Positions 1-45,854 of a DNA stretch of 45,854 nt are shown here, one piece after another. The position numbers were made by a program, and so were the translations under genes. This DNA is from Acidiphilium sp. PA (GTDB taxonomy: Bacteria > Pseudomonadota > Alphaproteobacteria > Acetobacterales > Acetobacteraceae). The DNA lies in NCBI RefSeq assembly GCF_026191915.1, contig NZ_JAIMBY010000023.1:1-45854 (forward strand), written 5' to 3'. The notes below the pieces were generated by a model. It saw only the letters and a program-made list of their open reading frames with translations, was not told the origin of the DNA and searched no databases. Each line of letters opens with the position of its first letter. The first letter of the stretch is position 1.

Positions 1-114
1 ATTGACACCTGCCGCAAGCGCCGCACGGATCCATGGGCCTATGCCTACGCCCTCATCACCGCCGCTCGCTCTAACAATCTGCTGCCCACCATCCCTGCCC
101 AGCTAGCGATCTGA
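1..114 (+). CDS. IS66-type transposase, C-terminal fragment
   Basis: An open frame runs in from the window edge (I-D-T-C-R-K-R-R...) and stops with TGA at 112-114. The pattern of a Cys-Arg-rich start, then D-P-W-A-Y, then a hydrophobic helix and a short tail resembles the extreme C-terminus of IS66 TnpC transposases, where a similar 'TC(R/K)..DP..Y' segment is usual. Only 37 residues are visible and no catalytic DDE residue is included, so the family call rests on this tail and on the neighbouring terminus. It could be another DDE transposase. Confidence 0.5.
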   Translation: MDTCRKRRTDPWAYAYALITAARSNNLLPTIPAQLAI

Positions 115-135
115 CCCGGGGGTGTGAACGGTTAC
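1..135 (+). mobile_element. IS66-type insertion sequence, right end only
   Basis: The window opens inside this element. It holds the last 37 codons of a transposase-like frame followed by about 20 non-coding bases. The proposed boundary is the GTTAC at 131-135: read from outside, the end is GTAACCGTTC..., and IS66-family terminal repeats commonly start GTAA. The next eight bases (136-143) would be one copy of an 8-bp target duplication; the other copy lies outside the window. Right of the boundary a methyltransferase frame begins abruptly in the opposite direction, which supports the junction. Confidence 0.55.
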
Positions 136-330
136 CACGCAATTCCCTTCAAGACCTGCGGCGAGCGGTTGGTTCCACGGAGGTCCAACACCGATCTCGA
201 GGAACGTACCGCACACCACGTGAATGGTAGCAAAAATCTTCTCAAGGACACCATCTTCGCCGAACTGTGACAAATATTTCCGCTCAAATGCTGATAGGTC
301 GGTTGGGAAGACAAACATATTAACGCCCAT
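136..330 (-). pseudogene. FkbM-type methyltransferase, N-terminal stump cut by IS66 element
   Basis: The frame starts at ATG 330-328 and reads through Y-L-S-Q-F-G-E-D-G-V-L-E-K-I-F and then F-L-E-I-G-V-G. These are the N-terminal 'SQFGEDG(I/V)' motif and the glycine-rich AdoMet-binding strand typical of small FkbM-like sugar methyltransferases in polysaccharide clusters. After about 65 residues the frame enters the insertion sequence and stops, so the catalytic remainder is lost or lies on the other side of the element. A complete enzyme of this type is normally 200-250 residues. It is probably the last gene of the minus-strand polysaccharide block. Confidence 0.6.
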
Positions 331-360
331 TACTTGTCTGTGATTTTGTCACCAGCGCGT

Positions 361-1200
361 TCAAACGACGATCTGCGGCAGCAGCGCCGGCGTCGATGTC
401 GGATGAGCGGGCCGGCCATAATTGTTGGGAAGGTCATCCACATACTGCCTGATCCAGGCGTGGAAATTGGTTGCGGTCGCCCGCACTTGGCCTGGTGTCA
501 GATCGGCCAGATATGGCCACGCCAGCGTCTCCCAGAGATGATTGGCATAACCTAGCGGCTCAATCGGCTGGTTCGACTCGTAGATCCATTTGAGATGGTC
601 CGGCGTCCAAAGTGGCCAGAAGAAGGCGTTGTAAGGCAGCACCAAGACCTCATGAGGGTATTCCAAAGCAAGTTTTGCAGGCATCTGTACCGGGTGCTCG
701 CCCCAAAATTCATCGCGCCCCCGGCTGCGGAAAGACTTGTAACTGTCCAACCAACGCACAAGGAATGGCGACTTGGCATGTCCGAGAATTACAGCGTCGG
801 CCATGCCATAGATATGGTCTTTACCTTCGATGCCCAGCACGGCCGGGTGGTCCAAGAGATTTTCGAAACTTCTATGGACAAAGACATCAGCGTCGAGATA
901 AATACCGCCATGTTCGATCAACACCTGTAGTCTGACTACACCGGCCTGATGAGCGACGTGGAGAAGATCGTTACCGAAGATCTTCTTAGGCGCCTTCATG
1001 AGCTTCAGGCTGATGAGCGGCCTTGTAAGATCCCACCACGGTCCTTCCGGCTCAAATTCGCAATGAAACATCACGACATCCGGCCGGAGACGGTCGATTG
1101 CGCTCATCAGGCAGGCGTAATGGACCAGACTCCAAGGTTTGCCTCCAAAATCGGCCGCCATGCCGAATACGTAATGGACGATACGAGCGGATTTTGTCAT
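361..1200 (-). CDS. DXD glycosyltransferase (GT32/capsular sugar-transferase type)
   Basis: A 279-residue protein with the signature of glycosyltransferases having a sugar-binding DXD region: H-G-G-I-Y-L-D-A-D-V at about residues 97-106, where D103 and D105 would hold the metal and nucleotide sugar. The N-terminus I-V-H-Y-V-F-G is the usual 'IPKIIHYVW' type beta strand of this fold. It probably transfers a hexose during assembly of a surface glycan in the cytoplasm; donor and acceptor cannot be read from sequence. Its start overlaps the stop of the upstream methyltransferase gene by 4 nt (1197-1200), which indicates translational coupling. Confidence 0.8.
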   Translation of the reverse strand: MTKSARIVHYVFGMAADFGGKPWSLVHYACLMSAIDRLRPDVVMFHCEFEPEGPWWDLTRPLISLKLMKAPKKIFGNDLLHVAHQAGVVRLQVLIEHGGIYLDADVFVHRSFENLLDHPAVLGIEGKDHIYGMADAVILGHAKSPFLVRWLDSYKSFRSRGRDEFWGEHPVQMPAKLALEYPHEVLVLPYNAFFWPLWTPDHLKWIYESNQPIEPLGYANHLWETLAWPYLADLTPGQVRATATNFHAWIRQYVDDLPNNYGRPAHPTSTPALLPQIVV

Positions 1201-1994
1201 GACGTTGCACCTATTTCGCGCGACATAATCGAAGTACCCAAGACGGCCGGGGCGCCGAAAGAAGTGGAAGCCGTGATCTCTCGGAACACACGCGGAGAAA
1301 GCAGCTTGGTCAATTCGATATCGGACTGTGCCGGATTGTTTGGTCCATCAAAAATGCCCGGGATTACGTCGGATGAGAAACCAGAAAATGTCCCATGGTC
1401 GTTACGTATATACGTCAGTTCTACGACATCCGGAACCAAAACATTATGTACCATCGTTCGATCACGGTAACTGTTCGGATGAAGGTGAACCGGCGTATGA
1501 TGCCGAGCCAATGCCGCAAAAAGACCTTTGGCCTTTTTGAAGAAGTCACCATCGTTCAGTTTGTGTAAATCGTGAACTTCGCACACGATAATGTCAAAAA
1601 TAGCCAGATCGTCCGCAGCCGTGGTGGTGATCGCATCAAATTCGTCCCCTTCGATGTCAAATTTGAGAATCCAGCGCTGCGACGCGTGACGGCGATATAA
1701 CGACATGATGTCTTCGAAACAAAGGAACCGCCCCTCTGTCAAAGCGCCCCAGCCGACGCTATAAAACCTGAAGTTTTCGTGCCTAGCGGGAGGCTGCTCG
1801 ATCGTATGGTCGAATCGCAGCACTGTCATGCCGTATTTGGCTAACTCGAGATCGAAGCTCACGTTATTGCCAATGCCGATCAGTTGGATAATGTCCCTCT
1901 CGCAGACGTCTCCCACGGGCGGGCGGGGGGCGTCACACCTCTTGACATTTTGAGCTTGCCAGACCAACTCGTCCACTTCGATATGCTCTTCCAT
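1197..1994 (-). CDS. FkbM-like methyltransferase
   Basis: A 265-residue protein. Residues 36-58 (I-Q-L-I-G-I-G-N-N-V-S-F...) form a glycine-containing AdoMet-binding strand, and residues 110-121 (L-K-F-D-I-E-G-D-E-F-D-A) match the acidic 'K.DIEG.E' motif characteristic of FkbM-family methyltransferases. It is probably an O-methyltransferase acting on a sugar of the exported polysaccharide, given that glycosyltransferases flank it on both sides. It starts with ATG at 1994. The 272 bases upstream (1995-2266) are AT-rich near the gene and may carry its promoter; no other feature is evident there. Confidence 0.7.
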   Translation of the reverse strand: MEEHIEVDELVWQAQNVKRCDAPRPPVGDVCERDIIQLIGIGNNVSFDLELAKYGMTVLRFDHTIEQPPARHENFRFYSVGWGALTEGRFLCFEDIMSLYRRHASQRWILKFDIEGDEFDAITTTAADDLAIFDIIVCEVHDLHKLNDGDFFKKAKGLFAALARHHTPVHLHPNSYRDRTMVHNVLVPDVVELTYIRNDHGTFSGFSSDVIPGIFDGPNNPAQSDIELTKLLSPRVFREITASTSFGAPAVLGTSIMSREIGATS

Positions 1995-2266
1995 AGCGGT
2001 TCCTAAATTATATACTTTAGTTGCTAACCAGCATCATAGTCCTTCGGAGTAAACATTCGATTAACACCTGACGTAGCACGATTTTATTTATCGAAAAGTT
2101 GCAACTGTTCACCGCCATCGATCTGATCGACGGTTCCGGCGTACTGAACATCGTGCTTGACACGGTCACGGTGGATGGGACCTGCCATCCTTGGCACCCG
2201 TGAAGTCCGTCTCACCTTTTCCAAGGATTGTCTGGTTGACCCGGATTTGGTGCAAGAAGCATTACA

Positions 2267-4456
2267 TCAATTATACAACGCGGCCCTGTCAGCGCGGCCA
2301 TCGGATAGATCCGTTAATGTGAGTCCAAAAATCTGCCCAACTCGATCCCGATGTAGCGCTTTGGAGCGATTTTGTGCAATATAGTTGAGACAATGGCGAC
2401 CCATGGCGATACGAAGCACATTATCACTGCTCAACGCCCTGATATGTTTACAATAGCTTTGAGCGACCATCAACGTATCGGCATCATAAGGCGTCAAAAA
2501 ACCGGTAATCCCATCTAGAACGATATCCGGCAATCCGTCACAAGCCGGCGCGATCACCGGCAAACCATTGGCCATGGCCTCCAGCACGACATTGGGAAGC
2601 CCATCATACATTGTAGTATAGATAAACCCGTCGTAACCGGATGTATCGATCGCGCCAAAATGATCGTATGGGCCCAGATAGTTCAGATTTTGACAGTTCC
2701 GGAAAATTTCGGGGTCTATTGCATCGGCAGCACCATAGGCTGATCCGTAGATATCTATAATAATTTCAGGTTGCTCGCGCGCCAGTATTTCTGATATGAT
2801 GACAAGCAGAACCGGAAATTTCTGTACTACGAGGCGTGACGCCCATAGAAATCGACCTGTGCTTGCGCCGTGGATTGCAATTGGGTCGGTGGGTACTCGT
2901 TTGACTTCACAATATGCCGGCAAACAAACCCATTTTTCAAATTGTGTGCCGATTCTTTGACGATCGAGCGTGATCAGTTGAGGATGGTCGCAGACAACCA
3001 TGTCAATATATTGAATATTGTCTGATATGAAATCAAATTTGTTGGAACAAGTGATAATTCTGTCGTCAACAATAACACGTTCATCACAAAATCTATAGTA
3101 AATTACGTACTTATCGGTGAGGGCAGCAGCGAGGCCGCGCCGGAAGAAATTGAAAATAAAAGAACTTGTTTTGATGTGAACCCTAGCATCGACACCTATA
3201 CTCTGTAAAATTTTATGTAGAATTAACAAATTTCGTTCTTCATTATTTATTTTTGTTAATTCATCCAGATAAATCAAGGTGACTTCAGATGGCAGTTTTG
3301 TTGTCCATTCACTATATATTTTTTCATCGTGACATATAACAAGAATTTGACTATTAATTTGAATATCTGCAATCGCGTTCATAACCTGTATTATATATTG
3401 TTCGCTACCACCAGGTTTGATGTTTGATAGTAAAAAAATGTCAGTAAAGGATCTTGACCTTAAACGCCCGCACAGGTCGAGATAAAGCAGACCGGTCGCG
3501 ACGGCCTCAGAGTGGGGGAAATCAAATTGATTTGGCCGGTAAGCAGCGAGAGAAATTGCTGGTTCGATCTGGTTGGCCTGCAAAACCATACGGCGATACG
3601 CCGCCGAACCAAAGAATGCTGAGGCATCGCGCCCTATCTGATCTCGGTCGAAGAAATTGGAAAGCTTTGCTTCGTCGAAACTATCGAGCAATGTCTTATA
3701 AGACTCGCACACGGATTGATAGGTTTCGGGTTCGAAGAGAGGACTGCGCGGGATGAGATTGAGCGACCGCTGCCGTGCGAGCGAAGATAAGCTGTCGGCA
3801 CGTTTGCGATAAAAGATCACCGTCTCCGGTGCGACAAGGAGATTATAACCTTGCGCAATAGCGATTGTATTGAAATGCCAGTCTTCATATGCGTAAGGCG
3901 GGTTCGCTGACATATCGTGAAATTTCAATTCCGAGAATATCGAGCGTTCGGCGAAGATTCTAGAGCCGTAGGGATGATATTCCAATAGTACCAACGGTGT
4001 TATTTTTTTTAAATCATAATATTTTCTAGCGAAGGTCGCTACACCAAAATATACGTAATACTCTGGAAAGACAATCGCCCTCGGGCCAGCGGATCGTGCT
4101 TTAAAATACATGTTAGTGATCATATTATCGGAGACAAGATCATCCGCGTCGCATGTTGCGATATAACGACCTCTTGCCACTGCGATGCCGTCATTGCGCG
4201 CGGGGCCTAGCGAGCCTCGATCCACTTCGATCACTTTTATTTCGATGTAATCATCCGATTGGTACTCACGCATCGCTCGCACCAGCGCGGGTCCGGATCG
4301 GTCGAGGACCATAATCAACTCGACAGTCAAACCAATCGTTTTCGAGGATTGTGCAGCAGCCGCCAAGGAGTGCAGCGTTCGATGGATCAAGAACTGTTCA
4401 TCGTGTATGTTCAGAATCAGAGATACGTCAACCTCGCTCATAGCGGTATGCCTCAT
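2267..4456 (-). CDS. Two-domain GT2-GT4 glycosyltransferase
   Basis: A 729-residue protein with two glycosyltransferase modules. The first 250 residues are GT-A: the N-terminal S-L-I-L-N-I-H-D-E strand and T-C-D-A-D-D-L (about residues 105-111) as the metal-binding acidic motif. The C-terminal third is GT-B of family GT4: G-G-S-E-Q at about 350, F-L-W-A-S-R-L then an I-D-I-Y-G-S strand, and D-G-L-P-N-V-V-L-E-A-M-A-N-G. In that last motif the usual first Glu of the EX7E pair is Asp. Such fusions can add two successive sugars. The middle of the gene is clearly AT-richer than the rest of the window and uses codons unlike its neighbours, so horizontal origin is likely. Start overlaps the next gene's stop (4453-4456). 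Confidence 0.8.
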   Translation of the reverse strand: MRHTAMSEVDVSLILNIHDEQFLIHRTLHSLAAAAQSSKTIGLTVELIMVLDRSGPALVRAMREYQSDDYIEIKVIEVDRGSLGPARNDGIAVARGRYIATCDADDLVSDNMITNMYFKARSAGPRAIVFPEYYVYFGVATFARKYYDLKKITPLVLLEYHPYGSRIFAERSIFSELKFHDMSANPPYAYEDWHFNTIAIAQGYNLLVAPETVIFYRKRADSLSSLARQRSLNLIPRSPLFEPETYQSVCESYKTLLDSFDEAKLSNFFDRDQIGRDASAFFGSAAYRRMVLQANQIEPAISLAAYRPNQFDFPHSEAVATGLLYLDLCGRLRSRSFTDIFLLSNIKPGGSEQYIIQVMNAIADIQINSQILVICHDEKIYSEWTTKLPSEVTLIYLDELTKINNEERNLLILHKILQSIGVDARVHIKTSSFIFNFFRRGLAAALTDKYVIYYRFCDERVIVDDRIITCSNKFDFISDNIQYIDMVVCDHPQLITLDRQRIGTQFEKWVCLPAYCEVKRVPTDPIAIHGASTGRFLWASRLVVQKFPVLLVIISEILAREQPEIIIDIYGSAYGAADAIDPEIFRNCQNLNYLGPYDHFGAIDTSGYDGFIYTTMYDGLPNVVLEAMANGLPVIAPACDGLPDIVLDGITGFLTPYDADTLMVAQSYCKHIRALSSDNVLRIAMGRHCLNYIAQNRSKALHRDRVGQIFGLTLTDLSDGRADRAALYN

Positions 4457-5475
4457 ATGGCCGACGTTATGAGATCTGGCATGACTAGCCCGGACGCCTC
4501 ATAGGCAGAAGGGGCTGATACATCAGCGATGATTTCAGATAATTTTCGAATCTGGGCGTCTAGGCTATGGTGATTGATAACAAACGTCCGCCAGCGTCCA
4601 GGTGCCGCGTTGAGAACCATGTCGACAGCCTCATCGATCGAACGGAAGATCGTCGTGGCGGGCCACGTCGTTTCGGCGCCGGGGTGGTCGAGCAATGCGA
4701 TATCGCATCCCGAGCATGCCGCTTCGGCGATAGCATAGCCGAAACTCTCGTGGAAGCTGGTGTGCAATAGCATTCCATTGGCTGCATGCCAGCCGGGCAT
4801 GTCACTTTGTGCGATGTTGCCATCCCACGCTATCGCGCCGGATAGGCCGAGGCGCTCAGCCGAATACCAGAACATCTCTCCCGCGAAGGCATCTCCCGCC
4901 ATTCCGCAGAAACGCATCTGATAGCGCTGGTCTATAGCCCGCAGTTTAAAAAGGATCTGCAATGCGAGCGTTGGATTCTTTCGCAATGTCATGAGCCCAC
5001 ACCACCCAATCCTGAACCGGTTCCAGTTGACGGCGCCGCTAAATCGGTCGACATCCACACCGTTTGAGACGACGTGCACACGGCTGACGAAATTAAGTTC
5101 AGGCGCCGCAGAGAGAACACGCTTGCGCATGTCCGGGCTTACCACAATCACGTCATCCACCTTGGCCCAGGCGGTGTTCGCGACATAAGGCGTTTCGACC
5201 GCTTCAATACGGTGGACTCGCACAATCACCCGGCGCCCGCCAAAATCGGTGGCCTCGATCATGGCCGGGAACGGCGGCCAACAGAATTCGAACCAGATGG
5301 CGTCGCGCGATGGGTCATCAGTCCACTCCAGGGCGGCGGCCAGGACGGCCGGGCTGGTGACCATGAACTTCTGGACCTCCCAGCCCGAGGCCGCAGGCAG
5401 GCGCGCCAGGATGTCGGCCGTGAAGTGGTCCAACGTGGGCAGGGTCATCATGGCAAGGCGGGGTGGACGTTGCAT
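4453..5475 (-). CDS. GT4-like glycosyltransferase
   Basis: A 340-residue protein with a GT-B C-terminal half: V-H-V-V-S-N-G-V-D marks the linker, R-I-G-W-C-G the start of the nucleotide-sugar domain, and H-E-S-F-G-Y-A-I-A-E-A-A an EX7E motif for donor phosphate binding. It is probably a cytoplasmic retaining glycosyltransferase of the same surface-glycan pathway and is the first gene of the visible minus-strand block. The ATG at 5475 is preceded by a 96-bp spacer shared with the divergent metZ gene, so both promoters should lie there. The substrate cannot be deduced. Confidence 0.75.
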   Translation of the reverse strand: MQRPPRLAMMTLPTLDHFTADILARLPAASGWEVQKFMVTSPAVLAAALEWTDDPSRDAIWFEFCWPPFPAMIEATDFGGRRVIVRVHRIEAVETPYVANTAWAKVDDVIVVSPDMRKRVLSAAPELNFVSRVHVVSNGVDVDRFSGAVNWNRFRIGWCGLMTLRKNPTLALQILFKLRAIDQRYQMRFCGMAGDAFAGEMFWYSAERLGLSGAIAWDGNIAQSDMPGWHAANGMLLHTSFHESFGYAIAEAACSGCDIALLDHPGAETTWPATTIFRSIDEAVDMVLNAAPGRWRTFVINHHSLDAQIRKLSEIIADVSAPSAYEASGLVMPDLITSAI

Positions 5476-5571
5476 GGGAACGGGATAGCAACAAGAAGTG
5501 AATTTCCGATTAACATGCGCGCATTAGCCAACAATTTTTGCGGCAGATAAGAACTGGGATATAGGCGTTGC

Positions 5572-6756
5572 ATGACCAAACGATCTTATCGCCCCGCCAC
5601 CACCCTCGTTCACGCCGGCCAGGTCCGGTCCAATTTCGCGGAGAACGCCGAGGCGTTGTTCCTTACCTCGGGCTTTGTTTATGACGATGCCGAGCAGGCC
5701 GAGGCGACGTTCAAAGGCGAGGTTTCGCATTACCAATATTCGCGTTTCGGCAACCCGACGGTTTCGATGCTCGAGGCGCGGCTTGCGGCGATCGAGGGGG
5801 CGGAGGCGTGCCGGGCGACGGCGACCGGAATGGCCGCGGTTCACGCGGCGATGCTGAGCCATTTGAAGGCGGGCGATCGGGTCGTGGCTTCGCGCGCGCT
5901 GTTCGGCTCGTGCCACTGGATCGTCTCCACGCTGCTGCCGCGGTATGGGATTGAGACCGTGTTCGTCGATGGTGGAGACCTGACCGGCTGGGCGGACGCG
6001 CTGGCGCGGAAGACCGCGCTGGTGTTGCTCGAAACACCATCCAACCCGATGCTCGATATCATCGATCTGCGCGCCGTGTGCGAACTTGCGCATGCGGCCG
6101 GCGCGATCGTGGTGGTCGACAATGTGTTCGCGACGCCGTTGCTGCAACGTCCGCTTGAGTTTGGTGCCGATGTTGTCGTGTATTCGGCCACGAAACATAT
6201 GGATGGTCAGGGCCGCGTGCTCGGCGGCGCCGTGCTGGGGCGCAAGGATTGGATCGAGACCACGCTGCAGCCGTTCACGCGCAACACCGGACCCGCCATG
6301 TCGCCGTTCAATGCGTGGGTGATCCTGAAGGGTCTGGAGACCATGGCGCTGCGGGTGGCGCAGTCATGCCGCTCGGCGGCCACGATTGCCGATTATCTGG
6401 CGGGGCAGCCGGCGATCGAGCGGGTGTTGTATCCGTTCCGGGCCGATCATCCGCAGGCGGCGCTGGCGCGGGCGCAGATGAGCGAGGGCGGCACGCTGGT
6501 GACGTTTGCCCTGAAGGGGGGACAACCGGCGGCGTTCAGGTTCATGAACGCATTGGGATTGGTGGTGATTTCCAACAATCTCGGTGATTCGAAGTCGATG
6601 ATGACACATCCGGCGACGACGACGCACTCGAAGATCGCACCGGCGGATCGGGCGGTGCTGGGTATTACCGAGGGCATTATCCGGTTTTCGGTCGGGCTCG
6701 AGGATGTTGCCGATCTGATCGATGATCTGGACGGGGCGCTGCGGGCGGTCGGGTAA
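5572..6756 (+). CDS. metZ: O-succinylhomoserine sulfhydrylase
   Basis: A 394-residue cystathionine gamma-synthase family enzyme. It makes homocysteine directly from O-succinylhomoserine and sulfide in methionine synthesis, with PLP bound on the lysine of Y-S-A-T-K-H-M-D-G (K208). The following G-Q-G-R-V-L-G-G stretch is typical of MetZ rather than MetB or MetC. E-T-P-S-N-P at about 163-168 and the C-terminal S-V-G-L-E-D are the family's other conserved blocks. Length is normal. The ATG at 5572 fits the family N-terminus (T-R-.-.-H-A-G-Q-V-R), although its ribosome site is weak. I looked for a SAM-responsive riboswitch in the 96-bp leader and did not see one. Confidence 0.9.
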   Translation: MTKRSYRPATTLVHAGQVRSNFAENAEALFLTSGFVYDDAEQAEATFKGEVSHYQYSRFGNPTVSMLEARLAAIEGAEACRATATGMAAVHAAMLSHLKAGDRVVASRALFGSCHWIVSTLLPRYGIETVFVDGGDLTGWADALARKTALVLLETPSNPMLDIIDLRAVCELAHAAGAIVVVDNVFATPLLQRPLEFGADVVVYSATKHMDGQGRVLGGAVLGRKDWIETTLQPFTRNTGPAMSPFNAWVILKGLETMALRVAQSCRSAATIADYLAGQPAIERVLYPFRADHPQAALARAQMSEGGTLVTFALKGGQPAAFRFMNALGLVVISNNLGDSKSMMTHPATTTHSKIAPADRAVLGITEGIIRFSVGLEDVADLIDDLDGALRAVG

Positions 6757-6947
6757 AGCCAACCTGGGCGTTTCTGCGCGAAAGGCGGCGGACAAATCTA
6801 AACGGTCAGCGAAGCGTCCGCGTCACGGCAAATCGGGGGCTGCCGCGCGCCGGGTTTTTAGAGCGGCATACGATCAGGGTGACGGGGTACGGCACCGTGA
6901 TCGCATGCAGGTAGCGGAGCGCGCGGGTTAAGGCGGGGGCGGTACGC

Positions 6948-7499
6948 CTAGCTTCGGGCGCCGATCGGCAGGATGGTTCTGCCGTGGGTTCCATTCGCGA
7001 TTTCGGCAGCACCGAGGTAAAACGCGAGGATTGCGGTCAGAAGGCCGCCGTAGCCGCCAAACACCGACAGTTGCGGGCTGCCGAGCAGCGGGCCGAGGGC
7101 AAGCAGCAGGAAGGTGATGGTCAGGACCGCGAAAATCATTTGCAGCATGCGGTTGAGTGCCAGCGTACCGATGAACATGGCGAGGGTGAAAAAGCCCCAC
7201 AGCAACAGATACCAGCCGACCATCAGGCCGGGTACGCCCTTGGCGAAAAACTCGACGAACAATGCGAAGCTCCACCAGAACGCACCGTAGGCGCAGAACG
7301 CCACGAAGCCGAAGGTGTTACCGGTCGACATCTCCATCATGCCCGCGACGAACTGCGCGGTGCCACCGAAGGCGAAGGCCATGGCGAGGACCATGCCCAT
7401 GCCCGTGGCCGGCATCAGGCCGGCGTTGATCATGGAGAGCAGCCAGGTGGTCAGCGCGAAGCCGAACAACCCTAGTGGCGCGGGATTGGCTAGTTTCAT
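6948..7499 (-). CDS. satP: Acetate uptake transporter, GPR1/FUN34/YaaH family
   Basis: A 183-residue membrane protein with six hydrophobic segments. N-P-A-P-L-G-L-F-G-F at residues 4-13 is the signature motif of the AceTr family (SatP/YaaH), lining the substrate path for acetate and succinate. The downstream F-V-A-G-M-M-E family motif is also present. It probably moves monocarboxylate with protons across the inner membrane. A strong ribosome site (AGGGAGT) ends 5 nt before the ATG at 7499. The neighbours are unrelated, so it is probably monocistronic. The 191 bp after metZ (6757-6947) hold nothing I can identify. Confidence 0.85.
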   Translation of the reverse strand: MKLANPAPLGLFGFALTTWLLSMINAGLMPATGMGMVLAMAFAFGGTAQFVAGMMEMSTGNTFGFVAFCAYGAFWWSFALFVEFFAKGVPGLMVGWYLLLWGFFTLAMFIGTLALNRMLQMIFAVLTITFLLLALGPLLGSPQLSVFGGYGGLLTAILAFYLGAAEIANGTHGRTILPIGARS

Positions 7500-7638
7500 A
7501 AGTACTCCCTGATTTATTGTTTCTTCGACGTTTCAACGATGGGCGTGATCGTACCGCACGATGCGACCTTACGTCAATTTAACGAAAGCCTCATCGGGAC
7601 GCAACCAGGCTAAACATCAGTGGGCAAAGAATCGGCCG

Positions 7639-8268
7639 CTATGAATGGTTGCCGAACCCCAGGAAGCCGGCGGCGGGGTTGGGAATGCCGGGCTGCGCCG
7701 GCAGTGCGGCATCAGGCTGCACGCGCGTCTGCTGGGTATGATACATCATGACCCGCCTGCTGGGTGTGGGGCGGGGCGTGTGGGCGGCGGGCACCGGGGT
7801 GGCGACAGCCGCACCCTGCGGCGGCTGACCGCCGGCGCCCTCCTCGGCCCGGACCGACAACAGCATGAAGGTGATGTTGTTGCGGTTGAGTTCGACGGCC
7901 ATTTCGATCGGCGTTTCATCGAGCGCGTTGCGCGCGTTCAGATTGGCGCCGCGGCTGACGGCGGCGCGGGCCTGGGTGTAGTCGCCGTGGTTGATCGCGG
8001 AAAACAGCAGTTTGGTCGGGTCTTCATCGGTCGTGGTCACCGGGCCGGCCGAGATATTGCCGGCACCGGATGCCCCTGGGAGCGCGGGCGGCGCGATCTG
8101 CTGTGGCTCCTGGGGCGAATGGAGGCCGGCCGAGCCCATGGGACCGGCCATCCCCAGCGGGCTGCCGGCGCCTGCACCGGTCATCTGGGCGTGGGCCACC
8201 GGAAGGGCCGCGAGGCTGGCGGCCAGCACCAGGGTGGCGGCAATCCGGACGGGGGTTCTACGGGTCAT
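7639..8268 (-). CDS. Exported ankyrin-repeat-like protein
   Basis: A 209-residue protein with a clear Sec signal peptide (R-R-T, hydrophobic core 10-22, then A-H-A-Q-M; cleavage near residue 27). A Gly/Ala/Pro-rich linker follows. At about 88-135 sits an ankyrin-like pair: L-F-S-A-I-N-H-G-D, V-S-R-G-A-N-L-N-A-R-N, then D-E-T-P-I-E-M-A-V-E. The C-terminus is again Pro/Ala-rich and of low complexity. It is probably a periplasmic protein with a protein-binding role. No enzymatic motif is visible and the function is unknown. Confidence 0.65.
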   Translation of the reverse strand: MTRRTPVRIAATLVLAASLAALPVAHAQMTGAGAGSPLGMAGPMGSAGLHSPQEPQQIAPPALPGASGAGNISAGPVTTTDEDPTKLLFSAINHGDYTQARAAVSRGANLNARNALDETPIEMAVELNRNNITFMLLSVRAEEGAGGQPPQGAAVATPVPAAHTPRPTPSRRVMMYHTQQTRVQPDAALPAQPGIPNPAAGFLGFGNHS

Positions 8269-8310
8269 GACACACTCATTTCTGCGAGATCTGACGCCAT
8301 GCTTAGCGGA

Positions 8311-8766
8311 TTATCGGTTCAGCCACCAGAACCCGAGGGTGAGATAGGTCGCAAAGCAGGTCCAGGCGAAATACGGGAGCATCAGCGCCGCGGCGATCCG
8401 GTCGATGCGGCGGAAGGCGATCATTGTCAGTGCAACCAGGATATCGAGGATCAGAATGATGGCCGATGCGATGCCAGGGCGGTGGAGAGCGAAGAATACC
8501 GGCGCCCAGATCGCGTTGACCCCGAGCTGCCAGCCCCACAAGTTGAGTGCGCGTCCGTGGTCGCCCAATATGTCGCCGCATCGCCAGATCCGCCACGCGG
8601 CGATGGCCATGCTGACATAGAGAATGGTCCAGACCGGGGCGAACACGCCGTTTGGCGGTGTGAGGGGCGGATGAGGCAGAACGGCGTACCAGGTTTTCAC
8701 ATTGGGTGCCGTTGCGACGCCGGCGACGACCGCGACAAGCAGGGTCAGGCCGAGAAATCCGGCCAA
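8311..8766 (-). CDS. tspO: TspO/MBR family tryptophan-rich membrane protein
   Basis: A 151-residue five-helix membrane protein. W-Y-A-V-L-P-H-P-P-L-T-P-P-N-G-V-F-A-P-V-W-T is the TspO signature ('WY..L..P..TPP...F.PVWT'), and the C-terminus keeps P-Y-F-A-W-T-C-F-A-T-Y-L. The family binds porphyrins and in alphaproteobacteria modulates tetrapyrrole and stress gene expression. The only in-frame start that fits the first helix is TTG at 8766. The frame stays open further upstream but no better start codon with a ribosome site is present, so the N-terminus is uncertain by up to about 20 residues. Confidence 0.85.
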   Translation of the reverse strand: MAGFLGLTLLVAVVAGVATAPNVKTWYAVLPHPPLTPPNGVFAPVWTILYVSMAIAAWRIWRCGDILGDHGRALNLWGWQLGVNAIWAPVFFALHRPGIASAIILILDILVALTMIAFRRIDRIAAALMLPYFAWTCFATYLTLGFWWLNR

Positions 8767-8887
8767 TGCCCAGATCTGGGCACCTTGCGTTCGGTTCTGT
8801 TCGGGGCGTTCGGGATGGCGGAAGACACAGACTCCTTTGGACCTGATTTAGGCCTGACCGGTCAAAGTGAAAAGATCCAAACCGCCC

Positions 8888-9280
8888 CTATTCGGAGAAA
8901 TCCGTGGCGTGCGGGGCAGGACCGGCGACGGCGGCGGTGAGGGTGGCGATGGCGGTTTCACCCGCCTGATGGGCGGTGCGGACCAGGGTGCGATAGGCAT
9001 CGAGCACGGTTTCGCCCAACGGCGTGAGATGCGCGCCACCGCCGGCGACGCCGCCTTTGGCCGCGACGATGACCGGGGCGTGAAAGCTCGCGTTGAGGGT
9101 TTCCGACAATTGCCAGGCGCGTTTGTAGCTCATGCCCATCCGCCGACCGGCCGCGGCGATCGAGCCGGTTTCGCGGATGCCTTCCAACAGGTCGGCGCGG
9201 CCGGGGCCGATGATCAGGCCATCGCCGAGCACGACCCGGAGGCGCAGGCCGAGCGTTTCCGGGTGACGCAGTTTCACCAT
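8888..9280 (-). CDS. modE: ModE-type molybdenum-responsive repressor (DNA-binding domain only)
   Basis: A 130-residue winged-helix protein. Residues 25-75 (A-D-L-L-E-G-I-R-E-T-G-S-I-A-A-A-G-R-R-M-G-M-S-Y-K-R-A-W) match the N-terminal DNA-binding domain of ModE, including the 'MSYKRAW' recognition-helix motif. The C-terminal molybdate-binding (TOBE) repeats of full-length ModE (about 260 residues) are absent, as in many alphaproteobacterial single-domain versions. I chose ATG 9280; an in-frame TTG lies 4 codons upstream. It is divergent from the binding-protein gene, and a matching operator palindrome lies between them. Confidence 0.8.
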   Translation of the reverse strand: MVKLRHPETLGLRLRVVLGDGLIIGPGRADLLEGIRETGSIAAAGRRMGMSYKRAWQLSETLNASFHAPVIVAAKGGVAGGGAHLTPLGETVLDAYRTLVRTAHQAGETAIATLTAAVAGPAPHATDFSE

Positions 9281-9312
9281 ACGAGCGTTCAATCATGAAA
9301 TTGCCGGATTGA

Positions 9313-9336
9313 CGATATGTTCGAACGGACATATCG
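9313..9336. promoter_or_regulatory. Predicted ModE operator
   Basis: A perfect inverted repeat: arm CGATATGT (9313-9320), 8-nt spacer, arm ACATATCG (9329-9336). Arm length, spacing and the outer CG followed by an alternating AT run resemble the known E. coli ModE box (CGTTATAT/ATATAACG type). It lies in the 86-bp divergent spacer between the modE-like gene and the binding-protein gene, 30 bp before the latter's start, so it could control both. Confidence 0.75.
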
Positions 9337-9366
9337 GTGACGGAGCAAATTGAGCAGGAGGCGGTA

Positions 9367-10296
9367 ATGGCGATCTCACGGCGTGAACTGGGCTTGGGCG
9401 TGGGCGCGGCGGTCGCGCTGCCGGCATTGATGCCGGGCCGGGCGCAGGCTGCGAGCGGCACGGTAACGGTGGCTTATGCGGGATCGATGGGCGTGCTGAT
9501 GAACAAGGGCCTGGGGCCGGCCTTCACGGCGCAGAGTGGTGAGATTTTTCATGGCATCGGACAGGGCGCCTTCGCGTTGGCACACCTGATCGCGGCGAAG
9601 ACGATGCTGGCGGATGTGTTCGTCTCGATCACGCCGGGGCCGGTTGCGGTGTTGCAGAAAGCCGGGCTGGTCGGGCACGCGGTGCCGGTGGCGAGCACGG
9701 CGATGGTGATTGCGTACTCGCCGAAATCGCGCCTGGCGCCCGAACTCAAGGCGGCGGCCGAAGGCTCCAAGCCCTGGTACAAGGTGCTGGAGACCAAGGG
9801 ATTGCGGTTCGGGCGGACCGATCCGCGCACCGATCCGCAGGGGCGCAACATTCTGTTCACCTTCGAGCTGGCCGAAAAATTCTATCGTCAACCGGGGTTG
9901 AGCCAGCGCATCCTGGGCGCGCCGCTCAACCCGGCGCAGATTTTCACCGAACCTTCCCTGCTGGCACGGCTCGATTCGGGGCAGCTCGATGCGACATCGG
10001 GCTATGAGAGTGCGGTGAAATCGCTCAAACTGCCGTTCATTCCGCTGCCCGATCAGATCAATCTGAGCGATCCTTCGATGATCAAGCGTTGGTATGCGAC
10101 GGCGGCGATCACGCTGGATGTGAAGGGCAAGACCCAGGTGTTGCACACCCAGCCCTTGGTCTTCTATGCGTGCGTTCCGCATGATGCGCCAAACCCCAAG
10201 GCGGGGCATGCGTTCGTCGCGATGATGCAAAGCAAGGCGGGTCAGGATCTGTTTGCCTCCTATGGTTACAACCCGCCGCAAGGCGGCACGATCTGA
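9367..10296 (+). CDS. Molybdate/tungstate-type ABC transporter, periplasmic binding protein
   Basis: A 309-residue protein. The start at ATG 9367 is set by AGGAGG at 9356-9361. The N-terminus (I-S-R-R-E-L-G-L-G..., cleavage near A-Q-A-A) resembles a twin-arginine or Sec signal. The mature protein opens V-A-Y-A-G-S-M, the 'AGS' phosphate-loop-like oxyanion site of ModA/WtpA-type binding proteins. T-D-P-R-T-D-P-Q-G at about 160 is the second ligand-binding block. The ModE-like operator upstream supports molybdate or tungstate as ligand. The permease gene follows after 30 bp. Confidence 0.75.
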   Translation: MAISRRELGLGVGAAVALPALMPGRAQAASGTVTVAYAGSMGVLMNKGLGPAFTAQSGEIFHGIGQGAFALAHLIAAKTMLADVFVSITPGPVAVLQKAGLVGHAVPVASTAMVIAYSPKSRLAPELKAAAEGSKPWYKVLETKGLRFGRTDPRTDPQGRNILFTFELAEKFYRQPGLSQRILGAPLNPAQIFTEPSLLARLDSGQLDATSGYESAVKSLKLPFIPLPDQINLSDPSMIKRWYATAAITLDVKGKTQVLHTQPLVFYACVPHDAPNPKAGHAFVAMMQSKAGQDLFASYGYNPPQGGTI

Positions 10297-10326
10297 GCGG
10301 GGCATTGATCTGACCCCGACCGACGC

Positions 10327-11067
10327 TTGATCAGGGCGGCGGCCGGCGGGTTTGCGGTTGTTCTGTTGGCGGCGCCGTTTGTCGGGCTGACGATATTGAC
10401 CGACTGGGCGCATTTCGTGCTGAGCGCCACCGATGGCGCCGCAATCGTCACATCGGTTCTGTATGGTCTGACGGCGCTGGTGGTGATTGCGTTGCTTGGC
10501 ACGCCGCTGGCGCTGTGGCTCGCACAGGCGAAGGGCAGGCTGCACAATGCGGCGCAGTTGTTTTTGCTGCTGCCGCTGCTGACGCCGCCGTTGGCGCTCG
10601 GTATTCTGCTGGCCGCGTTTTACGGCCCGATCGGCCCGGTCGGGGTGTTGCTCGGGCGGTTCGGCGTCTTGATCGGCAATAATCCGGCCGCGTTTCTGCT
10701 GGCGGGGATCTATGCGGGGTTGCCGACCTATGTGGTGGCTGCGCGTGCCGCGTTTGCCGACATTCCGCCGGACCTGGCGGAATCGGCGCTGACGCTGGGG
10801 GTCACGCGGCGGCAGATTTTCCGGCACATCGTTTTGCCGATGGCGCGCGACGGGCTGGGCGCCGCGCTGGCCCTGGCCTGGGTGCGCGGGGTGGGCGAAT
10901 TGGGGATCGTGCTGATCTTCGCCTATTTTCCTCAAGGAATGCCGGTCCGCCTCTGGGTCAATCTGGAGGACGGCGGGCTGGATGCGACGTTTCCGCTGTT
11001 ATGGATATTCCTGCTGGCAGCTCTGCCCCTGCCGTTATGGCTGTTGCGGCGGAGCGGCCGGCGGTAG
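10327..11067 (+). CDS. Molybdate/tungstate-type ABC transporter permease
   Basis: A 246-residue inner-membrane protein with about six helices. The cytoplasmic EAA-like loop is L-A-E-S-A-L-T-L-G-V-T-R-R-Q-I-F-R-H-I-V-L-P, which contacts the ATPase in ModB/WtpB-type permeases. The start must be TTG 10327: an in-frame TGA at 10306 blocks longer frames and no ATG precedes the first helix. No ATP-binding protein gene follows; the next gene is glgX. The ATPase must therefore be encoded elsewhere or shared with another transporter. The gap to glgX (11068-11256) shows no recognisable gene. Confidence 0.8.
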   Translation: MIRAAAGGFAVVLLAAPFVGLTILTDWAHFVLSATDGAAIVTSVLYGLTALVVIALLGTPLALWLAQAKGRLHNAAQLFLLLPLLTPPLALGILLAAFYGPIGPVGVLLGRFGVLIGNNPAAFLLAGIYAGLPTYVVAARAAFADIPPDLAESALTLGVTRRQIFRHIVLPMARDGLGAALALAWVRGVGELGIVLIFAYFPQGMPVRLWVNLEDGGLDATFPLLWIFLLAALPLPLWLLRRSGRR

Positions 11068-11256
11068 GCGAGGCGGGGCGGGCCGCGTTTACATCGCGCG
11101 GATGCTTGCGCGAAAAACAACGGTATCCTGGACCGGGTCGCCGCGCGGCGCCTGCGGATTCGGCCCGATGACCCTTTTTCTGTGCCGACGCGGTCCCCAT
11201 TTCAAGCCGGGCCGTCGATTGGCCGGGCGGCAACCACATCAGGAAAGCGACACAGT

Positions 11257-13371
11257 ATGGCGAGTATTCAGCGCGGCCGGATCAAGGCGGGCGTGCCGCA
11301 TCCAAGGGGTGCGACGTGGGATGGCAACGGCGTCAATTTCTCGTTGTTCTCGGCGCATGCCGAAAAAGTCGAGGTTTGTATTTTCGACAGTTCCGGCAAG
11401 CAGGAAGTCGAGCGGTTCGAGTTGCCGGAATACACTGACCAGATCTTTCACGGCTATGTGCCCGATCTGGGGCCGGGCACTTATTACGGCTACCGGGTGC
11501 ATGGACCGTATCAGCCGGAAGCGGGACATCGGTTCAACGCCAATAAATTGCTGCTTGACCCTTATGCCCGCGCCCATGCCGGCGAGCTCGTGTGGAACCC
11601 GGCGTGTTTCGGCTACAAGATGGAGTCCGGCGATGATCTGACGTTCGACGATCGGGATTCCGCACCGTTCATGCCGAAATGCGTCGTGGTCGATCCCGGA
11701 TTCGATTGGCGGGGTCATCCGGGGCGCAACCCGATCGGGTGGAACCGCACGGTGCTGTACGAGGCGCATGTACGCGGCTTCACGATGCGGCACCCGGACG
11801 TGCCGGAGCCGTTGCGGGGCAGTTATGCCGGCATGGGTGATCGGCATGTGGTCGATTACATCAAGTCGCTGGGCGTCACCTCGGTCGAGTTGTTGCCGAT
11901 CCATACATTCATCAACGACAGTCACCTGCTCGATAACGGCCTGACCAATTACTGGGGCTACAACAGCATCGGGTTTTTTGCGCCGGACCCGCGTTATGCC
12001 CATGACGTTGCCAACAGCCTGCGCGAGTTCAAGGAGATGGTGTACCGGTTCCATGAAGCCGGGCTCGAGGTCATTCTGGACGTGGTTTACAACCATACCG
12101 CGGAGGGCAATGAAAAAGGTGCCACGCTGAGTTTCAAAGGCATCGACAATGCGAGCTACTATCGGTTGTTGCCGGACAATCCGCGATATTACATCAATGA
12201 TACCGGCACCGGGAACACCGTGAATTTGTCGCATCCGCGCGTTCTGCAGATGGTGACCGACAGTCTGCGCTACTGGGTCGAGGAAATGCATGTCGATGGT
12301 TTCCGGTTTGATCTTGGAACGATTCTGGCGCGTGAGCCGAACGGGTTCGACAATCAGAGCGGATTTTTGAAGGCATGCAGCCAGGACCCGGTGCTGGGAT
12401 CGGTCAAGCTGATTGCCGAGCCGTGGGATTGCGGGCCGGGTGGCTATCAGGTGGGCGGATTTCCGCCGGGCTGGTCGGAGTGGAACGACAAGTTTCGCGA
12501 CACGGTCAGGGATTTCTGGCGCGGCGAGGCACCCGCGGCGGAGCTCGCACCGCGCCTTACCGCATCGGCCGCTGAGTTCAATCATCAGGGACGCAGGCCC
12601 TGGGCCTCGATCAATTTCGTCACCGCGCACGACGGGTTCACGCTCAACGACATGGTGACCTACAACGACAAGCATAATGAAGCGAACAACGAGGACAACA
12701 AGGACGGCAGCAGCGACAATCGCTCCTGGAACTGCGGCGTCGAGGGGCCGACCGACGACCCGGACATCACGACTTTGCGGGCCCGCCAGATGCGGAACGT
12801 GCTTGCGACTTTGCTCCTGTCGCAGGGCGTGCCGATGCTGCTGGCCGGCGATGAATTCGGCCGGACCCAACAGGGCAACAACAACGCCTATTGCCAGGAC
12901 AATGAAATCAGCTGGGTCGATTGGGATATCGATGAGTCAGGCCAGGCGCTGATCCGCTTCGTGCGCACGTTGACGAAACTTCGCCTTGAGCATCCCGCCC
13001 TTCGGAACACGCGATTTCTGACCGGGCGCGAGCTGGACGGCGTTCGCGACGTGGCGTGGATCAATGCCAACGGCACGATGATCGACGACGCGCAATGGGG
13101 CGATGGCACCATGCGATGCTTCGGGATGATGATCGACGGACCGGCGGCGACCGCGGATTCAGCGTTCCGCCAGGATGATTCCACCTTCCTGCTGGTCTTC
13201 AACGCCTACTATGATGCCGTCGAGTTCACACTGCCGGCCTGCAAGGATGGTGAGGTGTGGCAAAGGGTCATCGATACCAACGATCCGGAACCGGACGAGA
13301 CCGTGGTTCTGCCGATCGGCGAGGTATTCACGGTGACCGGGCGGAGCGTGGTGGTGTTCAGCCGGGGATGA
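11257..13371 (+). CDS. glgX: Glycogen debranching enzyme GlgX
   Basis: A 704-residue GH13 enzyme that hydrolyses alpha-1,6 branches of glycogen or limit dextrin in the cytosol. Residues 12-110 form the CBM48 N-domain (H-P-R-G-A-T-W-D-G-N-G-V-N-F-S). The catalytic triad is visible: D352 in G-F-R-F-D, E388 in I-A-E-P-W-D and D459 in T-A-H-D-G-F. N-Y-W-G-Y-N-S-I-G-F-F and V-V-Y-N-H-T-A-E-G are the usual family blocks. ATG 11257 is chosen because AGGAAAG lies just upstream and the family N-terminus starts here; the frame is open further upstream. No other glg gene is adjacent. Confidence 0.9.
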   Translation: MASIQRGRIKAGVPHPRGATWDGNGVNFSLFSAHAEKVEVCIFDSSGKQEVERFELPEYTDQIFHGYVPDLGPGTYYGYRVHGPYQPEAGHRFNANKLLLDPYARAHAGELVWNPACFGYKMESGDDLTFDDRDSAPFMPKCVVVDPGFDWRGHPGRNPIGWNRTVLYEAHVRGFTMRHPDVPEPLRGSYAGMGDRHVVDYIKSLGVTSVELLPIHTFINDSHLLDNGLTNYWGYNSIGFFAPDPRYAHDVANSLREFKEMVYRFHEAGLEVILDVVYNHTAEGNEKGATLSFKGIDNASYYRLLPDNPRYYINDTGTGNTVNLSHPRVLQMVTDSLRYWVEEMHVDGFRFDLGTILAREPNGFDNQSGFLKACSQDPVLGSVKLIAEPWDCGPGGYQVGGFPPGWSEWNDKFRDTVRDFWRGEAPAAELAPRLTASAAEFNHQGRRPWASINFVTAHDGFTLNDMVTYNDKHNEANNEDNKDGSSDNRSWNCGVEGPTDDPDITTLRARQMRNVLATLLLSQGVPMLLAGDEFGRTQQGNNNAYCQDNEISWVDWDIDESGQALIRFVRTLTKLRLEHPALRNTRFLTGRELDGVRDVAWINANGTMIDDAQWGDGTMRCFGMMIDGPAATADSAFRQDDSTFLLVFNAYYDAVEFTLPACKDGEVWQRVIDTNDPEPDETVVLPIGEVFTVTGRSVVVFSRG

Positions 13372-13377
13372 GGGAAC

Positions 13378-13403
13378 GGCCCGGGACGCGGTGCGCCCGG
13401 GCC
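13378..13403. terminator. Hairpin between convergent genes, probable bidirectional terminator
   Basis: Perfect 8-bp stem GGCCCGGG (13378-13385) and CCCGGGCC (13396-13403) with a 10-nt loop, seven bases after the glgX stop and 28 before the stop of the convergent membrane-protein gene. There is no long T run on either side, so intrinsic termination may be weak. Confidence 0.5.
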
Positions 13404-13431
13404 ATACCGGTGGCGCTATGCCGATGCGCGG

Positions 13432-14376
13432 CTAGCTGCGCATCAGCACATCGCGCGTGCCTCGGCGCGAACCGAGGATCGAGGCGAATAACCCGAGCAA
13501 CATGGTGCCGAACACCGCGAACGATCCGATCATCGCGCCATGGGCGGCCGCCCTGGCGGCTTGCGCGGTATCGCGTTTCAGCCTGGCAAGGTCAGCGGCG
13601 GTCTGCTGTTCGACCTGGGCGATTTTCTGCTTTGCCTGATCACGATTGACGCCGAGTTCGGCCGATACCAGGTCGTCGAGCCGGGCGCGATCGGGTTGGG
13701 ACAGCTTGCCGTCGACGATGCGCTTGCGGATAAGCTTGGTGATCTCGGTACGCCGTTGGGCGGATGACATGTCGCCCGGTTTGTCCTGGCTCTCGAGCGT
13801 GCCCTGCATTTGATTGATCAAGGATTGTGCTCCGGATGAAATTGTGTTGCCCGACGTGTGCGCCGCCATTTGATTTCCAACGGTGGATGCCACTGATCCG
13901 ACACCGTGAGCGAGCCCGCCGAGCAGGTTTGAAGCGCCGTTGACCGCGGTGGTTGCGACACCGGCGATCAGATTGCCGAGCAACACCGCCGAAACGAGCA
14001 GGGTGGCCGCCCAGACCGCGAGGCCGTGGAGCGTGCCATCGGTGCCGTCCGCCGTGCCGGACAGGCGCGCCGCTGCATAGCCGCCGATCGCCAGCGCGAT
14101 CAGATTGCTGACCAGCAGCCAAGCGGCGGCGCCGATGCCGAAGCTCGATGCGTCAGGTGCGTGGCGCGCGCCGGTGTCGGCCAGCATGGCGCCGACCGCA
14201 GCACCCAGCGTGTTGAGCATGAGGCCGATCGCAAGTGCGATCACCGCGCCGGCGAAAATCGCGCCCCACGAAATGCGGGCGCTGAGCGACGGTGCGCCTG
14301 CGATCAGGCCACGCGCATTCACGACTGCGGGCGCGCTGACGGCGGCGGAGGGGTCCGCCGAGGGATAGGTTTGCAT
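13432..14376 (-). CDS. Small-residue-rich membrane protein with long cytosolic or periplasmic tail
   Basis: A 314-residue protein. Residues 30-150 contain three or four membrane segments rich in Ala/Gly (W-G-A-I-F-A-G-A-V-I-A-L-A-I-G, A-W-L-L-V-S-N-L-I-A-L-A-I-G-G-Y-A, W-A-A-T-L-L-V-S-A-V-L-L-G). A polar, partly helical region of about 110 residues follows, then a final membrane segment at the C-terminus (I-G-S-F-A-V-F-G-T-M-L-L-G). Proteins with this layout are often annotated 'PhnA-like' in alphaproteobacteria, without an assigned role. The CsbD gene just upstream on the same strand (71 bp away) suggests a link to general stress. Confidence 0.7.
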   Translation of the reverse strand: MQTYPSADPSAAVSAPAVVNARGLIAGAPSLSARISWGAIFAGAVIALAIGLMLNTLGAAVGAMLADTGARHAPDASSFGIGAAAWLLVSNLIALAIGGYAAARLSGTADGTDGTLHGLAVWAATLLVSAVLLGNLIAGVATTAVNGASNLLGGLAHGVGSVASTVGNQMAAHTSGNTISSGAQSLINQMQGTLESQDKPGDMSSAQRRTEITKLIRKRIVDGKLSQPDRARLDDLVSAELGVNRDQAKQKIAQVEQQTAADLARLKRDTAQAARAAAHGAMIGSFAVFGTMLLGLFASILGSRRGTRDVLMRS

Positions 14377-14398
14377 GATTGAATTTTCCAGATTTCGT

Positions 14399-14426
14399 CC
14401 CTGCCCGGCGTGATGGCCGGGCAGGG
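14399..14426. terminator. Strong GC hairpin downstream of csbD
   Basis: Perfect 10-bp stem CCCTGCCCGG (14399-14408) and CCGGGCAGGG (14417-14426) with an 8-nt loop. It begins 22 nt after the csbD stop on the minus strand and precedes the membrane-protein gene start. It probably separates the two transcripts or protects the csbD mRNA 3' end; no T tract follows on the minus strand. Confidence 0.5.
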
Positions 14427-14447
14427 CGCCGATTGGCGGGTGCAGGC

Positions 14448-14630
14448 TTACTTCTTGAAGGTATCGCGGATGGCGTCCTTGGCGCCGCCGACGGTGCTCT
14501 GCGCCTTACCGGCGGCCTTTTCGGCGGCACCCTCGGCCTGGGTCTTGGTATCGCCGGTCACTTTACCGACGGCTTCCTTGACGGAACCCTTGACCTGCTT
14601 GGCGATACCCTCAATGCGATCTTTGTCCAT
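14448..14630 (-). CDS. CsbD-family stress protein
   Basis: A 60-residue hydrophilic protein starting M-D-K-D-R-I-E-G and containing K-Q-V-K-G-S-V-K-E-A-V-G-K-V-T-G-D, the CsbD-family repeat unit ('KG..KE..GK.TGD'). An Ala/Lys-rich helical tail follows. Members are small, abundant and stress-induced with unknown biochemical action. ATG 14630 is preceded by CAGGAGA at good spacing, which sets this start; the frame extends 28 codons upstream but without a ribosome site. Confidence 0.85.
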   Translation of the reverse strand: MDKDRIEGIAKQVKGSVKEAVGKVTGDTKTQAEGAAEKAAGKAQSTVGGAKDAIRDTFKK

Positions 14631-14769
14631 ATCAATCTCCTGTTGCGGCGCTGCCCGGGAGTGGGCAGCGGAATTGAACAGGGCTGATATTGGCAAGTTC
14701 GCTGAAAAATGCATGTAATTTCGTAAACGGCACTAGTCGTCCGGCATCATGCTGAATAGTGCAGCGGGA

Positions 14770-16239
14770 CTAGACAGCGCCCGTGATGCCGCGTTCACGC
14801 GCCCAGATCACCAGGCTTGCGCGGTTTGAAACACCGGTCTTTCGATAAAGCGAGGCGACGTGGTTGCGCACAGTATTGCGTGAGACGCCCAGTTTTTCGC
14901 CGATCGCGGCATCGTTCAACCCATCGCAGATCAGGCCGAGCACATCGCGCGCGCGGGGGGGCAGGCCGGTGAGGCCACCGCTGGCAACCGGCGCCGTTTT
15001 GCGCCGCTGACGAACGAGTTGCTCGACCACGGCCTTGGAGAAATCCGCCTCCTTCATCGCCGCCTCGATTGCCTGCGCCACTTCCACGCCGGTGCGGTTG
15101 CGCTCGGTGACGTTCTGCGCGGCAACCAGGATGCAGGACTGATCGCGGATGTCGACCGCCGCGGCCGAGACCACGCAATCGATCACGGCACCGGTTTTGG
15201 TCCGCAGGCGCATATCCACATTGAGCACGGTGTGCTCGCGGCGCAGCCGGCGGTGCAGTTCCGCCGCTGCATCGGCGCTGTCCCACAACGGCAGTTCGGC
15301 CGCATCCCGGCCGATCGCGTCTTCGGTGTCGAACCGGGTTTCACGGGTGAACGCCTCGTTGATCAGCAGGAATCGCCAGGAGTCACGGAGCACGATGGCG
15401 AGCGGGACCGGCGCGAGGCGGAAGGCGGTTTCGAACCGCTCCTCGCTCTGGCGCAGCGCATCCTCGGCCTGGCGCCGGCCATCCAGATCGGCGAAGGTGA
15501 ACAGCATGCAGCTGACATCGCCCATCTCGATCGGCTGGCCGGCCAGCACGACGCATTTTTCACCGCCGCCGGGTAGCTGGAGCATGCCTTCCATTTGCGG
15601 AATGGTGCGCCCCTCCTTGAGCCGTTCGATCGCGAGTTCGCGCCGGGCGGCACCTTCCAGCACATCGACCTCGTACACCGAGCGGCCGATCACGTCCTCC
15701 TCGGCATAACCGGTCATTTCGAGAAAACCGCGATTGACCTTGATATGGCGCAAATCATCGAGCCGGAGAATGATCGCCGGTGCGGGGTTGGCGTTGAACG
15801 TGCGCTCGAACCGTTCCTCGGCGTTATAGCGCTCCGTCTCATCGTCGAGGATCAGCACGAGCAGGTCGGGTACACCTTCGTCATCCACCAGCACGAGGCT
15901 GCGGATGCGGTGAACCCAGGTGGTCTCGTTATTGCCGGCCGGTGCGACCTCGACCACCACCTCGTCGAACGCCTCGCCACTCAACACCCGCTCCATAGGA
16001 TATTGCCCTTCGGCCAGGCGGTGATTGTTGCGGTAGCGGAGCTCAAAGCGCCGGCGATAATCCGACACGGTCTCCCCCAGGGCCTCGACCGAATCGACCC
16101 CGTGCATCGCCAGCGCGCGCTCGTTCGCCCAGGTGATCCGCTGGTCGACGCCGACCAGAATCACCCCGTTGCTGACGCCTGCAACGATCTGACGCAAATG
16201 ACGGAATTCGGCGTGTTTTCTAGGAACGGTTTCGGACAT
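14770..16239 (-). CDS. PAS-domain sensor with C-terminal LuxR-type DNA-binding domain
   Basis: A 489-residue one-component regulator. Three PAS domains can be placed: about 15-135 (V-S-N-G-V-I-L-V-G-V-D...), 145-260 (F-N-A-N-P-A-P-A-I-I-L, M-T-G-Y-A-E-E-D-V-I-G-R-S) and 270-395 (F-R-L-A-P-V-P-L-A-I-V-L). The C-terminal 65 residues are a GerE/LuxR helix-turn-helix (L-P-P-R-A-R-D-V-L-G-L-I-C-D-G-L-N-D-A-A-I-G, V-S-R-N-T-V-R-N-H). No kinase or receiver domain is present, so ligand or redox sensing probably acts directly on DNA binding. The signal is unknown. It lies next to the tRNA and outside the conjugative element. Starts at ATG 16239. Confidence 0.85.
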   Translation of the reverse strand: MSETVPRKHAEFRHLRQIVAGVSNGVILVGVDQRITWANERALAMHGVDSVEALGETVSDYRRRFELRYRNNHRLAEGQYPMERVLSGEAFDEVVVEVAPAGNNETTWVHRIRSLVLVDDEGVPDLLVLILDDETERYNAEERFERTFNANPAPAIILRLDDLRHIKVNRGFLEMTGYAEEDVIGRSVYEVDVLEGAARRELAIERLKEGRTIPQMEGMLQLPGGGEKCVVLAGQPIEMGDVSCMLFTFADLDGRRQAEDALRQSEERFETAFRLAPVPLAIVLRDSWRFLLINEAFTRETRFDTEDAIGRDAAELPLWDSADAAAELHRRLRREHTVLNVDMRLRTKTGAVIDCVVSAAAVDIRDQSCILVAAQNVTERNRTGVEVAQAIEAAMKEADFSKAVVEQLVRQRRKTAPVASGGLTGLPPRARDVLGLICDGLNDAAIGEKLGVSRNTVRNHVASLYRKTGVSNRASLVIWARERGITGAV

Positions 16240-16376
16240 GGCCGCAATTTAAGGCAAGTTTCGCATCAATGACAGCCGTGCATGCCCCGCGCGCTCGGCA
16301 TTCAACGCTGTATTCGTGCTGCGGCATAATCGACCGCTTGCCAAGTTCCGCAGAGCTGAGTATCAGAGCGCCAGAC

Positions 16377-16451
16377 GCGGGCGTAGCTCAGGGGTAGAGC
16401 ACAACCTTGCCAAGGTTGGGGTCGAGGGTTCGAATCCCTTCGCCCGCTCCA
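16377..16451 (+). tRNA. tRNA-Gly(GCC)
   Basis: A 75-nt cloverleaf including an encoded CCA. Acceptor arms GCGGGCG and CGCCCGC pair fully; the D arm is GCTC/GAGC; the anticodon loop CTTGCCAA places GCC at 16409-16411; the T arm holds GGTTCGAATCC. The 3' end abuts the conjugative element, and such tRNA 3' ends are common integrase targets, so this is a likely attachment site. The second copy needed to prove it is outside the window. Confidence 0.95.
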
Positions 16452-16479
16452 GATTTTCATAGGAAAATCAGCAAGTTAG

Positions 16480-16503
16480 AGCGGTCCTTCGGGGCCGCTT
16501 TTT
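16480..16503 (+). terminator. Rho-independent terminator after tRNA-Gly
   Basis: Stem AGCGGTCC / GGGCCGCT (one T-G wobble) closed by a TTCG tetraloop, followed by a T run at 16499-16503. It starts 29 nt after the tRNA and is a textbook intrinsic terminator for it. If the element is integrated at the tRNA 3' end, this terminator belongs to the element. Confidence 0.85.
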
Positions 16504-16756
16504 GCTTACCCGCCTTCTGCACGGGTGGCGGGTAAGCGGCGGGTAAGCATGCGGAGGCCGATTTCCGGCGGAAAAGCCGTGCCGAGCGGACGTTCCGCCT
16601 TTTGGCGGGCCAAAAGCGTGGGGCCCGGGCGGCGCTGGGGCCGCGCCTGTGCCGGGACACATAAGACCCGCCGAGACATTCCCCTGTATGAACTGTGCTT
16701 ACCCGGCCGCCCGTTGATGCACGGGTAAGCAGCCCGGGTAAGCAGCCGGGGTAAGC
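16504..16756. repeat. GGGTAAGC repeat array beside the tRNA
   Basis: The octamer GGGTAAGC occurs five times in direct orientation (starts 16530, 16541, 16723, 16736, 16749) and twice inverted (16504-16511, 16697-16704). The last three are exactly 13 bp apart, and in both clusters the inverted copy lies 26 bp before the first direct copy. Two clusters of similar design about 190 bp apart, right after an attachment-type tRNA, suggest arm-type binding sites for the element's integrase or excisionase. No credible gene covers 16452-17006. Confidence 0.65.
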
Positions 16757-17006
16757 AATTTTACGATGATGGCTGTGGCGCCTGCCGTCGTGTGCGCGGG
16801 CCGTCGCCCGGGAGCCCCCGGGTTCGCCGCCGCGACCGGATTGACGCCCATTCAGGCTGTCTTGCGCTGCTCGATCGCGATGCTGATCGGCCGCCGCCCG
16901 GTCAGACTAGCGAGATCGGAGAGGCGCTTCATATATCACCGATAAGGAAACGGTTTGGCAGGGGGAGGCACGGTTTTCATGGAGGCGGCCCGCCCGGGGC
17001 CGTGAC

Positions 17007-17936
17007 GTGATCGATGTGGACGTAGAGCTTCGTGATTTCCGTTTGGCGGTCACCGCGTCACAGCACCGCAGCCTCAGGCAGGCGGCGGAGGCTCTGAACA
17101 TCCGCCAATCGACCCTGAGCCGGCGCCTGCGCGACATCGAGCGCCGGCTCGGAGTGGTGCTGTTCGAGCGGACCAATGGCGGCACTCGTCTCACCACCAT
17201 GGGGCTGGAATTCATCGTGAGCGCGGAGCGACTGCTCGATGAAGTCGACACGGAGCTCCGGCGGCTCAAGAGCCGAAGCGGCGGCGAGCTGGGTCTGCTG
17301 ACGATCGGCGTCCACGCCTCCCCCTCCGCCGGGAATATGCACGCAACGCTCGTCGACTATCGGCGACGCTATCCGGATGTCGAAATCCGCACGGTCGATG
17401 GAAGCCATGACCGGCTGCTCCGGGCGTTGGCGGGCAACGCCGTCGACATCGCGATCATGACGGGCCAGGCGGCGGGTTGGAATGATCGCATGCTTCCGCT
17501 CTGGGGCGAGCGGGTCATCTCCGCTTTCCACGAGAGTCATCCGCTTTCTCGTCAAACCAAGATCCGCTGGATCGATCTCGCGGATGAGAGAATTCTTCTT
17601 CCCCAGCAGGGGCCAGGTCCGGAGCTGGAGCGGCTGCTCGTGGCGAAGCTACGCAATGCCGTTGGCTCCGAGCACGTGGTCCACCAGGACTCGTCGCTCG
17701 ACAGGCTGCTGAGCCTGGTCAGCGCGGGGTACGGCCCACTCCTGATGTTCGAGGGCGCGACTGGCGCGCGCTACGAAGGCGTCGTCTATCGTGAAGTGTG
17801 GGAGGATGACGGACCGACCCGCGTCAATTTCATGGCCTACTGGCGGGAGGCGAACAGCAACCCGACTCTGCAATCCTTTCTGGGGATGCTGCGCGAACAT
17901 CACCCGGACCTTTCGCCAGCCCCCGGACCAGCCTGA
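17007..17936 (+). CDS. LysR-type transcriptional regulator
   Basis: A 309-residue protein with an N-terminal winged helix-turn-helix at 10-65 (S-L-R-Q-A-A-E-A-L-N-I-R-Q-S-T-L-S-R-R-L) and a LysR effector domain from about 95 (G-L-L-T-I-G-V-H-A-S, V-D-I-A-I-M-T-G). It starts with GTG 17007. It is the only plus-strand gene between the tRNA and the trb operon and converges on DUF2274, overlapping its 3' end by 37 bp. LysR genes are often found at this edge of Tn4371-like elements. It may regulate transfer, but neither effector nor target is visible. Confidence 0.85.
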   Translation: MIDVDVELRDFRLAVTASQHRSLRQAAEALNIRQSTLSRRLRDIERRLGVVLFERTNGGTRLTTMGLEFIVSAERLLDEVDTELRRLKSRSGGELGLLTIGVHASPSAGNMHATLVDYRRRYPDVEIRTVDGSHDRLLRALAGNAVDIAIMTGQAAGWNDRMLPLWGERVISAFHESHPLSRQTKIRWIDLADERILLPQQGPGPELERLLVAKLRNAVGSEHVVHQDSSLDRLLSLVSAGYGPLLMFEGATGARYEGVVYREVWEDDGPTRVNFMAYWREANSNPTLQSFLGMLREHHPDLSPAPGPA

Positions 17937-18157
17937 GCGATTTGATCGCGGCGCGCCTTCGTGAAGGCGCGGTCGGTCGCCATGAAACGCTCAACCATCG
18001 GTGGAATGAGTTTGGCGGGCTCGGGCGCCGTCTGGCCCGTCGCGCGGCTGAGAACCTCGGCATAGGCGACGAGATCGCGATGCACCGCTGCGGGGAGCTC
18101 GACGCTGACCCTGACCGGTTTATCGTCGGCGATGCGGCCAAGCTTGAGTTTCGTCAT
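17900..18157 (-). CDS. DUF2274 protein, last gene of the trb operon
   Basis: An 85-residue protein starting M-T-K-L-K-L-G-R-I-A-D-D-K-P-V-R-V-S-V-E-L. This is the DUF2274 N-terminus, in which a short beta strand is followed by two helices (V-H-R-D-L-V-A-Y-A-E-V-L), a layout similar to ribbon-helix-helix proteins. ATG 18157 has GGAGGAAAG upstream, and the start overlaps the trbI stop by 4 nt. DUF2274 genes typically follow trbI in elements of this type; function unknown. Its 3' end overlaps the convergent LysR gene. Confidence 0.8.
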   Translation of the reverse strand: MTKLKLGRIADDKPVRVSVELPAAVHRDLVAYAEVLSRATGQTAPEPAKLIPPMVERFMATDRAFTKARRDQIAQAGPGAGERSG

Positions 18158-19347
18158 GGCTTTCCTCCCATGTCGTAGGGCGCGAGCACCAAGTCGCGCG
18201 TGACGATGACGCGCACCGGGAAGCCGGGCCGGATCGTGAGGGTCGGCTGGATGTTGAGCTCGCGTTGAACGATCTGCTGGCCGGTCTGGTTGATGCTTTG
18301 CGACATCCCAAGCTGGAGCGCATCGGCGAGCGAGCCGTAATTGTTGGTGCTCATGCCGGCTTCGGCGCCGACGCTGAGGATAGTCGAGAGAACCGCCGCC
18401 TTGGCGAGCTCCCACCAGTGGTAGTCCACCTGATCTTCGAGGCCCGCATAGCCTTTGGCATCGGCGCCCGGCTGGCGTTCAAGCACGATCGACGCGCCAT
18501 TCGGCATGATCAACCGCGTCCACACGAGAAGCATGCGGCTTTGTCCGAAGGCGACCGAGCTGTCGTACTGGCCGATCAGCTTCGCACCCTGGGGTATCAG
18601 CAGATTCTGGCCCGTCGGCGTGTCGTAGACGGCCTCCGTCACTTGGGCGGTGATCTGGCCGGGGAGATCAGAGCGGATGCCGGTGATGAGGGCCGCCGGA
18701 ATGACTGTTCCGGCCTGCACGACATAGGGCGAAGCTTTCGCCTGGAGACGGTCGCCGCTGACCGTGCGGCGGTCGGTCGAGGCGTTGAGGAACGCGGTCT
18801 TGCGGTCCTGCATGTTCTGCGCGGCGCCGGCGTCGACCGGCGGCGTGGGCGTCGGGCCGCCTTGCGCGCCGACCGCCGTCGCCCCTGCGAGACCGACCGG
18901 CTGGGGCTGCTGGTTGGTCTGGGCGAAGAGACGGCTGACGCGGGCCGCCTCAGCTTCCTGAGCGAGTCGCTGAGCTTGCGTATCTGGCCCGGCGCCCTGG
19001 ACTGTCGTGTTGGGCGCCGCGCCGGCATTGAGGATCGGCTTGCCGAGGTCGCCGGGCAGCGGCGGCCCCAGCAGCGGAGCCTGGCGCGGCAGGCCGGTAT
19101 AATCCTTCGGGAGCCCCGCCAGCCCCTCGGCCGAGGGGCGATTCTGCGTGCTGAGCAGCTCCTGGCCGGTCTGGGTCGTGTTGCGGGTCTGGAGCCCGTA
19201 GCCGAGCGCACCGGCGACGGCCAGCGCCGAAGCCCCGCCAAGGGCGATCAGCACCTTGCGCGACAGTCGGGTCACGCGCGGCCGCTCGCCTCGAAGCCGC
19301 AGGTCGGGCGGCGGTGCGCCCGGTTGTCTTTCCGGCTCCTCCGTCAT
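18154..19347 (-). CDS. trbI: Conjugal transfer protein TrbI (VirB10-like)
   Basis: A 397-residue protein: a short cytosolic N-terminus rich in Pro/Arg, one membrane helix at about 32-50 (K-V-L-I-A-L-G-G-A-S-A-L-A-V-A-G), a long Pro/Gln-rich periplasmic linker, and a C-terminal TrbI/VirB10 beta-barrel domain from about 190 (V-Q-A-G-T-V-I-P-A-A-L-I-T-G-I, L-I-P-Q-G-A-K-L-I-G-Q-Y-D). It spans the envelope and forms the outer-membrane core complex with TrbG. Start and stop each overlap neighbours by 4 nt. Confidence 0.93.
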   Translation of the reverse strand: MTEEPERQPGAPPPDLRLRGERPRVTRLSRKVLIALGGASALAVAGALGYGLQTRNTTQTGQELLSTQNRPSAEGLAGLPKDYTGLPRQAPLLGPPLPGDLGKPILNAGAAPNTTVQGAGPDTQAQRLAQEAEAARVSRLFAQTNQQPQPVGLAGATAVGAQGGPTPTPPVDAGAAQNMQDRKTAFLNASTDRRTVSGDRLQAKASPYVVQAGTVIPAALITGIRSDLPGQITAQVTEAVYDTPTGQNLLIPQGAKLIGQYDSSVAFGQSRMLLVWTRLIMPNGASIVLERQPGADAKGYAGLEDQVDYHWWELAKAAVLSTILSVGAEAGMSTNNYGSLADALQLGMSQSINQTGQQIVQRELNIQPTLTIRPGFPVRVIVTRDLVLAPYDMGGKP

Positions 19348-20417
19348 GACCGCGGCCTGCCATCGGTGCGGACGATGCGGACGCGCCGCTCACTGTTCTT
19401 GTCGCCGAGGCGCAGCTCGGCCGCGGCGAACAGGCGGTCGACGATGTAGTAGTTGCCGCTGACGCGGTAGTTCACCAGTTCCGATCCGCCGGCCGGGCCG
19501 ATGACGAAGAGCGGCGGCATCTCGCCCTGTCGGATGCCGGACGGGAACTCGATATAGACCTTCTGGCCGTCGTCGAAGGCGCGCAGCGGCCGCCAGGCCG
19601 GGTTGTCGCCTTCGATCGCGTAGCGGAAGTTGATTGCGGCGAGATCGACGCCGGTGGCGATCGGCGCGGCCGTCTCGGCAGCCTGGTTCTGCTGGCGCAG
19701 CGCGATGAGCTGGTCCTCGGGATACTGCCAGGAGACCGAGGCCATGTAGGTCTTCTCGGTCGAGCGCAGCTCCAGAAGATAGGTCCGCCGGTCGCTGTTG
19801 ATGACGAGGTTGGTGACGAGATCCGGCCGGGTCGGTTTGACCAGGATGTGGATGCGCTTGGTGGCGCCGGCGCCGCTCTCGGTATCGCCGATGATCCAGC
19901 GGACCGTGTCGCCGGCGGCGACCGGACCCGTGCCCACGAGCCGTTCGCCCTCCTGCAGGGCGATGTCGGTGATCTCGCCGGGCGCCGTGTAGGCCTGATA
20001 GAGCGCGCCGGCCGAATAGGGGTAGACCTGCACGGCGTTGATGAAGCCATCACGCTCCGGTTGCACACGGGCCGCGGCATTGGCGCGCTCGACCCGCATT
20101 TCCGGGTTCGCGGCCTGCGGCGGCTCCTTCGCGCCAGCGAGGAGTTTCAATTGACCTGGCAGGGGCAAAGGCTTCGGCAGCTCGACGATCCTGACCGGCG
20201 CCGGGGGATCGACGCTGAGCTTCGCGGGCACGGCGCTGTCGTAGTTGATGTCGGGCGGGATGAACTTGTGGGCACAGCCACCGAGCGCGGTCACGGACAG
20301 CAGCAGAGCCGCGAAACAGGATTTACGGAAGGGCGCAAAACCTCCCTTCCGGCTCGGTTGAAAAGCGGAAAGACATGAAGCCGGACCGCCGGCCTCCATG
20401 GAAATCGGCGGGGTCAT
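19344..20417 (-). CDS. trbG: Conjugal transfer lipoprotein TrbG (VirB9-like)
   Basis: A 357-residue protein. ATG 20417 overlaps the trbF stop by 4 nt, which sets the start. A signal sequence ends in L-G-G-C, a lipobox, at about residue 47, preceded by an unusually long polar N-terminus. The VirB9/CagX domain fills the rest (V-Q-V-Y-P-Y-S-A-G-A-L-Y-Q-A-Y, R-T-Y-L-L-E-L-R-S-T, I-V-D-R-L-F-A-A-A-E-L-R-L-G). It is the outer-membrane part of the secretion channel with TrbI. Confidence 0.93.
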   Translation of the reverse strand: MTPPISMEAGGPASCLSAFQPSRKGGFAPFRKSCFAALLLSVTALGGCAHKFIPPDINYDSAVPAKLSVDPPAPVRIVELPKPLPLPGQLKLLAGAKEPPQAANPEMRVERANAAARVQPERDGFINAVQVYPYSAGALYQAYTAPGEITDIALQEGERLVGTGPVAAGDTVRWIIGDTESGAGATKRIHILVKPTRPDLVTNLVINSDRRTYLLELRSTEKTYMASVSWQYPEDQLIALRQQNQAAETAAPIATGVDLAAINFRYAIEGDNPAWRPLRAFDDGQKVYIEFPSGIRQGEMPPLFVIGPAGGSELVNYRVSGNYYIVDRLFAAAELRLGDKNSERRVRIVRTDGRPRS

Positions 20418-21103
20418 TGTCCCAGCTCCTTCGACCAGTTGATGGCGGTGACGTAGATGCCGAGCGGGTTCTTGCGGAGCACGTCGGTGGAGGTCGGCGG
20501 CTGGATCGCGACGGTCAGGATCGCGGTCCATCGCGAGGTGTCGGCGAGCGCTCCGTCCTCGTAACGATGCTCGACCCACTCGACGCGGAAGCTCGATGGC
20601 GAGGCGCGGATCACGCTGGAGACGTCGATGGCGATCTGCTGGTGGCCGAGCTTGGCGAAGGGATCATTGGCGCGGGCGTAGTCGTTGAGCGCCTGGGACC
20701 CTGAGGTGCTGGTGAAGTCGTAGGCCTGGAGCCAGTTCTGCCGGACGATGATCGGATCGGCCGGGAGCGAACGGACCAATTCGATGAAATGGGCGAGATA
20801 CCAGGCGATCTCCGGATCGGTTGGGCGGAAGTCCGCCGTGGCGGGCGCGATAGCCTGCGCCTGGCCAAGCTTGTCGACCTGCACCACCCAGGGGACGATG
20901 CTGCCGTGGGTCGATTGCCACATGAGCCCCCCGGCCAGTCCCATCGAGAGCGCTAGCGAGCCGAAGGCCATCAGCCGCCAGTTTCTCGCCTGCACACGGG
21001 CCGAGCCGATCCGCTCGTCCCAGGCCTGCGCGGCGCGCTGGTAGGGTGTTTCCGGTTCGGGGGTGCGGCCATAGCGGACCGACGCCCGGCGAAAGAGCGC
21101 CAT
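20414..21103 (-). CDS. trbF: Conjugal transfer protein TrbF (VirB8-like)
   Basis: A 229-residue inner-membrane protein: cytosolic N-terminus with N-P-Y-like T-P-Y-Q-R-A-A-Q-A-W-D-E-R, one membrane helix at about 45-62, then the periplasmic VirB8 fold (P-W-V-V-Q-V-D-K-L-G, V-R-S-L-P-A-D-P-I-I-V-R-Q-N-W). It links the inner-membrane complex to the channel. It begins 3 bp after the trbL stop and overlaps trbG by 4 nt. Confidence 0.93.
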   Translation of the reverse strand: MALFRRASVRYGRTPEPETPYQRAAQAWDERIGSARVQARNWRLMAFGSLALSMGLAGGLMWQSTHGSIVPWVVQVDKLGQAQAIAPATADFRPTDPEIAWYLAHFIELVRSLPADPIIVRQNWLQAYDFTSTSGSQALNDYARANDPFAKLGHQQIAIDVSSVIRASPSSFRVEWVEHRYEDGALADTSRWTAILTVAIQPPTSTDVLRKNPLGIYVTAINWSKELGQ

Positions 21104-21106
21104 CGT

Positions 21107-22465
21107 CTATTCTCCTCCCGAGAGATCCACGGAATGGCCGCCGCCATGGCTGTCGCCCGACCTGAGCGCCTGCGCGGCCGCCTGGGCGCCGTGCGTCATG
21201 GCTTGGTTGCGCCGCAGGCGCTGGGCCCAGGCCGGCGGAGCGGCGGCATCGGGTGCGGCGCCGGCCGGATCGGCCGCTGCTTCCGCGCCGCTTACGGTTC
21301 CCATGGTCGATGACCCGCCAGTCTTCGCGAAGCTCGATTGCGCGCCAGCCGAGAAGCTGTCCTTCATCGCGCCGGCCGCGCGGGCGGCCGCGCGACGCAC
21401 AGGCGACGCCGCGGCAGAGGCGGCGGCGCGACCGACCCCGCCCAGGCCCGCCGCGACACCCGAGGCGCCAGAGCGGCCGGCCGAGGCGAGGCTGTAGGCC
21501 GAGGAGGCCCCACCCGCCATCGCCGCGCCGCCGCGGGCAGCGGCGGCCGTGCCGGACGCGGCCGCCATCGCTCCCCTTCCGGCCAGGCCCAGCGCCCCGG
21601 CGCCCGCCATCGCCGTGCCGGCGACGGCGAGTCCGGTGCCGACGGCGGCGCCCGCGCCAAGCTGCGGCGCGCCGGAGACGAGGCCCGTCGCGATGCCCGG
21701 GCCGAAGATGCCGAGACCGAGCAAGGCCAGCGCCGCAAGCACGACGGAGAGCGCCTGCTCGATGGTCGGCTGGCCGGCCACATAGGTCCGGGTGAATTGC
21801 GAGAAGAGCCCGGTGCCGATCCCGACGATGACGGCCAACACCATCACCTTCACGCCGGAGGCGACGATGTTGCCGAGCACCTTCTCGGCGAGGAAGGCGG
21901 TCTTGTTGAACAGCGCGAAGGGGATGAGGATGAAGCCGGCGAGCGTCGTCAGCTTGAACTCGATCAGGGTGACGAAGAGCTGCACCGCCAGGATGAAGAA
22001 GGCGATCAGCACCAGCAGCCATGAGATCATCAGCACCGCGATCTGCACGAAATTCGCGAAGAAGCTGGTGAAGCCCATCAACTGGCTGGCCGCGTCGAGC
22101 AGCGGCTGACCGGCGTCGAGTCCGACCTGGGCGAGATGGCCCGGCTGAAGAAACGTCGCCGTCGAAATGGTCGAGCCGCCAGCCTTCAGACCGAGGCCGG
22201 CGAAGCTGTTGAAGACGATGGCCGACAGGTTGTTGAAGTTGGTGATGATGAAGGCGAAGAAGCCGATGTAGAGGGTCTTCTTCACCAGCCGCTGAAGGAT
22301 GTCCTCGTCCGCGCCCCAGGCCCAGAACAGCCCGGCGAGCGCGATGTCGATGACGATAAGGGTCGAGGAGAGATAGGCGACCTCGCCCTTGATCAGGCCA
22401 AAGCCGGAGTCGATGTAGGTCGTGAACGTGTTGAGGAAGGTGTCGATGACGCCGACATTGTTCAT
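21107..22465 (-). CDS. trbL: Conjugal transfer protein TrbL (VirB6-like)
   Basis: A 452-residue polytopic membrane protein. It starts M-N-N-V-G-V-I-D-T-F-L-N-T-F-T, the usual TrbL N-terminus. Several membrane segments lie between 20 and 300. The last 150 residues are an Ala/Gly/Ser-rich hydrophilic tail, as commonly seen in TrbL. It corresponds to VirB6 in the inner-membrane complex. ATG 22465 overlaps the trbK stop by 4 nt, which decides the start. Confidence 0.93.
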   Translation of the reverse strand: MNNVGVIDTFLNTFTTYIDSGFGLIKGEVAYLSSTLIVIDIALAGLFWAWGADEDILQRLVKKTLYIGFFAFIITNFNNLSAIVFNSFAGLGLKAGGSTISTATFLQPGHLAQVGLDAGQPLLDAASQLMGFTSFFANFVQIAVLMISWLLVLIAFFILAVQLFVTLIEFKLTTLAGFILIPFALFNKTAFLAEKVLGNIVASGVKVMVLAVIVGIGTGLFSQFTRTYVAGQPTIEQALSVVLAALALLGLGIFGPGIATGLVSGAPQLGAGAAVGTGLAVAGTAMAGAGALGLAGRGAMAAASGTAAAARGGAAMAGGASSAYSLASAGRSGASGVAAGLGGVGRAAASAAASPVRRAAARAAGAMKDSFSAGAQSSFAKTGGSSTMGTVSGAEAAADPAGAAPDAAAPPAWAQRLRRNQAMTHGAQAAAQALRSGDSHGGGHSVDLSGGE

Positions 22466-22791
22466 CGCGCGTCTTCCTTGGCGGGAGTGGCCGGCGCGGC
22501 CGCGCCCAGGGACGTTTGCGGCGGCGACGTCCGCGCCGGCTTGCCGAGGAAGCGACGGCGGTTCTCCTCCCAGACCGCCACGCAACGCGCATCCACGGCA
22601 TCCTTGGGACCGAGCGCGCTGCATCGGCGCAACTCGGCCGAGAGGTCATCCTGTGCAGGGTTGGAGGTCGTTGCAGGCGTAAGGGCGACGGGTGTCGCGG
22701 GACGTCGATCGATCGCGAAGAGGCTTGCGATGACGACCGCGACCAGCACGAGGATCGCGGCGGCGCGGAAGGCGCCTGAACGTCTCGGCAT
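22462..22791 (-). CDS. trbK: TrbK-alt, putative entry-exclusion protein
   Basis: A 109-residue protein with one membrane helix at about 10-26 and a short periplasmic domain with a conserved pair of cysteines (R-R-C-S-A-L-G and A-R-C-V-A-V-W). This matches the alternative TrbK group placed between trbJ and trbL in alphaproteobacterial elements. The 'C.ALG....D.RC..VW' pattern is its hallmark. By position and name it should block redundant transfer between cells carrying the element; this is inferred from family naming and not directly visible. Confidence 0.8.
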   Translation of the reverse strand: MPRRSGAFRAAAILVLVAVVIASLFAIDRRPATPVALTPATTSNPAQDDLSAELRRCSALGPKDAVDARCVAVWEENRRRFLGKPARTSPPQTSLGAAAPATPAKEDAR

Positions 22792-22800
22792 CGCCCCGCC

Positions 22801-23538
22801 TCAGTTGGAGCTGAACATCGTGACGGTTCCCGGCACGTAGCCGGTGGTCGTCCGGAAGGTCTGGTAGTTCTGCTGGCCTTGCGCTTCGGCCGAGGCCGTG
22901 CGCGCCTGCTCGAGCGCATCGGCGCGGCTCTTGGCCGACAGCACTGCGACCACGTCCGAAAGCTGCTGCGATTGTAGCGCGAGGAGCTGGTTGCCGGCCT
23001 GCGCCGCCTGGAGCGCGCCCGTGGCGCTCTGGCTGGCCGTGACCAGAGAGCTCATCGCGCTGGCATTGGTCGGAATGTTGCCGACGACGCCAGCCTGAAC
23101 TTTCAGACTGTCCTCGAAGGCGGCGACGGAATTCTGCCAACGCTCCTGGGCGTTGGCGACCATGGTGGCGGTGGAGCCGGCGCCGGCGGCCGATCCGTAG
23201 CTCGTCGAATAGGCCTGCTCGATGCCCTGGACATTGAAGGCGATGTTCTGCGCCTGACCGAGCAGAGATTGGGTCTGGGCGGTCGAGGCCTGAAGCTGGT
23301 TCAGCGTCGACATCGGCAGGTTGGCGAGGTTGCGTGCCTGGTTGACCAGCATGGTCGCCTGGTTGCTCAACATCTGGATCTGGTTGGTGACCTGCTGCAG
23401 CTCGCGCGCGGCGGTCAGCACGTTCTGGCTGAAGTTGCTCGGGTCGTAGACGATCCACTGCGCCGAGGCGGGCGGCGCGGCGATCGCCAGGGACAGCATG
23501 GCAGCGCTCGCCGCCGCCAGAAGGCGCCGCTGGATCAT
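22801..23538 (-). CDS. trbJ: Conjugal transfer protein TrbJ (VirB5-like)
   Basis: A 245-residue secreted protein: signal peptide with cleavage near A-S-A-Q (about residue 26), then W-I-V-Y-D-P-S-N-F-S-Q-N-V-L-T-A-A-R-E-L-Q-Q, the TrbJ N-terminal motif. Long Gln/Ala-rich amphipathic helices follow (N-Q-I-Q-M-L-S-N-Q-A, L-N-Q-L-Q-A-S). It probably forms the pilus tip or adhesin. Start overlaps the trbE stop by 4 nt; 9 bp separate it from trbK. Confidence 0.92.
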   Translation of the reverse strand: MIQRRLLAAASAAMLSLAIAAPPASAQWIVYDPSNFSQNVLTAARELQQVTNQIQMLSNQATMLVNQARNLANLPMSTLNQLQASTAQTQSLLGQAQNIAFNVQGIEQAYSTSYGSAAGAGSTATMVANAQERWQNSVAAFEDSLKVQAGVVGNIPTNASAMSSLVTASQSATGALQAAQAGNQLLALQSQQLSDVVAVLSAKSRADALEQARTASAEAQGQQNYQTFRTTTGYVPGTVTMFSSN

Positions 23539-25973
23539 GATGATGTCTCCAGGTTGGTCAGCTCGGGGATGAGTTGGGCGGCCCAGGCGAGGTCGCGGTC
23601 GGTCAGCCAGGCGGGCGTGAACGCCTCATGGCCGTGCTCGCCGATGATGCGCTCGATCGCGGCGTGATCCTGCTTGGAGGAAGCGGCGCAGAAGGCCAGC
23701 GCCACGGGGCCGAGACCCAGCTCGAACAGCCGATTGCCGCGCCGCGACTGGCAGTAATAGTCGCGCTTGGGCGTGGCGCGGGCGAGGATCTCGATCTGCC
23801 GATCGTTCAGCCCGAACCGGCGATAGATCGCTGTGATCTGCGGCTCGATCGCGCGCTCGTTGGGTAGGAAAATGCGCGTCGGGCAGCTCTCGACGATGGC
23901 GGGAGCGATGGCGCTGCCGTCGATGTCCGAAAGCGATTGCGTGGCGAAGACGACGGAGGCGTTCTTTTTACGCAACGTCTTCAGCCACTCACGGAGCTGC
24001 TGCGCGAAAGCGGGATCGTCGAGAACCAGCCAGCCCTCGTCGATGATGAGCAGCGTCGGCCGGCCGTCGAGCCTGCCTTCGATGCGGTGGAACAGATAGG
24101 TCAGCACGGCGGGCGCCGCGCCGGCGCCGATCAGGCCCTCGGTCTCGAAGGCCTGGACCGACGCGGAGCCGAGCTGCTCGGCCTCGGCGTCGAGCAGCCG
24201 GCCGGAGGGACCGCCGACGCAATAGGGCTGGAGCGCCTGCTTCAGCGCCGTCGATTGCAGCAGGACCGCGAGGCCGGTGATGGTGCGCTCGCCGACGGGC
24301 GAGGACGCCAGCGAGGTCAGCGCCGACCAGACATGCTCCTTGGCGGTCGGGTCGATGGTGACGCCTTCCTTGGCGAGGATCGCCGTCACCCACTCGGCAG
24401 CCCAAGCGCGCTCGGCCTGATCGTCGATCCGCGCCAGCGGCTGAAGCGAGACCGAATGCTCGGAGCCGGCGGAGAGAGACCCGCCGAGATCGTGCCAGTC
24501 GCCGCCCATGGCGAGCGCGGCGGTGCGGATCGATCCGCCGAAATCAAAGGCGAAAATCTGGTTGTTGCCGTAGCGGCGGAACTGCATCGCCATCAGCGAC
24601 AGCAGGACCGATTTGCCGGCGCCGGTTGGGCCGACGATCAGCGTGTGGCCAACGTCACCGACATGCAGGCTCAGCCGGAACGGCGTCGAACCCTCTGTCT
24701 TGCCGAACAGCAGCGGCGGTGCCTGGAAATGCTCGTCGCGTGCCGGCCCGGCCCAGACGGCCGAAAGCGGGATGATGTGGGCCAGGTTCAGCGTCGAGAC
24801 CGGCGGCTGACGGACATTGGCGTAGGCATGGCCGGGGATCGATCCGAGCCAAGCCTCGAGCGCGTTCACGCCTTCAGCCATGCAGGTGAAATCGCGGCCC
24901 TGGATCACCTTCTCGACGAGACGCAGCTTCTCGGCCGCCAGGCCGGCGTCCTCGTCCCAGACGGTGACGGTGGCGGTGATATAGGCTTGACCGACATCGT
25001 CGGCGCCAAGCTCTTGCAGCGCCTGATCCGCGTCGGCCGCCTTGTTGGCCGCGTCGGAATCCACCAGCGTCGAGGCCTCGTTGGTCATTACCTCCTTGAC
25101 GATGGCGGCGATGGACTTGCGCTTGGCGAACCACTGGCGGCGGATTTTGGTGAGCAGGCGCACCGCCTCGGTCTTGTCGAGCAGGATCGCGCGGGTGGAC
25201 CAGCGATACGGGAAGGCGAGCCGGTTCAGTTCGTCCAGAATTCCCGGATGGGTCGCGGTCGGGAAGCCGACGACGGTGAGCGTGCGCAGGTGATGGGCGC
25301 CGAGGCGCGGCTCAAGCCCGCCGGCGAGGGATTCGTCCGCAAGCAACGCATCCAGATGCATCGGTGTCTCAGGGACGCGGATACGTTGAGGGCGGGTCGA
25401 GATGGTCGAGTGCAGGTAGGTCAGGGTGTCGCCGTCATCGAGCCAGGCGACCTCGGGCATGAAGCCCTCGACCAGTTGCAGCACCCGATTGGTGCGGTCG
25501 ACGAAGCCGTGCAGCAGCTCCCACGGATCGACGCCGCTTTGCGATCGGCCTTCATAGAGCCAGCTCTCGATGCGGGAGGCGTCCTCGGCCGGTGGCAGCC
25601 AGACGAATGTCAGGAAGTAGCGGCTCTCGAAATGCGCGCCGGCTTCCTCGAACGCGTCCTGACGCTCAAGATCGACGAGGGCCGAGGCCGGGTCGGGAAA
25701 GACGCCGCGCGGATAATGCTGCGCCGCCTGCCGAACGGCTTCGACGAAGATCGCCCATCCGGAGCCGAGGCGCCGGAGCGCGTTGTTCAACCGCGCGGTC
25801 ACGCCCACCAGCTCGGCCGGCGTCGCGCTGTCGAGATCGGGACCGCGAAAGCGCGCCGTGCGCTGGAACGACCCGTCCTTGTTGAGGATGACACCTTGTT
25901 CGACGAGCGCGGCCCAGGGCAGGAAATCGGCAAGTCCCGTCGGGCGGCTGCGATATTCGGCGAGGTTCAGCAT
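23535..25973 (-). CDS. trbE: Conjugal transfer ATPase TrbE (VirB4-like)
   Basis: An 812-residue cytosolic or peripheral ATPase powering pilus assembly and transfer. The N-terminal half is the CagE/TrbE/VirB domain. Walker A is G-P-T-G-A-G-K-S at about 460-467 and Walker B L-L-I-I-D-E-G-W at about 660. ATG 25973 fits the family start M-L-N-L-A-E-Y-R; the frame is open upstream but overlaps trbD in another register. The length is normal for TrbE. Confidence 0.95.
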   Translation of the reverse strand: MLNLAEYRSRPTGLADFLPWAALVEQGVILNKDGSFQRTARFRGPDLDSATPAELVGVTARLNNALRRLGSGWAIFVEAVRQAAQHYPRGVFPDPASALVDLERQDAFEEAGAHFESRYFLTFVWLPPAEDASRIESWLYEGRSQSGVDPWELLHGFVDRTNRVLQLVEGFMPEVAWLDDGDTLTYLHSTISTRPQRIRVPETPMHLDALLADESLAGGLEPRLGAHHLRTLTVVGFPTATHPGILDELNRLAFPYRWSTRAILLDKTEAVRLLTKIRRQWFAKRKSIAAIVKEVMTNEASTLVDSDAANKAADADQALQELGADDVGQAYITATVTVWDEDAGLAAEKLRLVEKVIQGRDFTCMAEGVNALEAWLGSIPGHAYANVRQPPVSTLNLAHIIPLSAVWAGPARDEHFQAPPLLFGKTEGSTPFRLSLHVGDVGHTLIVGPTGAGKSVLLSLMAMQFRRYGNNQIFAFDFGGSIRTAALAMGGDWHDLGGSLSAGSEHSVSLQPLARIDDQAERAWAAEWVTAILAKEGVTIDPTAKEHVWSALTSLASSPVGERTITGLAVLLQSTALKQALQPYCVGGPSGRLLDAEAEQLGSASVQAFETEGLIGAGAAPAVLTYLFHRIEGRLDGRPTLLIIDEGWLVLDDPAFAQQLREWLKTLRKKNASVVFATQSLSDIDGSAIAPAIVESCPTRIFLPNERAIEPQITAIYRRFGLNDRQIEILARATPKRDYYCQSRRGNRLFELGLGPVALAFCAASSKQDHAAIERIIGEHGHEAFTPAWLTDRDLAWAAQLIPELTNLETSS

Positions 25974-25980
25974 GTCCGCC

Positions 25981-26256
25981 TCACACGCCGAGATGGGCGG
26001 GATAGCGGAGATGCCGGCGCACGACGTCGACGAACTGTGGATCCCGCTTGGCCGCCCAGACGGCGGCGGCATGACCCACCGCCCAGAACAGCGCGCCCGG
26101 AATCCAGAGGCGCAGGCCGAGCGCGATGGCGGCGGACAGCGTGCCATTGGCGATCGCGACGGTGCGTGGCGCCCCGCCCATGAGGATCGGGTCGGTGAGC
26201 GCGCGGTGAACCGGCGCGAAGAAGCCGGGCACGTCGAGATCGATGATCGCGGCCAT
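25981..26256 (-). CDS. trbD: Conjugal transfer protein TrbD (VirB3-like)
   Basis: A 91-residue protein with the TrbD/VirB3 pattern: V-P-G-F-F-A-P-V-H-R-A-L-T-D-P-I-L-M-G-G-A-P-R, then two hydrophobic segments (A-I-A-N-G-T-L and L-W-I-P-G-A-L-F-W-A-V-G-H) and R-D-P-Q-F near the end. It assists VirB4-type ATPase localisation and pilus assembly. The ATG shares one base with the trbC stop (TGATG). trbE begins 7 bp further on. Confidence 0.9.
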   Translation of the reverse strand: MAAIIDLDVPGFFAPVHRALTDPILMGGAPRTVAIANGTLSAAIALGLRLWIPGALFWAVGHAAAVWAAKRDPQFVDVVRRHLRYPAHLGV

Positions 26257-26597
26257 CAGATCAGCGCCCCGCCGGAGAAGCTGAAGAAGGACAGGAAGAA
26301 GCTCGACGCGGCGAAGGCGATCGACAGGCCGAAGACGATCTGGATCAGGCGGCGGAATCCGCCGGAGGTGTCGCCGAAGGCGAGCGTCAGGCCGGTCACG
26401 GTGATGATGATTACCGAGATGATCTTGGCGACCGGCCCCTGCACCGACTCCAGGATCGAGTTGAGCGGCGTCTCCCACGGCATGGAGGAGCCGGAGGCAT
26501 AGGCGGCGGGCGCAAACGCCAACGAGAACGCCACCAGCGCAGCGAAGTCGGCCAGGCGTCGGCGCGCACGCCGGGCGATGGCGGGAACACGGATCAT
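26256..26597 (-). CDS. trbC: Conjugative pilin TrbC (VirB2-like)
   Basis: A 113-residue precursor: positively charged N-terminus, signal segment 20-36 ending A-Y-A-S, then two membrane helices (V-A-K-I-I-S-V-I-I-I-T-V-T-G-L-T-L-A-F-G and I-V-F-G-L-S-I-A-F-A-A-S) joined by a short G-D-T-S-G-G-F-R loop. This is the pilin fold. In RP4 the TraF peptidase cyclises TrbC; a traF gene is present at 34767-35378. Start overlaps the trbB stop by 4 nt. Confidence 0.92.
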   Translation of the reverse strand: MIRVPAIARRARRRLADFAALVAFSLAFAPAAYASGSSMPWETPLNSILESVQGPVAKIISVIIITVTGLTLAFGDTSGGFRRLIQIVFGLSIAFAASSFFLSFFSFSGGALI

Positions 26598-27598
26598 GGT
26601 TGATCTCCGGGAAGGCCGCCCGCCCCGGCGGACTGGACACGGTAGTCGCCGGTGGCGGGGTCGAGACCGGCGACGGTGGCGAGTTCGGCCAGGCGGCGTT
26701 CCGTGCCGCGGCCGCGCAGGACCGCGACGAGATCGATCGTTTCGGCGATCAGCGCGCGCGGGACCGTGACGACGGCCTCCTGGATGAGCTGCTCGAGGCG
26801 ACGAAGCGCGCCGAGCGAGGTACCGGCATGAATGGTGCCGATACCGCCGGGATGGCCGGTGCCCCAGGCCTTCAGAAGATCGAGCGCTTCAGCGCCGCGC
26901 ACCTCGCCGATGGGGATGCGATCCGGGCGCAGCCGCAGCGAGGACCGGACGAGGTCGGACAGCGAGGCGACGCCGTCCTTGGTGCGCATGGCGACGAGGT
27001 TCGGCGCGCGGCACTGAAGCTCGCGGGTATCCTCGATGAGCACCACGCGGTCGCTCGTGCCGGCGATCTCGGCGAGTAGCGCATTCGTGAGCGTGGTCTT
27101 GCCGGTGCCGGTGCCGCCGGCGACGAGGATATTTTTGCGGGCGGCGACGGCCGCGCGCAGCGAAGCCGCTTGCCCTGCGGTCATCGTGCCAGAGGCGACG
27201 TAATCATCGAGTGTGAAGACAGCGACGGCGGGCTTTCGGATGGCGAAGGCTGGCGCCGTGACAACGGGCGGCAACAGTCCCTCGAACCGCTCTCCCGTCT
27301 CGGGGAGTTCTGCAGAGACGCGCGGGCGCTCCGCGTGGACCTCGGCGCCGACATGGTGCGCCACCAGGCGCACGATCCGCTCGCCGTCGGCGGCGGACAG
27401 GGTGCGGCCGGTATCCTCCAGACCGCCCGAGAGCCGATCGATCCAGAGCCGGCCGTCGGGGTTCAGCATCACTTCGACGATCGAAGGGTCTTCGAGGAAG
27501 GCTGCGATAGCCGGCCCGAGCGCGGTGCGCAGCATGCGCGCGCCGCGCGAGAAGGCCTCGGAATGCAGCGGAACGGCCGTCACATACGCCCCCGTCAT
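26594..27598 (-). CDS. trbB: Conjugal transfer ATPase TrbB (VirB11-like)
   Basis: A 334-residue hexameric ATPase. Walker A is G-G-T-G-T-G-K-T-T at about 161-169, the Asp box D-T-R-E-L-Q is near 190, Walker B-like [14 protein letters not shown] near 230 and the His box [12 protein letters not shown] near 250. It supplies energy at the cytosolic face of the channel. First gene of the trb operon. ATG 27598 is chosen; an in-frame GTG at 27616 is possible and neither has a good ribosome site. Confidence 0.93.
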
Positions 27599-27664
27599 GG
27601 GCCGATCGCGATACACGACCGGCGACGGGGTCGATTAGAAAAGGCAGGAAATAGGGCGGCTCAA

Positions 27665-27716
27665 CAAGTATTTCACAGTTGTAGCGGTGCGGCGTAACGC
27701 AGAGAAAAAATACTTG
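27665..27716. promoter_or_regulatory. Inverted repeat upstream of trbB
   Basis: Perfect 9-bp arms CAAGTATTT (27665-27673) and AAATACTTG (27708-27716), 34 nt apart, in the 126-bp gap between the RHH regulator gene and trbB. The arms are AT-rich within GC-rich surroundings. Separation of about four helical turns fits two bound dimers looping or cooperating, and the adjacent CopG-type protein is the obvious candidate binder. The trb promoter should lie here. Confidence 0.5.
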
Positions 27717-27724
27717 CCTCAGCG

Positions 27725-28186
27725 TTATTCGACCGCATCCGGGAAATCGTGGTCCGTGTCCTTTTTGCCTGACGCCGAATCGGACCGAATGAGGTCCGTC
27801 GGAATTTCGTCCCTGAGCGTACGGCCCTGGTTCAGCCGCCGGCCCAACGCCTCGATGAATCCCTCATAGCGCTCGCGTCCCTTGCCCTGCGCGGTTTCCT
27901 GCGCATCCGATGGTAAGGGCGGCGTGATGGTCAGCCAGAAGCGGATGAAGAGCGCGAGGGCTTCGGTCGACAGACCGCTGTCGCGCTCAAGCCGCTGCAC
28001 CTGGCGCGTCAGGCGGTCGAGCCGTCGCGCGAACGCCGCTTCCAGGCGATCGGCGCCATCCGGCGAGAGAAATGAGGCCACGGCCGCCTCGACGATCGCC
28101 GACCGGGTGAGGCGTCGGCGGGTTGCGAGATCGTTGATCTGGGCGATCATCTCTACAGGCAGCGAAAGATTGAGCCGGTCTCGCAT
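27725..28186 (-). CDS. CopG-type ribbon-helix-helix protein
   Basis: A 153-residue protein with an N-terminal ribbon-helix-helix: strand R-L-N-L-S-L-P-V-E-M, helix I-A-Q-I-N-D-L-A-T-R-R-R-L-T-R-S, then A-I-V-E-A-A-V-A-S-F-L. The C-terminal 100 residues are helical and charged with a short hydrophobic stretch (L-A-L-F-I-R-F-W-L-T-I). It begins 8 bp after traG and precedes trbB, the position held by a CopG regulator in Tn4371-like elements. It probably represses transfer genes or assists the relaxosome. Confidence 0.75.
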   Translation of the reverse strand: MRDRLNLSLPVEMIAQINDLATRRRLTRSAIVEAAVASFLSPDGADRLEAAFARRLDRLTRQVQRLERDSGLSTEALALFIRFWLTITPPLPSDAQETAQGKGRERYEGFIEALGRRLNQGRTLRDEIPTDLIRSDSASGKKDTDHDFPDAVE

Positions 28187-28194
28187 GGCCTCGC

Positions 28195-30174
28195 CTACAT
28201 GCCGAGACGGTCGCCAGGATCGAGCGCGGTCTGACGTACGGCGCCGCGCTGGCGCTGGCGCAAAGCTTCCTGCTGACGCGCGGCGTCATCCGGCGTGTCG
28301 TCAACGACGTCGAATTCACGGCGCTCGCGGCGTGGTGGTGTCGTCTCCTTCGCGACGGACACGTGATCCGGCAGTTCCGGCTCGCGCCGCAGGCCGCCAT
28401 TGGCTTCGTCCTCCGCTTTCAACGCGGCCATGAGCACGGCCGACGGGGGACGGATTGGCAGTGACGACCAATCGTCCGGCCTCGGCGCATGGTCCGTTAT
28501 CGTGGGTGGCTCAAGCACCCGCTCGGCGAAACGGCGGTCTTCGTAGTAGCGCGCCTTCTTCGCCCGGATCGGATGCAGGCCGGAGACCATGACGATCTCG
28601 TCGGAGGGCGGAAGCTGCATGATTTCGCCCGGCGTCAGCAGCGGACGGGCGGTTTCGGAACGCGAGACCATCAGATGACCGAGCCAGGGCGAGAGCCGGT
28701 GGCCGGCGTAGTTCTTCATGGCCTTCATCTCGGTCGCCATGCCGAGGGCATCGCTCACCCGCTTCGCGGTTCGCTCGTCATTGGTCGCGAACGATACGCG
28801 CACATGGCAGTTGTCGAGGATGGCGTTGTTGGCGCCATAAGCCTTCTCGATCTGGTTCAGCGACTGGGCGATCAGGAAGCTCTTGAGCCCATATCCGGCC
28901 ATGAAGGCGAGCGCGCTCTCGAAGAAATCGAGCCGGCCGAGCGCCGGGAATTCGTCGAGCATCAGGAGCATGCGTTGTCGCCGGTTCTTCGGATGAAGCT
29001 CCTCGGTGAGCCGCCGGCCGATCTGGTTGAGCACCAGGCGGATGAGCGGTTTGGTGCGGCTGATGTCCGACGGCGGCACCACGAGATAGAGCGTGGCGGG
29101 CCGCGTGTCCGAGACCAGGTCGGCGATCCGCCAGTCGCACTGGCGTGTGACCTGGGCGACGACCGGATCGCGGTAGAGGCCGAGGAACGACATGGCCGTC
29201 GACAGCACGCCGGAGCGCTCATTGTCCGATTTGTTGAGCAATTCCCGCGCGGCCGAGGCGACGACCGGATGCGGCCCGGCTTCGCCCAGATGTGGGGTCG
29301 TCATCATTACCCGCAGGGTCGCTTCGATCGGACGCTTCGGATCCGAGAGAAAGGCGGCGACGCCGGCGAGCGTCTTGTCCGCTTCCGCGTAAAGGACGTG
29401 CAGAATGGCGCCGACCAGCAGCGAGTGGCTGGTCTTTTCCCAATGGTTGCGGCGTTCTAGCGAGCCTTCGGGATCGACCAGAACGTCGGCGACATTCTGG
29501 ACGTCGCGCACCTCCCACTCGCCCTTGCGGACTTCGAGCAGGGGATTGTAGGCGGCGGAGTCCCGGTTGGTCGGATCAAACAATAGCACTCGGCCGAAGC
29601 GCGCGCGAAAGCCGGCGGTGAGCTGCCAGTTCTCGCCCTTGATGTCGTGGACGATGGCGCTGCCGGGCCAGGTCAGGAGCGTTGGCACCACCAGGCCAAC
29701 GCCCTTGCCGCTCCGGGTCGGTGCGAAGCACAGCACATGCTCGGGGCCGTCATGGCGGAGATAGGACCGCTCATAGCGGCCGAGGACCGCGCCGTCCGGC
29801 GCGAGCAGTCCGGCGGAGATCATTTCGTCCGCGCGCGCCCAGCGGGCGGACCCATAGGTCTCGGCGTTCTTGGCCTCGCGGGCGCGCCAGACCGACATGC
29901 CGATCGCGACCACGGCCGAGATGAGGCCGCCGGAAGCCGCGATGTAGGCGCCCTCGATGAAGATCTGTGGCGCGTAGGCGTCGTAGGCGAACCACCACCA
30001 GAAGAACGCCGGCGGCAGGTAAATCGGGAAACGCAGTATGTCGAACCAGGGCCGTCCCAGTTCGGGCTGGAAGCCGAGCCGCCAGGCCGTCCATTCGGTC
30101 GCGGTCCACATCGTCACCAGCACGATGGCGAAGACGACGATGACCTGGCCCCAGAGAATCTTGGTCGCGGACAC
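28195..30174 (-). CDS. traG: Type IV coupling protein TraG (VirD4-like)
   Basis: A 659-residue inner-membrane ATPase that brings the relaxase-DNA complex to the trb channel. Membrane helices lie at about 8-25 and 45-95. Walker A is A-P-T-R-S-G-K-G-V-G near 155 and Walker B M-L-L-M-L-D-E-F-P-A-L-G near 400. GTG 30174 is chosen because AAGGAGAGG precedes it by 8 nt and the protein then begins S-A-T-K-I-L-W-G-Q-V as in relatives. An in-frame start 18 codons upstream lacks a ribosome site. The C-terminal 90 residues are charged and variable. Confidence 0.93.
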   Translation of the reverse strand: MSATKILWGQVIVVFAIVLVTMWTATEWTAWRLGFQPELGRPWFDILRFPIYLPPAFFWWWFAYDAYAPQIFIEGAYIAASGGLISAVVAIGMSVWRAREAKNAETYGSARWARADEMISAGLLAPDGAVLGRYERSYLRHDGPEHVLCFAPTRSGKGVGLVVPTLLTWPGSAIVHDIKGENWQLTAGFRARFGRVLLFDPTNRDSAAYNPLLEVRKGEWEVRDVQNVADVLVDPEGSLERRNHWEKTSHSLLVGAILHVLYAEADKTLAGVAAFLSDPKRPIEATLRVMMTTPHLGEAGPHPVVASAARELLNKSDNERSGVLSTAMSFLGLYRDPVVAQVTRQCDWRIADLVSDTRPATLYLVVPPSDISRTKPLIRLVLNQIGRRLTEELHPKNRRQRMLLMLDEFPALGRLDFFESALAFMAGYGLKSFLIAQSLNQIEKAYGANNAILDNCHVRVSFATNDERTAKRVSDALGMATEMKAMKNYAGHRLSPWLGHLMVSRSETARPLLTPGEIMQLPPSDEIVMVSGLHPIRAKKARYYEDRRFAERVLEPPTITDHAPRPDDWSSLPIRPPSAVLMAALKAEDEANGGLRREPELPDHVSVAKETTPPRRERREFDVVDDTPDDAARQQEALRQRQRGAVRQTALDPGDRLGM

Positions 30175-30347
30175 TGAACGCCTCTCCTTTCCCGGAGAGA
30201 CATCGGCGTCGGAGAAACGGCATCGCAAGCGCGATCCGCGGCGCTTCGCAGGCCGTCGCGTCGGAGCGAAAAACTATTTGAAGGGGCGTAGGTGGCCCAT
30301 GGCCACCCGCGCAGGCAGGGGCTCAGGAGCACTTGGCAGGACGCCAG

Positions 30348-30419
30348 CCTTCAATAAGCGCCCTTCCTTATTGAAGGATAAAGCCATATCATTCATTAAG
30401 GCTTGGGGCCTATTGAAGG
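30348..30419. promoter_or_regulatory. Predicted operator of the fic gene
   Basis: Perfect 11-bp inverted repeat CCTTCAATAAG (30348-30358) / CTTATTGAAGG (30367-30377) with an 8-nt spacer. A further half site, TATTGAAGG at 30411-30419, overlaps the ribosome binding site of fic. The element lies between divergent traG and fic. The Fic protein has a C-terminal winged helix, so autoregulation by occupancy of the palindrome plus half site is plausible. Confidence 0.65.
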
Positions 30420-30426
30420 ATCGCGC

Positions 30427-31602
30427 GTGGCGGACACGAAAAACCGGCGCCTCGGCGCCTATGTCGAGACGAGCACGGGGGGCGAGCGGGTGCGCGCCTA
30501 TGTGCCCGCCCCGCTGCCGCCGGACCCGCCGCTCGATCTGGCGCGCTTCATGCGACTTTACGAGCGGGCGATGGCCGCCGTCGGGCGGCTCGATGGCGTG
30601 GTGACGATCCTGCCGTCGACGCCCCTGTTTCTCTACATGTATGTCCGCAAGGAGGCCTTGCTGTCCTCGCAGATCGAGGGCACGCAATCCTCGCTTTCCG
30701 ACCTGCTGCTGTTCGAGAACGACGAAGCGCCGGCCGTCGCGCTCGACGACGTGACCGAGGTCTCGAACTATGTCGCGGCGGTCGAGCACGGCGTCTCGCG
30801 GATCCGCAACGGGTTTCCGCTGTCGCTGCGGCTGATCCGCGAGATGCACGCCATCCTGCTGAGGTCGGGGCGCGGCGCGGCGAAGCAGCCCAGCGAGTTC
30901 CGCCGCTCGCAGAACTGGATCGGCGGCACACGGCCCGGCAACGCCCTCTTCGTGCCCCCGCCGCCGAATCTGCTGGACGATTGCCTGGGCGCGCTGGAGC
31001 GCTTTTTCCACAGCGACGATCCGGCGCTGCCGCCGCTCATCCGGGCCGGCTTGGCCCACGTCCAGTTCGAGACGGTCCATCCCTTTCTCGACGGCAACGG
31101 GCGCCTCGGCCGGCTGCTCATCACCCTGATCCTGTGCGAGGCAGGCGTTCTGCGCGAGCCGATCCTCTACCTGAGCCTGTTCCTGAAATCCCACCGCGAC
31201 GACTATTACCGCCTGCTCCAGGAGGTCCGGCAAGCCGGGACCTGGGAGACCTGGATGGAGTTCTTCCTGACCGGGGTGGCCGAGACCGCCGAGCAGGCGG
31301 TCGCGACCACTCGCGAACTGATCGCCATGTTCGACGCCGATCGACAGAAGATCGCCGGCGTCGGCCGCGCCGCGCCATCCGCGCTGAGGGTCCATGAGCT
31401 GATGCAGGCCCATCCGATGGTCACCATCCCCACGGTGTCTTCGCGGCTCGGCGTTTCCTTCGCGACGGCCGGGGGCGCCCTGGAGAAGCTGGTCGGCGTC
31501 GGGGTGGTGCGGGAGACGACCGGACGCCGGCGCGGGCGGATCTACGCTTACACGGACTATCTGGCGTTGCTCGATCGCGGCACCGATCCATTGCCAGCCT
31601 GA
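30427..31602 (+). CDS. fic: Fic-domain AMP-transferase with C-terminal winged helix
   Basis: A 391-residue protein. The Fic active site is H-P-F-L-D-G-N-G-R-L-G-R from residue 218, matching HPFx(D/E)GNGRxxR exactly, so nucleotide transfer (usually AMP to a hydroxyl side chain) should be possible. An N-terminal inhibitory motif (S/T)xxxE(G/N) is present as S80-S-Q-I-E84-G85, which makes this a class II self-inhibited Fic. A Fic-N segment precedes it and a winged helix (residues about 315-385) follows. GTG 30427 is chosen for the AAGGA just upstream. It sits opposite to the ICE backbone between traG and relaxase, and its stop is 5 bp from the relaxase stop. Target unknown. Confidence 0.88.
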   Translation: MADTKNRRLGAYVETSTGGERVRAYVPAPLPPDPPLDLARFMRLYERAMAAVGRLDGVVTILPSTPLFLYMYVRKEALLSSQIEGTQSSLSDLLLFENDEAPAVALDDVTEVSNYVAAVEHGVSRIRNGFPLSLRLIREMHAILLRSGRGAAKQPSEFRRSQNWIGGTRPGNALFVPPPPNLLDDCLGALERFFHSDDPALPPLIRAGLAHVQFETVHPFLDGNGRLGRLLITLILCEAGVLREPILYLSLFLKSHRDDYYRLLQEVRQAGTWETWMEFFLTGVAETAEQAVATTRELIAMFDADRQKIAGVGRAAPSALRVHELMQAHPMVTIPTVSSRLGVSFATAGGALEKLVGVGVVRETTGRRRGRIYAYTDYLALLDRGTDPLPA

Positions 31603-31607
31603 ACAAG

Positions 31608-33371
31608 TCACAGACCAAGCCCGCGCTTTCGTCCGAGGCTCCATTCGATGCCGCCGTCGTCACGGGCGGCGCCCGCGACATGTTGACCAAGCTTCTTCTC
31701 GAGGATTGGCGACCAGGGCACGAGCTGGAAGCCCAGTCCGTCGTCGATCATGGCGAAGCGGCCCGACAACAGGGTGAGGCGCTGGCGATAAACGCCCATG
31801 ACAGGCTCGCCCACGCCGGCCGGCGCGGGACGCAAACCCGTCTCGGCCGAAAGCCGCGCGGCGGTCTCGTCCAGCTCACGCCGCCGTAAGGTGGCGAGCA
31901 GGTCCCGCCCAAAGGTAACGTGCTCGCCCTGGCGGCGTGCGAGACCATCCCGGATAAGGTGCTCGGTGCGCGCCTTCATCGCCTCACGAACCTCCCCGCC
32001 AAACCCACCCATGGCGAGCGGCATCGGCTGGCGCTCGACGAGACGGTGGTCGAGCCAGGTCGCCCCGCGCCCGCCCACCTGGGCGCCGAGGTCGAGATCC
32101 GATCGCGTGGCCAGCACCAGCGTCGGCCGGGGATCATCCTGGCCGCCGAAGCGACGGACCTCGACGATCCCGCCGATGGGCGGTGCGTGCTCGAGGGCAT
32201 CGATACCGCGGAAGCGGACGTGATGAGCGTGGCCGTCCGTGCCGTCGATCACGGCGTAGGCCTCGCCGGTCAGTTCATCATGCAGTCCCCTGTCGATCAG
32301 GCGGCCTATGATCGGCGCGTCCGACGGCTGGGCGTCGATGACGTAGTCGCCGACGCCTCGGTCCTGGCCCCGCTCGGCGAAGGCGCGGTGCATGGTCTTG
32401 ATGATGTCGCCGCGCGCGCCGAGGTCGCGCAGCGTCCGCTCCGCTTGAAGGTCGACCAGCCACTGGCCGGAACCGGCCGAGGCGGCGAGTCCCATCCGCT
32501 CCAGCTTCTGCAGCCGGCCGACCATCAGGCGTCTCAGCTCGGGGTCCCCAGGCCCGGCTTGCGCCGGGCGCAGGTCGACCAGGCCCGTCGCGTCGGTGGC
32601 GAAGCGAAGCTCGACGTCGAGCCGGGTCCAGCGGTCGGCGCCCACCTCACGTTCGAGCGCCGTGCGGATGGCGTGCTCCGGACGTGGACCAAGCTCGATC
32701 CCGACCAGCTCCTCGGCGCGCGAGCGCAGCCCGTGGCTGATATAGTCACGCGAAATGACGAGGTCGGCGCCGGCGTCATCGACACCGCGTACGAGCAGAT
32801 GGAAGTGCGGATTGTCGGTGTTCCAGTGATCGACCGCGATCCAGTCGAGCCTGGCGCCAAGGTCGCTCTCCATCTGTCGGACGAGATCGCGGGTGAAGGC
32901 CTTGAGGTCGGTCATCTCGCCGGCGTCCTCGGGCGAGACGATGAATCGGAAATGGTGCCGATCATCCTCGCACCGTTCGGCGAAAGCCCGATCGTCGGCG
33001 CGATCGCTGGCGGCGTCGAACATGACGCCCCGTTCGCCGTCGCGGTTCACGCCTTCGCGCTTCAGATAGGACAGGTGTGCCGACAGCGGCGCCGAACGAA
33101 AGGTCCGGCCCCGGTGACGCACGACGCGCGCCTTGACGACGACGCGCCGGGTTGGGCTGAAGAGGCGGCCGCGGCTGAAGGCGGCCCGGCCGCGCCCAAA
33201 GCTGGAACGGCCCGGCATGTGGGCTCGCCCCGAGTTCGCCGATCGCTGGATGGCCGGCCCCGCTTTCCGGGCCGCTTTCAGGACCTGGGCGACGAAGCTC
33301 TTCGGCTTGGGCGCCTTCGTCGCGCGCGGGCGGCCAGGCCGGACCCGGAACTCATTCTCGCCCCCACTCAT
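31608..33371 (-). CDS. rlxS: Relaxase with DUF3363 domain (VirD2/RlxS type)
   Basis: A 587-residue protein that would nick the element at oriT and pilot it into the recipient. After a basic Arg/Lys-rich N-terminus, H-L-S-Y-L-K-R-E-G-V (Y102) is the likely catalytic tyrosine region. The histidine motif D-H182-W-N-T-D-N-P-H189-F-H191 is the metal-binding triad. The C-terminal half is DUF3363, typical of alphaproteobacterial trb-type ICEs. ATG 33371 is chosen because the basic N-terminus M-S-G-G-E-N-E-F is conserved in relatives; the frame extends 41 codons upstream. Confidence 0.88.
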   Translation of the reverse strand: MSGGENEFRVRPGRPRATKAPKPKSFVAQVLKAARKAGPAIQRSANSGRAHMPGRSSFGRGRAAFSRGRLFSPTRRVVVKARVVRHRGRTFRSAPLSAHLSYLKREGVNRDGERGVMFDAASDRADDRAFAERCEDDRHHFRFIVSPEDAGEMTDLKAFTRDLVRQMESDLGARLDWIAVDHWNTDNPHFHLLVRGVDDAGADLVISRDYISHGLRSRAEELVGIELGPRPEHAIRTALEREVGADRWTRLDVELRFATDATGLVDLRPAQAGPGDPELRRLMVGRLQKLERMGLAASAGSGQWLVDLQAERTLRDLGARGDIIKTMHRAFAERGQDRGVGDYVIDAQPSDAPIIGRLIDRGLHDELTGEAYAVIDGTDGHAHHVRFRGIDALEHAPPIGGIVEVRRFGGQDDPRPTLVLATRSDLDLGAQVGGRGATWLDHRLVERQPMPLAMGGFGGEVREAMKARTEHLIRDGLARRQGEHVTFGRDLLATLRRRELDETAARLSAETGLRPAPAGVGEPVMGVYRQRLTLLSGRFAMIDDGLGFQLVPWSPILEKKLGQHVAGAARDDGGIEWSLGRKRGLGL

Positions 33372-33741
33372 CCTGCGCCGCCACTCGGATAGAAAGCGGC
33401 GCGCGAACGGCAGTGTGCAGGCCGAAGCCCTGAAATCATTGGGAATAATCGCGCAACCTGCCACCGACCGACCGGCCTGCCCGCCAAAAGACAAGCCGCG
33501 ACAGTGGCTTGGATGCCGGCGTGGCAGGGGCTTTTAACTTGCCCTCTGTCGGTCGGTTCCTGCACGCCTCCCCTGTTCGCCCCTCCTCCTTCTCGGAAGT
33601 GCGCCTCGCTGCGCTTGCCTGCGAACTCGCATCCAGGGGCCTCGACGTGTCCTCGGAAGGCGCCGGACACCGTCGCAACGCGAAGGGAAACGCCAGCCGA
33701 CCGAGGCAACGCCGCGATATGGCCCCAAGGCGGCGTCGCCG
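33372..33741. other. 370-bp gap upstream of the relaxase; candidate oriT region
   Basis: No credible gene is seen here. It is bounded by the relaxase start and the lytic transglycosylase stop. It contains an imperfectly self-complementary segment with GTGTCC (33647-33652) and GGACAC (33665-33670) arms and scattered short repeats. Origins of transfer often lie next to relaxase genes, so this is the best candidate in the window, but I see no nick-site motif I can match with certainty. Confidence 0.3.
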
Positions 33742-34458
33742 TCATCGCTTGGGCTCCGCCGCAGAAACCGTGACGAACAGGCCGGCGGATTGCGGCGCCA
33801 TGGCAGAGAGATCGTGCACGGCGACGACAGCCGGCGTGTCGCTCGGCGGCGGCTTGGCTGACGCGCGATCGGCAGGTTCGGCGTTTGCGGACCGCGTGAT
33901 GAAGAGCGGCGCCTGCGTCCAGGATGAGGGATCGGCTGCCGCCAAGAGGACAGGCCCATCGATCGCCTCGCCTCCCACAAAAGGGACGAGCGCCGCGACA
34001 TAGGCGACGGTTTCCGCCGGCAGTGGGCGGCGCCGGTCGCGATAGTCCTCGTAGCGGCCAGGCCCGGCATTGTAGGCCGCAAGAAAGCCCGGCGATCCGT
34101 AGCGATCGTGCATCTCGCGCAGAAAGGCGGCGCCCGCGAGGACGTTGTCGTGCGCATCGAAGGGGTCACGCCCGAAGCCGTAGCGGGCGCGCAGCGCCGC
34201 CCAGGTCTCGGGCATGATCTGCATCAGGCCCATCGCGCCGGTAGAGGAGACGGCGCGCCGGTCGCCGCGGCTTTCGACGCGCATGACGGCGCGTATCCAC
34301 GCCGCCGGAATGCCGAAGCGTTGCGCGGCCTCGGTGATGAAGGCGGCGTAGGGATCGATGGCGGCCCGCACCGCCGGCGACGCCGCCTGTGCGTGGACGG
34401 CGGCGGCCGGCAGGCCGAGCGCCGTCACGCCGGCGAGCAGAAAAAGCGCGCGCCGCAC
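33742..34458 (-). CDS. Lytic transglycosylase of the transfer apparatus
   Basis: A 238-residue exported protein: signal peptide 1-24 (A-V-H-A-Q-A), then the SLT goose-lysozyme fold with catalytic E62 in V-M-R-V-E-S-R-G-D, S-T-G-A-M-G-L-M-Q-I-M-P-E-T-W and A-A-Y-N-A-G-P-G-R-Y. It cleaves peptidoglycan locally to allow pilus or channel assembly. The last 70 residues are a Pro/Ala-rich tail. It is 4 bp downstream of DUF736 and so the last gene of the repA-parA operon. Confidence 0.9.
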   Translation of the reverse strand: MRRALFLLAGVTALGLPAAAVHAQAASPAVRAAIDPYAAFITEAAQRFGIPAAWIRAVMRVESRGDRRAVSSTGAMGLMQIMPETWAALRARYGFGRDPFDAHDNVLAGAAFLREMHDRYGSPGFLAAYNAGPGRYEDYRDRRRPLPAETVAYVAALVPFVGGEAIDGPVLLAAADPSSWTQAPLFITRSANAEPADRASAKPPPSDTPAVVAVHDLSAMAPQSAGLFVTVSAAEPKR

Positions 34459-34462
34459 GCGC

Positions 34463-34798
34463 TCAATCCCGCTCGCTGCGCTTGGGCGGACGGTTCCAGT
34501 TCAGCACCCAGGTGGCGTGGTCGTCGGTGGAGCGGAAAAGATTGGCGCGGATCGGCTGCGCCAGCGCCGGATCGTCGATGAGCAATGATACGTATTCGCC
34601 GGCCTTCTCGCCGGTGCGCGTCCAGCCCGCGCCGATCTCTGGGCCTTCGCCGTCGCCGAAGTGGACGCGATAGTCGGGCGCATTCTCGGCATCGGAGGAT
34701 TCGGCCGGAACGAGGGAAAGGTCTCCGGTGAAGAAGAGCGTCTGAATGCGTCCGGTGAAGCCGGATTTATCGCGCGTGAACTGACCGATTTGCGCCAT
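34463..34798 (-). CDS. DUF736 protein (copy 1)
   Basis: A 111-residue protein beginning M-A-Q-I-G-Q-F-T-R-D-K-S-G-F-T-G-R-I-Q-T-L, the DUF736 opening, and closing with A-N-L-F-R-S-T-D-D-H-A-T-W-V-L-N-W-N-R. It is a compact all-beta protein found almost only in conjugative elements; its role is unknown. A diverged paralogue lies at 40202-40528. Its start overlaps the 3' end of traF by 32 bp, and 4 bp separate it from the transglycosylase. Confidence 0.85.
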   Translation of the reverse strand: MAQIGQFTRDKSGFTGRIQTLFFTGDLSLVPAESSDAENAPDYRVHFGDGEGPEIGAGWTRTGEKAGEYVSLLIDDPALAQPIRANLFRSTDDHATWVLNWNRPPKRSERD

Positions 34799-35378
34799 GG
34801 GAACCTCCTCTGTTGGCGGGTTGGAAAGCGGGTCGATCGGTGACGGCGCGCCACACGAAGCGGCCGTCGCCGGCCTCGTCGGTCCACAGCGGGACCGCGC
34901 GGGCGATGATCGAGGTGATGGGGAATGGCCCGAAATAGCGACCGTCGAGACTGTCCGGGACGGTCGGATTCATCAGGAAGACTTCGCCCGAGGACAGCGT
35001 ATGGCAGCCGCTCCAGCGCGGCAGCGGGCGACCGAGATGGTCGCGGTCGCGCGCTAGGCCCACCGCGATCTGATCGATGGTGATCGCGTCGCCGGCGCGG
35101 CAGACGGTCTGTCCGGCGACGGCCATGACGTGCTTCAGCAATGGCACGCCCTTGGGCAGAAACCCGCCATCGGCAAGGTAGCGGGCGATCGGCCCGGGCG
35201 GTCGCACAGCGACCAGTTCGAGCGCGTGCAGGGGTCCGGCCGGCTGCAACGCGTACAGCCCGGTGGGCGTGCTTGCCGTGGCGTTCCAGATCAGCCGGGG
35301 TGCGGGATGGCAGAACGCCAGAGCGCCCACGCCCACCATGGCGACGCACGTCGTCATGACGTAGCCGAAGCGGGTCAT
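34767..35378 (-). CDS. traF: TraF pilin-processing peptidase (S26 family)
   Basis: A 203-residue protein with one N-terminal membrane helix (about 8-24) and the S26 fold outside. The catalytic serine is S36 in T-A-S-T-P-T-G-L-Y and the lysine K82 in P-L-L-K-H-V-M-A. M-N-P-T-V-P-D-S-L-D-G-R-Y-F-G is the conserved C-block. In RP4 this enzyme trims and cyclises the TrbC pilin. Start overlaps the DUF2840 gene by 4 nt. The extra C-terminal 25 residues overlap the DUF736 gene in another frame. Confidence 0.9.
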   Translation of the reverse strand: MTRFGYVMTTCVAMVGVGALAFCHPAPRLIWNATASTPTGLYALQPAGPLHALELVAVRPPGPIARYLADGGFLPKGVPLLKHVMAVAGQTVCRAGDAITIDQIAVGLARDRDHLGRPLPRWSGCHTLSSGEVFLMNPTVPDSLDGRYFGPFPITSIIARAVPLWTDEAGDGRFVWRAVTDRPAFQPANRGGSHGANRSVHAR

Positions 35379-35896
35379 GGCATGACGCTCCGCCGCTTCC
35401 GCCAGGCGGCGTGCTGCTCGCGCGTGTAGGCGCGCGGTTCGTGGTCAGCCGCGAGACGATTGTGAAGATGGCGCCAATATTCCGGTGCGGCGTCGGCCGC
35501 ATCGATGCCGAGCGCCTCGACACCGTCGATCGCCCGCAGCACACGTTCGACCTTGGGCCAGCCATTGACCCGCAGCAGGATCTCGCCGCCGGGGCGCACG
35601 AAGGGCAGCGTCTGGAAGCGCGCGCCTGGCTCGACGGCGCGCGCGATATCCATGCGCGAGACGATGGCGCCGTAGTCGTTCGAGGCCCAGCGGACGAATG
35701 CGAAAACGCTTCCGGGCATGAAGCTGGAGATGCTGCGACGCCGATCGAGGATCTTCTCTTCAGCGCGGCGGCCGAAGCGAAGCCAGTGCTCGATCTTCTT
35801 CTCGATCCAGGTCAGCTCGACGTGCGTCAGCGCGACTGTCCGCCGATCCGATTGCGGCGCCGGACGCAGCGGTGATGGCGGGAGGTTGCCGTTCAT
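35375..35896 (-). CDS. DUF2840 protein
   Basis: A 173-residue soluble protein with the DUF2840 layout: L-T-W-I-E-K-K-I-E-H-W-L-R-F-G near 30-45, F-V-R-W-A-S-N-D-Y-G-A near 67 and R-V-N-G-W-P-K-V-E-R-V-L near 110, then Y-W-R-H-L-H-N-R-L near 140. It is always found between parA and traF in this ICE group. Function unknown; no enzymatic motif is visible. It overlaps both neighbours by 4 nt. Confidence 0.8.
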   Translation of the reverse strand: MNGNLPPSPLRPAPQSDRRTVALTHVELTWIEKKIEHWLRFGRRAEEKILDRRRSISSFMPGSVFAFVRWASNDYGAIVSRMDIARAVEPGARFQTLPFVRPGGEILLRVNGWPKVERVLRAIDGVEALGIDAADAAPEYWRHLHNRLAADHEPRAYTREQHAAWRKRRSVMP

Positions 35897-36147
35897 GGCG
35901 ACGCCCCGGAATCGTCAGGGAATTCGCGCGCCAGGAGGTCGCGGAGCATATCGGCGACGGTGATTCCGCGGCGGAAAGCGGCGACCTTGATGCGGCCGCG
36001 CAGCGCCGGTGTGACGTCGATCGTCAGCCTTGCGGTGAAAGCAGCGGCCTCGTCGGTGCGGCGGGATGGCGCATCGTTGGCCTTGATCCAGCTCTCGGCG
36101 TCGTCGGGCCGTGCCGCGAAGCCGCGTCGGTGGGAGCGCTCGGTCAC
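35893..36147 (-). CDS. Small ribbon-helix-helix partner of ParA
   Basis: An 84-residue protein. The C-terminal half reads T-A-R-L-T-I-D-V-T-P-A-L-R-G-R-I-K-V-A-A-F-R-R-G then V-A-D-M-L-R-D-L-L, a ribbon-helix-helix fold as in ParG-like centromere-binding proteins. The N-terminal 40 residues are polar and probably flexible, as in ParG, where such a tail stimulates the ParA ATPase. Overlap with parA by 4 nt supports a two-gene partition module. The centromere site is not identified. Confidence 0.7.
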   Translation of the reverse strand: MTERSHRRGFAARPDDAESWIKANDAPSRRTDEAAAFTARLTIDVTPALRGRIKVAAFRRGITVADMLRDLLAREFPDDSGASP

Positions 36148-36782
36148 GGTGCGATCCTCCCGATCTCGGCGGCGAGCGCCGCGATCTCGCGGGCGGCGGC
36201 GCCCTGCTCAGCAAGCTCGAAGACTAGGCGCCCGGATTGCGCCGCGTCGGCGAACGCGACGCGCTGGCCGATGGTGCTGGCGAGCACCGGTGGATCGTGA
36301 TCCGCCAGAGTTTCCGCCGTCTCGCGTGCGATGACGGTGCGCGCGCCACAGCGGTTCAGCACAAACCGCGCGGCAAGCTGGGGCCGATAAATGCGCGCCT
36401 CGCGAAGCAAACCGATCATTTCGGCCGACGCCCAGCCGTCGAGCGGCGACGGTTGCACGGGGATAAGCACCAGGTCGGCAGCGAGAAGGGCCGAGCGCAT
36501 GAGACCCGCGACACGCGGTGGGCCGTCAATGACGACATGATCTACGGCGCGGGCGAGGTCTGGCGCTTCGCGATGGAGCGTATCGCGCGCCAGGCCGACG
36601 ACCCCGAACAGCCGAGCCACGTTCTCCCGCGCCCGCTGCTGCGACCAGTCGAGCGCCGAGCCTTGCGGATCGGCGTCGATCAAGGTCACGCGCTTGCCGT
36701 GCCGCGCCCATTCACCGGCGAGGTGCAGGGCAAGCGTGGTTTTGCCGACGCCGCCCTTCTGGTTGAGCAAGGCGACGATCAT
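36144..36782 (-). CDS. parA: ParA-family partition ATPase
   Basis: A 212-residue ATPase with a deviant Walker A K-G-G-V-G-K-T-T (residues 9-16, K9 signature and K14), Walker A' L-I-D-A-D-P-Q-G-S-A near 38 and Walker B V-V-I-D-G-P-P-R near 84. It is a short ParA without an N-terminal DNA-binding domain, as in ICEs and small plasmids. With the downstream RHH protein it may stabilise the excised, replicating form. Overlaps repA by 4 nt. Confidence 0.9.
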   Translation of the reverse strand: MIVALLNQKGGVGKTTLALHLAGEWARHGKRVTLIDADPQGSALDWSQQRARENVARLFGVVGLARDTLHREAPDLARAVDHVVIDGPPRVAGLMRSALLAADLVLIPVQPSPLDGWASAEMIGLLREARIYRPQLAARFVLNRCGARTVIARETAETLADHDPPVLASTIGQRVAFADAAQSGRLVFELAEQGAAAREIAALAAEIGRIAP

Positions 36783-37891
36783 CTTCCCCCTCCCGGCCTG
36801 CGGCCGAAGGGCAGCGACGGTTGCTGGGCCGGATGCTCGGAGGTCTGCGTTGGGGCGGCCGGGTTATCCGCAGATCGGCTGGGCCAACAAGAAAAGTTAG
36901 ATTCTGAGTTAGACTCTAAGTTAGGGCCCGGGATCGTGGTTTCGGGCCAAAGGCTTAGCTGCGATTTGCGCGCCCGAAGTCCCGATACCCCCGCGCCTGA
37001 AGTCCCGATGATCGGCGCGCCCGAAGTCCCGAGCGCTTCCACACGTTTATCCACAGGGCCTGTGGATAAGTTGGCTGGCAGGATGCGCATCAGTTCACCG
37101 CGGTCGCCGCGCTCGATGCGCAGGCGATAGCCGGGCAGTGACTGGCGGGAGACGATGCGACGGAGGTCGAGGGCGAAATCACGCGGCCGGGCGAGGCTGC
37201 CGGATTTCTCGTGCAGATGCACGAGCTCGAACAGCCAGCCACCCGGCTGGCGGCCGGCGTGCTTGCGGGCGACGCGATAGAGCCAGCGCTCGATCCCTCC
37301 GGTGAGGCTGAAGTAGGCCGGGTCGATGGCGAGGACGAGGGAGCGATCGATGACGCCGCGGTAGAACCAGTCGGGGAGCACGAACTCCATGCCCTCGACG
37401 CGGCCGTCGCGCGTCGCGCATTCCTCCCACTCGTTGACCCAGGAGAACTGGTGACGGCGCCAGTGCTCGCCATTGCGGATAGTGGTGCGGATGACCGTCG
37501 ACTGGAGGCGGGCGAGCGCGCCCTTGAGCAGCTTGTAGTCCCGGGCGCCGGTCTGGCGGCCGATGGCGGTCAGAAGCTGGTAGGGCGTAAAGCGCAGGAA
37601 GCGCGACGTCTTGAGACCCAGATTCTCGGCCTCAACGATCTGGCTGGCCGCCCAGATCAGCACGTCGGCGTCCCAGATGGTCGCCATGCCGTGCTCGGCC
37701 ACCGCGTAGACTTCGACGCGGATATCACCGGCCTGGTAGAGGATCGGCGCGGTCCTCCTGGTTTTGGCGAGCGAGAAGAACGGCCGCTCCATCAGGTCGC
37801 GCTGATCGCGCGGGCTGGCGTCGCCGGTGGCGACGACGAACGGGTCGAGCTTGCTGCGTTCGCTGGCGGTGATGAGACGGCGCGACGACAT
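36779..37891 (-). CDS. repA: Replication initiator RepA
   Basis: A 370-residue RepA of the plasmid/ICE type. The N-terminal 250 residues form the conserved domain (R-P-F-F-S-L-A-K, W-D-A-D-V-L-I-W-A-A-S-Q-I, R-F-T-P-Y-Q-L-L, G-G-I-E-R-W-L-Y-R-V-A-R-K-H-A). The last 120 residues are low-complexity, and their DNA carries three direct repeats, a DnaA-box palindrome and a 12-bp-periodic repeat (see the origin entry), so the tail may be coding constrained by an origin. It begins 14 bp after the AlpA-like gene and heads the rep-par operon. Confidence 0.88.
   Translation of the reverse strand: MSSRRLITASERSKLDPFVVATGDASPRDQRDLMERPFFSLAKTRRTAPILYQAGDIRVEVYAVAEHGMATIWDADVLIWAASQIVEAENLGLKTSRFLRFTPYQLLTAIGRQTGARDYKLLKGALARLQSTVIRTTIRNGEHWRRHQFSWVNEWEECATRDGRVEGMEFVLPDWFYRGVIDRSLVLAIDPAYFSLTGGIERWLYRVARKHAGRQPGGWLFELVHLHEKSGSLARPRDFALDLRRIVSRQSLPGYRLRIERGDRGELMRILPANLSTGPVDKRVEALGTSGAPIIGTSGAGVSGLRARKSQLSLWPETTIPGPNLESNSESNFSCWPSRSADNPAAPTQTSEHPAQQPSLPFGRRPGGGR
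36864..37069. other. Predicted replication origin inside the 3' part of repA
   Basis: Elements seen: two perfect DnaA boxes in inverted orientation, TTATCCACA (37047-37055) and TGTGGATAA (37061-37069), forming an 11-bp-arm palindrome; one near-match TTATCCGCA (36864-36872); three 17-bp direct repeats of type GCGCC(C/T)GAAGTCCCGA(T/G) at 36970, 36993 and 37017 (23-24 bp apart); and AGTTAG three times at exact 12-bp spacing (36895, 36907, 36919) in a locally AT-rich stretch. DnaA boxes, iterons and an AT-rich segment together are the usual ingredients of oriV. Confidence 0.65.
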
Positions 37892-37905
37892 CGAGGGCCA
37901 GCGCC

Positions 37906-38157
37906 TCAGCGATGGCCAAGACCGGCGGCGCGCGCCTCGACATATCGCGGGTCGGAGGTCGAGCGGCAGGCGGCCTGATCGGCCCAGGCTTGGAGATCGT
38001 CGATGGCGTAGACGACGCGGCCGCCGAGCTTACGGAAGGTCGGGCCGTTTCCGTGGCAGCGGTATTTCTCCAGCGTCCGCGGCGAGATCCCGAGGATACG
38101 CGCCGCCTCAGGTGTCCGGAGATAGCGTGTCGCGAGCTGTGCGGACCTGTCGAGCAT
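37906..38157 (-). CDS. AlpA/MerR-like helix-turn-helix protein
   Basis: An 83-residue protein with a winged helix of the HTH_17/excisionase type: Y-L-R-T-P-E-A-A-R-I-L-G-I-S-P-R-T-L-E-K-Y-R, then the wing R-K-L-G-G-R-V-V-Y-A-I-D-D-L-Q-A-W. Such genes precede repA in Tn4371-like elements and may act as activator or recombination directionality factor. The ribosome site GGAGGG, 5 nt before ATG 38157, lies within one arm of a long inverted repeat. Confidence 0.85.
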   Translation of the reverse strand: MLDRSAQLATRYLRTPEAARILGISPRTLEKYRCHGNGPTFRKLGGRVVYAIDDLQAWADQAACRSTSDPRYVEARAAGLGHR

Positions 38158-38159
38158 GG

Positions 38160-38230
38160 GGACCCTCCGTCTTGCCTCGAAGAACCGCGGCCAAGTCGCG
38201 GCATGTCGGGGTCAGCGTGGCGGAGGGTCC
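38160..38230 (-). promoter_or_regulatory. Leader hairpin covering the ribosome site of the AlpA-like gene
   Basis: In the minus-strand transcript a 10-base arm, GGACCCTCCG (complement of 38221-38230), pairs perfectly with CGGAGGGTCC (complement of 38160-38169). The second arm contains the GGAGGG Shine-Dalgarno sequence. The 51-nt interior holds a second small hairpin (CCGCG/CGCGG arms). Folded, the leader would block translation; an RNA, protein, ribosome or temperature change would be needed to open it. Confidence 0.6.
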
Positions 38231-38370
38231 AGGCGTTGGGGGTGGACGAAGATTTTCGCGAGGGCCTGTCCCCCGTTCAGGCGGACACGCGCACGTCCGT
38301 CGCCCGCGAAAGGTTCGAGGCGCGAAGGGATGTTTTGACCGACCTTCGTCCGGGCCGGTTGGCCGCCGGC

Positions 38371-39157
38371 TCAACCGCCGCGCAGGAACTTGAGATAGCC
38401 GCGTTCAACGAGGCAAATCGCGTCGTGGATCAGGCGGTTGGCCGCGCGGCGGGAATGAGAATCCTTCCACTCCACCGAAGGCAGTCCAGCCTGTTCGGAA
38501 CGCAGTATTGTTTCGGCGACGTCGCGCGGACCGCCTCCGGTCTCGTGGATGTCGTAGGCTTGGAGGAGCTGAATGAGCCGGCGCTTACGCAACACGGTCA
38601 ATCTGAGCGCCTGGGGGAGAAGGCCGATGGTCTGGCCGCGCAGGCGGCGGACGAAGCGCGAGGCGACATCGAGCCGGAGATCGATCGCCGTGGCGCCGAT
38701 GGGCAGAATGATCGCAGGGCGTGATACGGCTCTGTCGTTGCATAATCGGATATGAAGTTCGCCGGTTCCGTCGGCGACAACGACCTCCCGGCCGTCATCG
38801 TCAATGCGATCCCCGATCACCGATCCGAGCTGCGCCGGGTCGAGAGACAGGGGATCGAAGCTGGACGGGGCGACGTCGATGATCAGGGTGGCGGGCGAGA
38901 GTTCCGGCAACCAGGAGACGGGCTCGGTCCCGACAGGGGCATAGGGGTCAGGCGCGAAAGCGTAACCCCCATCGCCGAGCGAGGCCGGAGCGAGCGGTCT
39001 GCGCATCGACGTGCAAGCGCGCGATCTGGCGCTGCGTTTGGGCATAGTCGCGCCGATAGTCGGCATTGCGACGCAAGAATTCGACGGCGAAGCCGGGGCG
39101 GCCGAGGCGACCCAGTTGGTCGATCGTCTCCGGCGAGCGCCAATACTGCGTGGGCAT
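38371..39157 (-). pseudogene. DUF6499-DUF2285 regulator, frameshifted
   Basis: The N-terminal part (39157 to about 38970) reads M-P-T-Q-Y-W-R-S-P-E-T-I-D-Q-L-G, ...F-A-V-E-F-L-R-R-N-A-D-Y-R-R-D-Y, the DUF6499 domain, with GAGAGGT as ribosome site. It ends in W-G-L-R-F-R-A-stop. The DUF2285 part (D-P-Y-A-P-V-G..., R-R-L-I-Q-L-L-Q-A-Y-D...) continues in the next frame to 38371. Removing one base from the five-base run at 38966-38970 restores a single frame of about 261 residues through A-R-R-W-G-Y-A-F-A-P-D-P. This is a real frameshift, a sequencing error or recoding. Intact relatives are fused and ICE-linked. Confidence 0.75.
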
Positions 39158-39284
39158 GGCGTTACCTCTCGTCCTGGCCCCCTTGGTGGGGGGAGCGTCA
39201 GACGATCCTGAAACCCGCGCACTGCGCTAGACCCCATGGTTGCATCGCGCGTGACGCCCTATTGGGCGGCTGGCGTGGGCTGAA

Positions 39285-39548
39285 TCACGGAGATCGCGCC
39301 GCCAGCAGGTGACGGTATCCGGTTTTTGTCATCCAGTGCGCGCGCGCCAGGTGGCTGTCATGCACGAGTCTCGCCCGATCGGGTTCGCGCTGGGGATCGA
39401 GCCCGAAGATCACCTGCACGACCTCGCGCCAATCGGCCCCCTCCTCCTCCGCCATCAAAAGCCGCAGATAGATGGCCAGATGCCGTTCATCATAGGCGCT
39501 GATGCGGTCGGAGGGTGGCGGCCGGTCATCGAATGACGTCTCGGTCAT
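39285..39548 (-). CDS. Small conserved ICE protein of the DUF2285-associated type
   Basis: An 87-residue protein. Core: I-S-A-Y-D-E-R-H-L-A-I-Y-L-R-L-L-M-A-E-E-E-G-A-D-W-R-E-V, then I-F-G-L-D, then H-L-A-R-A-H-W-M-T-K-T-G-Y-R-H-L-L. This mostly helical pattern with a D-W-R-E-(V/A) turn is common beside DUF2285 genes in alphaproteobacterial ICEs and is thought to bind DNA. It heads a minus-strand unit whose promoter should lie in the AT-rich spacer up to the divergent XRE gene. Exact function unknown. Confidence 0.7.
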   Translation of the reverse strand: MTETSFDDRPPPSDRISAYDERHLAIYLRLLMAEEEGADWREVVQVIFGLDPQREPDRARLVHDSHLARAHWMTKTGYRHLLAARSP

Positions 39549-39602
39549 TGCGATCCTTCCGTGTCGAGATGAGAGCCATGCGGTAAGTATTCATTTACTG
39601 CA

Positions 39603-39618
39603 AATTTTTGCAAAAATT
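39603..39618. promoter_or_regulatory. 16-bp AT-rich palindrome, candidate operator
   Basis: Perfect palindrome AATTTTTGCAAAAATT in the spacer between the divergent small ICE gene (start 39548) and the XRE gene. The placement 55 bp upstream of the minus-strand start fits a repressor or activator site. The binder is not known. Confidence 0.5.
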
Positions 39619-39734
39619 GCCTCTGATTGGATCGATAGCGCGATGCGCGCGGCGCATCACGTCTGGCAAGGCGATGGTCGATGTGTGCTCCGGTAGGGGG
39701 AGATGCTCCAAATAACCCGGGACGATTCGGCATT

Positions 39735-39751
39735 ATCGTTCCTGGAACGAT
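39735..39751. promoter_or_regulatory. Operator-like palindrome upstream of the XRE gene
   Basis: Perfect palindrome ATCGTTCC-T-GGAACGAT ending 27 bp before the XRE start, preceded by a related half site (GGGACGAT at 39719-39726). Palindromes of this size at this position are usual autoregulatory sites of small XRE repressors. Confidence 0.6.
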
Positions 39752-39778
39752 GATTCCTATCTCTGCTCCATCCTCGCC

Positions 39779-40030
39779 ATGGATCTCAAGGAGGTCATGG
39801 CGATCAATCTGCGTCGGTTGCGTCATGCAAAGGGGATGACGCAGGAAGAGTTGGCCGAACGGGCGGGGTTGAGCGCCCGGTATATCGGCGCGATCGAACG
39901 CGCGCGTGTCTCGGCGAGTGTCACCGTGCTGGGACAAGTCGCTGATGCGCTTGAGATCGAGGCGGCCGATTTGGTGCGGAGGACGCGGCCGACCGGCCAG
40001 ACGACGGGGTCGACCGAGCCCCAGCGATAG
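39779..40030 (+). CDS. XRE-family helix-turn-helix repressor
   Basis: An 83-residue protein with one HTH_3 domain: N-L-R-R-L-R-H-A-K-G-M-T-Q-E-E-L-A-E-R-A-G-L-S-A-R-Y-I-G-A-I-E-R-A-R-V, then V-L-G-Q-V-A-D-A-L-E-I. It has only a short tail and no sensing domain. It is divergent from the small ICE gene and has a perfect palindrome just upstream, so it probably controls its own promoter and that of the divergent regulators, as in ICE maintenance switches. Confidence 0.9.
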   Translation: MDLKEVMAINLRRLRHAKGMTQEELAERAGLSARYIGAIERARVSASVTVLGQVADALEIEAADLVRRTRPTGQTTGSTEPQR

Positions 40031-40164
40031 TGTGCTCCCCGTCCAGGTCGCAGACAAATCGCACAGGATCGGGAGCGCAAATCGGAGCGACCTTCGCAAT
40101 GCCCCCTTCCGGGTATCGATCAGGATGGCGTCGGCCCGGGAGGCGTCGCAAGAACTCAGCGATA

Positions 40165-40190
40165 CCCCGCCCGGTTTCGACCGGGCGGGG
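40165..40190. terminator. Hairpin terminator between convergent XRE and DUF736 genes
   Basis: Perfect 11-bp stem CCCCGCCCGGT / ACCGGGCGGGG with a TTCG loop (40165-40190). It lies in the 171-bp gap between the XRE stop and the DUF736 stop and could serve both directions. No T run follows. Confidence 0.6.
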
Positions 40191-40201
40191 CTTGGGCTGG
40201 G

Positions 40202-40528
40202 TCAGTCGGCGCGGCGGCCGTTTGGGCGGGACCAGATCAGGCTGTAGCCCTCGCCGTCCTCGTCGTCGAAGAGGTTGGCGAAGATCGGGGCGGTGAAGCT
40301 CGGATCGTCCAGCTTGAGGCTCAGATAGTCGCGACCCTCGTTGGAGCGCTTGGACCAGGCGGCGCCGATCTCGACGCGGCCGCAGTAGACCCGGTGGCTG
40401 GGGCTGTTTTCGCCGGTGCGGTTGGCTTCGGGAGCGATGCGGACATTCTTGGCCTGGACCGAGAGGGTGACGATCTGACCGGCGAATTCATTCGCGCCGG
40501 TCTTCTTGAAGGTGCCGATGGTCGCCAT
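40202..40528 (-). CDS. DUF736 protein (copy 2)
   Basis: A 108-residue paralogue of the 34463-34798 protein: M-A-T-I-G-T-F-K-K-T-G-A-N-E-F-A-G-Q-I-V-T-L, V-E-I-G-A-A-W, Y-L-S-L-K-L-D-D-P-S-F-T-A-P-I-F-A-N-L-F. The two copies share the opening, the E-I-G-A-(G/A)-W core and the A-N-L-F end but differ in much of the middle, so the duplication is old. ATG 40528 follows AAGGAG. About 100 bp upstream lies an unusual hairpin plus conserved non-coding segment. The role is unknown. Confidence 0.85.
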   Translation of the reverse strand: MATIGTFKKTGANEFAGQIVTLSVQAKNVRIAPEANRTGENSPSHRVYCGRVEIGAAWSKRSNEGRDYLSLKLDDPSFTAPIFANLFDDEDGEGYSLIWSRPNGRRAD

Positions 40529-40629
40529 GGTGGTTCTCCTTGATCTGACGTTTTCGAGCCCGCACCATTGCGGCCTCGATGGTGATCGAAGGGCCGGAGG
40601 CGATCGACGGCGCACCCCTTGCCCGGGGT

Positions 40630-40760
40630 CCCCATCGCGCCTGCGCGACGGGGTGGACGACGGGGCTGAAGCGCCAGCGGAGGATGGCGGCCAGGCGACT
40701 TTGTTGTCTCGCGAGGAATGGCGGCGCAGCCGACAGGGGAAGAAAGTCGATCGGCGCCAT
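40630..40760 (-). repeat. Conserved non-coding element, copy A
   Basis: This lies in the 655-bp gene-free gap 40529-41183, where I see no credible gene. On the plus strand it is a GC hairpin (40630-40653, arms CCCC.TCGCGC / GCGCGA.GGGG) followed by about 90 nt resembling 43978-44061, with shared blocks such as AGCGGAGGATGGCG, CGCGA.GAA and GGCG..CGCAGC. Both copies lie upstream of a minus-strand ICE gene (here DUF736, 102 nt away) in the same orientation. The rest of the gap (40761-41183) shows nothing recognisable. Confidence 0.55.
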
Positions 40761-41183
40761 TGCGCCAAAGGCGGTCGAGGCTTCAGCCGGCCTTCGGCCA
40801 GATCCAGCCATCGAAGAGGCCGTGAGGTGCGCTCGATCCAGAACGAAGACCGATCGAGGAGAACGTGGCGACGGTCGAGAAACCTCGAAAAGCCGGTGAT
40901 GGATTTCGTGGCAGACGCGATCCCTCTGGTCCGCCGATAGACCGCATCTCGCTCGCACAGCCGAGGCGCTTGAGCGAAGGGCCTCCATGCAAGGGACTCA
41001 GGAGGGCCGCGTTGCGCGCGTCTCCATTGGTTCCGGAAGCTTTCCGGGGTGCGTCACGATCCGCGAAGAGCCGATCCGCGGCAGCGTCGCCGCCCTTATC
41101 CAGGTTCCGGACTTTCGGCGCAGCCGGCGTCTCGGGGCCGCCGCCTGTTCTGGTCCCGCCCCTATCGCCCGCGCCTACTGGGC

Positions 41184-41624
41184 TCAGCCCCGCGCCATCC
41201 CCCGTTGGGTCGGTTCGGGTGGGGTCATGCCGGTGAAGCGAACGAATGCGGTAACGCTGACGGCGATGGCTCCGATCACCGAGAAGACCGTCTGCCATGT
41301 GGGCGACGGCATCGCCATCTGGGCGATACCGTGCGTGGCGCTATAGCCGGCGACGGTGGCCGGCGCGATGAAGAGCAGGATGATCAGCAGCCGAAGCCAA
41401 ACCCAGGGCACGAACGCCATGGCGAGTTGTCCGACGCCGAAGGTGGCACCCGCGGCGAGGACGCCCAGGATGATGCCGCCGAGCGCTCCGGCGCCGGTAT
41501 GGAAGGCCCATATGCCGACCATGAAGCCGACGAAAGCCGGCAACGCGAAGACGGCCAGCGTGAACAGCAACCAGCAGAAGAACCCGATGGCGAGGACGAC
41601 GAGCAAAGGTCCGAGAACGATCAT
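41184..41624 (-). CDS. Small polytopic membrane protein
   Basis: A 146-residue protein with four or five hydrophobic helices: I-V-L-G-P-L-L-V-V-L-A-I-G-F-F, L-A-V-F-A-L-P-A-F-V-G-F-M-V-G, G-G-I-I-L-G-V-L-A-A-G, L-R-L-L-I-I-L-L-F-I-A-P-A and V-F-S-V-I-G-A-I-A-V-S-V. The tail is polar. I do not recognise a family with certainty; similar proteins occur in the accessory part of alphaproteobacterial ICEs. Entry exclusion or envelope protection is possible but not supported by motif. It is separated from its neighbours by more than 150 bp on both sides. Confidence 0.65.
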   Translation of the reverse strand: MIVLGPLLVVLAIGFFCWLLFTLAVFALPAFVGFMVGIWAFHTGAGALGGIILGVLAAGATFGVGQLAMAFVPWVWLRLLIILLFIAPATVAGYSATHGIAQMAMPSPTWQTVFSVIGAIAVSVTAFVRFTGMTPPEPTQRGMARG

Positions 41625-41775
41625 GGTGGCAGACTCCGTGAGATGACAATCAAACGGCTGCGCCTTCCACCACCACCACGGCGCAGAACAGAGTATAGCT
41701 AAAGACGAGCGCGGATGGGAGCAGAAATCCGGCTCGAAGTCCGCTCACCGAGCCTTACGGTATGGTGCAGCTTGC

Positions 41776-41940
41776 TCATTCGAACGGATCGAATTCGTGG
41801 ACCACGTCAGCGGGGTCGCCGTCGAATTCCGAGGCCGGCATGACGCCGTATCCGCCAGTCTCGGCCGTGAAGATGACGACGCAGACCATGAGGGATTTGG
41901 CGAGGCTCCAGCCGTTGGCGAAAGCGAGCGATTGAGACAT
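41776..41940 (-). CDS. 54-residue conserved ICE protein
   Basis: A short gene with ATG 41940, CAGGAG at good spacing and TGA at 41776-41778. The sequence opens M-S-Q-S-L-A-F-A-N-G-W-S-L-A-K, has a hydrophobic stretch (L-M-V-C-V-V-I-F-T-A) and ends in an acidic G-Y-G-V-M-P-A-S-E-F-D-G-D-P then V-V-H-E-F-D-P-F-E. The acidic D/E-F-D-P tail could mimic DNA phosphate, as anti-restriction proteins do, but this is speculation. The flanking gaps (41625-41775 and 41941-42190) show nothing else I can support. Confidence 0.6.
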   Translation of the reverse strand: MSQSLAFANGWSLAKSLMVCVVIFTAETGGYGVMPASEFDGDPADVVHEFDPFE

Positions 41941-42190
41941 CGATCCGGCTCCTGCTTTGCGGCGGGGCCGATCCCCGCGCGACAGGCGCCCGATGTGTCC
42001 GGTCAGGGGCCGCGATCACCGCGCAGTCAGGGACGAGCGGCGGCACGCATGGCGTAGCCGACCCTTCACGGGTTGATGGCCTCAGGCCCGTGGGCGGACC
42101 AAGGATCAGCGCATCAGGAAGCGGGGATGGAACATGCCGGCGGAGGCAGCCGGATCGCCGGGCGTCGGTGCGGCTTTCGGGGGCCGCAGC

Positions 42191-42613
42191 TCAGGGCGTG
42201 CTTGCCCAGGGATCGATCACTTCAAGGCCGGCGGCGGTGAAGGCGCTCGTGTCGCGAGACGCGACCGCGAAATCATGCGCCGCAGCGATCGCGGCGATAT
42301 AGCCGTCGGGCGTCGGGAAGCCCCTGCCGGCCGCGCGGGCCCTGACGGCGAGTTCGGCGTAGCGGCGAGCCGCACGGGTATCGAATGGCAGGATGCGATC
42401 CGCGAACAGCTCCAGCACGCCGTCCAACGCGGCGGTCAGCTTGTCCTTCCGCCGGCCGTTGGGCAGCGCGCCGATGCCGAACATCAGCTCGGCTATGGTG
42501 ACGCTCGACACGTAAAGCGTCTCCGCCGCCTGGGCGTCGAGCCATGCGCGAACCGCCGCCGCCGGCTCGGGCTTCATCGCCTCGGAGACCACGTTCGTGT
42601 CGAGCAGGATCAT
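42191..42613 (-). CDS. fitB: PIN-domain toxin (VapC/FitB type)
   Basis: A 140-residue PIN ribonuclease. The acidic active site is visible: D5 in I-L-L-D-T-N-V-V-S-E, E42 in T-I-A-E-L-M-F-G, D102 in P-T-P-D-G-Y-I-A-A-I-A, and D119 or D120 region in A-S-R-D-T. L-D-T-N-V-V-S-E-A-M-K-P-E-P is the FitB-type opening. It would cleave RNA (probably tRNA) when free of its antitoxin. Start overlaps the antitoxin gene by 4 nt. It probably stabilises the element in the cell. Confidence 0.9.
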   Translation of the reverse strand: MILLDTNVVSEAMKPEPAAAVRAWLDAQAAETLYVSSVTIAELMFGIGALPNGRRKDKLTAALDGVLELFADRILPFDTRAARRYAELAVRARAAGRGFPTPDGYIAAIAAAHDFAVASRDTSAFTAAGLEVIDPWASTP

Positions 42614-42864
42614 TCGAAACGCAGCGGCTCGGCGGCCCGAGTGTCTCGGCCCTTTTCGAGGGTTTCGACATCGGCGTTGGTCAGCCCGATCTTCCGGCTC
42701 ATCTCCGCCAATGCTGATCCGAGGCGTAGCCGGCCTTCTGGCCGCACGGCGGCTTCCAGGATGGCGCGCATCTCGGCTTCCGTGCTGCGATTATGCTGCG
42801 CCGCCCGGACTTTGAGGGCGCGGTGCGTCTCATCGGACAGGTTGCGGATGGTGACGGCGGGCAT
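42610..42864 (-). CDS. fitA: Ribbon-helix-helix antitoxin (FitA/VapB type)
   Basis: An 84-residue antitoxin. Residues 1-40 (M-P-A-V-T-I-R-N-L-S-D-E-T-H-R-A-L-K-V-R-A-A-Q-H-N-R-S-T-E-A-E-M-R) are the FitA-like Arc/MetJ DNA-binding domain. The C-terminal part (L-G-S-A-L-A-E-M-S-R, then the R-D-T-R-A-A-E-P-L-R-F tail) should bind the toxin active site. The toxin gene overlaps by 4 nt, the normal antitoxin-first order. A palindrome 28 bp upstream is the likely site of autorepression. Confidence 0.9.
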   Translation of the reverse strand: MPAVTIRNLSDETHRALKVRAAQHNRSTEAEMRAILEAAVRPEGRLRLGSALAEMSRKIGLTNADVETLEKGRDTRAAEPLRFE

Positions 42865-42891
42865 GATGGCATAGTCCTGTTCGCGATAGCG

Positions 42892-42901
42892 TTGATATCA
42901 A
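42892..42901. promoter_or_regulatory. Palindrome upstream of fitAB
   Basis: TTGATATCAA, a perfect 10-bp palindrome in an otherwise GC-rich 79-bp gap between the DUF2493 stop and the fitA start. It is a plausible FitAB operator overlapping the promoter of the toxin-antitoxin operon. Confidence 0.5.
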
Positions 42902-42943
42902 TATGGAGGACTGCCATCAGACGTCAAGAGTGGCACGCGGCGC

Positions 42944-43879
42944 TCACGCGCCGCCCTTGCCAAACTTCCAGACCGGGATGCCGAGCTTCCTGGCTTTGTC
43001 GGCGAGGTTGTCCTGGATGCCGGTGCCCGGAAAGTGCAGCACCCCGATCGGAAGGGTGTCCAGCATCGCGTCGTTGCGTTTGAACGGCGCCGCCTTGGCG
43101 TGCTTCGTCCAGTCGGGCTTGAAGGCGATCTGCGGCACCTTGCGATTGTCGGCCCATTTGGCGGCGATCAGTTCGGCGCCCTTCGGCGAACCGCCGTGCA
43201 GAAGCACCATGTCTGGGTGCTTGGTGTGGACCTGATCGAGCTTGGCCCAGATCAGGCGGTGATCGTTGAAATCGAGGCCACCGGTGACGGCCACCTTCGG
43301 TCCGGCCGGCAACAGCACCTCCCGGTCGGCGCGCTTTTTGGCGGCGAGGAAGTCGCGGCTGTCGATCATCGCGGCGGTGAGATGGCGATGGTTGACCTTC
43401 GATCCGCTGCGCGGCCGCCAGGCCGAGTGGGTATGTCGCTCGAACTGGTCGGCGGCCTGGTCGCGCATCAGCTCGAAGACGTTGCGGCGCTCGATCAGCG
43501 TCTGGCCTTCCGAGGTCAGCCGTTCGAGTTCGACGGATTTGACCTCGCTGCCGTCCTGTTCCCGCTGCGCGCGTTGCTGCGCCATCTCGTTGTCGTCGAG
43601 TTCGCGCTCGATCCGGTCGATCGCGCGATGGAACACATTCACCGTCGACCAGAGCAGATCCTCGAGGTCGGGTTCGAGGCGCGTCTCCGCGAGCGCCACC
43701 ACGAGGGCGTCGAAGATGTCGGCGACGCTGCCAGCGAGAACGTGCGGTTCGGGGAGCGGCCGCGAGTCGGGTTCATCGTGGAAGGGTCGGTAGCCGTAGA
43801 GCTGGAGTTCCTGAAGGACGCGGTCGGTGGGGGATGCGTCGTGGCGGGGCTCGAACTCTTCGTCGTGGTCGATGGACAT
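42944..43879 (-). CDS. DUF2493 (SLOG superfamily) protein
   Basis: A 311-residue protein. The C-terminal 130 residues are DUF2493: V-A-V-T-G-G-L-D-F-N-D-H-R-L-I-W-A-K-L-D, then V-L-L-H-G-G-S-P-K-G-A-E-L-I-A-A-K-W-A and a final G-V-L-H-F-P-G-T-G strand. This Rossmann-like fold binds nucleotides or sugars. The N-terminal 170 residues are acidic and helical and probably coiled (R-I-E-R-E-L-D-D-N-E-M-A-Q-Q-R-A-Q-R-E-Q). ATG 43879 has GAGGAAAG upstream, which sets the start. In ICEs such genes neighbour Toprim and helicase genes; the role is unknown, with a nucleotide-signal function inferred for the superfamily. Confidence 0.8.
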   Translation of the reverse strand: MSIDHDEEFEPRHDASPTDRVLQELQLYGYRPFHDEPDSRPLPEPHVLAGSVADIFDALVVALAETRLEPDLEDLLWSTVNVFHRAIDRIERELDDNEMAQQRAQREQDGSEVKSVELERLTSEGQTLIERRNVFELMRDQAADQFERHTHSAWRPRSGSKVNHRHLTAAMIDSRDFLAAKKRADREVLLPAGPKVAVTGGLDFNDHRLIWAKLDQVHTKHPDMVLLHGGSPKGAELIAAKWADNRKVPQIAFKPDWTKHAKAAPFKRNDAMLDTLPIGVLHFPGTGIQDNLADKARKLGIPVWKFGKGGA

Positions 43880-43957
43880 CGCGGCTTTCCTCGTCGGATC
43901 GGCCGCGCCCATCGCGGCCTTCATGGCGACGAAGGCGCCGGGCGGGGCGGACTTGCA

Positions 43958-44061
43958 CCCGCAGCGTGAGCTGCGGGCCGAAGCGGAAGCGGAGGATGGC
44001 GAAGGCCGGCGATTTTGCTTCGCGATGGAAAGGCGCGCAGCGCCGCCGGAAAATCGTCGGC
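43958..44061 (-). repeat. Conserved non-coding element, copy B
   Basis: In the 321-bp gap 43880-44200 between the DUF2493 start and the Toprim stop. It is a perfect 7-bp-stem hairpin (CCCGCAG/CTGCGGG, 43958-43977) followed by about 84 nt related to 40654-40760. Same order and orientation as copy A relative to the downstream minus-strand gene (79 nt to the DUF2493 start). No credible gene occupies this gap, although one minus-strand frame is open through the conserved part. Confidence 0.55.
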
Positions 44062-44200
44062 CGCAGCCATTGCCGGGACGCCCCGCCTGGCGCCCGATCG
44101 CCCTCTCCGGAAGGCCGTGGGCGCGGTCCTCTCCGCGGCACGAGGAAAGCCCCTGGCCATTCGCCGTCGAAGACTGGCCCACACGCCATCCCCGTTCCGG

Positions 44201-45265
44201 CTACGCCGCCAGCTCCATGAAGCGGGCGACGTCCTGCGCCGCGATCTGCCCTCGGATCGCCGCCCGTAGCGCATCGGCTCCGAGCAGCCTCAGGTCTTCG
44301 TTGAAGTCGCTCAGCTCAGGGGAGAGCACCAGCGCCTCGATCCCGGCCGACTGAACGCGGTCGAGGAGCGTCGCCACTGCGCTATCGCCTGCCGGATCGT
44401 TGTCGCGGGCGATATAGAGGCGCCGCAGCAAGTCGGGGAACAGGATGGCTGAGAGGTGCGCCGCCGACAGCGAGGCGACCATCGGCATGCCGGGTAGGAC
44501 GCATCGTAGCGACAGCATCGTCTCGATGCCTTCGCCGGCCGCGAGGACCTCGCCCGCGACGCCGAAGCGCACCGCATGGCCGAGCAGATCGCCCATCGCC
44601 CGTCTCGGCGTGTCGATCGGCGCCTTGCCGAGCGTCGCCTCGTTGAAGCCGTCAGGGTCGAGCCAGGTGCGATGCGCGCCGGTCAGGTGACCGGAGAGAT
44701 CGGTGACGGCGGCGATCATCGCCGGCCACGTCTCGGTCGGGCTGTGCTCGTCCGGCCGGTAGTAGCAGCGGGGATGGAAGCGCAGACTGCCGGTTCCGTG
44801 CAAAGCCGTAATGCCGCGTTGGCGTAAATACGTTTCCACGGGAGTGCGCTCGATCGGCTGCGACATGGCGAACAAGCGCCGCGCCACATCCGCCGATCCG
44901 GTCGCAGCCTTGGGCCTGCAAACGGAGACGTTCGCTGACGCCGGCTGCAAAACAGGGCGCGGCAGGCTGAGGAACGAACGGGCTTCGTCGGCGACGTCCT
45001 TGAAATCGACGAGGCCGCGGCTCGCACGGATGACGTCGAGCAGATCGCCGTGCTCGCCGGTGGCCGCGTCGGTCCATTTGCCGGCCGGTCCCTTCGCGGT
45101 TTCCTTGAGCCGAACGAACATCGACCGCCCCGGCGTGTTGCGGGCGTCGCCCACGAGCCAGTAGGCGCCTTGGCGGCGGCCGGCGGACAGGTAATGGCGG
45201 CATACCGCCTCGGCATTGCGCGCGAGGCGGTGGGCGAGTTCGGAGGCGTCGAGGCGTTCCATCAT
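44201..45265 (-). CDS. Toprim-domain primase-like protein
   Basis: A 354-residue protein related to the primase/Toprim proteins of ICEs. The N-terminal 100 residues (Y-W-L-V-G-D-A-R-N-T-P-G-R-S-M-F-V-R-L, G-K-W-T-D-A-A-T-G-E-H-G-D-L-L-D) correspond to a DnaG-type zinc-finger region without the cysteines (DUF7146-like). The Toprim core is V-L-A-A-G-E-G-I-E-T-M-L-S near 245 and L-Y-I-A-R-D-N-D-P-A-G near 287, giving the E and DxD metal ligands. It may synthesise primers on the incoming strand. Start overlaps the stop of the broken helicase gene by 4 nt (M1 45265; M2 at 45262 is an alternative). Confidence 0.85.
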   Translation of the reverse strand: MMERLDASELAHRLARNAEAVCRHYLSAGRRQGAYWLVGDARNTPGRSMFVRLKETAKGPAGKWTDAATGEHGDLLDVIRASRGLVDFKDVADEARSFLSLPRPVLQPASANVSVCRPKAATGSADVARRLFAMSQPIERTPVETYLRQRGITALHGTGSLRFHPRCYYRPDEHSPTETWPAMIAAVTDLSGHLTGAHRTWLDPDGFNEATLGKAPIDTPRRAMGDLLGHAVRFGVAGEVLAAGEGIETMLSLRCVLPGMPMVASLSAAHLSAILFPDLLRRLYIARDNDPAGDSAVATLLDRVQSAGIEALVLSPELSDFNEDLRLLGADALRAAIRGQIAAQDVARFMELAA

Positions 45266-45720
45266 GCCGCCCCCCGCTCACTGATGCGTTCGACCGGAAA
45301 GCGATCGAGCACGCGCGCCAGCACCTCGGCGCCGCTGGCGTCCGTCGGCACGAACATGCGGAGTTTCCAGGAGATGATTTCGCCGAACAGGCCATAGGCG
45401 CGCAGACGGTCACGCATCGCGTCGGTGAAGCCGGAGAGTTCGATTCGAAGCACGTTCATGACGCGGGCGCAGCGCAGTTGCAGCCCCTCCGCGAGATCCA
45501 GGACCGTCCGCCCGTCCATGAGCGCCGAGAAGGCGGCCTCGGGCGTCAACGACGGTGCGCTGGTCGCGGTGGCGTTCGCTGCCCAGGCGGGCGAGACCTT
45601 GCGCCCGATGACGCGTTCGCCGTCGTCGGTCTGAAGCCGATACACGCGCGTCGACTCGTTCGGCAGCCGCTTCCAGATGGGCAGCAGCAGCCCCGCGACG
45701 ATGTGCAGCGTGCTTTCGGA
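45262..45720 (-). pseudogene. Strawberry-notch-like helicase, C-terminal fragment
   Basis: The fragment begins S-E-S-T-L-H-I-V-A-G-L-L-L-P-I-W-K-R-L-P and ends E-R-I-S-E-R-G-A-A. The H-I-V-(T/A)-G-L-L-L-P-I-W motif is found near the C-terminus of the very large strawberry-notch-type helicase/methylase proteins (over 1,300 residues) that precede Toprim genes in this ICE family. About 152 residues remain. A frame continues into the insertion sequence to a TTG at 45771 but is meaningless there. The N-terminal ATPase part is absent from the window, so the visible gene is broken; this may impair early functions of the element. Confidence 0.65.
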
Positions 45721-45854
45721 TGTAAATTCGCTTGCAATAACGACCCCCTGAGGGGCGAAAATCGCGTCCAATTTCGACCCCTCTGACGTTTGATGTCAGC
45801 ACCCTCCCTAACGCTCGCAGCGGGCGTGAGGAGGCTAATTGGGGGATGATTGCA
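45721..45854 (+). mobile_element. IS21-type insertion sequence, left end
   Basis: It starts with TGTAAATTCG at 45721, the 5'-TG terminus of IS21-like elements. Two imperfect internal repeats follow (CAATAACGACCCCCT at 45735-45749 and CCAATTTCGACCCCTC at 45768-45783), the multiple terminal repeats that IstA binds. A likely istA start is ATG 45846 (M-I-A...), with GAGGAGG at 45828-45834 as ribosome site. The sequence is cut by the window edge. It is inserted in the helicase gene. Confidence 0.7.

Follow-up and report, generated by a model that had tools for sequence, protein, structure and literature searches.

A covarying non-coding element upstream of DUF2493 and DUF736 genes in alphaproteobacterial mobile elements, a possible single-strand-active expression element of the leading region

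Two genes in the DNA analyzed here (45,854 nucleotides of Acidiphilium sp. PA, contig NZ_JAIMBY010000023.1; hereafter the window), one for a DUF736 and one for a DUF2493 protein, are preceded by related non-coding segments that can fold. What does such a segment do ahead of two unrelated genes? An earlier note on this sequence had pointed to selection on folding and suggested that the segments serve the incoming single strand as a promoter or as a priming site, or that they form a shared RNA leader.

Folded sites on transferred single strands include ssi and primosome assembly sites, and, to our knowledge, all ssDNA promoters that have been tested experimentally come from enterobacterial plasmids. 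As described in PMC11541004 and PMC12826799, both of which cite Masai and Arai (1997) on the subject, the Frpo/ssi ssDNA promoters of F-like and other plasmids share with the element described here a leading-region location, the T-strand as template, a hairpin upstream of a gene, and several copies per mobile element. Searches for ssDNA promoters described in this literature relied on E. coli-type boxes or on Frpo sequences already known.

Results

The related segments precede the DUF736 gene (40202..40528, minus strand; PF05284, E 3.6e-34) and the DUF2493 gene (42944..43879, minus strand; Pfam YAcAr, of the YspA/cpYpsA-related SLOG family; PF10686, E 5.1e-32), whose ATG codons lie at 40528 and 43879, respectively. 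A repeat search paired 40663-40689 with 43975-44001 (27 nt, 89% identity), and a search over the whole 4.5-Mb genome aligned 40663-40763 with the DUF2493 copy at 74% identity (E = 1.6e-7), confirming the claim of the earlier note that both gaps hold related non-coding segments with GC hairpins. Their position upstream of the two starts also stands; the shared element is, as a correction, to be read on the minus strand. Farther upstream of the DUF2493 element lies a DUF7146/Toprim gene (44201..45265, minus strand; PF23639, E 3.8e-40; PF13362, E 2.4e-21). PADLOC returned no match for five window proteins.

The element is larger than the hairpin plus ∼85 nt first proposed. From paired foot to paired foot, it spans ∼43901..44129 (minus strand) in the DUF2493 copy, with nested covarying stems S0-S7, and ∼40562..40830 (minus strand) in the DUF736 copy, to which the covarying stems of the family also apply. 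A covariance model built from 38 sequences, both window copies among them (R1), matches the cores in T-strand sense at 43978..44073 (plus strand; 92 bits, E 4.7e-17, a score obtained by construction because this copy is one of the 38) and 40666..40763 (plus strand; 87.4 bits, E 4.7e-16). The two GC hairpins, read from the sequence at 43958..43977 and 40630..40653, are present as claimed, but they form a side hairpin that varies in sequence across the family; the main stem, which the earlier note did not name, reads CGACTTT..AAAGTCG on the plus strand of one window copy and CGATTTT..AAAATCG on that of the other. The fold of the DUF2493 copy has z-scores of -4.65 (plus strand, the one that would fold if the acting form is single-stranded DNA) and -3.65 (other strand), and none of 200 shuffles was as good on either strand; that of the DUF736 copy is not outstanding (plus-strand z -1.72, other strand -1.62; 13/200 and 15/200 shuffles equally good).

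Beyond the window, the family comprises 216 copies in 155 sequences, common to many mobile elements of Alphaproteobacteria and carried by alphaproteobacterial ICEs, Ti/Ri-type plasmids, and a few genomes from other classes of the phylum. Searching with the DUF2493 copy matched 58 plasmid records, 37 of them typed as non-mobilizable, and gave no match in 50,697 phage records at E 1e-5. Among the 208 copies with their full surrounding stretch, 203 precede DUF2493 (YAcAr/SLOG) or DUF736, and a reduced form of the element precedes ardC in five plasmids. The distance to the start codon, a check proposed in the earlier note, is steady for the two unrelated genes, with the ATG at a median of 84-87 nt beyond the core. 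In 14 sources, DUF736 and DUF2493 genes outside the transfer cluster had a match in 23 of 24 cases, compared with 0 of 4 DUF736 paralogues inside it. Searches of open-licence papers turned up no description of the element. At the curated gathering thresholds of Rfam 15, the window yields only a tRNA and the element is unmatched; its cores are also unmatched at E values up to 10 over 40500-44250, and at six other loci the four Rfam matches all fall elsewhere than the element.

The family alignment describes a GC-rich rod of nested stems whose closing feet lie ∼230-270 nt apart. All 14 nested stems covary above the maximum of 200 shuffles, and the core also covaries by the covariation tool's own count. 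Many stem letters vary while pairing persists, so the compensatory changes that the earlier note proposed to look for are present, and its suggestion of selection on folding is strongly supported. Such stems would give the T-strand, if it rather than an RNA is the folded form, the long hairpin of a Frpo-type ssDNA promoter. They also bear on the idea that a donor regulator binds the element in double-stranded form, as an operator or a cruciform, which we regard as very improbable: long inverted repeats ahead of several genes would fit a shared regulator, and the unpaired T-strand tail GAAGCG.CAGCGGAGGA is nonetheless conserved, but the change of stem letters with pairing kept is better suited to folding than to a protein that recognizes one set sequence.

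The tail can be read in both window copies as the short peptide A-I-L-R-(F/W)-R-F, which the earlier note had kept in view. Across the family this reading breaks down: among 197 copies examined, 175 have the tail motif, and in these the length of the spacer within the frame differs (2 nt in 94, 3 nt in 81), a stop interrupts the frame in 84, and 50 different readings result. The chance that the segment encodes this peptide is negligible.

Which strand folds in the cell was approached through wobble-type mismatches and folding energies. In sense-strand stems, A.C cells outnumber G.U cells (186:95 and 53:33), while neutral sites lean likewise by ∼1.5-1.7:1, and a single column supplies 31 of the main stem's 58 A.C cells. 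The outer feet have no A.C lean, G.U being equal or higher (41:38, 3:5, and 6:11). An A.C:G.U count of 325:36 was discarded because the underlying structure had been picked to favor A.C. The T-strand folds better than the sense strand in 85/89 and 44/49 cases with RNA parameters and in 80/89 and 46/49 with DNA parameters; this comparison was dropped as strand evidence because the strands of coding controls differ by as much or more (87/87, 47/48, 86/87, and 43/48). The strand difference given by RNAalifold (-46.2 versus -25.1; -26.1 versus -11.2) was set aside, as it may share that weakness.

These counts matter for the main rival explanation, a structured mRNA leader in which the rod, as part of the 5' untranslated RNA, controls stability, termination, or translation in either cell. 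This reading, which we hold to be unlikely though well worth weighing, draws on covarying stems that stop shortly before the Shine-Dalgarno region, on the steady distance to the ATG, and on sense-strand G.U pairs that equal or exceed A.C in the outer feet. The excess of A.C over G.U across the whole structure counts against a leader, not decisively, as neutral sites lean the same way; so, equally without decisive weight, does the lack of a match to an Rfam leader family.

A leader would also call for a promoter upstream of the rod. Conservation stops just upstream of the 5' foot, and neither a conserved stretch nor a sigma-70-like site was found in the 130 nt beyond it, in a search that other or variably placed promoters would escape; therefore, no separate fixed promoter is visible, a further non-decisive point against a leader. 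Within the element, a TTGACA/TATAAT-like -35/-10 pair was found in 0/89 and 0/49 cases on the sense strand and in none on the opposite strand, whereas Frpo-type promoters carry such boxes in the stem. Because no -35/-10 boxes were found, the element is not filed as Frpo. Judged by descriptions of Frpo, it would be a different family: a GC-rich rod with feet ∼230-270 nt apart, located upstream of DUF2493, DUF736, and ardC in elements that are mostly from Alphaproteobacteria.

The position of the element relative to transfer functions is consistent across the family. Both led genes of the window point to the relaxase gene (31608..33494, minus strand), which matches PF11843 (DUF3363, E 1.9e-84) and, at E 3.8e-4 and 21.2 bits, under its cut-off of 24.6, PF03432. 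The led genes run the same way in all 12 elements for which a relaxase is visible. In 6/6 Ti-type plasmids with an RSF1010-like nic core, the led genes lie on the first-entering side and the transferred strand is the template. Leading side and T-strand template agree in 23 of 24 matches, with one match reversed on pTiCG78. In the window, a weak candidate nic core, TTAACTTG/CCCTC (33534..33546, plus strand), was read by eye; from it, the plus strand would be sent toward both elements, but it offers no independent test because the search pattern was derived from the window itself. Alignment of the sequences upstream of the relaxase in the window, pCHQ1, and Lpl yielded no clean oriT. Apart from this weak window core, the family data place the element in a leading region whose T-strand serves as the template. 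For the ssDNA promoter on the incoming strand put forward in the earlier note, the leading-region setting is thereby borne out through nic polarity and gene direction, and the sigma-70-like boxes are missing. A leader ahead of any gene in the leading region would show this geometry as well.

The agreement of leading side and strand would also suit a single-strand initiation or primosome assembly site that primes second-strand synthesis on the T-strand. The conserved tail GAAGCG.CAGCGGAGGA resembles AAGCGG, which we take to be a motif of PriA sites. A priming site would, however, need neither to stay at a constant distance from the starts of unrelated genes, as the element does, nor to sit ahead of every led gene, and we consider this explanation improbable.

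Discussion

We favor, at a rough probability of 0.48, the reading that the element acts in cis, as a single strand and in a Frpo-like manner, to drive expression in the leading regions of ICEs and conjugative plasmids, and may turn on its led genes while the entering DNA remains single-stranded. Properties shown by the data (conserved sequence, covarying structure, steady gene spacing, leading-side position, and the T-strand as template), together with the ardC form, the contrast between genes outside and inside the transfer cluster (23/24 versus 0/4), the lack of a visible fixed promoter upstream, and the excess of A.C over G.U, favor such an expression element. Counting against it are the lack of boxes, strand differences in folding energy no larger than those of coding controls, the weakness of the wobble lean, the reversal on pTiCG78, and the 37 of 58 plasmids typed as non-mobilizable.

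As an expression element, each copy would act as follows. The T-strand would enter the recipient single-stranded, the putative acting form, and each copy would fold into a rod whose paired feet, in the window, lie ∼20-40 nt ahead of the start codon. The rod would offer RNA polymerase, perhaps joined by SSB or primase, a double-stranded platform for beginning RNA, this start being likewise putative. DUF2493 and DUF736, along with ArdC in certain plasmids, would then be made ahead of the second strand, in a putative role of protecting or establishing the incoming DNA.

The broader proposal, which we hold more tentatively, is that the family represents an as yet unnamed type of promoter, widespread, active on single strands, and lacking sigma-70-like boxes, that turns on ArdC, DUF2493, and DUF736 at T-strand entry; in that case, DUF2493 and DUF736 would be new establishment or anti-defence proteins. 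The element occurs, structurally distinct and before early-entering genes, in mobile elements of Agrobacterium, Rhizobium, Bradyrhizobium, sphingomonads, and Methylobacterium, and early expression on entry would, if the reading is true, extend to a large group of bacteria from soil and plants. DUF2493 and DUF736, two uncharacterized gene families, would become candidates for protecting incoming DNA, and the element would provide a sequence handle for locating leading regions where no oriT is known. The Ti/Ri-type plasmids that bear it also carry the Rfam sRNA families ar15 and Atu_Ti1, at other sites and with no overlap between these and the element.

Two copies of one folded element in the window

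The window, one entire contig (C16, 45,854 bases) out of the 86 that make up a 4.5-Mb genome, carries on its minus strand genes for a TraG-like coupling protein (28195–30228), a relaxase-like DUF3363 protein whose MobA/VirD2 match lies under the Pfam cut-off (31608–33494), a RepA initiator (36779–37891), a DUF736 protein (40202–40528), a DUF2493 protein (Pfam YAcAr, 42944–43879), and a DUF7146/Toprim protein (44201–45265). The two gaps in which an earlier note had seen related sequence do sit upstream of the DUF736 and DUF2493 genes (the led genes) on this strand, and the copies of the element found there (40562–40830 and 43901–44129, respectively) share 74% identity over ∼100 nt in a whole-genome search (E = 1.6e-7). 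The GC hairpins that the note had described are present, but they proved to be a variable side hairpin on a larger rod. Contig C3 of the same genome carries two further copies (G000:C3:40847 and 55630, locus L170), one upstream of a DUF736-like frame and the other upstream of a DUF2493-like frame. No element was found upstream of a second DUF736 gene of the window, inside the transfer cluster (34463–34798, minus strand), in a search with R1, a covariance model of the element core built from 38 copies in the sense of the T-strand (the strand transferred in conjugation).

Between the two led genes lies a PIN-domain gene (42191–42864, minus strand) with a small frame directly upstream, an arrangement that resembles a VapBC pair. 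A tRNA gene (16377–16448, plus strand) is a possible integration site.

Structure of the rod

A search of all column pairs identified nested stems enclosing almost all of the intergenic region; the DUF2493 set has eight (121 copies, 89 once copies >93% alike were removed), and the DUF736 set has six (76 copies, 49 after the same removal). In all 14 stems, which were chosen on the same alignments as those tested and whose covariation counts are inflated by kinship, double-sided Watson-Crick changes exceeded the maximum of 200 shuffles. Slid controls fell below the real count in 12 stems. The two exceptions both belong to the DUF2493 set: stem S1 equaled the best of its slid versions (5 each), and stem S2 was under its best one (5 versus 6). 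In the tool alignment, 93.2% of cells at the 15 core pairs were paired, against 78.0% after shuffling, and 98 cells were double-changed, compared with 31.3 when shuffled and 3–16 when slid. Folded singly, the DUF2493 copy was better than 200 of 200 shuffles on both strands, and the DUF736 copy was not distinct from shuffles. Conservation, taken on the 5′ side as the mean frequency of the commonest base, was 0.55 over the first ten bases upstream of the 5′ foot and 0.35–0.45 thereafter. The rod is the conserved unit. An operator acting as a double strand is a very improbable reading and fits the covariation more poorly.

The rod ends ∼20–40 nt short of the ATG in the window, and the 130 nt upstream of its 5′ foot contain no conserved stretch and no sigma-70-like site. 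A structured mRNA leader would account for both the structure and the spacing, but it requires a promoter, of which none was seen in these 130 nt, and we consider it unlikely.

Distribution of the element and the genes that follow it

With E limited to 1e-5, a query with the DUF2493 copy matched 58 of 72,556 plasmid records (17 conjugative, 4 mobilizable, and 37 non-mobilizable by type) and none of 50,697 phage records, and the DUF736 copy matched 281 of the 72,556 plasmid records (192, 35, and 54, respectively). Matches were present in 43 of 150 genomes of the host's family (E up to 0.001), some of them short matches only, and a pattern scan in which each species was represented by a single genome found at least 120 stretches. 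R1 matched 77 of 200 genomes at the order level, 21 of 289 at the class level, and 33 of 299 at the phylum level, the window's own genome included in each. Four of the 33 phylum-survey matches were outside the class: three have a DUF736-like frame 92–95 nt beyond the match and, by eye, arms that still pair while their letters differ, and the fourth is upstream of a different small frame.

Profile searches of 155 sequences (154 loci and the window, with a few loci being identical DNA taken twice) yielded 216 copies; text patterns applied to the reading frames downstream placed 113 of them before DUF2493 and 75 before DUF736 and left 28 without assignment. Of the 208 copies with complete flanking sequence (the other 8 are too close to a sequence end), a wider set of patterns put 203 before DUF2493 (124) or DUF736 (79) and 5 before neither; because the loci were chosen by the element, this shows what follows the element and not the share of genes that have it. 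The core ends a median of 87 nt before the DUF2493 ATG (range 60–143, 110 of 113 copies) and 84 nt before the DUF736 ATG (65–134, 74 of 75 copies).

As a reverse check, 14 sources with annotation, namely the window and 13 plasmid stretches, were inspected for DUF736 and DUF2493 genes outside the transfer cluster, and 23 of these 24 genes had an R1 match just upstream. The sole miss was the DUF2493 gene of pGDIPal5II (locus L033, 1063–1992), with no R1 match upstream. None of the four DUF736 paralogues within transfer clusters (window, pCHQ1, Lpl, and pGDIPal5II) had an R1 match upstream. The pGDIPal5II record is cut near its DUF2493 gene.

Position and polarity relative to the transfer origin

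A relaxase was visible in eleven of the 13 annotated plasmid stretches, that of Lpl being a DUF3363 protein counted because it resembles the one in the window; none is seen in the annotated stretch of pBb1S5a or of p5 of NZLR1. Led genes point towards the relaxase in 12 of 12 cases (the eleven plasmid stretches and the window). All six Ti-type plasmids (pRM41A, pRi_26-59, pAA02, pCMU01, and pTiCG78 by pattern, pXAUT01 by eye) have an RSF1010-like nic core, preceded by an inverted repeat, between traC and traA, and on the nic-core strand oriT is followed by traC-traD-traG and then by the elements. Inverted repeat, nick, and relaxase-bound downstream part is the order given for RSF1010 and RP4 in PMC4814116. 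By eye, pCHQ1 and pS15H have an RP4-like TATCCTG/C on the expected strand, in pS15H a short motif within 440 bases. Candidates in the window and in pGDIPal5II are weaker, and Lpl and pAMI8 yielded no trusted candidate.

At E < 1e-5, R1 gave 27 matches in the 14 sources, 24 of them within the twelve relaxase-bearing elements, and the T-strand is the template for 23 of these 24. The exception (L163:20859) is one of two inverted copies that flank a trio of recombinase genes. In that plasmid, pTiCG78 (L163, 19988–24934), the inverted copies enclose three tyrosine recombinase genes side by side, with DUF736 on both sides, and pBb1S5a (L037, 8172–12490) also has three such adjacent genes between inverted element copies. 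Similar trios occur near elements in loci L036 (6606–9788) and L160 (12911–16364).

The folded strand and a proposed role

Stem wobbles of the sense A·C type (T-strand G·T) outnumbered sense G·U (186:95 and 53:33), most strongly in the main stem (58:12 and 9:1, with a single column supplying 31 of the 58), and the outer feet showed no such lean. G>A and C>T were near equal in unpaired columns (0.044 and 0.045; 0.068 and 0.072), but flanks and fourfold sites leaned in the same direction as the stems by about 1.5–1.7:1. The wobble counts lean weakly to the T-strand as the folded strand; folding energies did not help in choosing between strands.

We propose, at a probability of about 0.48, that the arriving T-strand, while single-stranded, would fold into the rod and so provide a start platform ahead of the led gene. 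This proposal would account jointly for the rod end near the ATG, the lack of a conserved or sigma-70-like site in the 130 nt upstream, the unrelated led genes that enter first, and the arriving strand. A priming site on the transferred strand would also account for the strand and the place, but it leaves the spacing to the ATG unexplained, and we judge it quite improbable.

The element and Frpo-type promoters, a known ssDNA promoter type, are alike in place, strand, and hairpin. The boxes that define Frpo were sought in the element and not found, so it is not classed as Frpo, although it may work like one. The searches in PMC11541004 and PMC12826799 used Frpo sequences, known or candidate, as queries; by term count, alphaproteobacteria and rhizobi- are absent from the main texts of both. 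A search of open-licence papers found no description of the element.

A reduced form upstream of ardC

Weak, short R1 matches (E 0.0014–0.0094) lie upstream of a third led gene, ardC, encoding a zincin-like metallopeptidase or DUF1738, in five loci (L034, L035, L162, L163, and L165). By eye, these matches lack the long main stem and show GCAACGGC and GCCGTCCTCCAC on either side of a short loop, followed by a CGG tail. Pairing of the outer arms CCCGTC..GGTCC and GGACC..GACGGG is seen in L034, L035, and L162, is partial in L163, and is less clear in L165. Nothing similar was seen by eye at ardC of pCHQ1 or pCMU01 or at the antirestriction gene of pAMI8. Two Ti/Ri-type plasmids (L034, 13118–13208; L035, 13121–13212) have an element-like match upstream of a small gene starting MQQLAQFL, and pCMU01 (L161) has a third strong match (22257–22350) upstream of a hypothetical gene of 57 aa located between DUF2493 and traG.
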